A DNA stretch of 64,000 nt, taken from positions 1 through 64,000 of the forward strand of contig JAQCLE010000007.1 in NCBI GenBank assembly GCA_027592755.1, given 5' to 3'. Source of the DNA: Bacteroidota bacterium (GTDB lineage: Bacteria; Bacteroidota; Bacteroidia; Cytophagales; Cyclobacteriaceae). Positions 1-64,000 of the stretch are shown here, piece after piece. The notes beneath the pieces were generated by a model. The model was not told the origin of the DNA. It did no database searches and saw only the letters and a program-made list of their open reading frames with translations. How positions within the stretch are numbered: the first letter of the stretch is position 1; each line of letters begins with the position of its first letter. A program made the translations under genes and the position numbers.

Positions 1-15
1 GAAGTAAATAGTTGC

Positions 16-23
16 TATTTTTG
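16..23 (+). promoter_or_regulatory. Bacteroidetes -7 promoter element upstream of the ferredoxin gene
   Basis: TATTTTTG matches the Bacteroidota -7 consensus TAnnTTTG exactly and lies 32 bases before the ATG at 56. The -33 region would fall at or beyond the window edge, so only half of the promoter can be judged. Confidence 0.4.
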
Positions 24-34
24 CTCATTGTTAA

Positions 35-406
<372 letters not shown>

Positions 407-428
407 TAAATACTTGATTTAAGAGAAC

Positions 429-1334
429 TTAATTCATCCGACCTCTTTTTATAAGGTAGGAACTCAATATTTTGTCAAAATCATCTTTGACATCCGCTTC
501 TATAAAATCAATTTTAAGCTGACCACAGCGAAGTTGCAATTCTTTATAATACTGATCCATTTTTGTTCGATAAGTAGTTTTTATATCAGTCGGGGTCAAC
601 TTCAGCCTGATGTTTGACTCCAGATCCATAAACTCATAAGGCCGATCTTCGAAATCAAAATCAAGCTCCGTTGTTTTATGCGTTACATGAAATAACAAAA
701 CCTCGTGTTTATTATGTTTCAAATGCTGCAGTGCCGAAAATATTTCATCCATTCTCGCCTGATCCTGAAACATATCACTGAATATCAATACCAATGATCT
801 GCGATGGATTTTGTCTGCAATTTGATGAATGACGTTGGCAACATCTGTTTGTTTTTGTCCTTGAGTTTCCTGGAGTAACTGTCCGAGATGGACGAATAAT
901 TTATTGATATGTGTTGGTGTTGATTTGGTTTGGGTTTGTAGCTCGATTTGATCAGAAAATGTAAATAGTCCTACAGCATCTCGCTGTTTATGAAGTAAGT
1001 AAGCCAGAGCAGCTGAGGCCAACACTGAAAAGCGAATTTTTCCTAAATTCTCAACCGGATAGTACATCGATGAGCTATTGTCGATCACCAACTGACATCT
1101 AAGGTTGGTCTCTTCTTCATAACGCTTTGTATAAAGTCGGTCAGTTTTCGCGAATACTTTCCAATCCATATGCCTGGTACTTTCACCGGTATTATATAAC
1201 CTATGCTCTGCAAATTCTACTGAGAATCCGTGATATGGTGATTTGTGCATTCCAGTTATGAAGCCTTCAACCATTTGTTTGGCCAGAAACTCAATGTTTC
1301 CGATTTCCTTTACTTTCTCCAGATCAACCTTCAT
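429..1334 (-). CDS. DUF58 domain protein (von Willebrand A-like fold)
   Basis: A 301-residue cytoplasmic protein of the DUF58 family. The family hallmark GESTRHMDWK lies at residues 50-59, followed by an RYEEE segment near 71-75. A DxSxS metal-site motif (D85, S87, S89) of the vWA type follows. DUF58 proteins usually sit beside a MoxR AAA+ ATPase and are thought to work with it in chaperone-like assembly of envelope or metalloenzyme complexes. No moxR is visible here: the neighbours are hisF upstream and ferredoxin downstream. There are 32 bases between hisF and this start, so co-transcription with the his genes is possible but functionally unexplained. Confidence 0.88.
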   Translation of the reverse strand: MKVDLEKVKEIGNIEFLAKQMVEGFITGMHKSPYHGFSVEFAEHRLYNTGESTRHMDWKVFAKTDRLYTKRYEEETNLRCQLVIDNSSSMYYPVENLGKIRFSVLASAALAYLLHKQRDAVGLFTFSDQIELQTQTKSTPTHINKLFVHLGQLLQETQGQKQTDVANVIHQIADKIHRRSLVLIFSDMFQDQARMDEIFSALQHLKHNKHEVLLFHVTHKTTELDFDFEDRPYEFMDLESNIRLKLTPTDIKTTYRTKMDQYYKELQLRCGQLKIDFIEADVKDDFDKILSSYLIKRGRMN

Positions 1335-1366
1335 ATTCCTAAACTTACTGATTAATTATAATTAGA

Positions 1367-2125
1367 TCAGGATAATCTCATAGGAATGCCTTTTGAATAA
1401 AGATGTTTTTTCAAATCTGTAATGCCAATTTCATTATAGTGAAAAATGCTGGCAGCGAGTGCAGCATCAGATTTTCCAATAAGAAAAGCATCTTCAAAAT
1501 GTATCATCTCTCCACCTCCTCCTGAGGCGATGATTGGAATATTTATAAGCGATCCTACTTTGCGGTTGAGGTCATTGGCAAAACCAGCTTTTGTTCCGTC
1601 ATGATCCATAGATGTAAGAAGAATCTCTCCAGCTCCCCTATTTTCAGCTTCCTTCACCCACAACAAAGTTTTTCGTTCGGTTGGAGTTCTTCCGCCCCGA
1701 ACATGGACGATATCTTCATCACCCATCAATTTGCTGTCAATGGCTACAACTACTGCCTGGCTTCCAAACTCCAAGGCCATATCATCAATCAACCCAGGAT
1801 TCCTGACAGCTGCTGAGTTTATCGCAATTTTCTCGGCACCTGCATCCAATAAAGCAGAGGCATCTTTGATGGATGACACACCACCGCCAACTGTAAAAGG
1901 AATATTAATTTCTCGTGCCACATCCTCAACAATGTGAATTAGTGTTTTTCTGAATTCAACGGTTGCGGTAATATCGAGAAAGACAAGCTCATCAGCAAGG
2001 TCCGCAGCATATCGGCTTGCAAGGGCTACCGGGTCACCAGCGTCTTTTAAATCAAGAAAGTTAATTCCCTTAACTGTTCGTCCATCCTTAATATCGAGAC
2101 ATGGAATAATCCTCTTTGTTAACAT
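1367..2125 (-). CDS. hisF: Imidazole glycerol phosphate synthase subunit HisF
   Basis: Cyclase subunit of the HisF-HisH complex. It uses ammonia from HisH to convert PRFAR into imidazole glycerol phosphate and AICAR, in the fifth step of histidine synthesis. The 252-residue length is normal for the (beta/alpha)8 barrel. The catalytic aspartates are at the expected places, D11 (in PCLDIKDGR) and D130 (in VVVAIDSK). The phosphate-binding loop near residues 80-83 (GGGV) is present. It is the third gene of hisH-hisA-hisF, 12 bases after the hisA stop. The other his genes are not in the window. Confidence 0.97.
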
Positions 2126-2137
2126 ATATCAATCCAA

Positions 2138-2863
2138 TTAACCATCATTATTCAATTCAGCAAGCTCCTTTAATGTCACTTTGCCTTCGTAAATCGCTTT
2201 CCCCACAATGGTGCCAAAAACACCCATTCGTTTCAAGTTTTTCAAATCATCCACCGATGAGACCCCCCCACTGGCAATTAAGTTAAACTTTGGAAAAGCC
2301 GATGTGATATGCTGGTACAAATCAATAGAAGGTCCCATCAACATCCCATCCAAATTAACATCGGTGCTTATGACATATTTAATACCCCATTCCTGTTTTT
2401 CCTCCAAAAATTCATCAAGCAAGCATCCTGAACTCTCTTCCCATCCGCTTACTGCGATCACACCATCCTTTACATCAGCTCCCAATATAATTTTCTCAGC
2501 ACCAAATCGTTCCAACCACAGTTTGAGTAAACCAGGGTTTTTTATTGCAATACTGCCTGCAGTCACCTGTTTCGCCCCGGCATCAAAGACAGTTTCCAAA
2601 TCATCATCGGATTGAACACCTCCCCCAAAATCTATGTGCAAACTAGTTCGGCTGGCAAGTTTCTCTAGTACCTTAAGGTTGATGACCTTTTTGTGTCTGG
2701 CGCCGTCAAGATCTACAAGATGTAACCGAGATAGACCATGATCTTCGAATTGCTTGGCGATATCCAAAGGGCTACTGCTATACTCCTTTTTTGCAGAGTA
2801 ATCCCCTCGGGTAAGTCTGACGCATTTACCGCCAATAATATCAATCGCCGGAATAATGTGCAT
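2138..2863 (-). CDS. hisA: Phosphoribosylformimino-5-aminoimidazole carboxamide ribotide isomerase HisA
   Basis: Amadori isomerase converting ProFAR to PRFAR, the step before HisF-HisH. The protein has 241 residues and a (beta/alpha)8 barrel. General base D8 (in [14 protein letters not shown]) and the second catalytic aspartate near D130 (in LGADVKDG) are present, as are the phosphate loops with GGGV near 80 and ASGGVSS near 200. Two bases separate the hisH stop from this ATG, so the genes are translationally close and surely share one transcript. It resembles HisF in fold, but the D8 context and gene order settle the call. Confidence 0.97.
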
Positions 2864-2865
2864 AA

Positions 2866-3450
2866 TTAGAGAGACAAAAAGTTTTCAAGAATTTTTTGTC
2901 CAACATCTCCGCTTTTTTCCGGGTGGGATTGGATCGCATAAAAATTATCCTTTTGAAGGGCAGCGCTAAATGCTTCTATATAATTTGTGGTTGCCACCGT
3001 ATTTTCTGAAACTTCGGCGTAATAACTATGAACAAAATAGAGGTGTGAATCTAATGCTATGTTTTGAAGCAAAGGTCCTTTCAAATCATTGATATTGTTC
3101 CATCCCATATGTGGTATTTTATCCCTTGCTGGAAACTTTTTAACCTCCAGTGGAAAAATATCCAAACAAGTGGTGTCATTTTCTTCGGAATGCCTACACA
3201 TTAATTGAAGTCCCAGGCATATACCAAGAAATGGAGCCCTTATACCCCGAATAGCCTCGTCAAGACCTTTGTTTCTTAAGTATTTCATTGCGGTACTTGC
3301 TTCACCGACCCCAGGAAAAATAACTTTGTCACAAGAATTTAAAATCTCGGCGGAATCCGTGACTATTGGCTCAACTCCGAAACGATTCAGGGCATTGGTC
3401 ACTGATCTTACGTTACCAGCATTGTATCTTATTATGGCTATTTTCATCAT
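2866..3450 (-). CDS. hisH: Imidazole glycerol phosphate synthase glutaminase subunit HisH
   Basis: Class I glutamine amidotransferase that releases ammonia for HisF. The nucleophile C78 sits in GICLGLQLM, and the partner residues H176 and E178 lie in SHPEKSG. The length of 194 residues is typical. It is the first his gene of this block on the minus strand. Its upstream gap to the divergent tRNA-Gln (3451-3561) should hold its promoter, although I could not identify one on that strand. A second ATG one codon in (MMKIA) is an equally good start. Confidence 0.97.
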   Translation of the reverse strand: MMKIAIIRYNAGNVRSVTNALNRFGVEPIVTDSAEILNSCDKVIFPGVGEASTAMKYLRNKGLDEAIRGIRAPFLGICLGLQLMCRHSEENDTTCLDIFPLEVKKFPARDKIPHMGWNNINDLKGPLLQNIALDSHLYFVHSYYAEVSENTVATTNYIEAFSAALQKDNFYAIQSHPEKSGDVGQKILENFLSL

Positions 3451-3528
3451 TTACTCAATGTTGTAAAAGTACCATCTATCTGTTTGACTAATTAAACAAA
3501 CTGTGTTTTAATTATTGATAAATATCTC

Positions 3529-3536
3529 TACTTTTG
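3529..3536 (+). promoter_or_regulatory. -7 promoter element upstream of tRNA-Gln
   Basis: TACTTTTG matches TAnnTTTG exactly, 25 bases before the mature tRNA 5' end. No clean -33 TTTG was found at the usual spacing, only a T-rich TGTTTT near 3504-3509. Because the gap between the tRNA and prs is very short, this promoter may also serve prs. Confidence 0.4.
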
Positions 3537-3561
3537 CTGCCCAAATTCGGGGTCGCCGAAT

Positions 3562-3632
3562 TGTCCCATGGTGTAATGGTAGCACTACAGTTTTTGGTAC
3601 TGTCTGTCTAGGTTCGAGTCCTGGTGGGACAA
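3562..3632 (+). tRNA. tRNA-Gln (anticodon TTG)
   Basis: A full cloverleaf can be drawn. The acceptor arms are TGTCCCA (3562-3568) and TGGGACA (3625-3631), with discriminator A at 3632. The anticodon stem is ACAGT (3587-3591) paired with ACTGT (3599-3603). The seven-base loop TTTTGGT places anticodon TTG at 3594-3596, and the T-arm carries GGTTCGAGTCC. It reads CAA (and CAG by wobble) glutamine codons. CCA is not encoded. A hairpin with a T tract follows four bases later. Confidence 0.96.
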
Positions 3633-3636
3633 CTTT

Positions 3637-3659
3637 TCCCGATTTGAATCGGGATTTTT
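3637..3659 (+). terminator. Intrinsic terminator or attenuator between tRNA-Gln and prs
   Basis: Perfect 8-bp inverted repeat TCCCGATT / AATCGGGA with a two-base loop, followed by TTTTT. It lies directly behind the tRNA and 35 bases before the prs start, so it either ends the tRNA transcript or lets a fraction read through into prs. Confidence 0.7.
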
Positions 3660-3693
3660 CATTTATTGGGTAAACAATTATTAAGAAGTAATC

Positions 3694-4623
3694 ATGTCGA
3701 GAGAGGTAAAATTATTCACTGGAAACAATACAAGGGATCTATCTGAGAAAATTGCCTACATTTATGGTAAACCGCTCGGTAAGTCCACATCTGAAAAATT
3801 TAGTGATGGTGAACTCTCGTACAATTATGATGAATCTGTGCGTGGCTGCCATGTTTTTCTTATTCAAAGTACATGCCCACCTTCTGACAATATTATTGAA
3901 TTATTACTGATGATTGACGCTGCCAGAAGGGCCAGTGCCCAGTATGTAACTTTAGTGGTGCCCTATTTTGGCTATGGGCGACAGGATAGAAAAGATAAAC
4001 CCCGGGTTTCAATTGCAGCTAAACTATTCGCAGATGTTTTAACGGCAGTTGGAGCGGATCGATTAATGACATGCGATTTACATGCGGGCCAAATACAGGG
4101 CTTTTTTGATATTCCCGTTGACCATCTAGATGGTAGCTATATCTTCTTTCCATATTTGGAAACACTCAATCTGGATAATATGATTTTTGCTTCACCAGAC
4201 GTAGGTGGTGTAACAAGAACAAGGGCATATGCAAAACATTTTGCGGTTGAAATGGTTGTCTGTGATAAGCATCGAAAAAGAGCGAATGAAATCGCTTCAA
4301 TGCAAATTATTGGTGACGTAAATGGTAAAGATGTTATCCTGATTGATGACTTGATTGATACCGGTGGTACCATGTGCCGTGCGGCAAACTTAATAAAAGA
4401 AAAAGGAGCGAAATCTGTAAGGGCAGTGTGTACTCATGCCGTACTTTCTGGAAACGCTTATGAAAATATCGAAAACTCAGTATTGGAAGAACTTGTTGTG
4501 ACTGACACGCTTCCGCTACGGAAACCAAGCAGCAAAATTAAAGTTCTTACCGTGGCTGATTTATTAGCAAAAGCCATCAGAAAAGTACACAATCACGAGT
4601 CAATAAGTTCTCTCTTCGTATAG
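3694..4623 (+). CDS. prs: Ribose-phosphate pyrophosphokinase
   Basis: Makes PRPP from ribose 5-phosphate and ATP, for purine, pyrimidine, histidine, tryptophan and NAD synthesis. The protein has 309 residues, as expected. It shows the ATP-contact segment RQDRKDKPRVSI, the CDLHAGQIQGFF block, and the PRPP-binding loop DVILIDDLIDTGGT in the C-terminal phosphoribosyltransferase-type half. It is cytoplasmic, probably a hexamer. It follows tRNA-Gln by 61 bases and precedes the L25 gene by 29 bases. The tRNA-Gln/prs/ctc/pth order is, from my knowledge, recurrent in Bacteroidetes. With only 35 bases between the tRNA hairpin and the ATG, a separate promoter is unlikely. Confidence 0.97.
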   Translation: MSREVKLFTGNNTRDLSEKIAYIYGKPLGKSTSEKFSDGELSYNYDESVRGCHVFLIQSTCPPSDNIIELLLMIDAARRASAQYVTLVVPYFGYGRQDRKDKPRVSIAAKLFADVLTAVGADRLMTCDLHAGQIQGFFDIPVDHLDGSYIFFPYLETLNLDNMIFASPDVGGVTRTRAYAKHFAVEMVVCDKHRKRANEIASMQIIGDVNGKDVILIDDLIDTGGTMCRAANLIKEKGAKSVRAVCTHAVLSGNAYENIENSVLEELVVTDTLPLRKPSSKIKVLTVADLLAKAIRKVHNHESISSLFV

Positions 4624-4652
4624 AAATAATTAAACACTTTAAATAATAAAAA

Positions 4653-5312
4653 ATGGAAACACTTGAGATTATAGGGTATAAAAGAGCAAATCTCGGCAAA
4701 ACAGAGGCCAAAAAGCTTAGAGCAGAAGGCAATGTACCATGCGTTTTATATGGAGCTGGCGACCAGGTTCATTTTTACTCGCCAGGCATTTTGTTCAAAG
4801 AACTGGTCTACACCCCGGAAGTTCACTTTATAAATATGGACATAGAAGGAACGGAGTACCGATGTGTTCTTCAGGATATCCAATTTCATCCTGTTAATGA
4901 CATGATACTCCACGCTGATTTCCTTGTTCTGGATGACAAAAAACCTATAAAGATGGAAGTCCCGATTCACTTAGTGGGAATTGCCCCCGGCATTCAGGAG
5001 GGAGGAAAGCTATTTAGAAAAACGCGACTTATTCACGTGAAAGCCCTGCCTCCAAATATGCCAGCGCATATTGACGTTCATATAGACACGTTGCGATTAG
5101 GGAAATCTATAAAAATCGGAGACCTCATTGCTGAAACCTATGAAATTCTTAATAGTCCAGCTGTAACAATTGTTTCAGTTCAAATTCCTAGAGTCCTCGT
5201 GACCGCTACTGAAGGAGATGAAGGCGAAGAAATTGAGGGTGAAGTTACTCAGGAAGCTGATTCTACTGATGAAGGTGAAACTGGAGAATCACCAACCGAA
5301 AGCGCAGAATAA
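4653..5312 (+). CDS. rplY: 50S ribosomal protein L25/general stress protein Ctc
   Basis: Binds 5S rRNA in the large ribosomal subunit. The 219-residue long form has an N-terminal L25 beta-barrel (about residues 1-90), a TL5-type C-terminal domain (about 95-185) and an acidic tail rich in Glu, Asp, Ser and Thr (about 188-219). The long CTC/TL5 form, rather than the short E. coli RplY form, is usual in Bacteroidetes. It lies between prs and pth, and a strong hairpin follows its stop. Confidence 0.94.
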   Translation: METLEIIGYKRANLGKTEAKKLRAEGNVPCVLYGAGDQVHFYSPGILFKELVYTPEVHFINMDIEGTEYRCVLQDIQFHPVNDMILHADFLVLDDKKPIKMEVPIHLVGIAPGIQEGGKLFRKTRLIHVKALPPNMPAHIDVHIDTLRLGKSIKIGDLIAETYEILNSPAVTIVSVQIPRVLVTATEGDEGEEIEGEVTQEADSTDEGETGESPTESAE

Positions 5313-5333
5313 AATCTCTTTTATTAATACTTT

Positions 5334-5364
5334 TAAAGTCCTGCCCGATGGGTGGGACTTTTTT
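5334..5364 (+). terminator. Intrinsic terminator after the L25 gene
   Basis: A 12-bp stem (two G-U pairs) is formed by AAAGTCCTGCCC at 5335-5346 and GGGTGGGACTTT at 5350-5361, with a three-base loop and a T tract to 5364. It lies inside the prs-rplY-pth cluster, so pth may have its own start or depend on read-through. Confidence 0.75.
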
Positions 5365-5415
5365 GTTTCAAATACCTGAAATTAACTTCAGCTGATAAAA
5401 GAGATCTAACCAAAA

Positions 5416-5973
5416 ATGAAATACTTAATATGCGGTCTGGGAAACCCCGGGATAGAATATGAGTTAACACGTCATAATGCAGGTTTTCTGGTTCTGGATC
5501 GGCTGGCAGATAAAATTGATTCAACATTTACGCCATCACGTCATGCTTCTAAAAGTGAAATAAAATACAAGGGCAGAAAGATAATACTGATAAAGCCAGC
5601 AACTTACATGAACCTAAGTGGTAAGGCGGTAAGGTTTTGGCTAAAAGAGGAAAAAGTAGCTATTGAAAATCTTCTCGTCATCACAGATGACATTGCTTTA
5701 CCATTTGGTAAATTAAGAATGAGGGCAAATGGCTCAAGTGCAGGCCATAATGGGCTGGGTAACATCGAAGAGACTCTCGGTAATAACAACTATTCTCGCT
5801 TGCGTTTTGGAGTAGGAAATGAATTCAATAAAGGACAACAGGTTGACTACGTCCTGAGTAATTTTTCACCGGAAGAAACCGATGGATTAGTACTCATACT
5901 TGACAAGGCTTGTGACGCAATCCTTTCTTTCTGCACGATTGGAATTAACCGGACAATGAACATATTCAATTAG
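5416..5973 (+). CDS. pth: Peptidyl-tRNA hydrolase
   Basis: Releases tRNA from peptidyl-tRNA that has dropped off ribosomes. The protein has 185 residues. Conserved residues are N10 in GLGNPG, catalytic H20 in TRHNAGF, N66 in TYMNLSGK, the D91-D92 pair in VITDD, and the GSSAGHNGL block with its conserved His and Asn. It is cytoplasmic and completes the tRNA-Gln/prs/rplY/pth cluster. Its stop overlaps the end of a possible 19-codon ORF on the opposite strand. Confidence 0.96.
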   Translation: MKYLICGLGNPGIEYELTRHNAGFLVLDRLADKIDSTFTPSRHASKSEIKYKGRKIILIKPATYMNLSGKAVRFWLKEEKVAIENLLVITDDIALPFGKLRMRANGSSAGHNGLGNIEETLGNNNYSRLRFGVGNEFNKGQQVDYVLSNFSPEETDGLVLILDKACDAILSFCTIGINRTMNIFN

Positions 5974-6029
5974 CTTATCCTTCTAACGCTATAGGTTGCA
6001 ATTGCTGCAATAATTATAGTCTCAATCAT
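5970..6029 (-). CDS. Possible 19-residue hydrophobic microprotein
   Basis: ATG at 6027-6029 overlaps the stop of the upstream cytochrome gene (ATGATTGA arrangement) and opens a 19-codon frame, MIETIIIAAIATYSVRRIS. It has a hydrophobic core of about 11 residues and a basic tail, as in single-span microproteins with a cytoplasmic C-terminus. Overlap with an upstream stop is the usual sign of translational coupling. There is no homology evidence, and the frame could be chance. Confidence 0.2.
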   Translation of the reverse strand: MIETIIIAAIATYSVRRIS

Positions 6030-6432
6030 CCAACTTGTACCACTTAATATCAGTCAAAGGTGCTCTTCTTCCTTTATTTTGAGGTGAAAAGTTATTACCC
6101 AGGTAATCTAAAATAGTTTCTTCATTACTCCCTAATGGCCATAATCCCTGCGTTTTTTGCATCCAACGGATCATCCCGAGCCAGCCTTCACGTGTAGCCT
6201 GATTCTGGGCTATCAATTTAGAAGAATGACAATGGACGCAATTGGCAATCACTTGTTCCTTTCCTTGCCCAGGGGGTAATTCTGACAAAGCAGATGCTTT
6301 GTATTCTTTAATTTCCTTTTCCGGAATTGGTGAAGGTTTATCCGGCAATGGAGTAATGCAGGTTATCATAGTAAAAATGGTAGCAATCAATCCAGCAACC
6401 GTAAAAATGAACTTGAAATTTCTTTGCTTCAT
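6022..6432 (-). CDS. Monoheme c-type cytochrome, probable electron acceptor of sulfite dehydrogenase
   Basis: A 136-residue exported cytochrome with one heme site, C65-V-H-C68-H69. The N-terminus has a basic start, a hydrophobic stretch (about 9-24) and a Cys at position 25 (MITC). It could be a lipoprotein, but the lipobox is imperfect and a membrane anchor is the alternative. Methionines at about 87 and 91 are candidates for the sixth heme ligand. Its start overlaps the end of the molybdenum oxidase gene by four bases. By analogy with SorAB, it would take electrons from sulfite oxidation and pass them to the respiratory chain. Confidence 0.8.
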   Translation of the reverse strand: MKQRNFKFIFTVAGLIATIFTMITCITPLPDKPSPIPEKEIKEYKASALSELPPGQGKEQVIANCVHCHSSKLIAQNQATREGWLGMIRWMQKTQGLWPLGSNEETILDYLGNNFSPQNKGRRAPLTDIKWYKLDD

Positions 6433-7643
6433 GATACCTGTACAGCTATCCTATGACACGCATTATTAAGATATCCTTTGGGGTTCCATCCAGGAACTAC
6501 CATTGGTTGAGCATTACCCTGTTCATCAGCAGCCCTTGCCCACACTTCATAATAGCCGGTTTTCGGAAAACTAACTTGTGTCGTCCAACGTTGCCATGCC
6601 AACCTGTTGACAGGTCGATCCAGGCTACAATTCTGCCATGTACTGCCAAAATTAATTGATACGTGAACTTCTGAAACTTTGTAATCCCCAGCCCATGCAT
6701 GACCACTTACTTTGAGAGATTTGCCTCTATCGATCATTGCGCCAGATTTGGGAGATGTTATGAGCGACTTAACTGGCATAGACTCTATGATGCACATATC
6801 CTCATCTGCTACCTTAGCTCCCGGTGCAACTGCATCACACGGCATCCTGTAGGAGTCTCCACCCATTTTTTCTCCATCATGAACTTTGTTCCTGATAATG
6901 ATGCGGTTAAGCCATTTACCCGAAACGGAACCTGGCCATCCTCCCATTACCAGGCGCAGCGGATACCCGTTAAGAATAGGAATCTGTTGGTCATTCATCT
7001 CCCATGCAATGAGTGTCTCATCTTCCAAAGCTTTGCTTATCGGCACACCTCTGCTAATGACTATTTTTGATGGATCTTTGCTCAAATGAATATCAGCACC
7101 ATAGTAACCGATATACACTGCATCATTCTTCAGTCCAACATCATTTAAAACATCCTTCAAACGCACGCCTGTCCATTTGGCACAGGCCACAGCTCCGATC
7201 GTCCATTGATTACCTTTTGCGGGCGGATTAAATTCACTGCGGCCATTTCCACCACACTCGATCACCAGATTGTAAGAATAAGTGTTGAATTTCTCCCTTA
7301 ACTCTTTAATGGTATATGTTTTGACATTTTCTGCGGATTCTCCTTCAATCCTCAATGACCATGTGGCTGCATCAGGGTTTTCAGGAACAAGTCCATTGTT
7401 TCTTACAAAAAACTTATCGGCTGGCGTAACAGCATCGTCAAGTAAGTGAGCTTTAGCTTCAATATTCCAGGGTAAATCATTCAACAATGTCATTTCGGAA
7501 TCTTTACCCCACGGGAGGTCATCCTGCAGACCAACAATACTCATACCTTCCGGAAGATTATCTGCAAATACAACATCCAATCCCGATATGGCTGCAATTG
7601 ATGCCATTCCGGCCCGTTTAATAAATCCTCGGCGTTTATTCAT
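6429..7643 (-). CDS. Periplasmic molybdopterin sulfite oxidase/dehydrogenase (SorA/SoxC-like)
   Basis: A 404-residue molybdenum enzyme of the sulfite oxidase family. The N-terminus carries a twin-arginine signal (RRGFIKR at residues 4-10, then a hydrophobic stretch), so it is folded before export by Tat. The Mo-coordinating cysteine is C130 in VIECGGNGRSEF. The oxidoreductase molybdopterin domain spans about 80-260. The C-terminal dimerisation domain (about 280-404) ends with the family-typical GWNPKGY block and a final beta strand. It is likely to oxidise sulfite to sulfate with the adjacent cytochrome. The ECGGN block is closer to SoxC-type proteins, so a sulfane-related or other substrate is possible. 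It overlaps modC by eight bases. Confidence 0.85.
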   Translation of the reverse strand: MNKRRGFIKRAGMASIAAISGLDVVFADNLPEGMSIVGLQDDLPWGKDSEMTLLNDLPWNIEAKAHLLDDAVTPADKFFVRNNGLVPENPDAATWSLRIEGESAENVKTYTIKELREKFNTYSYNLVIECGGNGRSEFNPPAKGNQWTIGAVACAKWTGVRLKDVLNDVGLKNDAVYIGYYGADIHLSKDPSKIVISRGVPISKALEDETLIAWEMNDQQIPILNGYPLRLVMGGWPGSVSGKWLNRIIIRNKVHDGEKMGGDSYRMPCDAVAPGAKVADEDMCIIESMPVKSLITSPKSGAMIDRGKSLKVSGHAWAGDYKVSEVHVSINFGSTWQNCSLDRPVNRLAWQRWTTQVSFPKTGYYEVWARAADEQGNAQPMVVPGWNPKGYLNNACHRIAVQVS

Positions 7644-8487
7644 TAATTTTCCAATCTTTAGAGTTCAACTTAATCATTTGTCCTACCTTGATATTCTTTA
7701 GTTGTGACTCGGATAAATTTACTTTAAAAATGCCTCGATGATTGGTCGCTGTTAACTCATTTGATTCGAAATCAACATCCAATATTTCAGCTTCAATAGA
7801 ATTGAGGTCTAATAAAGTATTAAGCACATTTTTTGGTGTTCCCTTTCTGATCACCTTCCCCAATTCCATAATGAAAACTTCATCTGCCAACCGGGTCGCC
7901 TCTAACTCATCATGGGTAACCATGAGTGCCGTGAACCCATATTTATGGTGAAGCGATTGAAGATCTTTCTGCAACTTTTCCCTAAGTTTTTGATCAAGGG
8001 CAGCGAGAGGTTCATCTAAGAGCACAATATCAGGTTTTCTTAAAATTACCCTGGCAAGGGCAACCCGTTGTTGTTGACCTCCTGAAAGTTCTTGAGGTTT
8101 ACTCTTTACCAAATCACCAAGATTCATTAACTCAAGAATTTCATCAATTTCTTTCTTTTCTGAAACTTTACCTATAGCGAAATAAAGATTTTGGATAACA
8201 GACATATTTGGAAAAAGGGCATAATCCTGAAAAACAAAACCTACGCTCCTTTTTTGAGGTTTTACAAAAATAGAATTGTCACTATCAAACCACACCTCTT
8301 GCTCATATGTAATCTTTCCTGATCCAGCTTTCATCAAGCCCGCAATGATCTTGAGGACACTTGTCTTACCCACTCCGGATTCACCCATCAACGCATAAAA
8401 CCCACCTTTTTTTAGTTGCATATCAATGTCAAGCTCAAACAATCCTGACTGTCCTTTCAGATGTCTCTTCAAAATGATTTCTATCAT
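7636..8487 (-). CDS. modC: Molybdate ABC transporter ATP-binding protein
   Basis: ATPase of the molybdate importer. Walker A is GESGVGKT at residues 35-42, the signature is LSGGQQQ at 134-140, and Walker B ends in DEP near 158-160. The switch His lies in VTHDELEA. The 283-residue length is short for ModC, which often exceeds 340. The C-terminus holds only one compact TOBE/Mop-like segment (about 225-283) instead of two. It overlaps modB by four bases and the Mo-oxidase gene by eight, showing a translationally linked operon. Sulfate/thiosulfate transporter ATPases are similar, but the neighbours favour molybdate. Confidence 0.88.
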   Translation of the reverse strand: MIEIILKRHLKGQSGLFELDIDMQLKKGGFYALMGESGVGKTSVLKIIAGLMKAGSGKITYEQEVWFDSDNSIFVKPQKRSVGFVFQDYALFPNMSVIQNLYFAIGKVSEKKEIDEILELMNLGDLVKSKPQELSGGQQQRVALARVILRKPDIVLLDEPLAALDQKLREKLQKDLQSLHHKYGFTALMVTHDELEATRLADEVFIMELGKVIRKGTPKNVLNTLLDLNSIEAEILDVDFESNELTATNHRGIFKVNLSESQLKNIKVGQMIKLNSKDWKINE

Positions 8488-9158
8488 GTAAAATCGGGTT
8501 TGAAGCGTTTCTGAAAATAGTAAACCACTAAAAGAATTGTCAATGAAAAACCCAGTAATATGAGTGAATAGCTATTTGCCATGCCATAATTCAGCGCTTC
8601 CAACTCATGATAAATCGCCAGTGAGGCCACCCTGGTTTCTCCTGGAATATTCCCACCTATCATTAAAATTACACCAAACTCCCCTATGGTATGGGCAAAT
8701 GTGAGGATAAGGGAAGTTAGAATAGCTGGTTTGACATTCGGTAATATCACTTGCGTATATGTTACGAAGCGAGACTTCCCAAGTGTAAACGACGCCTCTT
8801 GAAGTGAAACCATCAGGTTATCCAAAGCTGATAAAACCGGGTTTACCATAAAAGGAAGACTAAAGATTATGGAACCGAGAAGAATACCTTCAAAACTGAA
8901 AGCGAGTTGAACATTGAAAATGATCTCGAACCATTTACCTAAAAAAGCATTCTGTTGAAAACTTACCAACAGATAATAACCCAATACCGAAGGTGGCAAC
9001 ACCAAAGGAAGTGTTACCAGGCTTTTTACAAGGTTTTTTAAAAGGAAATCAAAATGATGAATGAAGAAAACAAGGACAAATCCAATTACCATGAGACATA
9101 CGGTTGTTAGAAAAGCTAGCTCTATGCTTAGGATAAAAGGTTGCCAAAATTGATCCAA
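8484..9158 (-). CDS. modB: Molybdate ABC transporter permease
   Basis: A 224-residue integral membrane protein with five to six hydrophobic segments. The EAA loop that docks onto ModC is around EASFTLGKSRFVTYTQVILP (about residues 120-140). The downstream GEFGVILMIGGNIPGETR block is characteristic of molybdate permeases. It overlaps modC by four bases and follows modA with a 53-base gap. Confidence 0.9.
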   Translation of the reverse strand: MDQFWQPFILSIELAFLTTVCLMVIGFVLVFFIHHFDFLLKNLVKSLVTLPLVLPPSVLGYYLLVSFQQNAFLGKWFEIIFNVQLAFSFEGILLGSIIFSLPFMVNPVLSALDNLMVSLQEASFTLGKSRFVTYTQVILPNVKPAILTSLILTFAHTIGEFGVILMIGGNIPGETRVASLAIYHELEALNYGMANSYSLILLGFSLTILLVVYYFQKRFKPDFT

Positions 9159-9211
9159 TTGCTAAATAATAATTAATCCAGGCTTTAAAGATAATCTACT
9201 TCTTCAATCCC

Positions 9212-9991
9212 TCATTCACCAATCACAAAACCATACTTTCTTAACAGAGTCAACGATGCTTCGGAACTGAGAAAATTGATGAATTTTTGAGCCATGGATT
9301 TTGATTTTGATTTTTGAAGAATAACATAAAAATAAGGCACCAATGCAATATCAGGCCCCTCAATTGCCATCCAAAAACCATGGGATTTAAGTGCCTCGGA
9401 AAACGCAGCAGAATTTGCACTAAATGCCGCTTCAACGGTATTGAGTTTAATGTAGTGATTAACCTGACCTATTGAATTACCAAAAACCATTGATGATTCA
9501 ATAGCATTCCAAGCATCTTTTCGTATAAGCCAATCTCTGGCCGTTCTACCAAAAGGTGCAAGGTCTGGATTTGAAATCGATATTCTCTTAAAAGTTCCGT
9601 TTTTTAAACTCCACAGTAACTCATCCTTCTCAACTTTGGAAGAACTCCAGAAATAAACACGGCCATTCAGGGCAACAGCTGGAGGGTTTTCTGTTAAACC
9701 GGTCTTTGCCAACCGATTGGGATAATCAAGATCGGCCCCAATAAAAAGGTCATAAGGAGCGCCATTGAGAATTTGTGAAGTAAGTGAACCAGTCGCTGCT
9801 GAAATAAATTCAATGTTACAATTATTAATATCCTCAAAACTCTGTTCAATTTCTTGAAGTGGGAGAAGTAGACTGGAAGCTATGGCTATAGTAAGACGAT
9901 CTTGCTGAGCCATGGAAAGAACGGGGATAAAGAGAACAATGATTATTAAACCAATTTTAATCCGGTCTTCTATTTGTAGTTTTTGGTTCAA
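9212..9991 (-). CDS. modA: Molybdate ABC transporter substrate-binding protein
   Basis: A 259-residue periplasmic binding protein. A hydrophobic signal segment spans about residues 12-28 and ends at SMAQQ. The mature part starts with the type-2 binding-protein pattern (LTIAIASSLLLPLQEI) and includes AATGSLTSQILNGAPYDLFI, the region that contacts the oxyanion in ModA proteins. There are only 11 bases between the gltD stop and this start, so the mod genes are likely to be read from the gltBD transcript or from a promoter inside gltD. Confidence 0.88.
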   Translation of the reverse strand: MNQKLQIEDRIKIGLIIIVLFIPVLSMAQQDRLTIAIASSLLLPLQEIEQSFEDINNCNIEFISAATGSLTSQILNGAPYDLFIGADLDYPNRLAKTGLTENPPAVALNGRVYFWSSSKVEKDELLWSLKNGTFKRISISNPDLAPFGRTARDWLIRKDAWNAIESSMVFGNSIGQVNHYIKLNTVEAAFSANSAAFSEALKSHGFWMAIEGPDIALVPYFYVILQKSKSKSMAQKFINFLSSEASLTLLRKYGFVIGE

Positions 9992-10002
9992 AAGGATAAT
10001 AC

Positions 10003-11439
10003 TCAGATCAAACTCACTTCTTTTCCCTCCAGATAACTCACTCCCTCTAAATATTTATCAACCTCCCTGGCAACTTCTCTGCCTTCAGAAATAGCCCAAA
10101 CTATAAGTGATTGCCCTCGCCTCATATCACCTGCGGCAAAAACTCCTTCCACGCTTGTAGCATAATTATTGGCAAGAACATTGCCTCGCTCGTCCAGTTC
10201 AACCCCCAACTGATCAATCATGCCCTCCTTTTGGGGGTGAACAAAGCCAGCGGCTATTAAAACAAGTTCACAAGGCAACGTCCGCTCGGTACCTTCGATT
10301 TCTTTAAAGCCTTTATCACCCCATTCAATATTCACAACCTTCAAACCTGTCAGCTTACCCTTTTCACCAATAAATTCTTTTGTAAGAATGGCCCATTCCC
10401 TATCACAACCTTCTTCATGAGAAGATGATGTTCTTAAAACCATGGGCCATTCCGGCCAGGGATTGTTTTCAGATCGCTCATTGGGCGGCTTGCTCAGTAG
10501 TTCAATTTGGGTTACACTTTTTGCTTTATGTCTGTTGGACGTACCCACGCAGTCGGAACCAGTATCGCCCCCGCCTAATACTATCACATTCTTTTTGGTT
10601 GCTTTGATTTGATCACCGGTTAAAGGAAGTTTAGAGACCACTTTATTTTGTCTCGTAAGAAAATCCATCGCAAAATGAATGCCTTCCAAATCTCGGCCTG
10701 GTAAGGGAAGATCGCGTGGAATGGTCGAGCCCCCACATAAAACAATGCTATCGAATTCCTTTTTCAGACTATCTACTCTAATATCAAATCCAATATTCAC
10801 ATTGCACTTGAAAATCACACCCTCTTCTTCCATGATATCAAGCCGACGCTTTACTACCCATTTTTCAAGTTTAAAATCGGGTATTCCAAACCGAAGCAAA
10901 CCACCAGGCTCCTCTGCTCTTTCGAAAACAGTAACCGTGTGTCCTGCTTTATTGAGTTGCGCCGCAGCCCCTAAACCAGCTGGTCCTGAACCAATCACCG
11001 CTATCTTTTTACCTGTGCGGTGTTTTGGTGGATTCGGCTTAATAAGCCCTAATTCAAACGCTTTTTCAACAATTGTCTTCTCTATTAATTCTATTGAAAC
11101 GGGAGGTTTGTTGATTCCAAGAACACAGGACGCCTCACATGGTGCCGGACAAATTCGCCCCGTGAACTCAGGAAAATTATTGGTCATTGACAATACCTCA
11201 ATCGCCAATTTCCAATTGCCCTGGTAAACAGCATCGTTAAATTCTGGGATATTATTTCCGAGGGGGCACCCGTTATGACAAAATGGAATGCCACAATCCA
11301 TACACCTTGCAGCCTGTTTATTCGATGCTACATCAGGAAATTCGATGTACAATTCTTTATAATCATTTATTCTTTCTTTGGGGTCACGTGTTTTTGGCAA
11401 CTCCCTGTTAAACTCGAAAAATCCTGTCGGCTTTCCCAT
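10003..11439 (-). CDS. gltD: Glutamate synthase (NADPH) small subunit
   Basis: Flavoprotein subunit of GOGAT that passes electrons from NAD(P)H to GltB. The 478-residue protein starts with a Cys-rich 4Fe-4S region (CMDCGIPFCHNGCPLGNNIP, then CPAPCEASC). An FAD-binding Rossmann motif GSGPAGLGAA near residue 150 follows, and a second nucleotide motif GGGDTGSDC near 290 that binds NADPH. It starts one base after the gltB stop. Together they convert glutamine plus 2-oxoglutarate into two glutamates, completing the GS-GOGAT cycle with the GSII gene at 49425. Confidence 0.97.
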   Translation of the reverse strand: MGKPTGFFEFNRELPKTRDPKERINDYKELYIEFPDVASNKQAARCMDCGIPFCHNGCPLGNNIPEFNDAVYQGNWKLAIEVLSMTNNFPEFTGRICPAPCEASCVLGINKPPVSIELIEKTIVEKAFELGLIKPNPPKHRTGKKIAVIGSGPAGLGAAAQLNKAGHTVTVFERAEEPGGLLRFGIPDFKLEKWVVKRRLDIMEEEGVIFKCNVNIGFDIRVDSLKKEFDSIVLCGGSTIPRDLPLPGRDLEGIHFAMDFLTRQNKVVSKLPLTGDQIKATKKNVIVLGGGDTGSDCVGTSNRHKAKSVTQIELLSKPPNERSENNPWPEWPMVLRTSSSHEEGCDREWAILTKEFIGEKGKLTGLKVVNIEWGDKGFKEIEGTERTLPCELVLIAAGFVHPQKEGMIDQLGVELDERGNVLANNYATSVEGVFAAGDMRRGQSLIVWAISEGREVAREVDKYLEGVSYLEGKEVSLI

Positions 11440-11440
11440 C

Positions 11441-14400
11441 TTAAACTGACTCCTTCTGTAATTTCTTCTGCTTACTTAAAACTGCCTTATATTCGGTTGG
11501 CATAACTTTCGTAAAATGAATGAGGTTATTTCCCCAATCTGACAGAATTTCTTCAGCCAGACGACTGCCAGTAAACTTCATATGCTTAATAATTAATTGT
11601 TTTATGAAGTTAGCATCTTCAAAATCCGGGATTTCAAACTTAACCATCTCCATGTTACACAGATTATTAAACTCCTTATCCGGGTTGTAGACATAGGTAA
11701 TGCCACCGCTCATACCCGCAGCAAAGTTTTTACCTGTTTTTCCAAGGATAACTACCCGGCCCCCGGTCATGTACTCACATCCGTGATCGCCGACTCCTTC
11801 AACAATAGCAATAGCACCTGAATTTCGAACTCCAAAGCGTTCGCCGGCAATCCCACTGACATATACCTCTCCAGCTGTAGCGCCATATAATGCAACGTTT
11901 CCTATAATAGTCTGTTCATAGGCTAAGAAGTTGGATTCTCTGTGAGGATAAACAATCAACTGACCACCGGACAAGCCTTTACCGAAGTAGTCATTGGCTT
12001 CTCCCTCGAGGACAAACTTTATACCTGGCGCCGCAAATGCCCCGAAACTTTGGCCAGCAGATCCTCGGAAATTGAACTTTATTGTGCCTGCAGGTAAACC
12101 TACTCCTTTGTATTTTCTAGAGATTTCATTGGAGAGCATTGCTCCAACCGCTCTATCTGTATTTACTATTTTGAATTTCCCTTTGGAAACTTCTCCTGAC
12201 TCCAACGAAAGCCTGGCCGCGTCTATTAGCTTTTTATCAAGAACATTCTCGATGTCGTGTTGCTGCTTACGTTTGTTGTAAACATGGTTTTCATCCGATT
12301 CAGGTATCCGGTAAATGATAGATTCAAGTTGTAGTTTTTTTAACCTTGAATTCTTGATATCATTCCGTACTTCCAATAAATCAGATCTGCCAATCATTTC
12401 ATTAACAGTCCTGATTCCTAAAGACGCCATTATTTCTCTGAGGTCATGTGCCAGAAATTTAAAAAGATTAACAACATGATCAGGATCACCCGAAAATAGT
12501 TTTCTCAACTCCTCATTCTGAGTTGCAATACCTACGGGGCATGTATTCAAATGACATTTTCTCATCAAAATACAGCCTTCAACGACAAGCGCTGCTGTGG
12601 ATATACCCCATTCTTCGGCCCCGAGTAAAGCCGCTATGGCAATATCACGTCCTGTTCGAAGTTGTCCGTCTGTCTGTAATACAATACGATCGCGAAGATT
12701 GTTCATAACCAGGGTCTGATGAGCTTCAGCCAGACCCAATTCCCATGGCAAACCTGCATGCCTGATTGAACTCAGAGGAGAAGCGCCGGTACCCCCATCT
12801 CCTCCAGATATTAAAATCACATCGGCCATTGCTTTAGCAACCCCTGCAGCCACTGTTCCTACTCCAGCTTCTGACACTAATTTGACATTAATTCTTGCCC
12901 TGCGATTAGCGTTTTTTAAATCAAATATTAACTGCGCAAGATCCTCAATCGAATAGATATCGTGATGAGGTGGAGGTGAAATCAAGCCAACACCAGGTGT
13001 TGAATTTCTCACTCTTCCAATCCACTCATCTACCTTGTGGCCGGGTAGTTGTCCCCCTTCACCTGGTTTAGCACCCTGGGCTATTTTTATCTGTAGCTCA
13101 CTTGCATTAGTAAGATAATAACTTGAAACACCGAACCTCCCAGAAGCCACTTGTTTAATGGCTGACCGCTCCCAATCACCATTTGGCTTGCGATCATAAC
13201 GAATGGGATCTTCTCCGCCTTCACCGCTGTTGCTTTTACCGCCAATCCTGTTCATGGCAATGGCTAAAGTCGAATGAGCTTCATGCGATATTGAACCAAA
13301 AGACATAGCGCCTGTTGCAAATCGTCTAAAGATTGCCTCAGCAGGCTCTACTTCCGAAAGTGGTATCGACTTTGTCTTTTTGAAATCAAACATACTTCTC
13401 AGTGTAATAGCACGTTCAGATTGAGAATTAATTTTTTCCGTGTATCTCTTATAGAGTGTATAGTCGTCCTTACGGGTAGAAAGCTGTAATAAATGAATAG
13501 TATCCGGATTAAAAAGATGGGCCTCCCCATTTCGCTTCCACTGGTAAAGACCACCTACTGGTAACTTATCGCTATTTGGATTGTCAGTATCGTATGCAAA
13601 ACGATGCCTCCTTAAAATATCGTTAGCAATGTCATCAAAATCCAGACCTCCAATCCGTGATGTGGTGCCTTTGAAGCATTTTTCCACAACTTCATCTCCC
13701 AATCCAATGCATTCAAATATTTGTGATCCCTGGTATGACGCGAGTGTCGAAATCCCCATCTTCGACATCACCTTCAGCAGCCCATTGCCAATGGCTTTGG
13801 TATAGTTTGCAAAAATCTTGTCTTCATCATGATCTTCCACCAAACCATCCTTTCTCATCTGTCTGATCGTTTCGAAAGCCATGTAGGGATAAACTGCTGA
13901 TGCACCGTATCCGACGAGGGTGGCAAAATGATGAACCTCGGCTGCATCTCCAGCCTCCACCACCAAGCCAGTGCGCGAACGCAGTTGATTGTCAACAAGA
14001 TGGTGCTGAACAGCTCCGATGGCCATAAGCGAAGGGATAGGGGCCAAACTTTTACTTATACCCTTATCACTAATTATCAGGATATTAACACCATCCATAA
14101 CGGCTATTTCAGCCTTCTTACAAAGTACATCCAGGCCTTTTTCAAGACTTCCTTTATTGCCATCCGCCTTGAAAACGGCATCAATCACTTCAACCCTGTA
14201 GTCCTTAATCTCCAATTGCCTCAATTTCTCAAACATCTCAAGACTGAGGACCGGTTGAGAAATATGAATTTGTCTTGAGTGTATAGGACTCTCAGTAAGG
14301 ATATTATGATTTGAACCTACTCGAGTAAATATTGCCATTACCAGCCGCTCCCTGATAGGGTCAATGGCGGGATTACTTACCTGGGCAAAATGTTGTTTAA

Positions 14401-15997
14401 AATAATGAGATAAATGCTGATTTTGATTTGATAAAACGGCAAGTGGTGTATCTGCACCCATCGATCCAAGGGGCTCCTTACCTCCTTCGGCCATCGGCTT
14501 AATAAGTACGTTGAGATCTTCAGTCGAAAAACCAAAAGCCTGCTGGTATTTCCTGACCTTATCCTTAGACATCGGTTTGGGCATATTCTCTGGAATAGGC
14601 ATATGTCTTAGCTTGCTTCGGTTCTTTCTCACCCATTCCTTATAGGGTTGCTGATTCATCAGTTCTGTCTTCAAGTCAACATCATCTCTGAATTTTCCAT
14701 GATGCAGATCGGCGACAATCATTTTGCCCGGCTCGAGCCTACCCTTCTTTATAACTATTGCAGGATCAACCTCAAGTGCGCCAGCCTCAGAAGATACAAT
14801 CAGTCGATCGTCATTCGTAAGACAATACCTCCCAGGTCGCAAACCGTTCCTGTCGAGCGTGGCCCCGACCATTCGGCCATCAGCAAAACATAAGGCCGCG
14901 GGTCCATCCCAGGGTTCCATTAGTGAAGCATGAAATTGATAATATGCTTTTTTGTCCTGGTTCATTAATTCATTATCCTGCCAGGCTTCAGGAACCAGCA
15001 TTGTCATAACATGAGGAGTGCTCCTACCACATAGAAAGAGCATTTCCACCATAGCATCAAGATTGGAAGAATCAGAGTTCCTCGGATTACATATTGGCAA
15101 CAAAATCTCCATCTCATCTTTTGTGAAATAAGGCGTTTCAAATAATGCTTCTTTGGAACGCATCTTTAAAACGTTACCCCTTATCGTATTGATCTCGCCA
15201 TTATGGGCGAGATAACGGAACGGTTGTGCAAGTTGCCAGCTGGGAAAAGTATTTGTCGAAAACCTCGAATGGATCATAGCAAAATTCGACTTCAATCTGG
15301 TGTCAGTAAGATCAGAGAAATAGTGCCTTAATTGGTCGGTTCTTAATTGACCTTTATAAACAATCCTTCGGCAGGAAAATGAGGGAACATAACACTCATT
15401 TTCAATGTGTTTAACACCCTGATTAAGCTTTTGAGTTAGGTATTTACGAAGAACAAATAACTTACGTTCAAGAAATATAGAATCATCAAACTTCTCCTTA
15501 TAGCGAACAAAAAGTTGTTCAATCCATGGTGAAATTTTTAATGATGTTTTTCCTGCAAATTTCGTATTAACCGGAACTACCCTGTAGCCTATAATTTCAA
15601 ACCCCCTGGCCGCAACGTAGTCACGGATTCTCAGTTTATAAATTTTTCGTGTAGCCTCATCCTGAGGAAAATAAATCAAACCCACTCCGAACTGCTCTGG
15701 AGCTTCTTTAAGTTCAAAACCAGACTTTGGTACAACTTCGGTAAAAAATTCGTAAGGTATTTGAGTCATAATTCCAGCCCCATCACCTGTATCCAATTCA
15801 CAACCCTTCCCACCACGATGCTCCATACACTCCAGCATTGACAGTGAATCCTTGATTATTGAGTTAGACCTAATTCCTTTAATATTAGCTATAAACCCAA
15901 TCCCACAAGAGTCTCTCTCAAACTCTGACCGATATAGTGACTTGTTCTTCTTGATACCCGACATACCCTCAATTGATAGTTTCGCCATTGTAGCCAT
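11441..15997 (-). CDS. gltB: Glutamate synthase large subunit
   Basis: A 1518-residue GOGAT alpha subunit. A leader of 30 residues precedes Cys31 (in ERDSCGIGF), the N-terminal nucleophile of the class II glutaminase domain, so proteolytic maturation is expected. The domain order is glutaminase (31-430), central domain (about 480-790), FMN-binding synthase barrel (about 840-1210) and C-terminal beta-helix (about 1270-1500). The 3Fe-4S ligands lie in CILMRKCHLNTCPVG. ATGs at codons 1 and 4 are both possible starts. The gene is divergent from ppc, with a 324-base gap that carries candidate promoters for both. Confidence 0.98.
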   Translation of the reverse strand: MATMAKLSIEGMSGIKKNKSLYRSEFERDSCGIGFIANIKGIRSNSIIKDSLSMLECMEHRGGKGCELDTGDGAGIMTQIPYEFFTEVVPKSGFELKEAPEQFGVGLIYFPQDEATRKIYKLRIRDYVAARGFEIIGYRVVPVNTKFAGKTSLKISPWIEQLFVRYKEKFDDSIFLERKLFVLRKYLTQKLNQGVKHIENECYVPSFSCRRIVYKGQLRTDQLRHYFSDLTDTRLKSNFAMIHSRFSTNTFPSWQLAQPFRYLAHNGEINTIRGNVLKMRSKEALFETPYFTKDEMEILLPICNPRNSDSSNLDAMVEMLFLCGRSTPHVMTMLVPEAWQDNELMNQDKKAYYQFHASLMEPWDGPAALCFADGRMVGATLDRNGLRPGRYCLTNDDRLIVSSEAGALEVDPAIVIKKGRLEPGKMIVADLHHGKFRDDVDLKTELMNQQPYKEWVRKNRSKLRHMPIPENMPKPMSKDKVRKYQQAFGFSTEDLNVLIKPMAEGGKEPLGSMGADTPLAVLSNQNQHLSHYFKQHFAQVSNPAIDPIRERLVMAIFTRVGSNHNILTESPIHSRQIHISQPVLSLEMFEKLRQLEIKDYRVEVIDAVFKADGNKGSLEKGLDVLCKKAEIAVMDGVNILIISDKGISKSLAPIPSLMAIGAVQHHLVDNQLRSRTGLVVEAGDAAEVHHFATLVGYGASAVYPYMAFETIRQMRKDGLVEDHDEDKIFANYTKAIGNGLLKVMSKMGISTLASYQGSQIFECIGLGDEVVEKCFKGTTSRIGGLDFDDIANDILRRHRFAYDTDNPNSDKLPVGGLYQWKRNGEAHLFNPDTIHLLQLSTRKDDYTLYKRYTEKINSQSERAITLRSMFDFKKTKSIPLSEVEPAEAIFRRFATGAMSFGSISHEAHSTLAIAMNRIGGKSNSGEGGEDPIRYDRKPNGDWERSAIKQVASGRFGVSSYYLTNASELQIKIAQGAKPGEGGQLPGHKVDEWIGRVRNSTPGVGLISPPPHHDIYSIEDLAQLIFDLKNANRRARINVKLVSEAGVGTVAAGVAKAMADVILISGGDGGTGASPLSSIRHAGLPWELGLAEAHQTLVMNNLRDRIVLQTDGQLRTGRDIAIAALLGAEEWGISTAALVVEGCILMRKCHLNTCPVGIATQNEELRKLFSGDPDHVVNLFKFLAHDLREIMASLGIRTVNEMIGRSDLLEVRNDIKNSRLKKLQLESIIYRIPESDENHVYNKRKQQHDIENVLDKKLIDAARLSLESGEVSKGKFKIVNTDRAVGAMLSNEISRKYKGVGLPAGTIKFNFRGSAGQSFGAFAAPGIKFVLEGEANDYFGKGLSGGQLIVYPHRESNFLAYEQTIIGNVALYGATAGEVYVSGIAGERFGVRNSGAIAIVEGVGDHGCEYMTGGRVVILGKTGKNFAAGMSGGITYVYNPDKEFNNLCNMEMVKFEIPDFEDANFIKQLIIKHMKFTGSRLAEEILSDWGNNLIHFTKVMPTEYKAVLSKQKKLQKESV

Positions 15998-16194
15998 ACT
16001 CCATCATTTATTAATGAAGTTTAAAAAAGATTAAAGCTTTGAGAACATTCTTAAAATATAAGAAATCAAATTTTTAAGATCAAGGTGGCGTTATTAAAAA
16101 TATTGTAAATCAGTACGTACTCAAATCCTCCAATTTATTAATCTCATAACTGGTTCTCATTCATTCCATTATAATAGTTAATTAAGTCCAAATT

Positions 16195-16224
16195 CAAAAA
16201 TACCTCTTCTATCTTTGAGTTCAA
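16195..16224 (-). promoter_or_regulatory. Candidate gltB promoter (-33 TTG, -7 TATTTTTG)
   Basis: On the minus strand, TTG (complement of 16222-16224) is followed after 19 bases by TATTTTTG (complement of 16195-16202). This fits the Bacteroidota TTTG-N19..21-TAnnTTTG pattern. It implies a gltB leader of about 190 bases. The match is short and could be chance in AT-rich DNA. Confidence 0.35.
16210..16217 (+). promoter_or_regulatory. Candidate ppc -7 element
   Basis: TATCTTTG matches TAnnTTTG and points toward ppc, about 105 bases before its ATG. No good -33 element was seen. It overlaps the span of the candidate gltB promoter on the other strand, so the two could exclude each other. Confidence 0.3.
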
Positions 16225-16321
16225 TTGCCAACCCTTTCAAACTATTTTTATTCATTTACTTGCTTTACTTTTCGATACTCATTAAAATCCACTTTTACGA
16301 ACCATTTCATCAGAAAATTCA

Positions 16322-19084
16322 ATGAATAATATTTTAAAAAACATAAAATCAGAACTTGGAAAGCCTTATGAAGATCTTGAATTTATTCTTGAATGTTTCA
16401 GAGAAACACTGGTTGAAAGCGGTGAAAAAGAGATGTCAAAATATATTCCCTGGATTAATGATGTTGAGTTAAAACCAGCTGAAATAACTAATAAGCACCT
16501 CCAGATTTATTCAATGTCTTTCCAGTTACTCAATATGGTTGAGATTAATGCAGCCGTACAGCAACGGAGAGGAAAGGAAGAGGGTCATGGTATGGCCAGC
16601 ATCAGCGGACTCTGGGCAGAAAACTTGGAACGCTTGAAGAAATTGGGTATCAAAGAGCAAGAAATTGCTGAATGTCTTGATGAAATTAGGGTCGAACCAG
16701 TGTTGACGGCACATCCTACAGAGGCTAAGCGTTCTACAATTCTCGAACACCATCGATCTCTATACCTGCTATTGGTGCAGCGAGAAAATAACATGTACAA
16801 CTCAATTGAGCATAATGAAATCAGAGAGGAAATTAAGCTCCAAATAGACCGAATCTGGAGAACTGGTGAAATTTACATGGAAAAGCCCGATGTACGTTCA
16901 GAATTGAGCAATGTACTCTATTACCTAACGAATGTATTTCCAACGGTAATTCCAATCCTAAATAAAAGGTTAAAGCAAGCTTGGCATGAATCAGGATTTA
17001 ACAAAGAGCTGCTCAACAACCATTGGCCCAGTGTGACTTTTGGAAATTGGGTAGGTGGTGACCGTGATGGGCATCCACTGGTCACAGCGGAAGTCACAAA
17101 AGAAGCATTGCTTACGCTTCGGTTAAATGCTTTTATTGTTATTAGAAGGGGTCTTATTGATCTTTCAAAGCACCTGAGCTTCGCGTGCGACTATGATAAC
17201 GCTCCCAAAATATTGAAGGATCGTCTGTCGAAACTTTTGTATGAAATGGGTGAGGAAGGAGATCTGGCTTATCAAAGGAATAAAGGTGAGGTTTTCAGGC
17301 AATTCCTAAATCTGATTACTGCAAAACTTCCAGTTGACGTCAAAAGACAGCATGCTACTCAACTTAATGAAAAGGCATGGAGTTATATCAAACCCGATGA
17401 ATTATTGGGTGATCTTTATATTCTCGAGGAAGCACTTATTGAATACGGCGCTCATGCAGCAGCTCATACCGATGTGAAAGAGGGGATTTTGTTGGTTGAA
17501 TCATTTGGGTTTCAACTGGCTCACCTTGATGTAAGGCAAAATAGTTCTTTCCATGATAAGGCTTTTTCACAGTTGATGGCATCAGGTCATTTGAATGACA
17601 CAAATTTCTTGAAATGGAATGAAGATCAACGTCTTGAATTTATTAATACAGAATTAAAACTTAACCGCCCCTTTACTCATCGTCACATTACACTTGGGAA
17701 TGAGGCCAAGGCAGTTGTTGATAGTCTTGAGGTACTGGCAACTCATGTTTATAAATATGGACCAGAGGGTCTCGGATCACTCATTGTAAGCATGACTAGA
17801 AGCCTTTCAGATCTCTTAATGGTCTATCTTTTAGCTCGTGAAGCCGGTTTGACACAGGAAATTGAAGAAGGAATAATTTGCATGTTACCTGTTGTCCCAT
17901 TGTTTGAGACCATTGAAGATTTAGAAGCTGCACCGCAAATACTTGATGATTTTCTGTCGCATGAGTTCGTAATAAGAAGTATCAAATACAAACAAATGGT
18001 TGAGGGAACAACCCATCGGATTCAGCAAGTAATGATCGGTTATAGTGACAGTAACAAAGACGGAGGGATCATGTCCAGTCAATGGAATCTGTATAAAGTA
18101 CAGAGCAAGTTAACAGAAGTTGGGTCAAAACATGGTGTCAGAATTCGTTTCTTTCACGGAAAAGGGGGAACAATTAGTCGCGGCTCAGGCCCTTCTCATT
18201 GGTTTGTTAGAGCATTACCACCTTCAGCAGTAAGCACTAATATCAGACTTACCGAACAAGGTGAAACAATTGCTCAGAAGTACGCGAATAAGGTCAATGC
18301 GGCCTATAACCTGGAACTCCTCCTTGCCAGTGCAACGGCTCAAACATTGATAGACAGGCATAGGAAAAAATCAGAACATCCATTTGCAGATGTGCTCGAA
18401 ATACTGGCGACTGACAGTAAATCGCATTACGAAAATCTCCTGAACCATAAATATTTTATCCAATTCTTTGGTGAAGCGACGCCCATTGATGTTATCGAAT
18501 CGAGCAAGATCGGATCGAGGCCAGCGCGAAGAACCGGAAAAAGGAGCCTTGAAGATTTAAGAGCCATCCCATGGGTTTTTAGCTGGTCACAGTCCAGGTT
18601 CAACATGACCAGTTGGTATGGGTTAGGTTCTGCATTGATGAATTTCAGAAATAACCAGCCCGACCGATTCAAGGAATTCAAAGAAGCCGTTAAATCAGAT
18701 AGTGTGATCAGGTATGTGCTTACCAATGTTGATACGAGTCTTGCTGCTACCGATACCGAAATAATTAAAGCTTACGCCTCGCTTGTAACAAATGAGGAAG
18801 TTCGGAAACCTGTGCTAAAATTATTCCTCGATGAATTAGCAAGAACAAACGAAATTATGGAAGATATCCTGGAAAGGCCCCTAAAAGAGAGGAGGAGAAA
18901 TCATTATTATTCCAATCAGCTGAGGGCCATGGGTATGGACGAAATTCATTACCACCAGGTATACCTTCTTCGTAAGTGGCGTCAGGCGAAAAATGAGGGG
19001 GATGACGAGAAAAGTGAAGAGCTTCTTGTCAGCCTTTTATTATCGATTAATGTACTTGCTGGCGCTATGCGCAACACGGGTTGA
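16322..19084 (+). CDS. ppc: Phosphoenolpyruvate carboxylase
   Basis: Fixes bicarbonate onto PEP to give oxaloacetate, an anaplerotic step that supplies carbon for aspartate and glutamate. The protein has 920 residues. The catalytic H131 sits in LTAHPTEAKR. The glycine-rich loop is at residues 612-624 (HGKGGTISRGSGP). The C-terminus ends MRNTG, close to the usual QNTG end that closes the active site. In the loop, the normally conserved Arg of GRGG is Lys, and the second half is SRGSGP instead of GRGG(A/G)P. The gene converges on the caspase gene with a three-base gap. It is read divergently from gltB. Confidence 0.96.
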   Translation: MNNILKNIKSELGKPYEDLEFILECFRETLVESGEKEMSKYIPWINDVELKPAEITNKHLQIYSMSFQLLNMVEINAAVQQRRGKEEGHGMASISGLWAENLERLKKLGIKEQEIAECLDEIRVEPVLTAHPTEAKRSTILEHHRSLYLLLVQRENNMYNSIEHNEIREEIKLQIDRIWRTGEIYMEKPDVRSELSNVLYYLTNVFPTVIPILNKRLKQAWHESGFNKELLNNHWPSVTFGNWVGGDRDGHPLVTAEVTKEALLTLRLNAFIVIRRGLIDLSKHLSFACDYDNAPKILKDRLSKLLYEMGEEGDLAYQRNKGEVFRQFLNLITAKLPVDVKRQHATQLNEKAWSYIKPDELLGDLYILEEALIEYGAHAAAHTDVKEGILLVESFGFQLAHLDVRQNSSFHDKAFSQLMASGHLNDTNFLKWNEDQRLEFINTELKLNRPFTHRHITLGNEAKAVVDSLEVLATHVYKYGPEGLGSLIVSMTRSLSDLLMVYLLAREAGLTQEIEEGIICMLPVVPLFETIEDLEAAPQILDDFLSHEFVIRSIKYKQMVEGTTHRIQQVMIGYSDSNKDGGIMSSQWNLYKVQSKLTEVGSKHGVRIRFFHGKGGTISRGSGPSHWFVRALPPSAVSTNIRLTEQGETIAQKYANKVNAAYNLELLLASATAQTLIDRHRKKSEHPFADVLEILATDSKSHYENLLNHKYFIQFFGEATPIDVIESSKIGSRPARRTGKRSLEDLRAIPWVFSWSQSRFNMTSWYGLGSALMNFRNNQPDRFKEFKEAVKSDSVIRYVLTNVDTSLAATDTEIIKAYASLVTNEEVRKPVLKLFLDELARTNEIMEDILERPLKERRRNHYYSNQLRAMGMDEIHYHQVYLLRKWRQAKNEGDDEKSEELLVSLLLSINVLAGAMRNTG

Positions 19085-19087
19085 CGG

Positions 19088-20209
19088 CTAATTGTCACGT
19101 CTAATAAAGATAAAATCACCACCTTCATCACCGGCATTTTGGACAGTACCATACTGAGGAATATTCGGACTATTGTTCAATACCGCATCCCGAAAACTTG
19201 AAAAAAGCTTTTCAGCTGAAAGATATTTCTCCTCATTCTCATCGAGTCGTTTTACCATGTATTCCAGGAATACACTTTTGTCTGGAACAGCCTTCAGTGT
19301 CCCACTGGTCATGGCTTTCCTGCTTGGTAAGGCATACATCTTATTAATTGCCGGCTGAGCGTCAGTAAATGCTGACCGAGTCTTAAAAATCGAGCCACTG
19401 AAACAAGCATCTGCTACAAGAAGCGTGTGTTTGGAGTCAATACTACCAATGTAATCACTGATTGTACTGTTTCTTATCCAAAAGGCAGTATTAGCCTTCC
19501 TTGCATCGGAAGGTAGCCAATAACCCAATTCTCTTTCTTCGTCCCACCAACCATGACCGGCGTAAAAAATCAACAGGTTGTCGTCACCTTTCACCTTTCT
19601 ACTCAAAACATCAAACGCGTCAATAAAATCCTCATAGGTGGCATTTTTCAACATCGTGACGTTCTCAGTATCAAAAGTATACTTGGTAGTGAGCTCTGCA
19701 TATAAATTTTCGGCATCTGCTATTGGCTGATCCAGATGGGTGATGTTGGCATCCTGATACTGATTGATACCAACTATTAATGCATAGTATTTTCCTCTGA
19801 CGGCCACTCCTTCGACGCCTTCCGCTGTTCTAGAAACATAAAAGTTTTTCTCTGTCTCATTATTATTACTGTCAATTACCTTAAGTGTTATATGGTTCTC
19901 CCCATCAATAAGTGGAATAGTAGTTCTGAAAATACCCTGGTTATCTATTGGAGTTATGTTACCATTCACATGGAATTGAACAATACCCTGAGCGTCTTCG
20001 ATTCGACCTGCAAGCTCCAAATAGGCACTCTTAATCGAATAAGCACCACGGGGAAGGCTTTCTAATTCAGTAGGTCTGAATATGGAAATTATCGATGGTT
20101 CATCATCGGCGAAGTTGACGGTGATTTTTGGGGTTTTTTGGGTTACGGTCTGTGCCTGGGTAAGGCTCGCAAACAAAATAATGCCCAGAATTAATGCTAA
20201 TATTTTCAT
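19088..20209 (-). CDS. Secreted caspase-family (peptidase C14) protein
   Basis: A 373-residue exported caspase-fold protease. Residues 1-20 are a signal peptide ending at QAQ. An Ig-like beta domain (about 50-127) precedes the caspase domain (about 138-373). The catalytic dyad is present: H219 in YAGHGWWDE and C269 in ADACFSGS. YALIVGINQYQD is the standard first strand. The substrate is unknown; bacterial orthocaspases generally cut after Arg or Lys, but specificity cannot be read here. It lies downstream of the broken T9SS giant gene, separated by a 282-base gap with hairpin repeats. Confidence 0.88.
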   Translation of the reverse strand: MKILALILGIILFASLTQAQTVTQKTPKITVNFADDEPSIISIFRPTELESLPRGAYSIKSAYLELAGRIEDAQGIVQFHVNGNITPIDNQGIFRTTIPLIDGENHITLKVIDSNNNETEKNFYVSRTAEGVEGVAVRGKYYALIVGINQYQDANITHLDQPIADAENLYAELTTKYTFDTENVTMLKNATYEDFIDAFDVLSRKVKGDDNLLIFYAGHGWWDEERELGYWLPSDARKANTAFWIRNSTISDYIGSIDSKHTLLVADACFSGSIFKTRSAFTDAQPAINKMYALPSRKAMTSGTLKAVPDKSVFLEYMVKRLDENEEKYLSAEKLFSSFRDAVLNNSPNIPQYGTVQNAGDEGGDFIFIRRDN

Positions 20210-20336
20210 TTTGTCTATTTTTTATTGCACTCTGGTACTATAAATATAAGTTATTAGTTAGTCAGATTAATAATTAATGATAATTCTTTCATCGTGAAAC
20301 CAATGCTTCATTACCCGCTTCTTATTTAGCTTAATG

Positions 20337-20460
20337 CATTGCCTTGTCAAGCAGGGCAATTACAAAAAGCGAGAGAAGTCATTAAGTATACGACTTGATC
20401 AGGTAATCCATAACGTATTCACTAACTGGATTACCCGGCTAAACCGGGCAATGACAAAAT
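20337..20460. repeat. Two REP-like intergenic palindromic units
   Basis: Two related hairpin units lie in the gap 20210-20491. The second has a GC stem CCCGG/CCGGG at 20434-20448, followed by GCAATGACAAAA. The first, at about 20337-20366, has ATTGCC with GGGCAAT followed by TACAAAA. An additional inverted pair, GGTAATCC (20402-20409) and GGATTACC (20428-20435), links into the second hairpin. The shared GGGCAAT-x-ACAAAA end suggests copies of one repeat family. The rest of the gap shows no gene. Confidence 0.45.
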
Positions 20461-20491
20461 AGTATGAAGGGAATACCCGACCAATACTCTA

Positions 20492-23400
20492 CTACCTCTT
20501 TATCATTAACTTTTTAAATGGAATCGACCTATTATCGTATTCCAGTTTATATAAATACAAACCATCGGGTAATGCCGTTCCGGATTGATCATTGCCATCC
20601 CAGGTAATTTCAAATGACCCCTTACCTACTTCACTGTTCAATAGCTCAACTACTCTTTGACCGAAAAGGTTATAAAGAGAAACCTTAATGTCGTAGTAAT
20701 CTCTCTCGCCGCTGATATACACAGGGATATTCACTTCATTTTTTAAGGGATTGGGATAAGCATCACCCAGCAAACTCACCTGATCCAATATGGATTCATC
20801 ATGAAGGCTGAAGATTACCTTCATAGATGTTTCTAATTTTCCGGGAATGCTCATTGAGCCATTCGCCTTCATATCAAGCGCTTCACTGGTTTCGCTGTTA
20901 ACCAAAACAAAATATCCATCTACTTGTGACAGCATCTCATTGTCCCATTGAAGAAGCGTAGGGGTATCATAGCTGCTTCCCACATTGAATTCCCAGGTAT
21001 ATTCACTGGTTGATCGCACGACATTTTGTGTCACTGGATAATCCTCATTTTCCAGATCAAAATCCATTTCGATATATTCTATAAATCTTGGGGGGCTCCA
21101 TAGATCATACTCATCTTTACCCTCTATGGCATTGCGATTCATTCCGATCGCTCCCAGGCCATGGTTTAAATCGCCATTGGCTATCTTGAAATTAAGCCGC
21201 CAGTTTTCAGAATTTTCAAAATTTGATATAAGCCTTCCTGTTGAAGTTGTTTTTCTTCCGGTAGCCGCAGCGGTTATTGGTATTTCAAAGTTGGTTACCG
21301 CACCCGAAGACATGACGTAAGCTCCTTCGAATGTTCCAAGTGTTGGTTTTGTATTATAGCCTGTCGCTGTATAATAATATACCTGGGTCTCTACTTCGGA
21401 AGTAACAACTCCCTCATCGATGTTGTGCTGAACCACATCTCCCCAGTCAAGTGAGGCCAGGTAAGGATTGCCAATCAGATTCCAACCTAACTTTAAATTG
21501 ATCGTAAATGGCGTACCCGGGCCGGCATTGACAGTCGTTCCACCTCCAACATTTAGCGTTGTTGATTCTTTGGCCAGGAACCAGTAACCGGTACCCGGCT
21601 GCAGGGTTGATCCTGTACTCAAATCTGAAGTTGTTGTTCCATTGTACTGGAGAATCCGCCAGTCTTTCTTGTTAGTCTTGCCTGACAATTCTTCGAAAGC
21701 TGTCCCAACTGTAAGTCCTTCCAATGGCATAGCAAATATTCGATAATTGGTAACCAGACTGCCGAAACCAAGCTTAGAGGTGATGTTCTCCGTATTTTCT
21801 GGTATTTCTAAATCGATAAAACCAACAACATCATCGGTGCACTCTGATACATTTTCTACTAAGAATCCATAACCAATTCCTACTGATTTAAAATCATTCG
21901 GACCAAAAGTGAAGCTAAAAATACCGTCACCTTCATCCGTGGCCGCTACAATTTGGACCTCAGTGTCATTGCCTCTTATATAAATGAACGCTACGCCGCT
22001 TATCGCTTGTGTGTCGGTTACTTTTGCCTTCACCGTAACTGAGGCATCAACACCCTTAATAAAATTGCGTGGATTGGTGGTATCAAGTGAAATCGACAGG
22101 TCAGCGCAAGTTGAGGCAGCTTCCACAGTTACTGTTACTGCCCAATCCTGTGTTGTAACACCGTCTTGCGCTGTAACAACATACGTCACGGCATTAGTAA
22201 AATCATTAGAAGTGGTACCGCTTACCTGGAATGTACCTCCAACAGTTGCGGAAGCACCATCTGATAAGGTGAAGGTGGCCACAAGGCCATTCAAATTGGT
22301 GCCGCTGGCCACTTCAATTCCTATTGTACCAGTTCCAATTGTTGCCGATCCAGTCTGTTCCGGGAAGCTAAATGATGTTATTTCTGTTGCATTGCTCAAT
22401 GTCCCCGTTGTAACCGTTACAGCCCAGGGTTGGGTCGTACCATCTTCCGCAATGATCGTGTAAGTAACCGTGCCCGTGAAATTATTAGGGGTAGTACCAC
22501 TGATCTGGGCGATTCCATTAACCTCTGCTCTGGCACCATCTGAGAGATTAAATGTTGCAATCAATGAGGTTAAGTCGGCACCAGTGGCAACTGGTATATT
22601 TATCGTATGATTAACAACATCCGGAATAACAATGCTTGTTTGTTCATTAAAATTGAAAGAAGTAATATCAGTTTCTGACGATAAAGACCCTTCATCCACA
22701 AATAAATCGGCAATTTCTGTATCAGAGAGTGCCCGGTTATAGATACGGAAATCATCTACTGTACCGTCCCATGATTCAACAAGCCCCCCACCAGATCCCT
22801 TGTATGAACCAATGGCCATGGTTTCAAGGTCGGAATAAACATATTCATGAACCATCGTCCCTCTGGGCAGCCCGTCCCAATAAAGCGTCCAGGTCGTATT
22901 GGGATCATCATAAACAATAGAAAGAAGATGAGCTCCTCCATCGTTGACACTAGGTTCGGTAACTAACATCTCTGTAATTGAACCATCTGCCACCCGGGCA
23001 AGAATATGAATATTTTCACCGGCCCCCTGTGTATCACATATGAAGCCATAATAGGGAGCACTGACGTTATCAAAATCTCCTAAAAAGGCCTGAAAATCAG
23101 CTGCGCTTGAAGCGTACCAGCCTGAAAGAGTGAAAGAACTGTTATCAGGGATTGAATAATTGGTGCTGATTCTGTCATCCAAACCGTCAAAGGCATAAGC
23201 ACGGTCTATGTCACCGAATCTGTCGGTTGTGAGCAAAGCTTCAACAACCGTCGCGTTATAACCATTGCCACTTTCATCATTGGCATTACCATTAAATGGA
23301 TAATAGGCCACCATCCCTTCAGACAATGGTGGAAGTTTCTTTACTTTGATTGTCCAATCCCGAGGTGTTCCGTCTTCGGCGGTTATTTTATAAACAACAT

Positions 23401-23593
23401 CCGCACTAAAGTTATTCGCTGTAATGCCCGTTATTTGATTATTCGCAACAATAGTTGCAACCGCTCCATTAGAAAGGGCAAATTCTGCGGTCAGTTGATT
23501 GAGATTGGTCTCATTAGCAACCTTCACATCGATTGTATTGGTCTCAACATCAATGACGCCATTATAAAAAGGTATTTCAATGACATAATTCAA
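20492..23593 (-). CDS. C-terminal fragment of the giant surface protein, with LamG and T9SS sorting domain
   Basis: A 1033-codon open frame from the first ATG after the TGA at 23681. The first residues (to about 8) finish the C-type lectin-like domain begun upstream. A DUF5018-like strand module (about 10-87), a LamG/concanavalin fold (about 94-300) and two more DUF5018-like modules (about 310-490) follow, then an Ig-like part with a CADLSISLDTTNPRN start. The final ~90 residues form a type A T9SS sorting domain (LLGDAYPNPL ... DGLYLYKLEYDNR ... KKLMIKR). There is no signal peptide, so an independent product would stay inside the cell. It is best read as the end of a broken gene. Confidence 0.7.
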   Translation of the reverse strand: MNYVIEIPFYNGVIDVETNTIDVKVANETNLNQLTAEFALSNGAVATIVANNQITGITANNFSADVVYKITAEDGTPRDWTIKVKKLPPLSEGMVAYYPFNGNANDESGNGYNATVVEALLTTDRFGDIDRAYAFDGLDDRISTNYSIPDNSSFTLSGWYASSAADFQAFLGDFDNVSAPYYGFICDTQGAGENIHILARVADGSITEMLVTEPSVNDGGAHLLSIVYDDPNTTWTLYWDGLPRGTMVHEYVYSDLETMAIGSYKGSGGGLVESWDGTVDDFRIYNRALSDTEIADLFVDEGSLSSETDITSFNFNEQTSIVIPDVVNHTINIPVATGADLTSLIATFNLSDGARAEVNGIAQISGTTPNNFTGTVTYTIIAEDGTTQPWAVTVTTGTLSNATEITSFSFPEQTGSATIGTGTIGIEVASGTNLNGLVATFTLSDGASATVGGTFQVSGTTSNDFTNAVTYVVTAQDGVTTQDWAVTVTVEAASTCADLSISLDTTNPRNFIKGVDASVTVKAKVTDTQAISGVAFIYIRGNDTEVQIVAATDEGDGIFSFTFGPNDFKSVGIGYGFLVENVSECTDDVVGFIDLEIPENTENITSKLGFGSLVTNYRIFAMPLEGLTVGTAFEELSGKTNKKDWRILQYNGTTTSDLSTGSTLQPGTGYWFLAKESTTLNVGGGTTVNAGPGTPFTINLKLGWNLIGNPYLASLDWGDVVQHNIDEGVVTSEVETQVYYYTATGYNTKPTLGTFEGAYVMSSGAVTNFEIPITAAATGRKTTSTGRLISNFENSENWRLNFKIANGDLNHGLGAIGMNRNAIEGKDEYDLWSPPRFIEYIEMDFDLENEDYPVTQNVVRSTSEYTWEFNVGSSYDTPTLLQWDNEMLSQVDGYFVLVNSETSEALDMKANGSMSIPGKLETSMKVIFSLHDESILDQVSLLGDAYPNPLKNEVNIPVYISGERDYYDIKVSLYNLFGQRVVELLNSEVGKGSFEITWDGNDQSGTALPDGLYLYKLEYDNRSIPFKKLMIKR

Positions 23594-23680
23594 AGCCTGA
23601 TCAGACAGGTCATTCCATTCTCCGGATGCGTTAGTTTGTACATAATTTTCACTTACCCCGCCATTTGGCTCATCTGGGCC

Positions 23681-26600
23681 TCATCCTTCATAATCAATGA
23701 TAGTTCCATCAACCCAGGTAAAATTTCCTTCATCATACTGGTCAGTCATTCCCAGCCATACGTTTTCCGTTATTCGGTTGGCAATGAATGTATTTTCAAC
23801 ACTGGAATGGACCGTAGCCAGTTTCCAGCCCTGGGCTTCAGCGGCAGCCCTGGCGTCATTCCATAACGCCGGAGTTTTTGAGATATAGTAATATTTCCCA
23901 ACCAATTGCCCAAGAAAGGTGTATTCAGAAACATTTGGCACCTGGCTCAGTCGATAAAAAACGATGTCATTTCCTGTGAATGTCGGTTTTTCATTTACGT
24001 AAGTATCGAGGATTTCAAAATCTGTTAGTGCATTGGAGTATATCCTCACCTCATCAATCTTGCCGCCAAAAAATTCATCTTCAATTCCGTTAAATGGATT
24101 ATTGCCAATTAAGAAATTGCCAAGCCCGGCTATATTGCCACTTGCAACTACTTCTGATACCAGTTCACCATTCTGAAACAATTTTAATGCACTTCCATCA
24201 TAAGTGGTAACACTAAATGTCCAGTCTCCTTCCGGGACAATTTTGCCAAATGTGCTGTAGGTAGTGCCTAGATCATTGGTAAAAAAAGATCGCAGGTTGA
24301 AACTGTTTTGACGTATGCCAAGACTTACCCCACCATCGTTGCTATCAACAGTACTCGAAACAATTCCCTGGTGTCCTGTGGAATGAGATTTGGTACGATA
24401 AGCCCAGGCCATAACGGTGAATTCATTGACTAATGCCTGTGTCGTTATTGGCAAAGTGATCTGATCATCAATTCCATCGAATGTATAGGCTTCATCTGGC
24501 CCATCAAATCGATCTGTTGTAAGCGTAATTCCACCCGATTCAATACCATGATTACCATTACCACTTTCGTCGTTGGTATTGCTGTTGAATGGGTAATAAG
24601 CAATTAAACTTGAGATGCCTCCAATAATATTCTTAAAAATTGAAACAGTTGAAATCGTATTACCGGAATAATTTGCCGTAGCCAAATCTGGCCTCCCATC
24701 GCTGTCTAAATCTCCAATAGAAACAAAAAATGGCGCTGAATCTGCAGCAAAGTCTACTTTGGGTAAATAATCAATTACGCCCGGACCTGAACTACTGTTT
24801 TTTAATACCGATACAGCACTCGGACCATTCGTAACCACCAAATCTACTTTGCTATCTCCATCTATATCACCAATCGAAACTGAAGTCGGTGATGAACCAA
24901 TTGAATATTTTACTTGGGAGGCATAATTGATAATCCCAGGTCCGGAACTTGAATTTCTAAAAACTGAAATAGTGGTGCTTCCATAATTTGCTACGGCTAA
25001 ATCCGCTTTATTATCCCCGTCTAAATCACCGATAGATACTGAAAACGGTTGTGCATCAGTGGCATAATCAATTTTGGAATCATAACTAATTATCCCATCT
25101 CCAATTCCCGTGTTTCTGAAGACAGAAACAGTATTACTTGAACCATTTGCCACTACCAGATCAACTTTACCGTCTCCATCCAAATCACTTGTTGCAACTG
25201 ACGATGGGCCCCCGCTAGTCAAATCCACTTTTGGATCAAAAGCAATAATTCCAATACTTGTACTGATGTTTCTTAATATTGAGACCGTCGAATTGCCACC
25301 ATTTGCTACTACTATATCTGCCTTTCCATCTCCATCAAAGTCGTTAATTGAAACTGATTGTGGAAATAATCCGGTTGAATAATCAACACTAGCGGCAAGA
25401 CTTATTGAACCACTAGCACTTGTATTTCTAAATACCGATATCTTGGAAGTTTCCTCATTTGCTACCACCAAATCCACTCTACCATCACCGTCCAAGTCTC
25501 CTAAAGCAACTGATCGAGGATGAGTTTGAGAGCTGTAATCGACCTTATTATCAAAACTAATTCCACTTTCTAAGACACTAATATTCCTAAAAATGGAAAC
25601 AGAATTACTAAAGTAATTTGCAGCGACTAAATCGGCTTTCCCATCTCCATCCAAATCGCCAATGGAGATGGACTGTGCACCTGATCCACTAATTAAATCA
25701 ATTTTGGACTCAAAGGAATTAGAGTCAATAATGCCACCACCCAAAAAAGTCACTATAAAAGGAGCGGGAGAATACACTAAAAGCCCGTTGACAAGAACAG
25801 ATATCGCATTATATGTAGCTCCCATAGGTACAGTAACAATGAGCGATGTTGCAGTGGCAGATTTCACATTCGCTTTTGTAGCACCAAACCATACTATATT
25901 GTTGGCCGGAGTTTCGTCGAAATTACTACCTGAAATTGTTACTTCTGTACCAATTGGACCACTTGCAGGTGTGACGGAGGTTATCGATGGGACAAGACCT
26001 GAGCAAAGCTTCGAATCACCGGAAATATTCCACGAATGTGAATTGATAAGCGTGTTACGAGCTGTTTCTCCTGCACAATAGGTTAATCCGGTTGCCCCCA
26101 AGGTAATGGATGAGGGTATTTGAGTCTCTAAAACATCCAGAGCGGCCCAGCCTATCAGGGTATTGTCGTAATTAGTGGAGGACATGCCGGAATTATCAAG
26201 CATATTTGTCATATCCGTCACAAAACTTATATCCCAGGAAGATAAGTCCTGATCAAACTCACTCGCTTCACGAAACATCTCAAATAATGTACCTGCAACA
26301 CTCATGTCCCATTGATTTAATGGTTGATTAAATCCAGTATTCGACCAAAATGTCCCGGTAAAGTTTTGAACACTACTGACATCCCAATTGTTCAAAGGCT
26401 GATTAAAACTACTGGCACCCCAAAACATATATGCCATGTTTATTACGCTACTTACATCCCAGTTTCCGATGGGTTGATTAAATGGTGAATTCGCAAACAT
26501 TCCTTGCATGTTGGTAGCATTACCCACATCCCAACCAGATATATCGTAATTGAAAGCCGAATTCAGGAACATGTCTTGAAAATTTAGAATATTGGTGACA

Positions 26601-27781
26601 TCCCAGTTGCTGGAAATGGTATTTATACTGGTGCCATTAAACATCGATCGAGCACTTGTAACATTGCTGAGATCAGGTGCATCAGAAGCATTGCTTACCA
26701 GGTTCGAACATCCCCAAAACATATTTTCGAATGAACTCCAGGATATGCTCCCCCATTGATCCATAGAAACTATCTTATCCAATTGTTGCCCCTCGCCTCC
26801 ACCATTAAAATAAATACGAGGAAAAGTTCCGGTAATAGCTACTGAATAGGTACCTGCCGCGGCATAGACATGGGTGGCATCCCCGGTAAAACCTGACTCT
26901 ATCGTTCCATCGCCCCAGTCAACAGTATAGTTATAGGTCTCCCCTGTAAAAGTTGGGATGGTGATAGATTCACTCGCGGTGGTGGTTTGCCATGTCGTGA
27001 TGAAAGCACCATCATTAATAGCGTTGCGAAAAATAGAAACGGCATCAACTGCAACGTTTGTAACTACAACCTCAGGTTTACCGTCCCCATCTATGTCGCC
27101 AATAGCCAACCCCAGTGGTTGAGTCCCTGTTGTAAAATCTACTTTTGCAGAAAAAGAACTGGCGTTAATTGTACCAGAAGTACTTACTTTTTTAAAGACG
27201 GAAACATTGTCAGTCCCAAAGTTGGCAACAACAACATCTGGTTTACCGTCCCCATCAATATCCCCTATCGCTGAATAATAAGGTGTAGAGTTTGTTGTGA
27301 AATCTTGTTTTAAAGCGGTAATGGACCCTACAGTACTGGTATTTCGGAAAATTGAAATAGATGAGCTGGCAATGTTCGTTACAATTATGTCTGATTTGCC
27401 GTCTCCGTCAAGGTCACCAATTGCAACACCTCGTGGTTGGTCCCCCGTTGTAAAAATTTCATTCGAGCCAAAGGAAATTGGAACAGGACCGGGTGTACTT
27501 GTATTCCGGAATATAGTAACTGTGCCCGCACCTTCGTCTGTTACAACCATGTCTGGTTTGTTGTCTCCATCAATGTCACCGATAGCCACGCCAAAAGCTG
27601 AGTTTCCTCCAGTCCCGACATCTACTTTTGCAGCAAAGGAGCCAATGGTTATGGAACCTAATGTACTTATGTTTCTAAATACAGAAACCAAAGCACCTGT
27701 TACAATTAAGTCCGGTTTACCATCCTGATCAAGGTCTCTGATAGCTACGCCTGTTAGAAGATTTGTTACTGCCAAATCCAC
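23681..27781 (-). CDS. Middle fragment of the giant surface protein: FG-GAP repeats, BspA-like repeats, LamG, C-type lectin
   Basis: A 1366-codon open frame. Five FG-GAP/VCBS repeats (about 1-250, core D-x-D-G-D-G-K-P-D) bind calcium in related proteins. A PKD-like segment (about 260-320) contains VDWGDGTIES. BspA-like DUF285 repeats (about 330-560) carry FNQPLNNWDVSSV units. An IPT/TIG domain spans about 598-685, seven further FG-GAP repeats about 690-1040, and LamG about 1060-1250. A C-type lectin-like domain starts near 1275 and is cut by TGA within the WxDG...Y-x-x-W-G-P-x-E-P-N motif. There is no signal peptide of its own. The upstream stop is an in-frame TAA. Confidence 0.7.
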   Translation of the reverse strand: MDLAVTNLLTGVAIRDLDQDGKPDLIVTGALVSVFRNISTLGSITIGSFAAKVDVGTGGNSAFGVAIGDIDGDNKPDMVVTDEGAGTVTIFRNTSTPGPVPISFGSNEIFTTGDQPRGVAIGDLDGDGKSDIIVTNIASSSISIFRNTSTVGSITALKQDFTTNSTPYYSAIGDIDGDGKPDVVVANFGTDNVSVFKKVSTSGTINASSFSAKVDFTTGTQPLGLAIGDIDGDGKPEVVVTNVAVDAVSIFRNAINDGAFITTWQTTTASESITIPTFTGETYNYTVDWGDGTIESGFTGDATHVYAAAGTYSVAITGTFPRIYFNGGGEGQQLDKIVSMDQWGSISWSSFENMFWGCSNLVSNASDAPDLSNVTSARSMFNGTSINTISSNWDVTNILNFQDMFLNSAFNYDISGWDVGNATNMQGMFANSPFNQPIGNWDVSSVINMAYMFWGASSFNQPLNNWDVSSVQNFTGTFWSNTGFNQPLNQWDMSVAGTLFEMFREASEFDQDLSSWDISFVTDMTNMLDNSGMSSTNYDNTLIGWAALDVLETQIPSSITLGATGLTYCAGETARNTLINSHSWNISGDSKLCSGLVPSITSVTPASGPIGTEVTISGSNFDETPANNIVWFGATKANVKSATATSLIVTVPMGATYNAISVLVNGLLVYSPAPFIVTFLGGGIIDSNSFESKIDLISGSGAQSISIGDLDGDGKADLVAANYFSNSVSIFRNISVLESGISFDNKVDYSSQTHPRSVALGDLDGDGRVDLVVANEETSKISVFRNTSASGSISLAASVDYSTGLFPQSVSINDFDGDGKADIVVANGGNSTVSILRNISTSIGIIAFDPKVDLTSGGPSSVATSDLDGDGKVDLVVANGSSNTVSVFRNTGIGDGIISYDSKIDYATDAQPFSVSIGDLDGDNKADLAVANYGSTTISVFRNSSSGPGIINYASQVKYSIGSSPTSVSIGDIDGDSKVDLVVTNGPSAVSVLKNSSSGPGVIDYLPKVDFAADSAPFFVSIGDLDSDGRPDLATANYSGNTISTVSIFKNIIGGISSLIAYYPFNSNTNDESGNGNHGIESGGITLTTDRFDGPDEAYTFDGIDDQITLPITTQALVNEFTVMAWAYRTKSHSTGHQGIVSSTVDSNDGGVSLGIRQNSFNLRSFFTNDLGTTYSTFGKIVPEGDWTFSVTTYDGSALKLFQNGELVSEVVASGNIAGLGNFLIGNNPFNGIEDEFFGGKIDEVRIYSNALTDFEILDTYVNEKPTFTGNDIVFYRLSQVPNVSEYTFLGQLVGKYYYISKTPALWNDARAAAEAQGWKLATVHSSVENTFIANRITENVWLGMTDQYDEGNFTWVDGTIIDYEG

Positions 27782-27817
27782 TTTGGGGGCGAAGGAGCCT
27801 GTGTTGATGGAGCCTGA

Positions 27818-29188
27818 TTAGCTAGTATTCCGAAAGATGGAAACCGAAGTGCTTCCCTGATTTGTAACTGCTATATCTGGTTTGCCGTCACCGTCAATAT
27901 CACCAATGGCTACACCGTATGGAATTGTTCCCGTAGTAAAATCCACTTGTGTCGCAAAGGAACCTGTTTCAATGGAACCAGAAGTACTTGTATTCCTAAA
28001 GACGGAAACTGTATTTGCGTTGTTGTTAGTAACAACCAAATCAGGTTTGCCGTCTCCGTCAAGGTCTCCTATAGCCACATTGTTTGGGCCACTACCGGTA
28101 GCAAAATCAACTTTTGATAATAGTGTGTTTACATCAATTGTTCCACCTCCATTAAATGTTACAACAAAAGGTTTATTTGAGTAGGCTGTTAGCCCAGCTA
28201 CTTGCACTGTAATCGGCTCGTATGTAGCTCCTGCCGGGACAGTAACCATTAGCTCTGTGTCTGATGCAGCAGTGACAGAAGCTTTTGTTGCTCCAAAGTA
28301 AACAATGTTATTGGCCGGTGTTGCGTCGAAATTAGCACCTGATATTGTTACTGAAGAGCCAACAAGTCCGCTTTCAGGGGTAAAGGAGAGTATTGTTGGA
28401 ATACCAGATTCTATAGGGAAGAGGTTAGAAACTTCAGATGCTGAAAGCCCCCTGTCATAAATTCGAACGTCATCAATAGCTCCAAAAAATGAAGGACCAA
28501 TCTCAGTTGGAAAAACGCTGCCGGTAGTCGCCGTACTTCCGGAAATGTCGAGCGCACCATTAATGTAAATATCAAATGTGCTCCCAGTCCGGGTAAGCGT
28601 TACCATTGTCCAGGAATCAATGGGTATTACACCCGTGGTAACAACGCCATCAAACAGGTAGTTATCGGTATACAATTCACCAGTCTCAGCTAAAATATAA
28701 TCAACATAATTGGCAGCATTGTCAAAAATCAAATATGAACCGCCGATCGTATACGCACTCGGGTTGACCCAAAGGTTATAGGTGAAATCGTCTGTAAGTT
28801 GAACGCCCGTACCGCTATTTATGGCGATATCTGATACTCCATCAAAACTAAAAGCACTTGCCGCTGTACCAAAGCGATCAGTTGTCAGAACCGCTCCTTC
28901 AATGGTTCCATGATACAAATTCCCACTTTCGTCATTGGCATTGCCATTGAAGGGGTAGTAGAGAACATAGTCATCCAATTGTGCCCAACCAAAAAATGAA
29001 AGCAGGGTAAAGCAAAACGTAAATAATATCTTTTTCGAAACTGCTATTAAGTTTGTTTTATAGCAACTTTCATGGGTAAGAATCTCTTTAACCTCTCTCG
29101 TCTTTCGGAGTTTTCCAACCATTCCCACCTCGAGGGGAGTTAGAGGCGTGTTATTATGTATTGATATTTCCAAAATCTTCTCGTTCAA
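27818..29188 (-). CDS. N-terminal fragment of the giant surface protein: signal peptide, LamG, IPT, two FG-GAP repeats
   Basis: 456 codons. A hydrophobic signal segment (KKILFTFCFTLLSFFGWAQ, about 52-70) is preceded by about 50 residues of unusual composition. ATGs at 29188 and 29122 are both possible starts, and none lies directly before the signal. A LamG domain (about 74-262, starting YYPFNGNANDESGN), an IPT/TIG domain (about 268-348) and two FG-GAP repeats follow. It stops at TAA inside the third repeat linker (FRNTS, stop, SGSI). It could be exported but lacks the T9SS sorting domain. The gene starts 14 bases after the stop of the 250-residue protein gene, so the two probably share a transcript. 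Confidence 0.7.
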   Translation of the reverse strand: MNEKILEISIHNNTPLTPLEVGMVGKLRKTREVKEILTHESCYKTNLIAVSKKILFTFCFTLLSFFGWAQLDDYVLYYPFNGNANDESGNLYHGTIEGAVLTTDRFGTAASAFSFDGVSDIAINSGTGVQLTDDFTYNLWVNPSAYTIGGSYLIFDNAANYVDYILAETGELYTDNYLFDGVVTTGVIPIDSWTMVTLTRTGSTFDIYINGALDISGSTATTGSVFPTEIGPSFFGAIDDVRIYDRGLSASEVSNLFPIESGIPTILSFTPESGLVGSSVTISGANFDATPANNIVYFGATKASVTAASDTELMVTVPAGATYEPITVQVAGLTAYSNKPFVVTFNGGGTIDVNTLLSKVDFATGSGPNNVAIGDLDGDGKPDLVVTNNNANTVSVFRNTSTSGSIETGSFATQVDFTTGTIPYGVAIGDIDGDGKPDIAVTNQGSTSVSIFRNTS

Positions 29189-29202
29189 TTATTCCATTCA
29201 TC

Positions 29203-29955
29203 TTAAGGTGTATCGGGTGGACCGGGTAAATCGTCAATTGTATTACCACCTCCACCACCTGGGTCAGCTTCACCACCACCAAACAACCCGGCTGCCGCTG
29301 CACCGCCAACCCCACCACCAATCAATATGGGTAATATCTTAAGCCCAAGTGGAACTTTTCGCTTAATGGAGAACGCTGGAGATAATACATTTTTACTTGG
29401 GTCCGTCCCTGATGAAATTTTTAGTATATAACCACTCCCGACGGGATTATCCTCTGGGACTACCCACAATGTCGATGTTGTGGTCACGCCGGATGCCAGG
29501 GAAGATATTCGGGTTTCATTTTTAAAAAGCTCGACATTGTAACTTTCATTGCGATAGCCACCTTCCCATCTGAGATCAACCATCCTACCTCTTTTCGCAG
29601 TTATATTTTCAGTCAGCAACCGTATTGGGGCGAACGCCAGGTCGGCAATCACTTTGAAATCCAGGTCGCCCTTAAAACCTTTAAACTCTGAAATACCATC
29701 AATTACAAAAGTTAATTTGCTTCCAGGGCTCACTTCCTTGTCCCTCCCCTGCTTCAAACTTATTGCATTCTTGTATCCGTCCATTGACGAAACAATGGTG
29801 ATATCATAAAGTTCGCCTGTACTTCTAACCGGTTTCAAGTCGAAAGAAATCACCATATCGGTACCCTCGAGTTGAAGGCTTAGGCTTTCAATGTTTTGTG
29901 ACACCGCAAGGTGTGAATAAGAACAGATAAGAAGGGTTACAAAATAAATCCGCAT
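29203..29955 (-). CDS. Secreted protein of unknown function with Gly-rich C-terminus
   Basis: 250 residues that I do not recognise as a named family. Residues 1-20 are a signal peptide ending VSQN. The middle (about 20-195) is rich in beta-strand and turn patterns with alternating charged and hydrophobic residues. A short Gly/Ala-rich hydrophobic segment follows (ILPILIGGGVGGAAAAGLF, about 204-222), then a Gly/Pro-rich tail ending in GPPDTP. The C-terminal hydrophobic segment could anchor or oligomerise the protein. It lies directly upstream of the giant T9SS gene, which suggests a role in the same surface structure. This is inference only. Confidence 0.7.
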   Translation of the reverse strand: MRIYFVTLLICSYSHLAVSQNIESLSLQLEGTDMVISFDLKPVRSTGELYDITIVSSMDGYKNAISLKQGRDKEVSPGSKLTFVIDGISEFKGFKGDLDFKVIADLAFAPIRLLTENITAKRGRMVDLRWEGGYRNESYNVELFKNETRISSLASGVTTTSTLWVVPEDNPVGSGYILKISSGTDPSKNVLSPAFSIKRKVPLGLKILPILIGGGVGGAAAAGLFGGGEADPGGGGGNTIDDLPGPPDTP

Positions 29956-30308
29956 ATTTCAAAGGTAATATCACTTATAAAAATAGGGGTTTATCGATGA
30001 ATTACCCGATCAAGTTAGGCAAAAAAGATAGAAACGTTACCCATGACGCCGTTAATGGATAAGACCGATCCAATGCCCATAAAAATAAAATTTTGATTTA
30101 TTTAAAAATCACTCTTTCTTTGACCTCTTAAATGATGAATTTAATCTGCATATCACACAGTTCTATCGCTCCCTCAAGGGCGGTTACACCCAGGTTTCCC
30201 AGGCCCCGGGCCTAATATACTGTTAGACTACCTAAGTGGTGGTCCATTACCCCAAAGTGTCCGTACTAGTTCAAAATCAAAGTTTAAATACTTAATAGCG
30301 ACATTAAG
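29956..30308. other. Divergent intergenic region before the arginine operon
   Basis: 353 bases between the secreted-protein gene (minus) and the arginine operon (plus). I see no ORF worth calling, no exact TAnnTTTG element toward the arginine operon and no tRNA. A GC-rich patch with a small palindrome (GGCCCCGGGCC, about 30200-30210) stands out in otherwise AT-rich DNA. An ArgR-type operator could not be identified. Confidence 0.4.
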
Positions 30309-30968
30309 ATGTCAGAATTTATAATTTCAATTGCCAATGAGTCACACATCGATTTTGTGGACGTAATATGCCTCACGATGGCCGAAAGTGCTGCGCAACG
30401 TGGTACAGGTATTGCCAAACGCAGCCCGGAATACATTGCCACCAAAATGAGGGAAGGTAAAGCAATCATTGCCCTTGGTAAAAAAGGAGAGTTCGGTGGG
30501 TTTTGTTACATAGAAACATGGAGTCAGGGTAAATATGTGGCCAATTCCGGGCTAATTGTTAATCCTGATTATCGCCATCATGGACTGGCCAGACGAATAA
30601 AGGAAGCTTCATTTAAGCTGTCTAGAAAGAAGTATCCTGATGCGCTTATCATTGGACTGACTACAAGCCTGGCAGTGATGAAAATCAATTCGGATTTGGG
30701 CTATTACCCTGTTCCGTTTTCAGAACTGACCAATGATGAGGCCTTCTGGACCGGTTGCCAGAGTTGTGTCAATTATGAGATTCTAAAAGGCAAGGATTTT
30801 AAGAATTGTCTATGCACAGGAATGCTCTACAATCCTGATGACAATATGAAATCCAGAAAGTGGAACTTCATTAAAAAATCAAAAATTTATGAACGTCTGG
30901 TGAGAATGAAACGGGCAATATTTACCAAAGACAAGACATTCTCCCTATTAAACCTGCTTTCTATATGA
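30309..30968 (+). CDS. GNAT-family N-acyltransferase heading the arginine operon (candidate glutamate N-acyltransferase)
   Basis: A 219-residue acyltransferase. The GNAT core spans about residues 5-140, with the acyl-CoA pyrophosphate-binding loop near NPDYRHHGLARRI (about 88-100). The C-terminal part has a Cys cluster, C-x-x-C near residues 155-158 and C-x-C near 173-175, which could bind metal. It overlaps argG by four bases (ATGA), so it belongs to the arginine operon. From context it would catalyse the first step, acylation of glutamate, replacing ArgA or ArgJ, neither of which is seen here. If the pathway is succinylated, the donor could be succinyl-CoA. The donor and substrate are inferred. 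Confidence 0.75.
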   Translation: MSEFIISIANESHIDFVDVICLTMAESAAQRGTGIAKRSPEYIATKMREGKAIIALGKKGEFGGFCYIETWSQGKYVANSGLIVNPDYRHHGLARRIKEASFKLSRKKYPDALIIGLTTSLAVMKINSDLGYYPVPFSELTNDEAFWTGCQSCVNYEILKGKDFKNCLCTGMLYNPDDNMKSRKWNFIKKSKIYERLVRMKRAIFTKDKTFSLLNLLSI

Positions 30969-32164
30969 GCAATAAAGTTGTTCTTGCATTTAGTGGAGGA
31001 TTGGATACATCCTATTGTGTCAAATATCTATCCAGGGAAAAGAGCCTTGAAGTTCATGCTTGTTTAGTTAATACAGGTGGTTTTGATGACAAGCAACTAT
31101 TAGAAGTTGAAAGCAGGGCTAAACATTTGGGTGTAAAGACCTTTACAGCACTCGACGTACAGGATGAATTCTACAAAAAATGCGTTCGATTTTTAATTTT
31201 CGGAAATGTCCTAAAAAACAATACTTATCCGCTGTCGGTAAGTGCCGAACGGGTATTCCAGGCGTTGGCAATTGCCAATTACGCTAAAAAAATGGAGGCC
31301 GACTATGTCGCTCACGGCAGTACTGGAGCAGGAAATGATCAGGTACGGTTTGATCTGATCTTTCAAACAATTTGCCCTGAAGTTGAAATTCTGACACCAA
31401 TCCGGGATCAGAAACTATCCCGTGAACAAGAGATCGAATTCCTTAAAACTCATGGAGTTGAGATTGATTGGGAGAAGGCTAAATATTCCATCAATCAGGG
31501 ATTGTGGGGAACATCGGTTGGCGGAGCTGAAACGCTTACCTCTAACCAATACCTCAATGAAAAAGCATTCCCTTCTCAACTAAATAAGGATACTCCTTCT
31601 GAAGTGGAAATAACTTTCCAAAAAGGTGAAGCAGTCGCTCTGAATGGTGAGTCTATGAAATCCGTGGCACTTATTAAAGCCCTTAATCGAATAGCATCCG
31701 AGTATGCCATCGGCAGGGATATTCATGTTGGCGATACAATAATAGGTATTAAAGGCCGGGTAGGATTCGAAGCGGCAGCACCTTTAATTCTCATTAAATC
31801 CCATCATGCGCTGGAGAAGCATGTTTTAACAAAATGGCAATTGCAGTTAAAGGAGCAACCAGCTTCATGGTATGGCAACCTTGTACACGAAGGACAGTTT
31901 TTAGAACCCGCCTTGCGTGACATTGAACAATTTTTATTAAGCGGTCAAAGGAATGTTTCAGGGAAGGTTATGGTTCAACTTAATCCTTATAGGTTTCATA
32001 TTATAGGCATCGAGTCTCCACATGATTTGATGAGCAGTAAATTTGGGTCTTATGGAGAAATGAATAAAGGATGGTCAGGTGATGATGTTAAGGGGTTCTC
32101 GAAAATTTTCGGAAACCAGGGCCAAATCTATTACCAGGTAAATAAAGATGAGTTTGGATCATAA
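30965..32164 (+). CDS. argG: Argininosuccinate synthase
   Basis: Joins citrulline and aspartate using ATP. The protein has 399 residues. The N-type ATP pyrophosphatase loop AFSGGLDTSY is at residues 8-17. The STGAGNDQVRFD block binds citrulline and aspartate. It overlaps the GNAT gene by four bases at its start and argC by 17 bases at its end. Its place ahead of argC fits an operon that covers all steps rather than an ancestral argGH pair. Confidence 0.96.
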   Translation: MSNKVVLAFSGGLDTSYCVKYLSREKSLEVHACLVNTGGFDDKQLLEVESRAKHLGVKTFTALDVQDEFYKKCVRFLIFGNVLKNNTYPLSVSAERVFQALAIANYAKKMEADYVAHGSTGAGNDQVRFDLIFQTICPEVEILTPIRDQKLSREQEIEFLKTHGVEIDWEKAKYSINQGLWGTSVGGAETLTSNQYLNEKAFPSQLNKDTPSEVEITFQKGEAVALNGESMKSVALIKALNRIASEYAIGRDIHVGDTIIGIKGRVGFEAAAPLILIKSHHALEKHVLTKWQLQLKEQPASWYGNLVHEGQFLEPALRDIEQFLLSGQRNVSGKVMVQLNPYRFHIIGIESPHDLMSSKFGSYGEMNKGWSGDDVKGFSKIFGNQGQIYYQVNKDEFGS

Positions 32165-33125
32165 AATATCGGTTGGAATTGTTGGTGGCGCTGGATATAC
32201 CGCGGGTGAGCTCATGCGTATTCTCATAAACCACATTGATGTTGATATTCAATTCCTTCAAAGTGACAGCCAGGTTGGTAAGCCGATAACAACTATTCAT
32301 AAAGACCTTGTTGGAGACACAGAAATGATCTTTACGGATCAATTGTTGCCCGTTGATGTACTGTTCCTCTGCCGTGGTCACGGAGCCTCAAAAGCATTTC
32401 TTGAAAAGACCCCGATAAGTGCCGATACCAAAATCATCGATTTAAGCCATGATTATCGGCTCAAATCCAAGGGCAATGATTTTGTTTACGGCCTTCCCGA
32501 AGCTTATCGAAATGAAATAACAAATGCCAATAAATTGGCAAATCCAGGATGTTTTGCAACCTGTATTCAATTGGGGTTGTTACCACTGGCTAAAAAAGGA
32601 AAATTGAACGATTCAGTGCACGTTACTGCGATTACAGGTTCAACTGGTGCGGGACAGTCGTTAAGTGAGACCAGTCACTTCAGTTGGAGGAACAACAATG
32701 TATCCGTTTACAAGCCTTTTAACCACCAACACCTGGATGAAATTCGCCAGACATTGGGTGATGTACAACATGAACAATTGCCTGAAATCAATTTCATTCC
32801 AGTGCGAGGAAATTTCACCCGAGGCATTTTTGCATCTATTTATTTGAACTCTGATTTGACGCCAGATGAGGTAAATTATATTTTTATCGATTATTACAAA
32901 GACCATCCTTTTGTGAACGTCACGAATGAAAATCCTGACATGAAACAAGTTGTTGGAACAAATAAAGCTTTGGTCAGGGTACAAAAAATTGAAAACAAGG
33001 TATTTGTTACATGCATGATTGATAATCTTATTAAAGGAGCCTCGGGGCAGGCAGTTCAGAATATGAATTTGATGTTTGGACTGGAGGAAACCTCAGGGTT
33101 GAGACTAAAATCAATTGGATTTTAA
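32148..33125 (+). CDS. argC: N-acyl-gamma-glutamyl-phosphate reductase
   Basis: NADPH-dependent reduction of the acylglutamyl phosphate to the semialdehyde. The 325-residue protein has an N-terminal Rossmann motif VGIVGGAGYTAGEL and the catalytic Cys in ANPGCFATC (near residue 132). The ITGSTGAGQSLSE and HQHLDEI blocks carry the conserved His. The start lies 17 bases inside argG, indicating translational coupling. In this operon the substrate could be N-acetyl- or N-succinyl-glutamyl phosphate. Confidence 0.95.
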   Translation: MSLDHKISVGIVGGAGYTAGELMRILINHIDVDIQFLQSDSQVGKPITTIHKDLVGDTEMIFTDQLLPVDVLFLCRGHGASKAFLEKTPISADTKIIDLSHDYRLKSKGNDFVYGLPEAYRNEITNANKLANPGCFATCIQLGLLPLAKKGKLNDSVHVTAITGSTGAGQSLSETSHFSWRNNNVSVYKPFNHQHLDEIRQTLGDVQHEQLPEINFIPVRGNFTRGIFASIYLNSDLTPDEVNYIFIDYYKDHPFVNVTNENPDMKQVVGTNKALVRVQKIENKVFVTCMIDNLIKGASGQAVQNMNLMFGLEETSGLRLKSIGF

Positions 33126-33136
33126 AATAATAGATA

Positions 33137-33295
33137 ATGACTAATGGCAAATGTGTCATCTATTGGTTGGAACTCTTAAAGGAAACTGAATATCTGTCAA
33201 AAGAGCAGTTTGATGAATTAAATGACAGCGCAATAGAAATTATTAAACTAATAGCTTCCAATATCAAAACTGTAAAATCAAACATCAATATTTAA
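33137..33295 (+). pseudogene. Remnant of a four-helix-bundle (S23-like) protein gene
   Basis: A 52-codon frame starting 11 bases after argC. Its sequence resembles the second half of the S23/four-helix-bundle family: CVIYWLELLKETEYL, then a helix with EQFDELNDSAIEIIKLIASN and an IKTVKS end. Family members are about 115-130 residues, and the N-terminal half with its own start is absent. An in-frame TAG lies just upstream of the ATG. A functional short protein cannot be excluded, because the ATG and stop are intact and a GTG-started argD follows 18 bases later. Confidence 0.55.
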
Positions 33296-33313
33296 CCACT
33301 AATAATTAACACA

Positions 33314-34465
33314 GTGAAAAGATTCGACGTATATCCCCTATTTAATATAGAGCCTGTCAAAGGAGAGGGTGCTTATATTTATGATCAACAAGGTGTCAAA
33401 TACCTTGATTTCTACAGCGGTCATGGCGTCATTTCGATCGGGCATGCGCATCCCTATTATGTAGAAATGGTGAGTCAGCAACTCAGCCGATTACCTTTTT
33501 ATTCCAATTCGATAATTAATCCGCTACAGGATCAATTGGCTAAAAGGCTTGGCGAAGTTTCAGGACTGATGGACTATCAGCTATTTTTGGTCAATTCTGG
33601 TGCTGAAGCCAATGAAGCTGCACTGAAAATTGCGGCAGGCCAAACCGGTAGAAGAAAAATAATCAGTCTGGAAAGGGGGTTCCATGGCAGGACTGCGCTG
33701 GCGATTGCGGCTTCAGACAATCCCAAATACCACACTTCAATGAATGATTTGAGTATCATTCAAAGAATACCTATGAACGACTTCGAAGCAATTGAAAAAG
33801 TATTGAATGAAGAAGTTGCAGCAGTTATTATTGAAGGCATCCAGGGTGTCGCTGGAATTTATGAACCTGAGCAAGAATATCTTAAGGCTCTGTCACGATT
33901 AACCAAATCGACAGGAACAATGCTCATTCTCGATGAGGTGCAATCCGGTTACGGGAGGGCTGGCAAATTTTATGCTTTTGAATACTCAGGGATCAAGCCA
34001 GATTTAATCACGATGGCCAAAGGCATGGGGAATGGATTCCCAATTGGAGGTGTTGCAGTTGCACCACATATAGCACCCCCTGCTAACATTTTGGGCAGTA
34101 CATTCGGTGGCAATCACCTGGCATGTTCAGCCGGCATTGCGGTGGTCGATGTAATTAAAAAAGAATCTCTCGTTGAAAATTCAGCTAAAATTGGGAGTTA
34201 TCTGATCAATCAACTCAGAGAAATTGAACAGGTAAAAGAAATCCGTGGCAAGGGTCTGATGATCGGAATTGAATTCGATTTTCCAATCATAGAAATCAGG
34301 AATAAACTATTGATGGAGCATCAGGTTTTTACTGGTAATGCTACTCAGCCCAATACAATAAGACTATTACCACCTTTATCCATTGGGGAAGGTGAAGCCA
34401 ACCAATTTATCAAGGCACTCAAACACGTATTAACAGCGCAAAATGAAGCAGTTTACATCAGTTGA
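33314..34465 (+). CDS. argD: N-acylornithine aminotransferase
   Basis: PLP-dependent class III aminotransferase of 383 residues that makes acylornithine from the semialdehyde. The PLP lysine sits in ITMAKGMGNGFPIGG (near residue 236). SGAEANEAALKIA and ILDEVQSGYGRAGKF are typical family blocks. The start is GTG at 33314; no upstream ATG fits. The gene ends 23 bases inside argF'. Confidence 0.94.
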   Translation: MKRFDVYPLFNIEPVKGEGAYIYDQQGVKYLDFYSGHGVISIGHAHPYYVEMVSQQLSRLPFYSNSIINPLQDQLAKRLGEVSGLMDYQLFLVNSGAEANEAALKIAAGQTGRRKIISLERGFHGRTALAIAASDNPKYHTSMNDLSIIQRIPMNDFEAIEKVLNEEVAAVIIEGIQGVAGIYEPEQEYLKALSRLTKSTGTMLILDEVQSGYGRAGKFYAFEYSGIKPDLITMAKGMGNGFPIGGVAVAPHIAPPANILGSTFGGNHLACSAGIAVVDVIKKESLVENSAKIGSYLINQLREIEQVKEIRGKGLMIGIEFDFPIIEIRNKLLMEHQVFTGNATQPNTIRLLPPLSIGEGEANQFIKALKHVLTAQNEAVYIS

Positions 34466-35390
34466 TGACATCAGTGATCCCCTGGGGTTGGTCGAAGAGG
34501 CTTTGAGTCTTAAAAAATCACCCCTCGCATTTAATCATCTTGGTAAAGACCTCACCCTGGGTTTGATCTTTATGAATCCAAGCCTTCGCACCCGGTTGAG
34601 TACTCAAAAGGCAGCTCAAAATCTTGGCATGAATGTAATGGTCATGAATGTCGGATCTGACGGCTGGCATCTGGAAACTGAAGATGGCGTCATCATGAAT
34701 AGTGATAAGGCGGAACATGTAAAGGAAGCGGCGGCAGTCATTGGTCAGTATTGTAACATTATTGGGTTGAGGTCTTTTCCCGGTTTGACCGATCGCGAAA
34801 AAGACTACAAGGATGTAATTATCAATTCCTTCGTGAAATATTCCGGAGTTCCTGTAATTAGTCTTGAATCAGCGATCTATCACCCATTGCAGAGCTTGGC
34901 CGACCTCATGACGATCGAAGAACTAAAAGCAAAAGCAGGGCCAAAAGTAGTCTTGTCGTGGGCACCGCATATTAAAGCTCTGCCTCAATCCGTTCCTAAT
35001 TCATTCGCGAAATGGATAAACACAACAAGTTATGAGTTTGTAATAACACATCCTGAGGGATATGAGTTGGCAGAGGACATTGCCGGTGATGCGCAAATTG
35101 AATATGATCAAAATAAAGCATTTGAAGGGGCGGATTTCATTTATACCAAAAACTGGTCTTCTTACCGGGAGTATGGTAAAATTCTTTCAAGCGATAAATC
35201 CTGGATGGTCGATGAACTAAAAATGAGCCTAACTAACAATGGGAAGTTCATGAATTGTCTGCCTGTAAGGAGAAATTTAATTGTTTCGGATGGTGTGTTA
35301 GATGGACAGCATTCGGTCGTAATTCAACAGGCAGGTAATAGAGAGTTCAGTGCCCAGGCTGTCCTGAAAAGGATGATCGAGGGTCTGTAG
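34443..35390 (+). CDS. argF': N-acylornithine carbamoyltransferase, probably N-succinyl-L-ornithine type
   Basis: Carbamoylates N-acylornithine to N-acylcitrulline. The 315-residue protein closely matches the Bacteroides fragilis SOTCase pattern. Shared blocks include the carbamoyl-phosphate loop SLRTRLSTQKAA (47-58), GVIMNSDKAEH (82-92), HPLQS and the LPVRRN block. Position 90, in SDKAEH, is Ala. From published work on these enzymes as I recall it, Pro at this site gives succinylornithine specificity in B. fragilis and Glu gives acetylornithine specificity in Xanthomonas. Small residues fit the succinyl side. It overlaps argD by 23 bases. Confidence 0.9.
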   Translation: MKQFTSVDDISDPLGLVEEALSLKKSPLAFNHLGKDLTLGLIFMNPSLRTRLSTQKAAQNLGMNVMVMNVGSDGWHLETEDGVIMNSDKAEHVKEAAAVIGQYCNIIGLRSFPGLTDREKDYKDVIINSFVKYSGVPVISLESAIYHPLQSLADLMTIEELKAKAGPKVVLSWAPHIKALPQSVPNSFAKWINTTSYEFVITHPEGYELAEDIAGDAQIEYDQNKAFEGADFIYTKNWSSYREYGKILSSDKSWMVDELKMSLTNNGKFMNCLPVRRNLIVSDGVLDGQHSVVIQQAGNREFSAQAVLKRMIEGL

Positions 35391-35400
35391 TTAATTGAAT

Positions 35401-36195
35401 ATGAAAGAGAAATTATTCATCATCAAAATTGGCGGAAACGTCATTGACAAAGAAGATGATCTCAAGACTTTTCTTGAGGATTTTTCAAAAATCACTGATA
35501 AAAAAATTCTGGTTCATGGTGGCGGCAAGATCGCTAGTCAAATCGGGACCAGGCTGGGAATCGAGCCTAATTATCATGAAGGTCGGCGAATCACAGATGA
35601 TGAGACGATTGATCTCGTGACGATGGTTTATGGAGGTCTTATCAATAAAAAAATAGTTGCTCAATTGAATGCATTTGGATCGTTGGCCGTTGGTTTGACA
35701 GGCAGTGATGCGAATTCTATAATTGCTCACAAAAGACCAATTACAGATGGAGTCGACTTCGGTTGGGTTGGAGATATAGATCAGGTAAACACCCGTTTTT
35801 TCAATTCATTGCTAACCAATGGAATTACACCGGTTTTAGCGCCCCTCACTGGCAACATTGAAGGGCATATCCTTAACACCAATGCAGATACAATTGCATC
35901 TGAAGTTGCCCAGGCGCTCAGCGATTCTTTTGAGACACACCTTATTTACTGTTTTGAAAAACCGGGCGTTTTAAAGGAGATTGAAGATGAAAATTCCATC
36001 GTGGATCGCATCGACCGCACCCAATATAAACAAATGTGTGAATCAGGGGTTATCAATACCGGCATGATTCCCAAGTTGACCAATTCATTCAAAGCCCTTC
36101 GAAATGGAGTCAGCCAGGTAGTCATAGGACATTCACGAAATGTACTGTCCTTAACAAAAAATGATTTTCAGCAGTGTACAAGAATAAATTTATAA
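35401..36195 (+). CDS. argB: N-acylglutamate kinase
   Basis: Phosphorylates N-acylglutamate, the second pathway step. About 264 residues with an amino acid kinase fold. KIGGNVID is the ATP loop, VHGGGKIA the substrate loop, and GLTGSDAN and NINADT-like LNTNADTIASE are later motifs. ATG at 35401 is preferred. An in-frame TTG at 35395 would add two residues. The stop overlaps the ATG of argE by one base (TAATG). Feedback inhibition by arginine is usual in hexameric ArgB, but the N-terminal extension needed for it is not evident here. Confidence 0.93.
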   Translation: MKEKLFIIKIGGNVIDKEDDLKTFLEDFSKITDKKILVHGGGKIASQIGTRLGIEPNYHEGRRITDDETIDLVTMVYGGLINKKIVAQLNAFGSLAVGLTGSDANSIIAHKRPITDGVDFGWVGDIDQVNTRFFNSLLTNGITPVLAPLTGNIEGHILNTNADTIASEVAQALSDSFETHLIYCFEKPGVLKEIEDENSIVDRIDRTQYKQMCESGVINTGMIPKLTNSFKALRNGVSQVVIGHSRNVLSLTKNDFQQCTRINL

Positions 36196-37274
36196 TGGAT
36201 TTATATTCAGACATCCTTGGCCTGCTAAAGCAGCTTATCAGTACGCCCTCAATGAGTAAAGAGGAGGATAAGACAGCCGCGATCATTGCCGCCTTTCTAA
36301 GTAAAAAAGACATACCCTGGGAGCGTTCTGGAAATAATATCTGGGCAACAAACCTTCACTTCGATAGCAGCAAGCCGACTGTTTTGCTTAACTCTCATCA
36401 TGACACCGTCAAGCCAAATCCCAATTATACCCTTGATCCATTTGAACCCATTGAAAAAGATGGAAAATTGTATGGCTTGGGGAGTAACGACGCCGGTGGA
36501 TGCCTTGTTTCACTGATCGGTACTTTTGTAAACTTCTATAGAAGAGATGACCTGGCGTTTAACCTGATAGTAGCACCCACAGCAGAAGAAGAAATATCAG
36601 GTCGTGGTGGTCTCGAAGCCCTCCTACCCAAATTAGGCGAACTCGATTGTGCCATTGTTGGTGAACCGACTGGCATGAACATGGCAATTTCTGAGAAAGG
36701 TCTGATGGTTATTGATGGTGAAACAATCGGTATTGCAGGACATGCTGCCAGGGATACAGGTGTCAATGCCCTTTATCTCGCAATGGATGATATTAGTAAA
36801 ATCAGAGATTTTAAGTTTGAAAAAGTGTCTGAATGGCTGGGTCGCGTTAAGATGACTGTGACAGTAATCAATTCCGGAACCCAGCATAATGTAGTTCCAG
36901 GCACATGTCAGTTTGTGATCGATGTCAGGACCAATGATTCATATACCAATGAGGAAGTATTTGAAATCATAAAAAGTGAATTAAATGCCAACCTTAAAGC
37001 CCGATCATTTAGAATGAAGCCCTCATTCATTGAACCTTCTCATCCATTGGTCAAAGCAGGTGAAATGATTGGTTGCGAGCTTTTTGGTTCCCCTACGTCA
37101 TCAGATCAAACACTGTTAAGCATACCTTCCGTTAAAATCGGACCTGGAATGTCTGAAAGATCTCATACTCCTGATGAGTTTATTTATCTTGATGAGTTAA
37201 AAGGTGGGTTAACTGGCTACATTCAATTGTTGGAACACTATAATAAGATTTTGATGACTTCTTCTAACCATTAA
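36195..37274 (+). CDS. argE: M20-family N-acylcitrulline/N-acylornithine deacylase
   Basis: Zinc peptidase-fold deacylase of about 359 residues that frees citrulline (or ornithine) from its acyl group. Metal and catalytic residues are visible in NSHHDTVKPN (first His and Asp), GSNDAGGC, the catalytic PTAEEEISG pair and the C-terminal RSHTPDEFI His. A dimerisation domain lies between about 165 and 270. ATG at 36195 overlaps the argB stop and is a better start than the in-frame codon 21 bases earlier. In an ArgF' pathway this enzyme should act on acylcitrulline, after the carbamoylation. Confidence 0.9.
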   Translation: MDLYSDILGLLKQLISTPSMSKEEDKTAAIIAAFLSKKDIPWERSGNNIWATNLHFDSSKPTVLLNSHHDTVKPNPNYTLDPFEPIEKDGKLYGLGSNDAGGCLVSLIGTFVNFYRRDDLAFNLIVAPTAEEEISGRGGLEALLPKLGELDCAIVGEPTGMNMAISEKGLMVIDGETIGIAGHAARDTGVNALYLAMDDISKIRDFKFEKVSEWLGRVKMTVTVINSGTQHNVVPGTCQFVIDVRTNDSYTNEEVFEIIKSELNANLKARSFRMKPSFIEPSHPLVKAGEMIGCELFGSPTSSDQTLLSIPSVKIGPGMSERSHTPDEFIYLDELKGGLTGYIQLLEHYNKILMTSSNH

Positions 37275-37305
37275 TTGCTCACAGTTCTTAAACAGGAATC
37301 ATAAA

Positions 37306-38598
37306 ATGAAAATCTGGCAAAAAAGTGGAACCATAAATGAGCAAATTGAAGCATTTACTATCGGTAAGGATGCTCATCTTGATCTTATGCTTGCGCCCTA
37401 TGATATTGAAGGCACAATTGCTCATATTACCATGCTTCAAAAAGTTGGTCTTCTTACTGAATCAGAGCTCAACCAACTATTGCCGGAATTAAAGAATTTA
37501 CATCAAGCGGCAATTAACGGAGAATTAAAAATAGATGACGGTGTTGAGGACATCCACTCACAAATTGAATTTCTGCTCACTCAAAAGTTGGGTGAAGTTG
37601 GAAAGAAAATTCATAGTGGTCGCTCTCGTAACGACCAGGTAATTCTTGATATTAAATTATTCACCAGGGCAAAAATAAAAGAAGTTGTTGCTCAGGTTAA
37701 ATCCCTGTTTGATCAACTCATCGAATTAAGTGAACAACACAAAAATGCTTTAATACCCGGATACACGCATATGCAAATTGCTATGCCAAGTTCATTTGGC
37801 CTTTGGTTTGGAGCATATGCTGAAAGCCTCATCGATGACCTTACCCAGTTACAGGCTGCTTATAAAATTACCAATCGAAATCCTCTGGGATCAGCTGCCG
37901 GTTATGGTTCCTCATTTCCCCTTGATCGCGAGCTAACCACCCGGTTACTTGGATTCGATACCATGAACAATAATGTCGTTTATGCCCAAATGACCCGTGG
38001 AAAAACCGAGAAAGTTGTGAGCCAGGCGCTGGCTTCAATTGCTACTACAATGGCCCGGTTGTCAATGGACGTTTGTATGTATATGAACCAAAATTTTGGC
38101 TTCCTCTCATTCCCTGATCACCTGACTACCGGGAGCAGCATTATGCCCCATAAGAAAAATCCGGATGTGTTTGAATTGGTGCGGGCTAAATGCAATAAGA
38201 TCAAAGCCTTGCCTAATGAAATCGATCACATTTTGGGTAATCTTCCCTCTGGTTATCATCGGGATCTGCAACTGATTAAAGAAAACTATCTTCCTATTTT
38301 TGATGAGTTAAACGAATGCCTTGCAATCACCCAGGTGATGTTCGATGAAGTTAAGATCAAGGAGGATATCCTTGAAAACCCGATCTATAATTACCTCTTC
38401 AGCGTGGAGGTCGTTAATGAGAAGGTACTTGAGGGAAGGTCATTTCGTGAGGCCTATAAGGAGGTGGGCAAAATGATTGAAGAAGGCACTTTTCAACCCA
38501 GGAAAGAACTCAATCATACTTCCAAGGGTACTTTGGGCAATTTGAACAATGGTTATTTAGTGGAAATGATGGAAAAGGTAATGCAATCGTTTAAGTGA
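37306..38598 (+). CDS. argH: Argininosuccinate lyase
   Basis: Splits argininosuccinate into arginine and fumarate. The protein has 430 residues. The fumarase/aspartase signature GSSIMPHKKNPDVFE is near 283-297, with the catalytic Ser in the same loop. HSGRSRNDQV and PGYTHMQIA are the other two conserved regions. It is the last gene of the operon, 31 bases after argE. A hairpin without a T tract follows 14 bases after its stop. Confidence 0.96.
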   Translation: MKIWQKSGTINEQIEAFTIGKDAHLDLMLAPYDIEGTIAHITMLQKVGLLTESELNQLLPELKNLHQAAINGELKIDDGVEDIHSQIEFLLTQKLGEVGKKIHSGRSRNDQVILDIKLFTRAKIKEVVAQVKSLFDQLIELSEQHKNALIPGYTHMQIAMPSSFGLWFGAYAESLIDDLTQLQAAYKITNRNPLGSAAGYGSSFPLDRELTTRLLGFDTMNNNVVYAQMTRGKTEKVVSQALASIATTMARLSMDVCMYMNQNFGFLSFPDHLTTGSSIMPHKKNPDVFELVRAKCNKIKALPNEIDHILGNLPSGYHRDLQLIKENYLPIFDELNECLAITQVMFDEVKIKEDILENPIYNYLFSVEVVNEKVLEGRSFREAYKEVGKMIEEGTFQPRKELNHTSKGTLGNLNNGYLVEMMEKVMQSFK

Positions 38599-38612
38599 TT
38601 GTCCACAAATAC

Positions 38613-38630
38613 CTACCTAATTTTAGGTAG
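38613..38630 (+). terminator. Terminator-like hairpin after argH
   Basis: Perfect inverted repeat CTACCTAA / TTAGGTAG with two bases between, just after argH. No T tract follows (AACCATT), so termination strength is doubtful. It may instead protect the 3' end of the arginine mRNA. Confidence 0.4.
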
Positions 38631-38719
38631 AACCATTCAATTAATTCACCCATTCTGGTGATTGTCTGATTATATTCTAAGTCATATTTTTACGTTAATT
38701 AGAATGAATCTAAATAGCG

Positions 38720-38884
38720 GTGTACCCAACAATTCATAGCGACCTCTCCATTCTCGCAGAAAGCAGTTTTGACCCGTTTGAGAAAAGAAACTCATTCACT
38801 CATGGGGATGACTGCGTTTTCAAGAAATGTTGCAAGAAATTCAGAAAAAAGGGAAGGTTTTGCAAAAGTTGTCCTAAAATCTAA
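38720..38884 (+). CDS. Small Cys/Lys-rich ORF
   Basis: An open frame whose last ~27 codons read as a dense Cys/Lys/Arg pattern: DDCVFKKCCKKF, then RKKGRFCKSCPKI and stop. The five cysteines arranged C-x4-CC-x8-C-x2-C-P look like a small metal-binding peptide. I recall short proteins with CCxKYxKKGKxCxxCP-like cores in Bacteroidetes, which supports coding, but I cannot confirm this here. There is no in-frame ATG. The GTG at 38720 gives 54 residues and is only a guess. The frame lies alone between argH and the HAD gene in an otherwise empty 351-base gap. Confidence 0.4.
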   Translation: MYPTIHSDLSILAESSFDPFEKRNSFTHGDDCVFKKCCKKFRKKGRFCKSCPKI

Positions 38885-38949
38885 TCCCTAGTAAGTCAAT
38901 TATATAAATTGGCAAGAAAATTTCTTTCACGCTAATTCCTGATTTTTGA

Positions 38950-39636
38950 ATGATGAACATCAAAGTAGTGGCATTCGATGCTGACGACACGCTATGGCAT
39001 AACGAAGCTTATTTTCAGGAGGCAGAACAAAAATACTGGACACTGCTTGAAGACTACCTTCCACAACACAGTGTCTCCAGGGAATTGCTGAAAACCGAAA
39101 TGCAAAATATTGCACTCTATGGCTATGGAATCAAGGCATTTACCCTCTCTATGATTGAAACAGCCATACGGATTTCAGAAGGAACAATTAGTACCCAGGT
39201 AATTGAGAAAATCATTGGATTTGGTAAAGACCTTCTTGCGAAACCAGTTGTGTTAATTGAGGGAGTAGAGGAAGTTCTTGAAAATTTAAAGAATAAGTAC
39301 CGGCTGGTAGTCTCTACTAAAGGTGACCTAATGGATCAACAAAGAAAACTCCGCGATTCCGGGTTAGAGGGATTTTTTCATCACATCGAAATAGTTTCCG
39401 ATAAAAATGAGGCCGAATACTCCAAGTTGATTAAACATTTGGATATTAAGGCGCCACAATTCGCAATGATCGGAAACTCACTGAAATCTGATATTCTACC
39501 GGTTCTTAGCATAGGTGGCCATGGGTTTCATGTCCCCTATCACGTTACCTGGACCCACGAGCAAATTGATTTCACCATTGAACATGAGCATTTCATTGAA
39601 CTCAAAGTAATCAATGACATATTAAAGTATCTTTAG
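38950..39636 (+). CDS. HAD-superfamily hydrolase (putative phosphatase)
   Basis: 228 residues of the HAD fold. Motif I is FDADDTLWH (nucleophile and acid Asp near 10-12). Motif II is the Thr in VVSTKGD near 119. Motif III/IV is IGNSLKSDILP near 174-184. A helical cap lies between about 20 and 85. Small-molecule phosphatase activity is likely, but the substrate is not known. ATGs at 38950 and 38953 are equivalent starts. The gene faces the porin gene, with a strong bidirectional terminator between them. Confidence 0.85.
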   Translation: MMNIKVVAFDADDTLWHNEAYFQEAEQKYWTLLEDYLPQHSVSRELLKTEMQNIALYGYGIKAFTLSMIETAIRISEGTISTQVIEKIIGFGKDLLAKPVVLIEGVEEVLENLKNKYRLVVSTKGDLMDQQRKLRDSGLEGFFHHIEIVSDKNEAEYSKLIKHLDIKAPQFAMIGNSLKSDILPVLSIGGHGFHVPYHVTWTHEQIDFTIEHEHFIELKVINDILKYL

Positions 39637-39647
39637 GAGTAAAATAA

Positions 39648-39677
39648 AAAACCGCCCACCTAAGGGCGGGCGGTTTT
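39648..39677. terminator. Bidirectional intrinsic terminator
   Basis: Ten-base stem AAAACCGCCC / GGGCGGTTTT with a small mismatch near the tip, between convergent genes. Read on the minus strand, the stem is followed by TTTTTTATTTT, so it is strongest for the porin transcript. It also serves the HAD gene. Confidence 0.85.
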
Positions 39678-39718
39678 AAAAATTACACCAAAAATGATTC
39701 CCAAAAAATCAAACCTTT

Positions 39719-40783
39719 TTAGAAAGAATAAACCGCTGCCAATAAGAATGAACTCAAGGATGATGTTGCTGTAGGTGAGCTGGCAGAGCCATCACCTTCA
39801 ATCCATGAATCCTCTGAAGCCATATCAATTCTGAATTCTGGAATAATCGTCAGGTTACCCACAGAATAATTGGCTGATAGAGTAAGGTCAATCACATTAC
39901 CATCACCGTCTGGGTCAAGTCCAATGACTCCAAGGTATCCATCTTTAATCATAAAATATTCTGCCCTTGCTCCTAATGAAAAGGCATCAGATAATGAAAT
40001 CTTTTGATATATCGCCGCACCGCTAAATCCACCAGCATCTCCATCATCAAGCATAGTTGCGTTAAATCCGAAGTAGAAAGAATCACTAATGTCAAAACCC
40101 CCAGTTAAATCAATTTGAAATAAATCTCCTGAATAGTCACCATACCTTGAATTCAGGTATATACTACCAGCATCAGTTGAATAACCTAATTGAAATCCAG
40201 CTGTGTATTTTTTGAATTTGCCATCCGACTGGATATTGGTTTCGAGTAAATCCGTTGGGTTCATCACTGCAAGCATCATACTCCAATTATCAGATAATGC
40301 AAAGTTTGCCTTCAAACCAGATTGGTTAAACGGTCCCCACGAGAACATATAGGAGGTAGAATAGTTGAAATTCGCGGCTGGTGAAATAACTTCATAGCCT
40401 AAAAAAGTATTCCATTGTCCAAAGGTTAGTGTCACAGCATCGCTCACATTCCAATAGGCATACATTTGGTTTACTAGTGAACCTCCGTATGGTGCACCAA
40501 ACGCCGCATCTATTCCTCTTGGACCAAAGACCAAATCAGCTACAACACCAGCCTTCTTACCTTCATATGATCCAATTAGATTTACCATGCCCATTGAAAA
40601 ACCTGAACCGTTCGCAAACGAGCTTCCCGGTGCTTGAGTTCCTCTGTCTAAAGTAGCCCTGTAATAAGTATCAACAGTTCCTGAAATTGATACACCAGCA
40701 GCTTCTTCCTCTTCTTCCTGGGCGTTGACTGAAAATCCCAGTGCCATTGTTGCTATTAATAATGTAAAAAATATCTTTTTCAT
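39719..40783 (-). CDS. Outer-membrane beta-barrel porin-like protein
   Basis: 354 residues with a Sec signal peptide (MKKIFFTLLIATMALGFSVNA). A short Glu-run (QEEEEEAA) follows, then alternating strand patterns beginning VSISGTVDTYYRATL and ending in an aromatic C-terminus (LLAAVYSF), as in outer-membrane barrels. The sequence is rich in Gly, Ser, Tyr and Asp, with no TonB plug. It lies next to the ammonium transporter gene on the same strand, 112 bases apart. An outer-membrane entry route for ammonium or another nitrogen compound is a reasonable guess but not shown. Confidence 0.8.
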   Translation of the reverse strand: MKKIFFTLLIATMALGFSVNAQEEEEEAAGVSISGTVDTYYRATLDRGTQAPGSSFANGSGFSMGMVNLIGSYEGKKAGVVADLVFGPRGIDAAFGAPYGGSLVNQMYAYWNVSDAVTLTFGQWNTFLGYEVISPAANFNYSTSYMFSWGPFNQSGLKANFALSDNWSMMLAVMNPTDLLETNIQSDGKFKKYTAGFQLGYSTDAGSIYLNSRYGDYSGDLFQIDLTGGFDISDSFYFGFNATMLDDGDAGGFSGAAIYQKISLSDAFSLGARAEYFMIKDGYLGVIGLDPDGDGNVIDLTLSANYSVGNLTIIPEFRIDMASEDSWIEGDGSASSPTATSSLSSFLLAAVYSF

Positions 40784-40895
40784 CTTAAGTTTATTTAAAT
40801 CGATTTTTAATTTTTTAATACTTCATTTTTAGTCAAGTTTTGGGCCAGAGAGTTGGCGGACTCTCTTGGCTCCAAGACTCTAAGCATACAGAAGC

Positions 40896-42224
40896 TTATT
40901 CGTAAATAATTGTATAGCCTCTAATGCCATGTTCCTGACTATCCAAGCCTGATTTCTCATGCTCTGCGGATACCCTTATTCCCATAGTTGCTTTCATTGC
41001 ATAGAATAATATCAATGCTGATCCGAATGCTGTAGCACCACATATTAAAACGCCATACAACTGGGGCATAAACGGCATGTCATTGCCAAAAATTCCAACA
41101 GCAAGCGTTCCCCATATGCCACATGTTAAGTGAACAGATACAGCGCCAACTACATCGTCAAGCAAGAATTTATCGAGTGTTATTGCAGAAAGAACAACAA
41201 TAAGTCCTGCGACGAAACCTACTACTAATGCCCAACCCGGCTCTATGACGTCTGCGCCAGCTGTAATTCCAACCAGACCTGCCAAAATACCGTTGAGAAC
41301 CATGCCTAAGTCAAGTCTTTTGAAAACAATGTAACCCATGACTAGTCCACCAACCGCTCCCGCCGAAGCTGCCAAACAAGTAGTAACAAGTACAAAAGAT
41401 GTTAGCCCCGGATCAGCAGACAGAACAGAACCTCCGTTGAATCCGAACCAACCTAACCATAAAAGGAAAACACCAATTACAGCCAGAGGCACACTGGAGC
41501 CAGGCTTGTCAATTACTTTACCATCAACATACTTGCCCAATCGTGGGCCAAGAACGATGATACCTGCCAATGCTCCCCATCCACCAACGGAATGAACAAG
41601 TGTAGATCCAGCAAAATCATAGAATCCCATGGCGTCAAGGGCTCCTCCACCCCATTTCCAGCTACCAATCAATGGGTAAACTATTCCAACAAAAATTACT
41701 GTGAAGATCAGGTATGCATTGATTTTGATCCTCTCAGCGACTGCTCCAGATACTATAGTTGCAGCAGTAGCAGCAAACATTGCCTGGAACAGGAAGTCAG
41801 TCCAGTAGGTATACCCACCACCGGCATAGTCAACCGTGTTACCGCCTTCTGGCAGGCTCAGGAAAAATCCGGCAAAGCCAAACCACCCTGGTTCGTCAAA
41901 TCCCGGATACATCAAATTGAAACCCACTATATAATAAGTGATGATTCCAATCACAGGGGTCAATGTGTTTTTGAAAAGGATATTGACCGTGTTTTTTGCC
42001 TGGCCGAAGCCCGCTTCTACCCCTGCAAAACCCAGGTGCATAATAAAAACCAATGCTGTTGCCAGCATCATCCAAGCATTGTTGGCAGTAAATACTGCCT
42101 CGCCAATTTGCGCACTTAACTCTGCCGTTTGAAGGGCAAGAGTATCAGCAGTCACTTCCATGCCTGCCGTTGCGTCGATAACTTCAGCTACTGTAGTTAT
42201 CAATTTTTCATTCATTTCAATCAT
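40896..42224 (-). CDS. amt: Ammonium transporter
   Basis: A 442-residue Amt/MEP/Rh-family channel with about 11 transmembrane helices. The twin pore histidines lie in TLVHSVGGW and in SVHLTCGIWG. An N-terminal segment of about 30 residues precedes the first helix. The C-terminal tail (AEHEKSGLDSQEHGIRGY) is the region that in Amt proteins contacts the pore and GlnK. No glnK lies nearby, which is unusual. ATGs at codons 1 and 4 are both possible starts. Confidence 0.95.
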   Translation of the reverse strand: MIEMNEKLITTVAEVIDATAGMEVTADTLALQTAELSAQIGEAVFTANNAWMMLATALVFIMHLGFAGVEAGFGQAKNTVNILFKNTLTPVIGIITYYIVGFNLMYPGFDEPGWFGFAGFFLSLPEGGNTVDYAGGGYTYWTDFLFQAMFAATAATIVSGAVAERIKINAYLIFTVIFVGIVYPLIGSWKWGGGALDAMGFYDFAGSTLVHSVGGWGALAGIIVLGPRLGKYVDGKVIDKPGSSVPLAVIGVFLLWLGWFGFNGGSVLSADPGLTSFVLVTTCLAASAGAVGGLVMGYIVFKRLDLGMVLNGILAGLVGITAGADVIEPGWALVVGFVAGLIVVLSAITLDKFLLDDVVGAVSVHLTCGIWGTLAVGIFGNDMPFMPQLYGVLICGATAFGSALILFYAMKATMGIRVSAEHEKSGLDSQEHGIRGYTIIYE

Positions 42225-42541
42225 AAGAACAACTTGTTTTTTAAATGAGTAAGTGATAATGGTTGCAAAACAACATCCCTTTCATATTTTAATTCCTATG
42301 TTGGGTCTTTTTATAACCACTTTCATATATTTTTTCACTTTTTGGAATATTCATGCTTCATTTTTTAACTTATTGTAATATTTTTTCTGTTTTATACCCC
42401 ATTCAATATTATTTTTTCATCCAGAATCGAATTTCTTTGTAAATATTATTGAGAAAGTGCCTGCAAAACGGACCCTTAACCAAGAAAAAGTCAGAAAATG
42501 GAAGAGATTTAGTTAATTCGAGATGTGGAAAGCCTGAATCA
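42225..42541. other. AT-rich divergent gap between amt and the DinB-like gene
   Basis: 317 bases, very T-rich in the middle (42290-42420). It should hold the amt promoter, but I find no exact TAnnTTTG on the minus strand. The frame from the TTG at 42449 that continues into the DinB-like gene is read here as a non-coding extension. Confidence 0.4.
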
Positions 42542-43060
42542 ATGATAAATCAATCGAAATGCGTTGAGATGCTACGTACCATAACTAAATCCGGCCAAAA
42601 ACGTTTAATGGATTTGTCGGAAAGTGAAGCAAGCTTACCAAGAGCGCCTGGGAAGTGGTCACCAAAAGAAGTCATTGGCCATTTGGTTGACTCTGCAATT
42701 AACAATTATGCCCGATTTGCTTCTGCAGAAGATACAAATGAACTCTCCTATAACGGATATCATCAGGAAGAATGGGTTATCAGAGGCAGATACAATGAAA
42801 TGCGCTGGAAAGATCTTGTGATTTTATGGAGTAGTCTAAATCTGCAACTATCCAGATTAATAGCGGGTATTCCAGAAAATATCTATAACAGAAAGCGATC
42901 CATACACAATCTCAATAAAATCGCCTGGCAGACTATTGACGAAAAAGAAGCCACCTCATTGGCATATTTCGTGAGAGATTATATTGGACACCTTGAACAC
43001 CACCTATGGCAGATTTGGACAGATTATAAAAAAATTGGAAACGATTATTCTAATTCGTGA
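42542..43060 (+). CDS. DinB-family (four-helix, metal-dependent) protein
   Basis: About 172 residues with a DinB/YfiT-like helical bundle. The conserved pattern PGKWSPKEVIGHLVDSA has the first metal His. The final LEHHLWQIW carries the other two (H-x-x-x-H type spacing). Members act as thiol-dependent transferases or hydrolases, and the substrate is unknown. ATG at 42542 is preferred, because the 31 residues upstream (from a TTG at 42449) do not look like a family N-terminus. It converges on the broken mscL gene. Confidence 0.8.
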   Translation: MINQSKCVEMLRTITKSGQKRLMDLSESEASLPRAPGKWSPKEVIGHLVDSAINNYARFASAEDTNELSYNGYHQEEWVIRGRYNEMRWKDLVILWSSLNLQLSRLIAGIPENIYNRKRSIHNLNKIAWQTIDEKEATSLAYFVRDYIGHLEHHLWQIWTDYKKIGNDYSNS

Positions 43061-43139
43061 GCAGAGAATCCCCTGATATCTCCAGACTATCCAATTCAAA
43101 AAAAGAAATGCTTTAATTGACCTATTTCTTCAGCAAATC

Positions 43140-43515
43140 TCAGATCTCACCCAGCAGTACCTCTTCATTTGAAGGTTTTGGTAGTTCTTCCTGTGCCTCC
43201 TCTTGTTTCTTATGAACCTGATTATAAGCCTTTATCACCATAAAAATGACAAAAGCAATGATCACAAAATCAATAAGTGTTTGAATAAATGCTCCGTAAT
43301 TGATCGTTACCGCTTCAGCATCTGTGGTCGCTTGTTGAATAGTAATGGACAAGTCGTTAAAGTCGACTCCCCCAAGGAGTACACCTAGTTGGTGGCATCA
43401 GGATATCCTTAACTAATGAGGTTACAATGGTCTTAAATGCTGCACCTATCACTACCGCAACGGCAAGATCTAGGAGATTGCCTTTCATAATGAAGGCTTT
43501 GAATTCCTGGAGCAT
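43140..43515 (-). pseudogene. mscL: Frameshifted large-conductance mechanosensitive channel gene
   Basis: Starting at ATG 43515, the frame reads [20 protein letters not shown] ... VKDILMPP, the typical MscL N-terminus and first helix. At 43386-43389 four bases (ACTA on the coding strand) stand where one codon is expected. The frame then shifts to [15 protein letters not shown] and runs on through the second helix to the normal C-terminal end (PSNEEVLLGEI). Correcting one inserted base gives about 124 residues, near the usual length. Without it the protein ends about 14 codons after the shift. This is either a real loss of the osmotic safety valve or a sequencing error. Confidence 0.85.
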
Positions 43516-43702
43516 GATGTAGATTATTTAGTGATTAGAAATGATTTGTTTGAAAATATCAGTGTTATGCAAAAATACCCTAATCTTAATTATTTGAATC
43601 TCGAAAAACTTTCTTAAAAAAGAAAGCGGGCTTATTTGCACTATTTAATAACAAATTTGACCATTAACTAGAAAATTGGAAGCTTCTAATTCTTAAGTGG
43701 CT

Positions 43703-44164
43703 TTACCATGTTGAACTGCGCATTGATTGAACAGCCTTCATTATATCCTTTTGACTAATTTGTCCAATAAGTTTACCGTATTCAATTACAGGTAATCTTC
43801 TTAATCTCAAATTGAGAAATTTTTGAGCCGCCTCAAAGATATTAACGTGTGGTCCGATTGTTATAACATTGGTAGCCATATGGTCACTTACTTTCCCTGA
43901 AAGATTGGGAGTATTATTGTATTTACCTCTAATCAATTCCTTCAAACAATCTCCTTCTGAGATTACCCCAACAAGATTTCCTGAATCATCAACTACCGGT
44001 CCTCCTGAAATGCGGTGAGTCAACAATTTATCAATTACTTCAAATATGGATTGATCCGGGTGAAAAGTTATTAATCTGGTGGACATCCAGCCGGATACTT
44101 GAATTGATTGTACATTGGTATCTTTTACCTTTTGTATCGTAGCACCTTGATAACTTGTGACCAT
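43703..44164 (-). CDS. Protein with paired CBS domains
   Basis: 153 residues made of two CBS motifs. The first (about 25-75) contains PDQSIFEVIDKLLTHRISGG and GVISEGDCL; the second (about 95-150) contains RRLPVIEYGKLIGQISQKDI. Tandem CBS domains bind adenine nucleotides such as AMP, ATP or SAM and act as energy or metabolite sensors. There is no attached catalytic domain, and no neighbour indicates the target. Confidence 0.88.
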   Translation of the reverse strand: MVTSYQGATIQKVKDTNVQSIQVSGWMSTRLITFHPDQSIFEVIDKLLTHRISGGPVVDDSGNLVGVISEGDCLKELIRGKYNNTPNLSGKVSDHMATNVITIGPHVNIFEAAQKFLNLRLRRLPVIEYGKLIGQISQKDIMKAVQSMRSSTW

Positions 44165-44249
44165 ATCAGTATAATTTTAAGTATGGATAATCTGATAATG
44201 TAACGATTTTAAGGTGAAAACCCAAAATTTTATTCAAAATAAATAATAT

Positions 44250-44265
44250 TATACCAATTGGTATA
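44250..44265. promoter_or_regulatory. Palindromic operator upstream of the tetR gene
   Basis: TATACCAATTGGTATA is a perfect 16-base palindrome, the size expected for a TetR-family operator. It lies eight bases upstream of a -7 element and 25 bases before the tetR start. An identical copy occurs at 44902-44917. The shared block is 20 bases long (TATACCAATTGGTATATTTT). Confidence 0.8.
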
Positions 44266-44273
44266 TTTTCATA

Positions 44274-44281
44274 TATCTTTG
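44274..44281 (+). promoter_or_regulatory. -7 promoter element of the tetR gene
   Basis: TATCTTTG fits TAnnTTTG exactly and ends nine bases before the ATG at 44290, so the transcript would be nearly leaderless. The palindromic operator covers the region just upstream, so bound repressor would block the polymerase. Confidence 0.55.
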
Positions 44282-44289
44282 CCCCTTCG

Positions 44290-44883
44290 ATGTCAAAAGC
44301 AGAACGAACCATAGAATACATCCTCGAAATTGTAGCCCCTATTTTTAATAAGAATGGCTACAATGGCACCAGCATGTCGGACATAACCAAAGCAACAGGA
44401 CTGACCAAAGGGGCCATTTATGGAAACTTTGAAAATAAGGAGGAACTGGCATTGGAGGCGTTCAACCTTAATATTAAAAAGGTTTTTAATAGGCTTGCAG
44501 AGGCAATGGATCCTGAGGAACACTGCCTGGATAAATTGAAAGCCATGACAAAGTTTTATCGCAATTATCCGGCACTAACATCAGATCTGGGTGGTTGCCC
44601 CTTGTTAAATGTTGGGGTTGATTCAAATAATCAGAATGAGCTGCTTGCAAAAAGAGTAAGTGAGGTAAACCTGAAGTTGCAGCGAAATATTAGTAATCTA
44701 ATTCAAGGTGGTATTGATCAGGATCAAATCAGTTCGTCTATAGACAGCATGAAGATGGCTGGAAGAATTATAGCAATGATTGAAGGGAGTGTCTACATGA
44801 CATTCACCCTTCACGATCATTCATATATGAAGGATATGATGGACCACATTGACCGTATGATTGAAACGGAAATGACAATTTAA
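44290..44883 (+). CDS. TetR/AcrR-family transcriptional regulator
   Basis: 197 residues. The N-terminal helix-turn-helix spans about 10-55, with the signature NGTSMSDITKATGLTKGAIY and then NFENKEEL, as in AcrR/TetR repressors. The C-terminal ligand domain (about 70-197) is of the YcdC/TetR_C type and ends with a dimer-forming helix. The operator copies before this gene and before the following hydrolase gene predict autoregulation and control of the hydrolase. The ligand is unknown and may be a hydrophobic compound or ester linked to the hydrolase. Confidence 0.92.
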   Translation: MSKAERTIEYILEIVAPIFNKNGYNGTSMSDITKATGLTKGAIYGNFENKEELALEAFNLNIKKVFNRLAEAMDPEEHCLDKLKAMTKFYRNYPALTSDLGGCPLLNVGVDSNNQNELLAKRVSEVNLKLQRNISNLIQGGIDQDQISSSIDSMKMAGRIIAMIEGSVYMTFTLHDHSYMKDMMDHIDRMIETEMTI

Positions 44884-44900
44884 AAAAAATTTGTACCCAT

Positions 44901-44918
44901 ATATACCAATTGGTATAT
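44901..44918. promoter_or_regulatory. Second copy of the TetR operator, upstream of the alpha/beta hydrolase gene
   Basis: ATATACCAATTGGTATAT is an 18-base perfect palindrome that contains the same 16-base core as the site at 44250. It lies 16 bases before the ATG at 44934 and 17 bases after the tetR stop. An identical palindrome twice within about 650 bases, each time just before a gene start, is strong evidence for a local regulon. Confidence 0.8.
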
Positions 44919-44933
44919 TTTAACTATTTTGAT

Positions 44934-45791
44934 ATGAACATCTATTTAACACTGACCAGAACATTTTTCAAAATATTATCGAAAGTCGCCCCTCACCTTG
45001 CAGGATCATTGGCCTTTCATCTATTTCAAAAACCACGCACAAAAGCCATACGCACAATTGAAAAATCGTTTTATGACCAGGTTACAAGCTATAAAATTGA
45101 AACTCCCATAGAATCTGTGGATTGTTATGAGCTGGGTAACAAACAAGGCAAATTGATTATACTTGTTCACGGCTGGGAGTCGAATGCGGGAAGTTTTGCT
45201 GCCATCTCTGCTTCGTTGGCAAACCAGGGCTATAGGGTTGTACTCTTCAATTTACCAGCTCACGGCATTTCTAAACTTAAGAAAGCAAATATTATGAGTT
45301 GTAGCCGGGTTCTTGCTTCGGTATTAACCTATTTCCAGTATTCCGGTCCAATTTCAATTATTTCACATTCATTTGGTTCTGCTGTTTGCACTTATACGCT
45401 GGCCACAACCAGGGTTCCAATTGATAAGTTTATCATGTTGACTACTCCGGATAAACTAATCGACATTTTTACAGATTTTAAGCACATGATTTCACTCGGT
45501 GATGTGGCCTTCAATAAGATGCTTGATGATGTAAAAGAATTATTTGGTCGCGATCCTGGAACTGTTGCTGTAAACCAAATGACCAAAATGATCAATTACA
45601 ACCAATTGAGCATTATCCACGATGAGTATGATAAGGTTCTACCCTATCACAATTCACTGAAGGTTTATGAAAAATCCCGGAATGCCAATCTGACAACCCT
45701 TGAAAAGGTGGGCCATTACCGCATGCTTTGGAACAAGGAGGTGATTGCCATGGTTAATAATTTGATGCGACACAATCAAAAAGCAGCATGA
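44934..45791 (+). CDS. Alpha/beta hydrolase under TetR control
   Basis: About 285 residues. The oxyanion region is LVHGWES, the nucleophile elbow is SHSFGSA (Ser near 151), and a candidate acid lies in HDEYDKVLP, with the catalytic His in KVGHYRML near the end. The fold resembles carboxylesterase/lysophospholipase-type hydrolases with an N-terminal amphipathic segment of about 35 residues. ATG at 44934 is chosen because the alternative TTG at 44910 would lie inside the operator. It converges on a permease gene with an eight-base gap. Confidence 0.82.
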   Translation: MNIYLTLTRTFFKILSKVAPHLAGSLAFHLFQKPRTKAIRTIEKSFYDQVTSYKIETPIESVDCYELGNKQGKLIILVHGWESNAGSFAAISASLANQGYRVVLFNLPAHGISKLKKANIMSCSRVLASVLTYFQYSGPISIISHSFGSAVCTYTLATTRVPIDKFIMLTTPDKLIDIFTDFKHMISLGDVAFNKMLDDVKELFGRDPGTVAVNQMTKMINYNQLSIIHDEYDKVLPYHNSLKVYEKSRNANLTTLEKVGHYRMLWNKEVIAMVNNLMRHNQKAA

Positions 45792-45799
45792 CAAGACTG

Positions 45800-48196
45800 T
45801 CATTCGTCCCTCAACGTATCTACCGGATTGGCCTTAGCTGCACCCAAAATAGTGACACTGGTTATGCTAATGCCAACACCAAATATGAGCAAAGCCGAAA
45901 TAAAGGTTGGGATAAATCCTACTTCAATATGATAGGCATAGATAAGATCCAATAGCCAGTCCGTAGCAAAAAATCCTCCGACACCACCTAAAATTCCAGC
46001 TGATACAAGAATAATCGCAAATTCCCTGTTTAGAAGTAAAACGATATTCTGTACTGATGCACCTAGCGCTTTTCTGATACCAATCTCCTTGGTACGTTTA
46101 GCAATGTTAAGGCTGGTAAGCGCAAAAATTCCGCATGCCGAGAGTATGCCTCCCAAAATGGTCAGGAATAGAAATATCTTTTTCAAATTCCCATTCGTCT
46201 GCTTCGTATTGGCCAGAACACGATCCTCCTGAAACTGGCTTATGTATGGCTTGGTTGGAAATGACTCCCTCCAGGATTCTTCCATGTAATCATTTATTTG
46301 AACCAATGATCCGGGATCGCCTTTAATAACCAGGGTAGTCCATAATGCAGGCCCTAAAGGATAAAATAAAATAGGCTCAGGGTCCTTTGATCGATATACG
46401 TTGTCAACAAAATCTTCAATAACTCCCGTAATCCTTCGCTTGGTCTCATGTACTTCCACTTGCTGGCCAATTGGATCACCTTGTAGGTTCAACATTTTCA
46501 CGAGCTGTTCCGTTACAACCAGACCTGTGACCATGTCAGATGCCTTTTCAACATCAAATGCCTCTCCCGCCACAAAGTTAAAGCCCATGGTTTTAAAGTA
46601 GTTTTTTGCTACCGCAAGATGTTGTGCATTGTAATCGCTGCCTTCATGCTTGATTGGGGCTGTATAACTATTCCCCACCTGGTCTCTACTGGCGCCCACT
46701 TCAATAATCTTTGGAAATGCTTTCGCCTTCGCTTCCATTGCGGTGAATTCCTTTTCATTCTGAACGCTAACTGTAAGCAGACTTTTTTTATCGTAACCGA
46801 ACTCTATGTCTTCCTGGAATTTGGTATTCTGAATAAATACAATTCCACCTAATAGTACAATTACTGAAATGGCAAATTGCATCACCAATAGTAACCTTGT
46901 CAATCCATTGGTTCCTTTAACCCGTACACTTCCCTTTAATAGCGTGACCATATTTAACCTGCTACTGAATAGTGCCGGATATATTCCTGACAAAAGCGAG
47001 GAAACCAGTATTATAATGAACAATGCTGTCATCAAGTTCATGGTATTCAAATCCTCCATCCCATAGGGTAGATCCCACATGCTTGTAAATTCTGGCACGA
47101 TGACATAAGACAAAGTATAGCCAACTATTAATGCGAGTATCAGGGTAACGACAGTTTCTAATAAAAACTGTAGCATAATCTGGCTTTTGTTTGCACCCAT
47201 CGATTTCCTGACTCCTATTTCTTTTAACCTTTTTGCTGTCATGGCAATTGAAGTATTAGTCAGGTTGAAACATGCGATTAACATGATCATAATTGCCAGT
47301 GTCACAAAAACTATCAATGGCTCAATTGATATGGTCAGGTTAACATAAGACCAGTTGATGTCATCCTGCCTAACATTGGACTTAAATGGCTGCAAAGAAT
47401 ACAATTCTACTTCAGAATCCAGTTTGGCTTCATTTCGAATGGGAATATACTTGTCAAACATTAATCCTATTTCGGAAGCCTGGGCTGGGTTTACAAGTTC
47501 TACGAAGATGGTTGGTATGTTCCAATCTGCCCAGGGCTGTTGGTCTAATAATCTTAATTCCTCGAAATGTTCCATACGCACCAGCGCATTAAATACAAAA
47601 GAGCTATTGATTGAAATTTTATCAACAACTCCCCCAACTACCACCTGCTTTTCAACCTCTCTTTCAAAGTTGAGGGTGAGTACCTTCCCAATTGGGTCTT
47701 CATCACCGAAATACTTGGTTGCCATATCCTGATTAATGAAAATGCTTGTCAGTTCCTTAAAGGCTTCATTATTTCCTGAGACGAGTGGAAAATCAAATAA
47801 TTCGAAAAAATTAGCATCGGCAAAAGCAACACCTTCACTAAATGCAGGAGTGTAATTACTCTCATTAACAAAACTAATATTGGCGCTTCCTCCTGCATAT
47901 CTGGTGAAACGACTTATACCTGAAATATCTTCAGTCGCCATTGGCCCAAGGATGACTGGCGCCCCAAGACGCACACCGCGATTGGCATCTTTAAACAATA
48001 CATGTTCATGAATTCTGAATATCTTTTCAACCTTTTCATCCTTATGGAAATCATTGAACTCAATATTATAAGCCACAAGAATGTATGCCGTGATACAACA
48101 AGCCAGAGCAATACCCAATCCGAAGGTATTTATGATAACGTAGGTTTTATTATTTAACAGATTTCTGAAAGCAATTTTAAAATAGTTCTTGATCAT
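45800..48196 (-). CDS. FtsX/MacB-type ABC transporter permease
   Basis: 798 residues with the usual duplicated layout. A first transmembrane helix (about 20-40) is followed by a periplasmic MacB-PCD domain (about 45-270). Three helices (about 285-430), a second periplasmic domain (about 455-660) and a final three helices (about 670-798) complete it. RNLLNNKTYVIINTFGLGIA at the start and the repeated LKEIGVRKSMGANKSQI / TKEIGIRKALGASVQNI signatures mark the FtsX fold. These typically export lipids, peptides or antimicrobials. No ATPase gene is adjacent, so the partner must be encoded elsewhere. Confidence 0.88.
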   Translation of the reverse strand: MIKNYFKIAFRNLLNNKTYVIINTFGLGIALACCITAYILVAYNIEFNDFHKDEKVEKIFRIHEHVLFKDANRGVRLGAPVILGPMATEDISGISRFTRYAGGSANISFVNESNYTPAFSEGVAFADANFFELFDFPLVSGNNEAFKELTSIFINQDMATKYFGDEDPIGKVLTLNFEREVEKQVVVGGVVDKISINSSFVFNALVRMEHFEELRLLDQQPWADWNIPTIFVELVNPAQASEIGLMFDKYIPIRNEAKLDSEVELYSLQPFKSNVRQDDINWSYVNLTISIEPLIVFVTLAIMIMLIACFNLTNTSIAMTAKRLKEIGVRKSMGANKSQIMLQFLLETVVTLILALIVGYTLSYVIVPEFTSMWDLPYGMEDLNTMNLMTALFIIILVSSLLSGIYPALFSSRLNMVTLLKGSVRVKGTNGLTRLLLVMQFAISVIVLLGGIVFIQNTKFQEDIEFGYDKKSLLTVSVQNEKEFTAMEAKAKAFPKIIEVGASRDQVGNSYTAPIKHEGSDYNAQHLAVAKNYFKTMGFNFVAGEAFDVEKASDMVTGLVVTEQLVKMLNLQGDPIGQQVEVHETKRRITGVIEDFVDNVYRSKDPEPILFYPLGPALWTTLVIKGDPGSLVQINDYMEESWRESFPTKPYISQFQEDRVLANTKQTNGNLKKIFLFLTILGGILSACGIFALTSLNIAKRTKEIGIRKALGASVQNIVLLLNREFAIILVSAGILGGVGGFFATDWLLDLIYAYHIEVGFIPTFISALLIFGVGISITSVTILGAAKANPVDTLRDE

Positions 48197-48371
48197 GGTG
48201 TACTATGTAAGGATTTGAAGCACCTGGTATTACCAAATTCCATACCATAAGACGCATGTTATTGAGAACCAGTTGCATGTCTATCCTCAACTTTCTTAAT
48301 TAATGTTCACAATCGATTTTTATGATCAATTATGAACACCTATTTGTCTCAAAGCGATTATCTTTAATAGC

Positions 48372-49352
48372 ATGAAAAATGAATCTTCACCTAATCAGGT
48401 AACTAACCCCAACAAGTATCACCTCGACATTCCTGGTAATCCCTCCACCGCGACTTCAAGTAAGATAAAATTAAGTGATAGATCGAATAATGTACCGTTA
48501 AGAGTTCTTAGTGAGCAGGATTGGGCTTTTTGGAAACATAATGGTTATGTCGTAATTAAAAATGCCGTATCCCTGGAGCAGGCATTAAGAACCGCTGATT
48601 TCTTATGGGAATTCGAAGAAAAGGATAAAAATAATCCCTCAACCTGGTATTCAAAAGAAAGGGCAACGGCGGGAATGAAAGAACTTGTCGGCACCGGTAT
48701 GATAGAAGTATATAACAACCAATACTTGTGGAATAATAGGCAAAAGCAACGCGTATATGACGCCTTTGTTGATATCTGGGGGACAGAGAAGCTTTGGGTA
48801 ACAATTGATCGGGCTAACCTCAATTTTCCCATCAAGCCGGGATTTGAATACAATGCCTTCATCCATTGGGACTATGACCCTGAAACCAAACCTCAGAATG
48901 TTCAGGGTGTATTGGCACTGGCTGACCAGGAAGATGAGAACATGGGAGGTTTTCAATGCATCCCGGAGCTATTCCGTACCTATGATGCCTGGAAACTCAC
49001 GCAGCCTGAAGATCGTGATCGTTTTACACCAGACATTTCTTCGTTGGAAGATAAAATTGTCAAAGTGAAATTGCAGGCCGGTGACCTCCTAATATTTAAC
49101 AGCACACAACCTCATGGGATTCGTGCAAACAGTTCTAAGGATGGCGTAAGGATTGCGCAATATATCTCCATGATGCCGGCGGAAGAAGACAACAAAGCAT
49201 TGCGTGATTGGAGGGTGAACTCATGGGAAAACCGGGTTGCACCTGAGGGCCACGCCTTTCCTGGAGATCCCAGAAAATTAGAACAGACTAAATATGATAA
49301 GGCACAATTGACTGAATTGGGTGAAAAGCTGTTAGGTCTTAAAAAATGGTAA
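48372..49352 (+). CDS. Phytanoyl-CoA dioxygenase (PhyH) family protein
   Basis: 326-residue Fe(II)/2-oxoglutarate oxygenase. The HxD iron motif lies in FIHWDYDP, the distal His in QPHGIRANSS, and a following Arg for 2-oxoglutarate in the DGVRIAQY region. Family members hydroxylate small molecules or CoA esters, and the substrate cannot be inferred. The N-terminal 40 residues are Ser/Asn/Pro-rich and look disordered. It converges on glutamine synthetase, with a bidirectional terminator between them. Confidence 0.85.
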   Translation: MKNESSPNQVTNPNKYHLDIPGNPSTATSSKIKLSDRSNNVPLRVLSEQDWAFWKHNGYVVIKNAVSLEQALRTADFLWEFEEKDKNNPSTWYSKERATAGMKELVGTGMIEVYNNQYLWNNRQKQRVYDAFVDIWGTEKLWVTIDRANLNFPIKPGFEYNAFIHWDYDPETKPQNVQGVLALADQEDENMGGFQCIPELFRTYDAWKLTQPEDRDRFTPDISSLEDKIVKVKLQAGDLLIFNSTQPHGIRANSSKDGVRIAQYISMMPAEEDNKALRDWRVNSWENRVAPEGHAFPGDPRKLEQTKYDKAQLTELGEKLLGLKKW

Positions 49353-49370
49353 ATCAGGTCTACACATAAA

Positions 49371-49403
49371 AAAGGGCCTGATCCAAACTGAATCAAGCCC
49401 TTT
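49371..49403. terminator. Bidirectional terminator between phyH-like and glutamine synthetase genes
   Basis: AAAGGGC (49371-49377) pairs with GCCCTTT (49397-49403), and an inner TGAT pairs with ATCA. Short A and T runs flank it. It lies between two convergent stops, so it can serve both genes. Confidence 0.75.
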
Positions 49404-49424
49404 ATCCTGAAAGAGATCTGCTCT

Positions 49425-50435
49425 TTACTTAACAGTCTTAACAGTTTTTATAATTCTTGCCGCTACTTTATAGGGATCAGCATTAGAAGCTGGCCTTCTA
49501 TCTTCAAGATAGCCATTCCAACCATGAGTAGCAGTGTAAACCGGAATCCTTATCGAAGCTCCTCTGTCCGAAACACCATAAGAAAAATCAGTGATTGCGG
49601 CAGTTTCGTGTTTTCCGGTTAAGCGCTGATCATTGTAAGCCCCATAAACATCAATATGCTCTTTTACCACTCCTCTAAAAGCTTCGCACACTTTCTCAAC
49701 ATTCTTTTTAGAACCAGCTGATCTTAAATAACCATTTGAGAAATTACAGTGCATGCCAGAACCATTCCAGTCGGTGTCTCCTAGGGGTTTTGGATGATAT
49801 TCAATGACTAAACCATACTTTTCAGTAAGTCTTTCCATCAAGTATCTTGCCATCCATACTTCATCACCTGCTTGCTTGGCACCTTTTGCAAAAATCTGCC
49901 ATTCCCATTGGCCGGTAGCCACCTCACCGTTCGTTCCCTCCACATTAAGGCCAGCTGCAAGACATATATCAAGATGCTCATCCTTAAAATCCCTTCCAAA
50001 AACATTTCGACCACCTACACCGCAATAGTAAGGGCCTTGTGGGCTTGGATAGCCACTATGTGGAAATCCTATTGGCCGATCTGTTGAAGGATCCCAAAGA
50101 AAATACTCTTGTTCAAATCCGAACCAAAAATCATTATCATCTTCATCAATTGCTGCCCGACCGTTAGACACATGAGCAGTACCGTCTGCATTCATTACTT
50201 CAGTAAGCACGAGGTACCCATTTTCAATTACTGGATCCGGACAGATAAAAACAGGTTTCAACAAACAATCAGAAGAACCTCCTTCTGCCTGTTGAGTTGA
50301 AGAACCATCAAAACCCCATTCGGGGCAATCTTTCAGCCTGCCACTGAAATCACCTACAATCTTCGTCTTACTTCTTAGTGATTGTGTTGGCTTATATCCA
50401 TCAAGCCAGATGTACTCAAGTTTAGCTTTGCTCAT
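49425..50435 (-). CDS. glnA: Glutamine synthetase, type II (eukaryote-like)
   Basis: 336 residues, far shorter than the ~470 of GSI and the ~700 of GSIII, and matching GSII. The beta-grasp domain starts with LEYIWLDGY and includes EWGFDGSSTQQAEG. The catalytic domain has the glutamate- and metal-binding segments WEWQIFAKGAKQAGDEVW and NGSGMHCNFS, followed by HETAAITDFSYG and the RIPVYT segment. It assimilates ammonium with ATP and feeds GltBD and Amt. GSII is common in eukaryotes and occurs in some Bacteroidetes and Actinobacteria, so recent transfer is not implied. No adenylylation site of the GSI type is present. Confidence 0.94.
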   Translation of the reverse strand: MSKAKLEYIWLDGYKPTQSLRSKTKIVGDFSGRLKDCPEWGFDGSSTQQAEGGSSDCLLKPVFICPDPVIENGYLVLTEVMNADGTAHVSNGRAAIDEDDNDFWFGFEQEYFLWDPSTDRPIGFPHSGYPSPQGPYYCGVGGRNVFGRDFKDEHLDICLAAGLNVEGTNGEVATGQWEWQIFAKGAKQAGDEVWMARYLMERLTEKYGLVIEYHPKPLGDTDWNGSGMHCNFSNGYLRSAGSKKNVEKVCEAFRGVVKEHIDVYGAYNDQRLTGKHETAAITDFSYGVSDRGASIRIPVYTATHGWNGYLEDRRPASNADPYKVAARIIKTVKTVK

Positions 50436-50657
50436 GGTGATATTTACTTAGATAAATAGAATTATGTTATAAGATTAAAATTTCAGGTTACTAATTCATG
50501 CAAATAAAAAATGAATTAAAGTCTTTGTCAAGGCCGATTTGATTATTTGTCCTTTTATCAGAACAAGACACAATTCATTACAATATTTGAAAGATGAACA
50601 GCGCTCTTAAAGTATTATTTGCCGATTTGGCAAAGCAGGAATCGCATTGCGACCGAT

Positions 50658-51245
50658 CTAGTTCCTGTTGTTCATTTCGTCTCTTATCTTGGCAGCCTTT
50701 TCATAATCCTCCTGTGTCAAAGCTTCGTCCAGAAGTTGCTGTAACTTATCGTTACTCAAGTCGTTGAGCAAATCGGGTAGATTCTTTGGTTCTTTTTTCT
50801 TTGCCTTCTTCTTAGGTGATTCCTCTTCAGATTCCTCTGTCAGGACAATGCCAGCCTCCGCAAGGATAGCCTCGAATGTGTAGATATCCACCCCAAAGCG
50901 GAGGCCAATAGCAATGGCGTCGGAAGGTCGAGCATCGACTTCAATTTGTTTAATTCCGTCGCTACAAACAATCTTGGCAAAAAAGACTCCTTCTTTCAGA
51001 TCAGAAATGACTACTTCTTCAATTGTGAAATTAAAGCTATAGGCAAATGACCTGAACAGGTCATGTGTCATTGGCCTGTTGGGAACTATTTTTTCGATTT
51101 CAATCGCAATGGCCTGGGCTTCAAACATGCCAATGATGATGGGTAAACGACGGCTCCCTCCAACTTCACCCAACACCAGGGCAAATGAACCAGATTGTGA
51201 TTGGCTGCTTGATAATCCTAAAATTTCGAGTTTTATTTTATCCAC
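50658..51245 (-). CDS. Bifunctional nuclease-family protein (DUF151 with UVR motif)
   Basis: 195 residues. The BFN/DUF151 domain spans about 1-135, with GSRRLPIIIGMFEAQAIA and DARPSDAIAIGLRF as hallmarks. A Lys/Glu-rich linker (about 140-160) leads to a UvrB/UvrC-type motif (DEALTQEDYEKAAKIRDEM) at the C-terminus. Plant and some bacterial relatives show nuclease activity. The link with UvrC-type pairing hints at a DNA-associated role. It starts three bases after the etfA stop, so it is the third gene of an etfB-etfA-bfn unit. Confidence 0.9.
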   Translation of the reverse strand: MDKIKLEILGLSSSQSQSGSFALVLGEVGGSRRLPIIIGMFEAQAIAIEIEKIVPNRPMTHDLFRSFAYSFNFTIEEVVISDLKEGVFFAKIVCSDGIKQIEVDARPSDAIAIGLRFGVDIYTFEAILAEAGIVLTEESEEESPKKKAKKKEPKNLPDLLNDLSNDKLQQLLDEALTQEDYEKAAKIRDEMNNRN

Positions 51246-51248
51246 CCT

Positions 51249-52199
51249 TTATTTAATAGCTTTAATGGCTTCTGTTAATTTAGGAACAACTTCAAATGCA
51301 TCTCCAACCACTCCATAGTCTGCAGCTTTGAAAAAAGGAGCATCAGCATCCTTGTTGATAACTACAATGTACTTGGATTGGTTCACTCCTGCAAGATGTT
51401 GAATTGCTCCCGATATACCAATCGCTATATACAAAGTTGGAGCAACTTTAATTCCTGTTTGACCGACATGTTCATGGTGAGGCCTCCAATCCATATCAGA
51501 AACCGGTTTGCTACACCCAGTTGCCGCTCCAAGAACTTCTGCAAGATCCTCAATCATTCCCCAGTTCTCAGGACCTTTAAGCCCACGTCCTCCTGAAACG
51601 ACGATGTCAGCCTCCGGTAAAAGAACCTTACCTGTAGTCTTCTCCCGAGATACCTGTTTTACTCCGAAATCGGAATCTTCTATTGATGGATTAAAATTTT
51701 CAATTGGAGCCTCTGCACCATCTTCCTTCAAAATAACTGCCCCTTTTTTTATGGACAGTATCTTCTTGTCCTTTGTAAGCGTGGTATGAGCAGAGGCCTT
51801 TCCTGTATAAATACTCCTTTTGACATTGAAATGCGCATCTGGTAGTGCAACAACATTGGTAACCAATGACGCGTCCATTTTTATCGAAACCCGGGCTGCA
51901 ACCGGGTTTCCTAATGATGACTCGGCAAGGACTAAACTATCTGACTGGGTTTTCTGCATAGCCTCCGCAAGCGCAGACGCATAGGCACTGATCACACCCT
52001 GATCAAATTTCGGGTTATTGGCATGCAAGACTTTGCTTGCTCCATTGTTTCCCAGCTTTTTTAATTGATCTCCAGCAGCTGTACCAAGAACTACGGCCAC
52101 TACATCGCCATTGCTCATTGCACTTGCGTAAGTCACGGCCTCTCGTGAGGACTTTTTTACTTCACCGTCGGATAATTCAACAAATACCAATACAGCCAT
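51249..52199 (-). CDS. etfA: Electron transfer flavoprotein subunit alpha
   Basis: 316 residues. The N-terminal domain spans about 1-190. The FAD domain (about 195-316) carries VVSGGRGLKGPENW, then GATGCSKPVSDMDWRPH, VGQTGIKVAPTLYIAIGISGAIQH and DADAPFFKAADYGVVGD, all typical contact blocks. With EtfB it receives electrons from acyl-CoA dehydrogenases. No dehydrogenase or ETF-quinone oxidoreductase gene is in the window. It follows etfB by 23 bases. Confidence 0.96.
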   Translation of the reverse strand: MAVLVFVELSDGEVKKSSREAVTYASAMSNGDVVAVVLGTAAGDQLKKLGNNGASKVLHANNPKFDQGVISAYASALAEAMQKTQSDSLVLAESSLGNPVAARVSIKMDASLVTNVVALPDAHFNVKRSIYTGKASAHTTLTKDKKILSIKKGAVILKEDGAEAPIENFNPSIEDSDFGVKQVSREKTTGKVLLPEADIVVSGGRGLKGPENWGMIEDLAEVLGAATGCSKPVSDMDWRPHHEHVGQTGIKVAPTLYIAIGISGAIQHLAGVNQSKYIVVINKDADAPFFKAADYGVVGDAFEVVPKLTEAIKAIK

Positions 52200-52222
52200 A
52201 TCTAATATTTTAAGTTCATTTA

Positions 52223-52954
52223 TTATAAAATTTTGGCTTCCTCTTTCAAAAGCCTGGCCAACTCCTTCATATCATCCACCATTTTAATGGCTCCCTTCTC
52301 AGGAGGCAGGTCATACGAAGTCGTTTTCGTAGCCACAGAATGAGTGGTTGCCTCAATCACTTTCAACGGTTTCGATCTTGCCGTCATGATTCCTCTCATG
52401 TTCGGAATTTTCCATTCCGCTATTGGCTCCTGGCAACCAACCACCAAAGGTAATAACGCCTCCAAAATCTCCTTACCTCCTTCTATTTCCCGGGCAAGAG
52501 TGGCAACGCCGTTTTCAACCTCAAGTTTCATCACTGGTGACAACGATGGAATGCCCAGTAATTCACCAACCATTCCGTGTACCATTCCACCATTGAAATC
52601 AATCGATTCCCGCCCCATCAGGATAAGGTCATAATTTTCTGTTTTGGCCACCTCAGCTATTTGAGAAGCAACGAAAAAAGAATCATCAGCCCTGGCATTT
52701 ATCCGAATAGCATCGTCAGCGCCAATTGCGAGGGCTTTTCTTAAGGTAGGTTCCGTTACTGCTTCACCAACATTAAGCACGGTGATACTTCCTCCCATTT
52801 GCTCCTTCAATTCAACAGCCCTTGCAAGAGCATAATCATCGTACGGTCCAATCACAAACTGAACACCTGAGTTATCGAATTCAGAGTTATTGTTGGTAAA
52901 GGCAATCCTCGAAGTTGTGTCGGGTACATGGGTGATACAAACTAATATCTTCAT
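52223..52954 (-). CDS. etfB: Electron transfer flavoprotein subunit beta
   Basis: About 243 residues from ATG at 52954, where the family-typical start MKILVCITHVPDT begins. The in-frame ATG at 52984 would add ten residues of unlikely sequence. AMP-binding features include GPYDDYALARAVELKEQ, ILMGRESIDFNGGMV and the final DLPPEKGAIKMVDD. It forms the heterodimer with EtfA and is the first gene of the etfB-etfA-bfn unit. Confidence 0.95.
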   Translation of the reverse strand: MKILVCITHVPDTTSRIAFTNNNSEFDNSGVQFVIGPYDDYALARAVELKEQMGGSITVLNVGEAVTEPTLRKALAIGADDAIRINARADDSFFVASQIAEVAKTENYDLILMGRESIDFNGGMVHGMVGELLGIPSLSPVMKLEVENGVATLAREIEGGKEILEALLPLVVGCQEPIAEWKIPNMRGIMTARSKPLKVIEATTHSVATKTTSYDLPPEKGAIKMVDDMKELARLLKEEAKIL

Positions 52955-53110
52955 ATTGGGCTTTTCTTTATTAACGATGGACAAAATTATTCAGCTTTTT
53001 CGCTAAGCCAAGTTTGAACTTACATTTAACATAAGGTTATCCAATCATTACTCATTGAACATGGCGAATGTTTATTTTTATTGTGATTTTAGGACTTTAA
53101 TTAACGATAA

Positions 53111-53428
53111 ATGAGAAACAGGATTGATCAGCTAAATGAATTTATCAAGGAAGAACCTGAAAATCCATTTCTCATTTATGCCTTGGCCCTGGAGTATCTA
53201 AAAACAGAACCTACTCAAGCCAAAATATATTTTGACCAATTACTAAAATATCACCCATCTTATTTGCCAACCTATTACCATGCTGCCCAGTTTTATTTAG
53301 AAATTGACCAAAGATCACGAGCTCGTCAAATCTACGAGGTTGGCATCGCTCTCACCCGAAAAACAGAAGATCATCATGCTCTGAAGGAGCTTCAAAATGC
53401 TTATACTAATTTCCTGTTGGATGACTGA
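53111..53428 (+). CDS. Small tetratricopeptide repeat protein
   Basis: 105 residues built of about three TPR helix pairs: NPFLIYALALEYLKTEPTQA, YLPTYYHAAQFYLEIDQRSR, and a final helix ending LKELQNAYTNFLLDD. There is no signal peptide, so it is cytoplasmic and probably a scaffold or chaperone-like adaptor. It is divergent from etfB, and no partner is identified. Confidence 0.75.
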   Translation: MRNRIDQLNEFIKEEPENPFLIYALALEYLKTEPTQAKIYFDQLLKYHPSYLPTYYHAAQFYLEIDQRSRARQIYEVGIALTRKTEDHHALKELQNAYTNFLLDD

Positions 53429-53596
53429 TATAGTTTTGGCCAATCATTTAATAAGCCATCCTATCGACAGATAATTGGTCAATTCAACGGTCATATCCAA
53501 ATTATCTATTTTGATATGATTCTAATCCATGTTGAGGATTGGATTTGTTAACTTTCCCGGGAATCCAAAAATCTCGCTAACCAACAATAAGAAATT

Positions 53597-54514
53597 ATGA
53601 ACAAACATCTACTTCTTTCCCTTGGACTTCTTATGATTATTAGTTCATGCTTTGGTCAAAACGAAACCGTTCCCTTATGGCCTGTTAACATTCCCAATCG
53701 CCAGCCATCGGATGAAAAGGAAACCCGGCGGAATGAAGATATTTTTTGGATTGGGAATGTGCAGGAACCAAATCTGGCGATCTACCTACCTGCCAAACGC
53801 CATGCCAATGGAATGGCTGTTGTCATTTGCCCGGGTGGTGGTTATAATGGTCTGGCTTACGATTGGGAAGGAACTGACGTTGCCAAATGGCTGAATTCCA
53901 AAGGGATAGCGGGATTTGTTTTGAAATACAGGTTGCCAAAATCGAAGTCATTAATTGTTGGGAATGAAGCTCCGTTACAAGACGCACAAAGAGCACTAAG
54001 ACTTGTGCGGGCAAATGCTAAAAAGTGGAACATTAACCCGGACAAAATCGGAATAATGGGCTTCTCTGCCGGAGGGCATCTCGCCTCTACATTAGGAACC
54101 CACTTTAACAGTGAAAATTCTTTCAAACCTGATTCAATAGACCTGCTAAGTGCAAGACCAGATTTCATGGCACTGATTTACCCGGTTATTACTTTTCAGG
54201 AACCTTATCTGCACCGGGGTTCCAGGAATGCATTAATCGGAGAAACCGCCACCAGGGAATTAACAGCCTATTATTCGAATGAGCTACAGGTAACAAAGGA
54301 CACACCCCCTACATTCCTTGTTCACTCGACAGATGATGGGGGCGTTCCAGTAGAGAATACCCTGTTATTTTATCAAGCATTGAAAAAGGAAAATATCTAT
54401 TCGGAAATGCACATTTATCCGAAAGGAGGTCACGGGTATTCTTTAGCCCTCGGGCAAGGTCGACTACAAACGTGGCCTGACAGATTATATGAATGGCTAT
54501 TGAGTTTGGAGTAG
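53597..54514 (+). CDS. Secreted alpha/beta hydrolase (acetyl esterase-like)
   Basis: 305 residues with a signal peptide ending CFGQN (about 1-21). An HGGG-like oxyanion loop is replaced by VVICPGGGYNGLAYDWEG. The nucleophile elbow is GFSAGGHLAS (Ser near 156), the acid Asp lies in STDDGGVP, and the His in GGHGYS. The closest known group is the secreted esterases that remove acetyl groups from plant polysaccharides (BD-FAE or xylan esterase types). The gene precedes a decayed hydrolase/metallo-beta-lactamase pseudogene by four bases. Confidence 0.85.
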   Translation: MNKHLLLSLGLLMIISSCFGQNETVPLWPVNIPNRQPSDEKETRRNEDIFWIGNVQEPNLAIYLPAKRHANGMAVVICPGGGYNGLAYDWEGTDVAKWLNSKGIAGFVLKYRLPKSKSLIVGNEAPLQDAQRALRLVRANAKKWNINPDKIGIMGFSAGGHLASTLGTHFNSENSFKPDSIDLLSARPDFMALIYPVITFQEPYLHRGSRNALIGETATRELTAYYSNELQVTKDTPPTFLVHSTDDGGVPVENTLLFYQALKKENIYSEMHIYPKGGHGYSLALGQGRLQTWPDRLYEWLLSLE

Positions 54515-54518
54515 AGCA

Positions 54519-55264
54519 ATGCACAAAAGACTGCAAAACTTTACCTTCTTCGTTATTGTTGTATTCTCTTGCAACCTAGCTACTGCTCAAGAAACGGAAA
54601 ATGTTTCTCGACGAACCATTACTGTTGATGGTTCGATACTCAACTATGTTGTTGAAGGTCTATCATGAAACTAAAAAACAAAGTCCTGGCTTTTTATACT
54701 CCTCTGGGAGTAGGTACACATTTGGAAGAGTGGGGAGTTGAGAAAGGTCGCATTACTGAATTGGACTGGTGGGAAGAAGTCAATCATGAGAATTTGCGAT
54801 TGATCTCCACTTCTGCACAACATTTTTCCGGCCGTGGTGTATCTGATCGGGGAGCCACCATGTGGGCTTCCTGGATTATTCAATCTGAGAATGACAACAT
54901 ATTCTTTAGTGGCGACTCCGGTTATGGAGAACATTTCAAAGAAATTGGTGAGAAATTCGGACCATTTGATTTTGCCATGATGGAATGTGTCAATACAATG
55001 AACTCTGGAAAGAGATTCACATGATGCCAGAAGAAACGGCCCAGGCAGCGGTCGACGTAAAGGCTAAATTGATAATGCCATTCATTGGGGAGCCTCCAAA
55101 CTGGCAATGCACTCCTGGACCGATCCTGTTGAAAGAGTGACCCGGAAATCCAAAGAACTTGGAATTTCAAAGAACTTGGAATTTCAATAGCAACTCCAAA
55201 AATTGGAGAGGAAATTATCTTAAGTAATAGTGTTGATTATCCAAAGGAAATTTGGTGGCGTTGA
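54519..55264 (+). pseudogene. Composite pseudogene: alpha/beta-hydrolase N-terminus fused to the C-terminal part of an UlaG-like metallo-beta-lactamase
   Basis: The first 49 codons (54519-54668) read a signal peptide (VIVVFSCNLATAQ) and the opening of a secreted alpha/beta hydrolase (ITVDGSILNYVVEG), then stop. From 54665 the frame reads the middle of an UlaG/NAPE-PLD-like MBL-fold enzyme (TPLGVGTHLEEWGVEKGRI, ELDWWEE, DSGYGEHF). One base is missing at 54989-54990 and another near 55080-55082. A 17-bp tandem duplication at 55152-55185 breaks the frame a third time. Correcting all three restores the family C-terminus (MPxHWGA ... DYPKEIWWR, stop 55262). The N-terminal zinc-binding half is gone. 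Confidence 0.75.
55152..55185 (+). repeat. 17-bp tandem duplication inside the MBL pseudogene
   Basis: AAAGAACTTGGAATTTC occurs twice in direct succession (55152-55168 and 55169-55185). Because 17 is not a multiple of three, the duplication shifts the frame. Removing one copy restores KELGISIATPK. Confidence 0.85.
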
Positions 55265-55300
55265 TGCCATTTCAACTTACCATCGCATCAAAAATAACCA

Positions 55301-56059
55301 CTATTTTATCTTAGGAATCGCTTCTAAAATGAGATTAGTAACTTTTGATACATTGTCTTTGAAGACTGCGGTAATCTCGTCCCACGTTACCGGGACTTCA
55401 TCCTCATGCCAACTATCAAAATCGGTACTCATGGCAATAGCGGCGTACGGAATTCCCGCTTCATTGGCAAGAGCACATTCTGTTGAAACCGACATATTAA
55501 TTACATCTGCACCCCACTTCCTGAACATATTTGATTCCGCTTTGGTAGAAAACCTTGGACCTTCTATTGTCACTACGGTCCCTTTTTCATGATGCGTGAA
55601 TAGGAGTTTTTTGCACGTTTTATTTAATATGGCTCTCAGTTCTTTTGAAAAGGGTTCTGACATTGCTATGTGGTTGGCGTTATGAGGCTTAAATTCATCA
55701 TAGAACGTCATTTTCCTTTGTTTTGTGAAATCTAAGAATTGATCTAAAATCACCAGGTGGCCACGGTCAATTTCTTGTCTGAGGCTTCCGCAGGCGGTTG
55801 TAGCTATGATATGTGTGCAATTTTGATCTTTTAATGCCTGGATATTCGCTCTGAAATTCACCTGAGATGGAGGTATGGTATGCTCCCTACCATGACGGGC
55901 AAGCAATACAACCTCCACGCTTTTTATTTTCCCTGTTTTTAGTTTAGAAGAAGGCTTCCCATAAGGGGTATTAACTTCCAAATCTTTGGAACCTAAAATA
56001 ATATTCGGATCATCTAAGCCTGAACCGCCAATTATTCCAATTTTTATCATCTTATTCAT
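55301..56059 (-). CDS. mtnP: S-methyl-5'-thioadenosine phosphorylase
   Basis: 252 residues. It phosphorolyses methylthioadenosine to adenine and methylthioribose 1-phosphate, which MtnA (next, divergent) uses. IGIIGGSGLDD is the phosphate-binding start, with TACGSLRQEI and GTVVTIEGPRFSTKAES further on. The base site reads STDFDSWHE, the Asp-containing form of adenine-specific MTAPs, against the Asn form of purine nucleoside phosphorylases. ATG at 56050 (MIKIG) is an equally good start. Confidence 0.93.
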   Translation of the reverse strand: MNKMIKIGIIGGSGLDDPNIILGSKDLEVNTPYGKPSSKLKTGKIKSVEVVLLARHGREHTIPPSQVNFRANIQALKDQNCTHIIATTACGSLRQEIDRGHLVILDQFLDFTKQRKMTFYDEFKPHNANHIAMSEPFSKELRAILNKTCKKLLFTHHEKGTVVTIEGPRFSTKAESNMFRKWGADVINMSVSTECALANEAGIPYAAIAMSTDFDSWHEDEVPVTWDEITAVFKDNVSKVTNLILEAIPKIK

Positions 56060-56136
56060 CCCCCATTATCTCAATTTAATGTTGGTTATATTGTTTAAAT
56101 TGATACTTCAATTACACTACCTGTTTCCGTGATTCA

Positions 56137-57198
56137 ATGAAAGTAAAAGGTAAGGAATATAGAACCGTATGGATAGAAGGTAATGAAGTTAAGCTAATTG
56201 AACAACGTCTATTGCCTCATGAATTCGGGTTCTTTACGGCAAGAGATCATAAAGATATTGCATTTGCGATAAAAGAAATGGTCGTGAGAGGTGCAGGAGC
56301 AATTGGAGCTACTGCGGCGTATGGTGTGGTGCTGGCTACGCTTGAAGCGAAAGAACATAATTATAAAAATTATATTAGTAATGCTGCTAAGACCATTCAA
56401 AGTACAAGACCGACTGCACAAAATATTTTCACCGGCACCAACTATATATTAGATGCCATCAACAACCTCAATGACTTAGAGGAAATAAGAAAAGTTGCCA
56501 TTTCGATGGCTAATGAATTTGCCGACTATGATGCCTTCGCCTGCAAGAAAATAGACGAGTATGGGAATAGATTGATCAAGGATGGATTCAGGATAGGAAC
56601 TCATTGTAACGCAGGTTGGCTGGCATTTGTTGATTGGGGCAGTGCTTTAAGCCCTATTTTTTTAGCGAATAGAACCGGGAAGAAAGTGTTTGTATACGTT
56701 GATGAAACCAGGCCACGGATACAAGGAAGTTTAACAGCTTGGGAACTCGCCAATGAGAATGTGCCATATGTTATAATAGCTGATAATGCTACCGGGTATT
56801 ATATGAAGAAGAAAGAAATCGATATGGTAATAACCGGAGCTGACAGAATAGCCGCTAATGGTGATGTTGCTAACAAAATTGGAACATATGAGAAAGCGGT
56901 ATTAGCAAAAGAAAACGGGGTGCCTTTTTACGTAGCCGCCCCAACAACCACTTTTGATTTAGAAACAGATTCAGGAGAACTTATCCCTATAGAAGAAAGG
57001 CATGAAGATGAGATGCTGTTTGTTCATGGAACTGATGAAAATGGTAATATTTCTAAAGTCAGAGTTTATCCCAAAGGTAGTAAGGTGAAAAATCCAGCGT
57101 TTGATATTACTCCAGCGTCTTATATTACCGGTCTTATCACTGAAAAAGGAATTATTAAAGCTAACAGGGAAGAAATTCAAAAAATGTTTGGAGTGTAA
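56137..57198 (+). CDS. mtnA: Methylthioribose-1-phosphate isomerase
   Basis: 353 residues. It isomerises methylthioribose 1-phosphate to methylthioribulose 1-phosphate in methionine salvage. The catalytic Cys lies in GTHCNAGWLA and the Asp in ITGADRIAANGDVANKIGT, the two hallmark regions. RGAGAIGATAAYG forms the substrate loop. It is divergent from mtnP with a 77-base gap. No later salvage genes (mtnB, mtnC, mtnD) are in the window. The eIF2B-alpha relatives lack this Cys/Asp pair, so the isomerase call is firm. Confidence 0.95.
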   Translation: MKVKGKEYRTVWIEGNEVKLIEQRLLPHEFGFFTARDHKDIAFAIKEMVVRGAGAIGATAAYGVVLATLEAKEHNYKNYISNAAKTIQSTRPTAQNIFTGTNYILDAINNLNDLEEIRKVAISMANEFADYDAFACKKIDEYGNRLIKDGFRIGTHCNAGWLAFVDWGSALSPIFLANRTGKKVFVYVDETRPRIQGSLTAWELANENVPYVIIADNATGYYMKKKEIDMVITGADRIAANGDVANKIGTYEKAVLAKENGVPFYVAAPTTTFDLETDSGELIPIEERHEDEMLFVHGTDENGNISKVRVYPKGSKVKNPAFDITPASYITGLITEKGIIKANREEIQKMFGV

Positions 57199-57409
57199 AA
57201 AATGGAATGAAGTGAAGCATCTCCTCAACACCAGCCAAATTATGATTTACTCCATTGAAACTTTTCATATGCCCCAAAGAGGACTCTAATGACATACATT
57301 GAGAATAACACTGAGTGCAGGGTAATTTCATTGGACTAAGTAAAGTCATAAAATCAAAAGGGAAAAATCATTAACTTATCCTTCGATTTCACTCCAAAAT
57401 ATAATTGAT

Positions 57410-58519
57410 ATGAAGAAGATTTTAGATCTGTTGTTTTTTATCTTGATTGCTTTCAACAGCCAGTCACAAAATAAACTTGATGAAATATTGCCCGTTCGCG
57501 GCTTATGTATGTCAGCTCCTTCACCGGAAGGCTTAGATCAATTCATTGATTTCATCAACGATGAACTTGTACCCAGGAAACTGAATACTCTTGTTTTAAG
57601 GATTGGCTACAACTATGAATATAAATCTCATCCGGAACTGGTTTCGGATAGAGCCCTTTCAAAAAAAGAAATTAAAAGGATAGTAAAAACCTGCAAAGAA
57701 GGTGGCATCAAAATTATACCCCAGGTTAATCTGCTCGGGCATCAATCCGGTACCGCCAGACCAGGCAAATTGTTGGAGCAATACCCGCAATTCAATGAAA
57801 CTCCGCATATTGCCTTAGGTCCCGATATCCAATGGCCCAACGAATGGGGATTGTATTGCTACAGTTATTGTCCCCTCCATCCGGAAGTACATGATGTTGT
57901 TTTTGATATCATGGATGAAATCGTAGAGGTGTTTGAAGCAGATGCGTTCCATGCTGGCATGGACGAAGTTTTCTACCTGGGAGATGACAAATGCCCTCGA
58001 TGTCAGGGCAAGGATAAAGCTGAATTATTTGCTGGGGAAGTCACAGCCATACGAAACCATCTTGCACACAATAACAAGGCCTTGTGGATTTGGGGAGATA
58101 GACTGATTGATGGTAAGACTACCGGAATTGGACTCTGGGAAGCCAGCTACAACAATACTCATAGGGCTATTGACATGATTCCAAAAGATGTTGTGATCAA
58201 CGATTGGCATTATGAGCGCCCTGATCCTACAGCAGCATATTTCGCCCTGAAAGGATTCAAGGTGATCACGTGCCCCTGGAGATTTCCTGAGGTAACCGTT
58301 AAGCAACTTCAAATGATGGTCGACTTCAAAGCGGGAGCAACTGAGGCAGTAAAAGATAATTACCAGGGAATGCTGCACACCGTTTGGACCAGCGCTGAGA
58401 ACACAATAGATGAGTTTTATGGCCGGAAAGATGCCAATAATGAAAGACGTGGAGGAAACTGGGTTGAAGCGTTCAAAGCCATGTTTGATGAAATTGAAAA
58501 ACTGGAGACGACCGATTAA
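57410..58519 (+). CDS. Secreted glycoside hydrolase family 20-like protein
   Basis: 369 residues with a signal peptide (about 1-20, ending NSQSQ). A single (beta/alpha)8 barrel follows. The D185-E186 pair in HAGMDEVFYLGD matches the catalytic Asp-Glu of GH20 beta-N-acetylhexosaminidases, and PQVNLLGHQSG and VINDWHYERPD fit barrel strands. It lacks the separate N-terminal GH20 domain, and a short Cys pair (DDKCPRCQGKD) follows the active site. Hydrolysis of an N-acetyl-hexosamine glycan is likely but unproven. Confidence 0.78.
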   Translation: MKKILDLLFFILIAFNSQSQNKLDEILPVRGLCMSAPSPEGLDQFIDFINDELVPRKLNTLVLRIGYNYEYKSHPELVSDRALSKKEIKRIVKTCKEGGIKIIPQVNLLGHQSGTARPGKLLEQYPQFNETPHIALGPDIQWPNEWGLYCYSYCPLHPEVHDVVFDIMDEIVEVFEADAFHAGMDEVFYLGDDKCPRCQGKDKAELFAGEVTAIRNHLAHNNKALWIWGDRLIDGKTTGIGLWEASYNNTHRAIDMIPKDVVINDWHYERPDPTAAYFALKGFKVITCPWRFPEVTVKQLQMMVDFKAGATEAVKDNYQGMLHTVWTSAENTIDEFYGRKDANNERRGGNWVEAFKAMFDEIEKLETTD

Positions 58520-58549
58520 ACTTCCGAAACAATAAAGAACTCATCGTTC

Positions 58550-58572
58550 CATCCTGCTGATAAAGCGGGATG
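58550..58572 (+). terminator. Terminator-like hairpin after the GH20-like gene
   Basis: CATCCTGC (58550-58557) pairs with GCGGGATG (58565-58572), with one G-U pair and a seven-base loop. It is followed by AAAATAAC rather than T, so it may be only a 3'-end stabiliser. Confidence 0.4.
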
Positions 58573-58628
58573 AAAATAACATTGCCTCTTTTAAAAAATG
58601 TGGGAAACCAATATTGCGTTTCCCATAG

Positions 58629-61600
58629 ATGATCTTGATTTTATTACCTTTGGCCACAAATTACGAGGTCTTAATTATTTTAAAATATTTGACCAAAACA
58701 GAGGTTATTAGACAAGTTTTGAAAACAGGAACTAAGGAGTTGAGACAAATCATTTCGAGCATTATCATTTATCTCAGTGTCTCAACCGTATTTGGCCAAA
58801 ATACCTACCCTGAAAATAGAGCCGATCAAATTTTCTCCTACGGTATTGAACTTCATCAGAAAGGCTTCTATCAGGCGTCCAGGAAAATTTTCGACAATTA
58901 TCTTCGACAATACCCGGATGGACATGATGCAGCGGAGGCCAAATATTTTGTTGCTTTCAATGCCATCAATAATGGTGATAAAGATGGTGAATACCTGATG
59001 ACCGAATTCATTGAAAATAATCCGGGACACCACAGGTCTCTGACGGCTTACTTCGATCTCGGTGAGTATTATTATAACACCGGCGACTACAACAAAGGGA
59101 TTAACTCATTTGAAAAAGTCGATTTCAGTACGATGTCGTTTGCAAAATCAATTGAAGGGCATTTCAAATTAGGTTATTGTTATTTCATGATCAATCAATA
59201 CGATAAAGCTTTGAATTCATTCGAGCCTGTTATGCAATTACAAAATGATTTCTATGGAGATGCAAACTATTATTCAGGCTTTATTTCTTATTCAAGAAGC
59301 AACTATTTGGAAGCGCTTGCTAAACTTGGAAAAGTAAAAAGTGATGCAGCGTACAAAGATGAATTACCTGAGTTATTGGCAGCTTCATACCTGGCTCTTG
59401 AACAATACCGCCAGCTCATTAGCTACACAGAACCCCTGATCTCATCCAAAGATGCCACACCCCAATTGGTAATAATGGCTGCGGAGGGACATTACAATTT
59501 GAAAAACTACCAGCAGGCCGCCGATTTATACGCTCAAGCACTGAATTCGTCCAAACGAAAAGCGACTCCTCTGGTGTATTTTCATCATGGGCATTGCGAT
59601 TATATACTCGGGAAAGATGAGTTGGCCGTGGAATCATTTAAAAATGCCGGACTTACTACTGACACCCTCGGTCAATATGCTTCTTACTACCTGGGTCAAC
59701 TTTATAATAGGCTTGATAATAAACCATTTGCATCAAATGCATTTGAAACAGCTTCCCGCATGGATTACAATCCAACCATTAAAGAGGAATCCCGTTTCCG
59801 CGTAGGCCAATTGCAATATGAGCAGGGACAATTCACTGAAGCAATTAGTACATTTCAATCCTTTGTCAACGATTATCCCAATTCCGTTTTCCGGGGTCAG
59901 ACGAATGATTTACTTGGAGATGCATTTCTAAAAACCAACAATTACGATCTTGCCATATCCTATATTGAATCATTAAGGCAAAAAAGTGAAGCCATTCGGA
60001 AGACTTATCAACATGTCACTCTGTTAAAGGGTTCACAACTTTTCAATGACCGGCAATTTGAAACTGCAATTTTATACTTCAACAAATCGCTCTCAGCTCC
60101 TACTGATCCGGCACTTGCTATTGAGGCTAATTTCTGGAATGGAGAGGCTTACTCAATTGGAAAAAAATGGCCGGAAGCGATTACCTCCTTTAGTAAAATT
60201 GTTTTTCCAACATCCAACAACATCTCTCCATTTTATTTGAAAGCAAGGTATGGCCTTGGCTATTCATACTATAACTCAAAAGTGTACTCCAGAGCCAAAA
60301 TCCAGTTTGCAGAATATACTAAAGGACTTGAATTCGAGAAAGATAAACAATATATGTTGGACGGGCTGGTAAGACTGGCAGATTGCTATTTCATCGAGAA
60401 GAATTACAACGGTGCCATTAATAATTATGAAAAATCCCTAAGCCTGGGAAGCAGTGACAAAGCTTACATCTTTCTCCAATTGGGCTTGAGCTATGGGTTT
60501 TCAAATAAAATAAATGAAGCTAAACAGAACTTTAGAAGAGTTATTACAGGCTTCCCCAAAACACCTTTAGCTGAACGATCGGCTTACCAAATGGCCCAGT
60601 TGGATTTTGAAAACGGAAATTTTCAGGCCGCTATTAATGAATTCAGTTATTTCATAAGTAACTATCACCAGAGTAGTCTTTTACCAAATGCTTACGTTAA
60701 AAGAGCTTTAACCCACTATAACCTTCAGAACTATCAGCAGACCGCTGACGATTATCAAACAGTTATTGACAGATTTGGTAGTCACGCTGTTGCAAGAAGT
60801 GCACTGCTCGGTCTACAGGAAGTAGCTGCAATTATAGGAGGAGGTGTTGATGTGGACAGCTACATCGAAAAGTATCGAAGACTAAATCCGAGCGATGGAT
60901 CCATTGAGAACATCGAGTTTGAATCAGCAAAAGGAAGATATTTCGCACAGGATTATGGGGCGTGCATTGATAAATTAATTGTTTTTCTCAGAGCATATCC
61001 TGAGAGCAGTTTTAAAGGAGAGGCCGTTTATTTTATTGCTGACTCTTATTATCGTCAAGGCGATAATGTTGGCGCATTAGGTTTCTTCAAACGGGTACTG
61101 GATTATCCACAGCTCACTTATTACAACAGGGCAGTTCAACGTATTGGATTGTTGGAATATGAGCTTGGTAATTATTCCCGATCAATAACTCATTATAAAC
61201 AACTTTTAGGTGTTGCAAAAAATAAACGTGAAACTTACAATGCCCGAGAAGGATTGATGCAGGCCTATTACAAAAGTGGAAAATATGATTCTACAGAAAT
61301 GGTTGCTATTCAGATTCTTAGTGAGACCCAAGTTGGGGTTGATGCCCAATCAATTGCAAACCTGTTTTTAGGTAAAGCCGCACTTAAAACGAACAGGCTC
61401 GAAGTTGCTCAAGATTATTTTGAAAAGACAAGAGGCGTTACCACAGATGAAAATGCCGCAGAAGCCACTTATTTGATTGCTGAAATTTTAAGCCGCCAAT
61501 CTCAATACAGTGAATCCAACGACATGCTTTTTGAAGTAAATAGAAATTATTCCATTTATGAAGAATGGCTTGGAAGATCCTTTTTACTTATAGCGGATAA

Positions 61601-61760
61601 CTACATTGCCACCGACGAACTTTTTCAGGCCAAGGCCACTTTGAATTCTATTATTGAGAACTCACCACTGGATGATATTAAGCGAATTGCTAAAGAAAAA
61701 TTATTGGTAATTGAAGGAATGGAAAATAATGTGCTTGAAAATAATGTGCCTGATAACTAA
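58629..61760 (+). CDS. Large tetratricopeptide repeat protein, exported
   Basis: 1043 codons from the first ATG. The likely start is later: a hydrophobic signal segment (IISSIIIYLSVSTVFGQ) begins near residue 40, and TTG at 58740 would place it at the N-terminus. About 20 TPR units with the A-x-x-x-F/Y pattern follow, for example GDYNKGINSFEKVDF and YSRSITHYKQLL. The end of the protein has no anchor or sorting domain. It resembles the large periplasmic TPR proteins that sit beside outer-membrane barrel genes in Bacteroidetes. The next gene starts 28 bases later. Confidence 0.82.
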   Translation: MILILLPLATNYEVLIILKYLTKTEVIRQVLKTGTKELRQIISSIIIYLSVSTVFGQNTYPENRADQIFSYGIELHQKGFYQASRKIFDNYLRQYPDGHDAAEAKYFVAFNAINNGDKDGEYLMTEFIENNPGHHRSLTAYFDLGEYYYNTGDYNKGINSFEKVDFSTMSFAKSIEGHFKLGYCYFMINQYDKALNSFEPVMQLQNDFYGDANYYSGFISYSRSNYLEALAKLGKVKSDAAYKDELPELLAASYLALEQYRQLISYTEPLISSKDATPQLVIMAAEGHYNLKNYQQAADLYAQALNSSKRKATPLVYFHHGHCDYILGKDELAVESFKNAGLTTDTLGQYASYYLGQLYNRLDNKPFASNAFETASRMDYNPTIKEESRFRVGQLQYEQGQFTEAISTFQSFVNDYPNSVFRGQTNDLLGDAFLKTNNYDLAISYIESLRQKSEAIRKTYQHVTLLKGSQLFNDRQFETAILYFNKSLSAPTDPALAIEANFWNGEAYSIGKKWPEAITSFSKIVFPTSNNISPFYLKARYGLGYSYYNSKVYSRAKIQFAEYTKGLEFEKDKQYMLDGLVRLADCYFIEKNYNGAINNYEKSLSLGSSDKAYIFLQLGLSYGFSNKINEAKQNFRRVITGFPKTPLAERSAYQMAQLDFENGNFQAAINEFSYFISNYHQSSLLPNAYVKRALTHYNLQNYQQTADDYQTVIDRFGSHAVARSALLGLQEVAAIIGGGVDVDSYIEKYRRLNPSDGSIENIEFESAKGRYFAQDYGACIDKLIVFLRAYPESSFKGEAVYFIADSYYRQGDNVGALGFFKRVLDYPQLTYYNRAVQRIGLLEYELGNYSRSITHYKQLLGVAKNKRETYNAREGLMQAYYKSGKYDSTEMVAIQILSETQVGVDAQSIANLFLGKAALKTNRLEVAQDYFEKTRGVTTDENAAEATYLIAEILSRQSQYSESNDMLFEVNRNYSIYEEWLGRSFLLIADNYIATDELFQAKATLNSIIENSPLDDIKRIAKEKLLVIEGMENNVLENNVPDN

Positions 61761-61788
61761 GTAGATTAGAAATCCGCAGATAGCTAAG

Positions 61789-63462
61789 ATGAACAGAAGC
61801 GACATAAAGATCAATTCCCTATTCGGTTTAACAATTATCACATCTTTGATGATAGGTCAAAGTTTTAATGGATTTGGTCAGGACGACTGGTCAGAACCCG
61901 GAGAGATTGAAAACGCTGAAATTATTATTGAAAAGGATCGCCAGGTTACACTACCCGCTGTAATAAGGCCGTATTCTAAAATTCCACCGGATGATGCTAG
62001 TCAAACCATAATTCCACAGACGTATGACTTCAATAATTACATACTCACTGGTAGCGTTTATGATCCGAATTTGCAAGCCAAGGTCATTCTTCCCAATGAA
62101 AACAAGAATAGCCTACAGAATTATGTGAAGGGAGGACTGGGCAACTATGCTTCCTTCTTGGCAGAAGCCTCTTTGAATACTTCCAGTAAGAACTTCGCTG
62201 CTGGATTATTTTTAAAACATAAATCTTTTGCACGAGGACCTGTCGATAGAAGCAATAGTGCCGCCGGCGATACCGAGGCACTCCTTTTCACCAGACTTGC
62301 ACAGAAAAAATCAGTACTGTCTGTTGACCTCGGTTTTAATTCAGTTCAAAGACATTACTATGGGTATGGCGAAACACCGGCTACTTCAGATGAAGTCGGT
62401 AAACAAGTTTATAATACGTTTGATTTCAGCATTGGATTAAAAAGCACTGATGAGCAAAGCGGTTTTGATTATGACTCTAAAATTTCACTATATCGACTTG
62501 GAGATAAATTTGATGCTTCGGAGAGCGGATTCAAAATAGACCTTAATAGCAAAGTAGCGCTTGACGAGGGTATAGCGATTAGGCTGAACTCAACTGCATT
62601 ACTATCTAAGTATAAAGACAATTCAAGCCAGTCAAGAAACCTGGTCAAATTTATCAGTGGCATTGATTACGCTTTGGGGAAGTTATCCATTATAGGTGCT
62701 GCAAATCTTGTACTGTCAAATGATTCAGTTGTTAATGCAAAGAACTTTCGAATCTATCCCTATGTTATTGTCAACTATAAACTTAATGATTCATGGAATA
62801 TTAATGGTGGATTAAGAGGTGATCTCGAATCGGTCACTCTTCGATCAATTTCGAAAGAGAATGAATATATAAACAATAATCTCCCGCTATTTCATTCGAA
62901 TAAGAAAATCGAAATTTTCGGACAAGTTGATGGAAATTTTTCTTCCAATGTAGGAATTGCCGGAGGCTTCTCTTTTGCCAATTTTGAGAATCTCTATTTC
63001 TATGCAAATGCTTTCAAAGATTCAACAAAATTCGATTTGCTTTATGATTTTGATGGTACAAGTGTCCTGAACTTGTTCGCAAGTTTTACAGTTTCACCTG
63101 TTGAAGATTTGACAATTAATAGCAGAGTTGACTATTTTAAGTACAACACCAAAATCAATAGTCCTCTTCACAGGCCTGATTATTCTGGATCGATATTTAT
63201 CAATTATGAGCTAAACCGAAAATTCCTCATTAGAGTTGACGGATCTATTACGGGCGGCATAAAAGGTCTAAATCTCCAATCTGCAAGCTCACAAAAGCTT
63301 AGTGCATTCGCCGATCTCAATCTCAATTTTGAATATCAATTAAATAAGAACCTGGGGGTTTTCTTGCAAATCAACAACTTACTTAATCAAGACTATGAAC
63401 GCTATCTCAATTATAAAAACAGGGCATTGATGGTATTGGCCAGTGTTCGATACCAATTCTAA
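61789..63462 (+). CDS. Outer-membrane beta-barrel protein (TonB-receptor-like barrel without plug)
   Basis: 557 residues. An N-terminal hydrophobic segment (FGLTIITSLMIGQSFNGFGQ, about 14-33) is the signal. A short linker rich in Pro and Ile (PAVIRPYSKIPPDD) leads into repeating amphipathic strands rich in Asn, Ser, Tyr and Phe. The end is RYQF, a typical aromatic C-terminus for BAM-inserted barrels. There is no plug domain or TonB box. Clustering with the TPR protein suggests a joint envelope role. Confidence 0.8.
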   Translation: MNRSDIKINSLFGLTIITSLMIGQSFNGFGQDDWSEPGEIENAEIIIEKDRQVTLPAVIRPYSKIPPDDASQTIIPQTYDFNNYILTGSVYDPNLQAKVILPNENKNSLQNYVKGGLGNYASFLAEASLNTSSKNFAAGLFLKHKSFARGPVDRSNSAAGDTEALLFTRLAQKKSVLSVDLGFNSVQRHYYGYGETPATSDEVGKQVYNTFDFSIGLKSTDEQSGFDYDSKISLYRLGDKFDASESGFKIDLNSKVALDEGIAIRLNSTALLSKYKDNSSQSRNLVKFISGIDYALGKLSIIGAANLVLSNDSVVNAKNFRIYPYVIVNYKLNDSWNINGGLRGDLESVTLRSISKENEYINNNLPLFHSNKKIEIFGQVDGNFSSNVGIAGGFSFANFENLYFYANAFKDSTKFDLLYDFDGTSVLNLFASFTVSPVEDLTINSRVDYFKYNTKINSPLHRPDYSGSIFINYELNRKFLIRVDGSITGGIKGLNLQSASSQKLSAFADLNLNFEYQLNKNLGVFLQINNLLNQDYERYLNYKNRALMVLASVRYQF

Positions 63463-63709
63463 TTTTTGTGTAATTCCCCAAAATTATCAGATTTTATCAT
63501 TAAAGTATACAAATAACTATATAGGCATAACTTACTGATTATCTTTAATTTGTTAGCTTTATCAATTAGCATTAATACAAGTCTTATTAATGTAAAAACC
63601 GATAAATATTTGTTAATTTGCACGGAATGGTATTATTTATAGACTCAGTATCAAAGACCATTACCAAAACGTCATTTTAAAAAAGACTTATCGTGTAAAA
63701 TAATTTCTT

Positions 63710-64000
63710 ATGGCTACTAAAGAAAACGACGAGAATCAAGACATCAATGAAAATTCAGAGAAGGATTTCGGGTTACCCGATCTCGAATTTGAAGAACTGG
63801 ATCATTTAGATGAAGAAGAGGAATCTATTAATGAAGAAGATGAACTCGCTGATTTAATCACAAGTGATTCTGAGGAGGAATCAGATCTTGAAGAAATTGA
63901 ATCTGCTGATTCGGTAGATACAGTTTTGGAAGATCCCGAAATAACTGATGATCTCGACTCTCTTTCTGATATCGGATCAGACTCAGATTATTCAAATAAT
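63710..64000 (+). CDS. N-terminus of a very acidic protein, incomplete at the window end
   Basis: ATG at 63710 opens 97 codons that run off the edge. The translated part is extremely rich in Glu, Asp, Ser and Leu (FEELDHLDEEEE, SEEESDLEEIES) with no hydrophobic segment so far, so it looks disordered. Such acidic starts occur ahead of SPOR or coiled-coil domains, but nothing here decides this. It may be read with the preceding TPR and barrel genes, although the gap is 247 bases. Confidence 0.6.
   Translation, partial: MATKENDENQDINENSEKDFGLPDLEFEELDHLDEEEESINEEDELADLITSDSEEESDLEEIESADSVDTVLEDPEITDDLDSLSDIGSDSDYSNN

Follow-up and report, generated by a model that had tools for sequence, protein, structure and literature searches.

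To be exported at the outer membrane, T9SS cargo proteins need a Sec signal peptide together with a C-terminal domain (PMC4804311). Belinky et al. (2021, PMC7918605) argue that in-frame stop codons alone, in a gene with no further decay, mark pseudogenes poorly, and readthrough of in-frame stops has been proposed to be common in prokaryotes. The locus examined here lies within a window of 64,000 nucleotides, by which we mean the whole stretch of DNA that was analyzed, and encodes a giant modular T9SS surface protein whose frame contains two stops. In our judgment it is quite probably an ordinary nonsense-interrupted pseudogene, broken fairly recently and still early in decay. The gene and its parts are as follows.

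20492..29188, minus strand: giant modular T9SS surface protein gene with two in-frame stops
28979..29038, minus strand: signal peptide-like stretch SKKILFTFCFTLLSFFGWAQ in piece 1, read from sequence
27818..27820, minus strand: in-frame TAA within an FG-GAP blade
about 23579-23863, minus strand: C-type lectin domain that holds the TGA, complete only when both sides are read
23681..23683, minus strand: in-frame TGA within the C-type lectin domain
20759..21784, minus strand: conserved C-terminal module of ~340 residues without a Pfam family, common to the giants of relatives
20501..20758, minus strand: T9SS type A C-terminal sorting domain (TIGR04183 and PF18962), on piece 3 only

The minus strand from 29188 to 20492 is a single frame of 2898 codons. 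Read from stop to stop, the open stretches comprise 456 codons (piece 1), 1378 codons (piece 2) and 1062 codons (piece 3). The initial annotation had described three consecutive ORFs sharing one minus-strand frame and had placed the interruptions within 27810-27830 and 23670-23690. This layout was borne out, as the exact stop codons fall inside those ranges, they alone close the frame, and no frameshift was found anywhere across its 8.7 kb. Codon scores remained at the coding level up to each stop from both sides. Past the stops the next ATG lies 89 or 122 codons downstream, while alternative starts are possible at a GTG (27781) and a TTG (23593).

The encoded domains begin with LamG, TIG, an FG-GAP array, a PKD-like domain, DUF285/PARCEL, TIG and a further FG-GAP array. 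They continue with LamG, the C-type lectin domain, a DUF5018-related domain, LamG, DUF5018-type repeats, the unnamed C-terminal module and the sorting domain. That the domain being read crosses each stop unchanged, as had been claimed, held at both sites. An FG-GAP blade spans the TAA, with a PF13517 (FG-GAP_3) match at 27701-27901 (48.5 bits) containing that one stop, and threonine occupies the position of the TAA in 5/6 other blades of the first FG-GAP array. At the TGA, piece 2 alone matched PF00059 (Lectin_C) over profile positions 5-62 of 107 (E=3e-6), and reading the frame through the stop extended the match to positions 5-104 of 107 (1.4e-10). Because the domains cross the stops, coding character reaches both stops, and no ATG follows for another 89 or 122 codons, the three open frames are one gene, not three. 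Annotating the pieces as individual surface proteins should be avoided.

The sorting domain scored above the curated cut-offs of TIGR04183 (27.7 bits, cut-off 23) and PF18962 (30.3 bits, cut-off 27). A putative signal peptide was recognized on piece 1 only and none was seen on pieces 2 and 3. Which codon starts piece 1 is uncertain, since the hydrophobic stretch begins ~50 codons into the open frame. The two export signals are therefore on different fragments with two stops between them, as the initial annotation stated, and would be on the same polypeptide only if the frame were read through.

Relatives of the gene were then compared. The C-terminal module occurs in 37 places in 20/59 other genomes of the same family, and 0/37 contain a stop inside the module. 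Most of the complete module-bearing giants consist of one open frame, about 1,000-4,100 codons long, among them those at loci L065 (1522 codons), L066 (2911), L067 (1089), L071 (1627), L074 (1676) and L081 (2454). The closest relatives of the giant gene in the genomes searched are ~30% identical, with no close orthologue there, and a scan of a collection of genome contigs gave no relative of piece 3. For the PEP carboxylase gene, scanning that collection yielded Reichenbachiella faecimaris alone, which points to the order Cytophagales. No syntenic copy was found between PEP carboxylase and argininosuccinate synthase; these flanking genes are on different contigs in the relatives checked. The orthologue comparison suggested in the earlier reading thus favored one interrupted T9SS gene, with intact single-frame giants in relatives and no instance of three genes with a signal peptide on each. 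As judged from these sequences, the relatives settle the probable ancestral state as an uninterrupted gene. Some relatives' giants are themselves broken by frameshifts that may be genuine or may be indel errors, at about 4900 in L068, at about 6640 and 3360 in L070, and at about 3310 in L072; L068 and L070 come from one single-contig assembly, where such errors are possible. Because of these cases, loss of such giant genes may recur among relatives.

The gene resembles a nonsense pseudogene in having intact homologues in relatives and domains interrupted by stops. Against this reading, further damage of the kind usual in decaying genes is lacking: the 8.7 kb contain no frameshift, and missense decay is not visible. 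The caution on in-frame stops (PMC7918605) also applies. With transitions weighted twofold, ~3.2% of single substitutions in the frame would create a stop. By rough inference, a few tens of neutral substitutions, or divergence on the order of 0.5%, would be expected to yield two stops. At usual bacterial indel rates the lack of any frameshift over such a period is somewhat improbable, though nothing remarkable. The ligand motif is still matched by all 14 FG-GAP blades (14/14), which also fits recent decay. Among the three options offered initially (recent decay, phase-like inactivation and suppressed stops), recent decay is the best fit.

An unlikely alternative, though the one that survives best, is that assembly error or a minority allele accounts for one stop or for both, the gene being intact in most cells. 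The source genome is a draft (196 contigs, 4.2 Mb, 98% complete) and probably metagenome-derived, which makes such errors conceivable, and the giant gene lacks a frameshift or other decay. Two independent wrong substitutions within one gene are unlikely, however, and random error would show no preference for particular genes, whereas in-frame breaks cluster in exported accessory genes. On contig C151 an FG-GAP-type lipoprotein gene has an in-frame TAG (L090 5476), and a very similar intact paralogue is on C162 (L097 4261-5811). A very large cadherin-repeat T9SS gene on C11 has an in-frame TGA and a frameshift (L099 89-8277). An exported-protein gene on C1 is broken by a TAA and a frameshift, and two more genes from the set with FG-GAP, cadherin-repeat, kelch or sulfatase domains, on C41 and C47, are broken by frameshifts. 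Sulfatase genes on C107, C133 and C39 (L168, L169, L170) are broken by stops or frameshifts. The list covers loci picked for their FG-GAP or similar domains, with frameshifts noted by eye, and is not a genome-wide count. The genome has 55 sulfatase matches in 4.2 Mb.

The window's remaining long genes appear undamaged. In 392 kb sampled from other contigs and surveyed for in-frame stops only, one further in-frame break came up, a kelch gene on C15 interrupted by TAG; the remaining matches were judged by inspection to be ordinary gene junctions. Both observations weigh against error. That breaks cluster in exported accessory genes speaks for relaxed selection over random sequence error, and suggests loss of exported accessory proteins in the source genome.

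We consider it very unlikely that some level of readthrough still yields small amounts of the full-length surface protein, perhaps in a regulatory role. Apart from the two stops nothing closes the frame, and coding character flanks each of them; a small chance of readthrough remains because stops without further decay are argued to mark pseudogenes poorly and readthrough has been proposed to be common (PMC7918605). Two different stop codons are involved, however, and passing both in turn would leave very little product. None of the 35 typed tRNAs has a stop anticodon (of 36 tRNA matches, a partial one at the end of a contig was left untyped), so the search yielded no suppressor tRNA. A tRNA-Trp with a 4-bp anticodon stem raises UGA readthrough in E. 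coli (PMC13092985). The sole tRNA-Trp found here has, by inspection, a CCA anticodon, a perfect 5-bp anticodon stem, A9 and G24; it is unlike the UGA-reading forms, and a 4-bp stem was thereby ruled out. The relatives, moreover, have no stops inside the C-terminal module. TAA and TGA each terminate intact conserved genes in the window; this, together with the involvement of two different stop codons, ruled out an alternative genetic code as well. Suppressed stops, the third option offered initially, were not upheld on these grounds.

Three separate functional genes are less probable still. Every piece is long and could use an alternative start (GTG 27781, TTG 23593), but the stops split domains, coding character is unbroken up to them, and the next ATG is far downstream. 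In addition, no signal peptide is recognizable on pieces 2 and 3, and in relatives the counterpart is a single gene.

Diversity-generating retroelements typically target C-type lectin folds, and one stop, the TGA, lies inside such a domain. We nevertheless regard it as almost certain that neither a retroelement acting on the lectin domain nor phase variation made the stops, since reverse transcriptase (PF00078) is absent from the 98% complete genome by a search that matched 3/14 control genomes, the lectin domain is internal, and the region has no inverted repeats and only diverged direct repeats (about 60-74% identical). The stops resemble point substitutions with no homopolymer at either one, so that the phase-like inactivation entertained initially found no footing; nothing suitable for variation by repeats or inversion is present at either stop, and the retroelement was ruled out for want of a reverse transcriptase.

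Recent nonsense decay therefore remains the preferred reading. Under it, two nonsense substitutions would have inactivated one giant gene for a T9SS-exported modular surface protein. Ribosomes that begin at the start codon would stop at the TAA, leaving a product of ~440 residues that has a signal peptide, lacks a sorting domain and could get no farther than the periplasm. Pieces 2 and 3, without a signal peptide, would not be exportable, and no piece could use the T9SS. Export is predicted to be lost because both signals are needed and the stops lie between them. We infer that the product is lost and the gene is functionless, because other exported genes are broken in the same genome and machinery for readthrough is absent. 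The broken gene itself matters little beyond its source genome.

The genes on either side of the giant are intact.

29203..29955, minus strand: small upstream partner with a signal peptide, a Kre9/KNH-like Ig domain, a glycine-rich hydrophobic stretch and an LPGPP tail
19088..20209, minus strand: downstream gene for a secreted caspase-fold (PF00656) protein that keeps its His (AGHG) and Cys (DACFSG) motifs

The small partner gene is 14 nt upstream of the giant gene. A recurrent cassette was observed at 19088-29955 of the window and at L065, L066, L067, L071, L074, L080 and L081, made up of a small Ig-like protein that ends in an LPxPP tail, a giant T9SS protein with the shared C-terminal module and a secreted caspase-fold protein. 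In relatives, complete giants are often directly behind the small partner gene, whose homologues are beside module-bearing giants at no fewer than six loci (L065, L066, L067, L071, L074 and L081). Caspase-fold genes adjoin giants in L065, L066, L067, L074 and L080. L080, the sole same-genus contig, has the 3' part of such a giant, in which DUF285 repeats, a DUF5018-type match and a sorting domain were recognized; the caspase-fold gene comes next.

An Ig-like Kre9/KNH domain was detected in 15/16 small proteins; the window copy scored 22.1 bits against a cut-off of 24.6. When the window protein and 15 homologues were aligned, all showed a hydrophobic, often glycine-rich stretch, and the tail was usually LPxPP. 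The conservation of this tail behind the hydrophobic stretch is reminiscent of a recognition signal. Elsewhere in the source genome, C82 (L101 4472-6142) has the 3' end of a giant and a caspase-fold gene, only the 3' end of that cassette being in view, and C182 (L079 2173-2925) has a small partner gene without an adjoining giant. Each is a remnant or the contig-end part of a further cassette.

We put forward only tentatively, and with rather low confidence, that these genes form an apparently undescribed three-gene surface system of Cytophagales, in which the caspase-fold protein may process or regulate the giant, and from which the window's giant has been lost by nonsense mutation with both partners left intact. 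That the giant is processed by the caspase-fold protein is a guess. Searches of an open-access library gave no description of the cassette, which is weak evidence of novelty. The recurrent link between a giant T9SS protein, an LPxPP partner and a caspase-fold protein suggests a testable role for secreted bacterial caspases, and the cassette is more useful in this respect than the broken gene itself.

Three described groups can be compared with the gene. Like the genes for which readthrough has been proposed (Belinky et al. 2021, PMC7918605), it has stops without other signs of decay, but it differs from them in having no evidence that the stops are conserved across species and no suppressing tRNA found. 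With T9SS type A cargo, the large modular surface proteins of Bacteroidota recognized by TIGR04183 and PF18962, it shares a signal peptide, arrays of adhesion-type domains and a C-terminal sorting domain. In the window gene, however, the signal peptide is cut off from the sorting domain by two stops, and with the signals on separate pieces the gene as it now stands therefore does not work as a cargo gene. Bacterial nonsense-type pseudogenes (reviewed in PMC11078800; Pseudofinder, PMC9336565) are alike in their in-frame stops, in having intact relatives and in the company of other broken accessory genes. Compared with these, the window gene has not yet acquired a frameshift in 8.7 kb, and its decay therefore looks recent.
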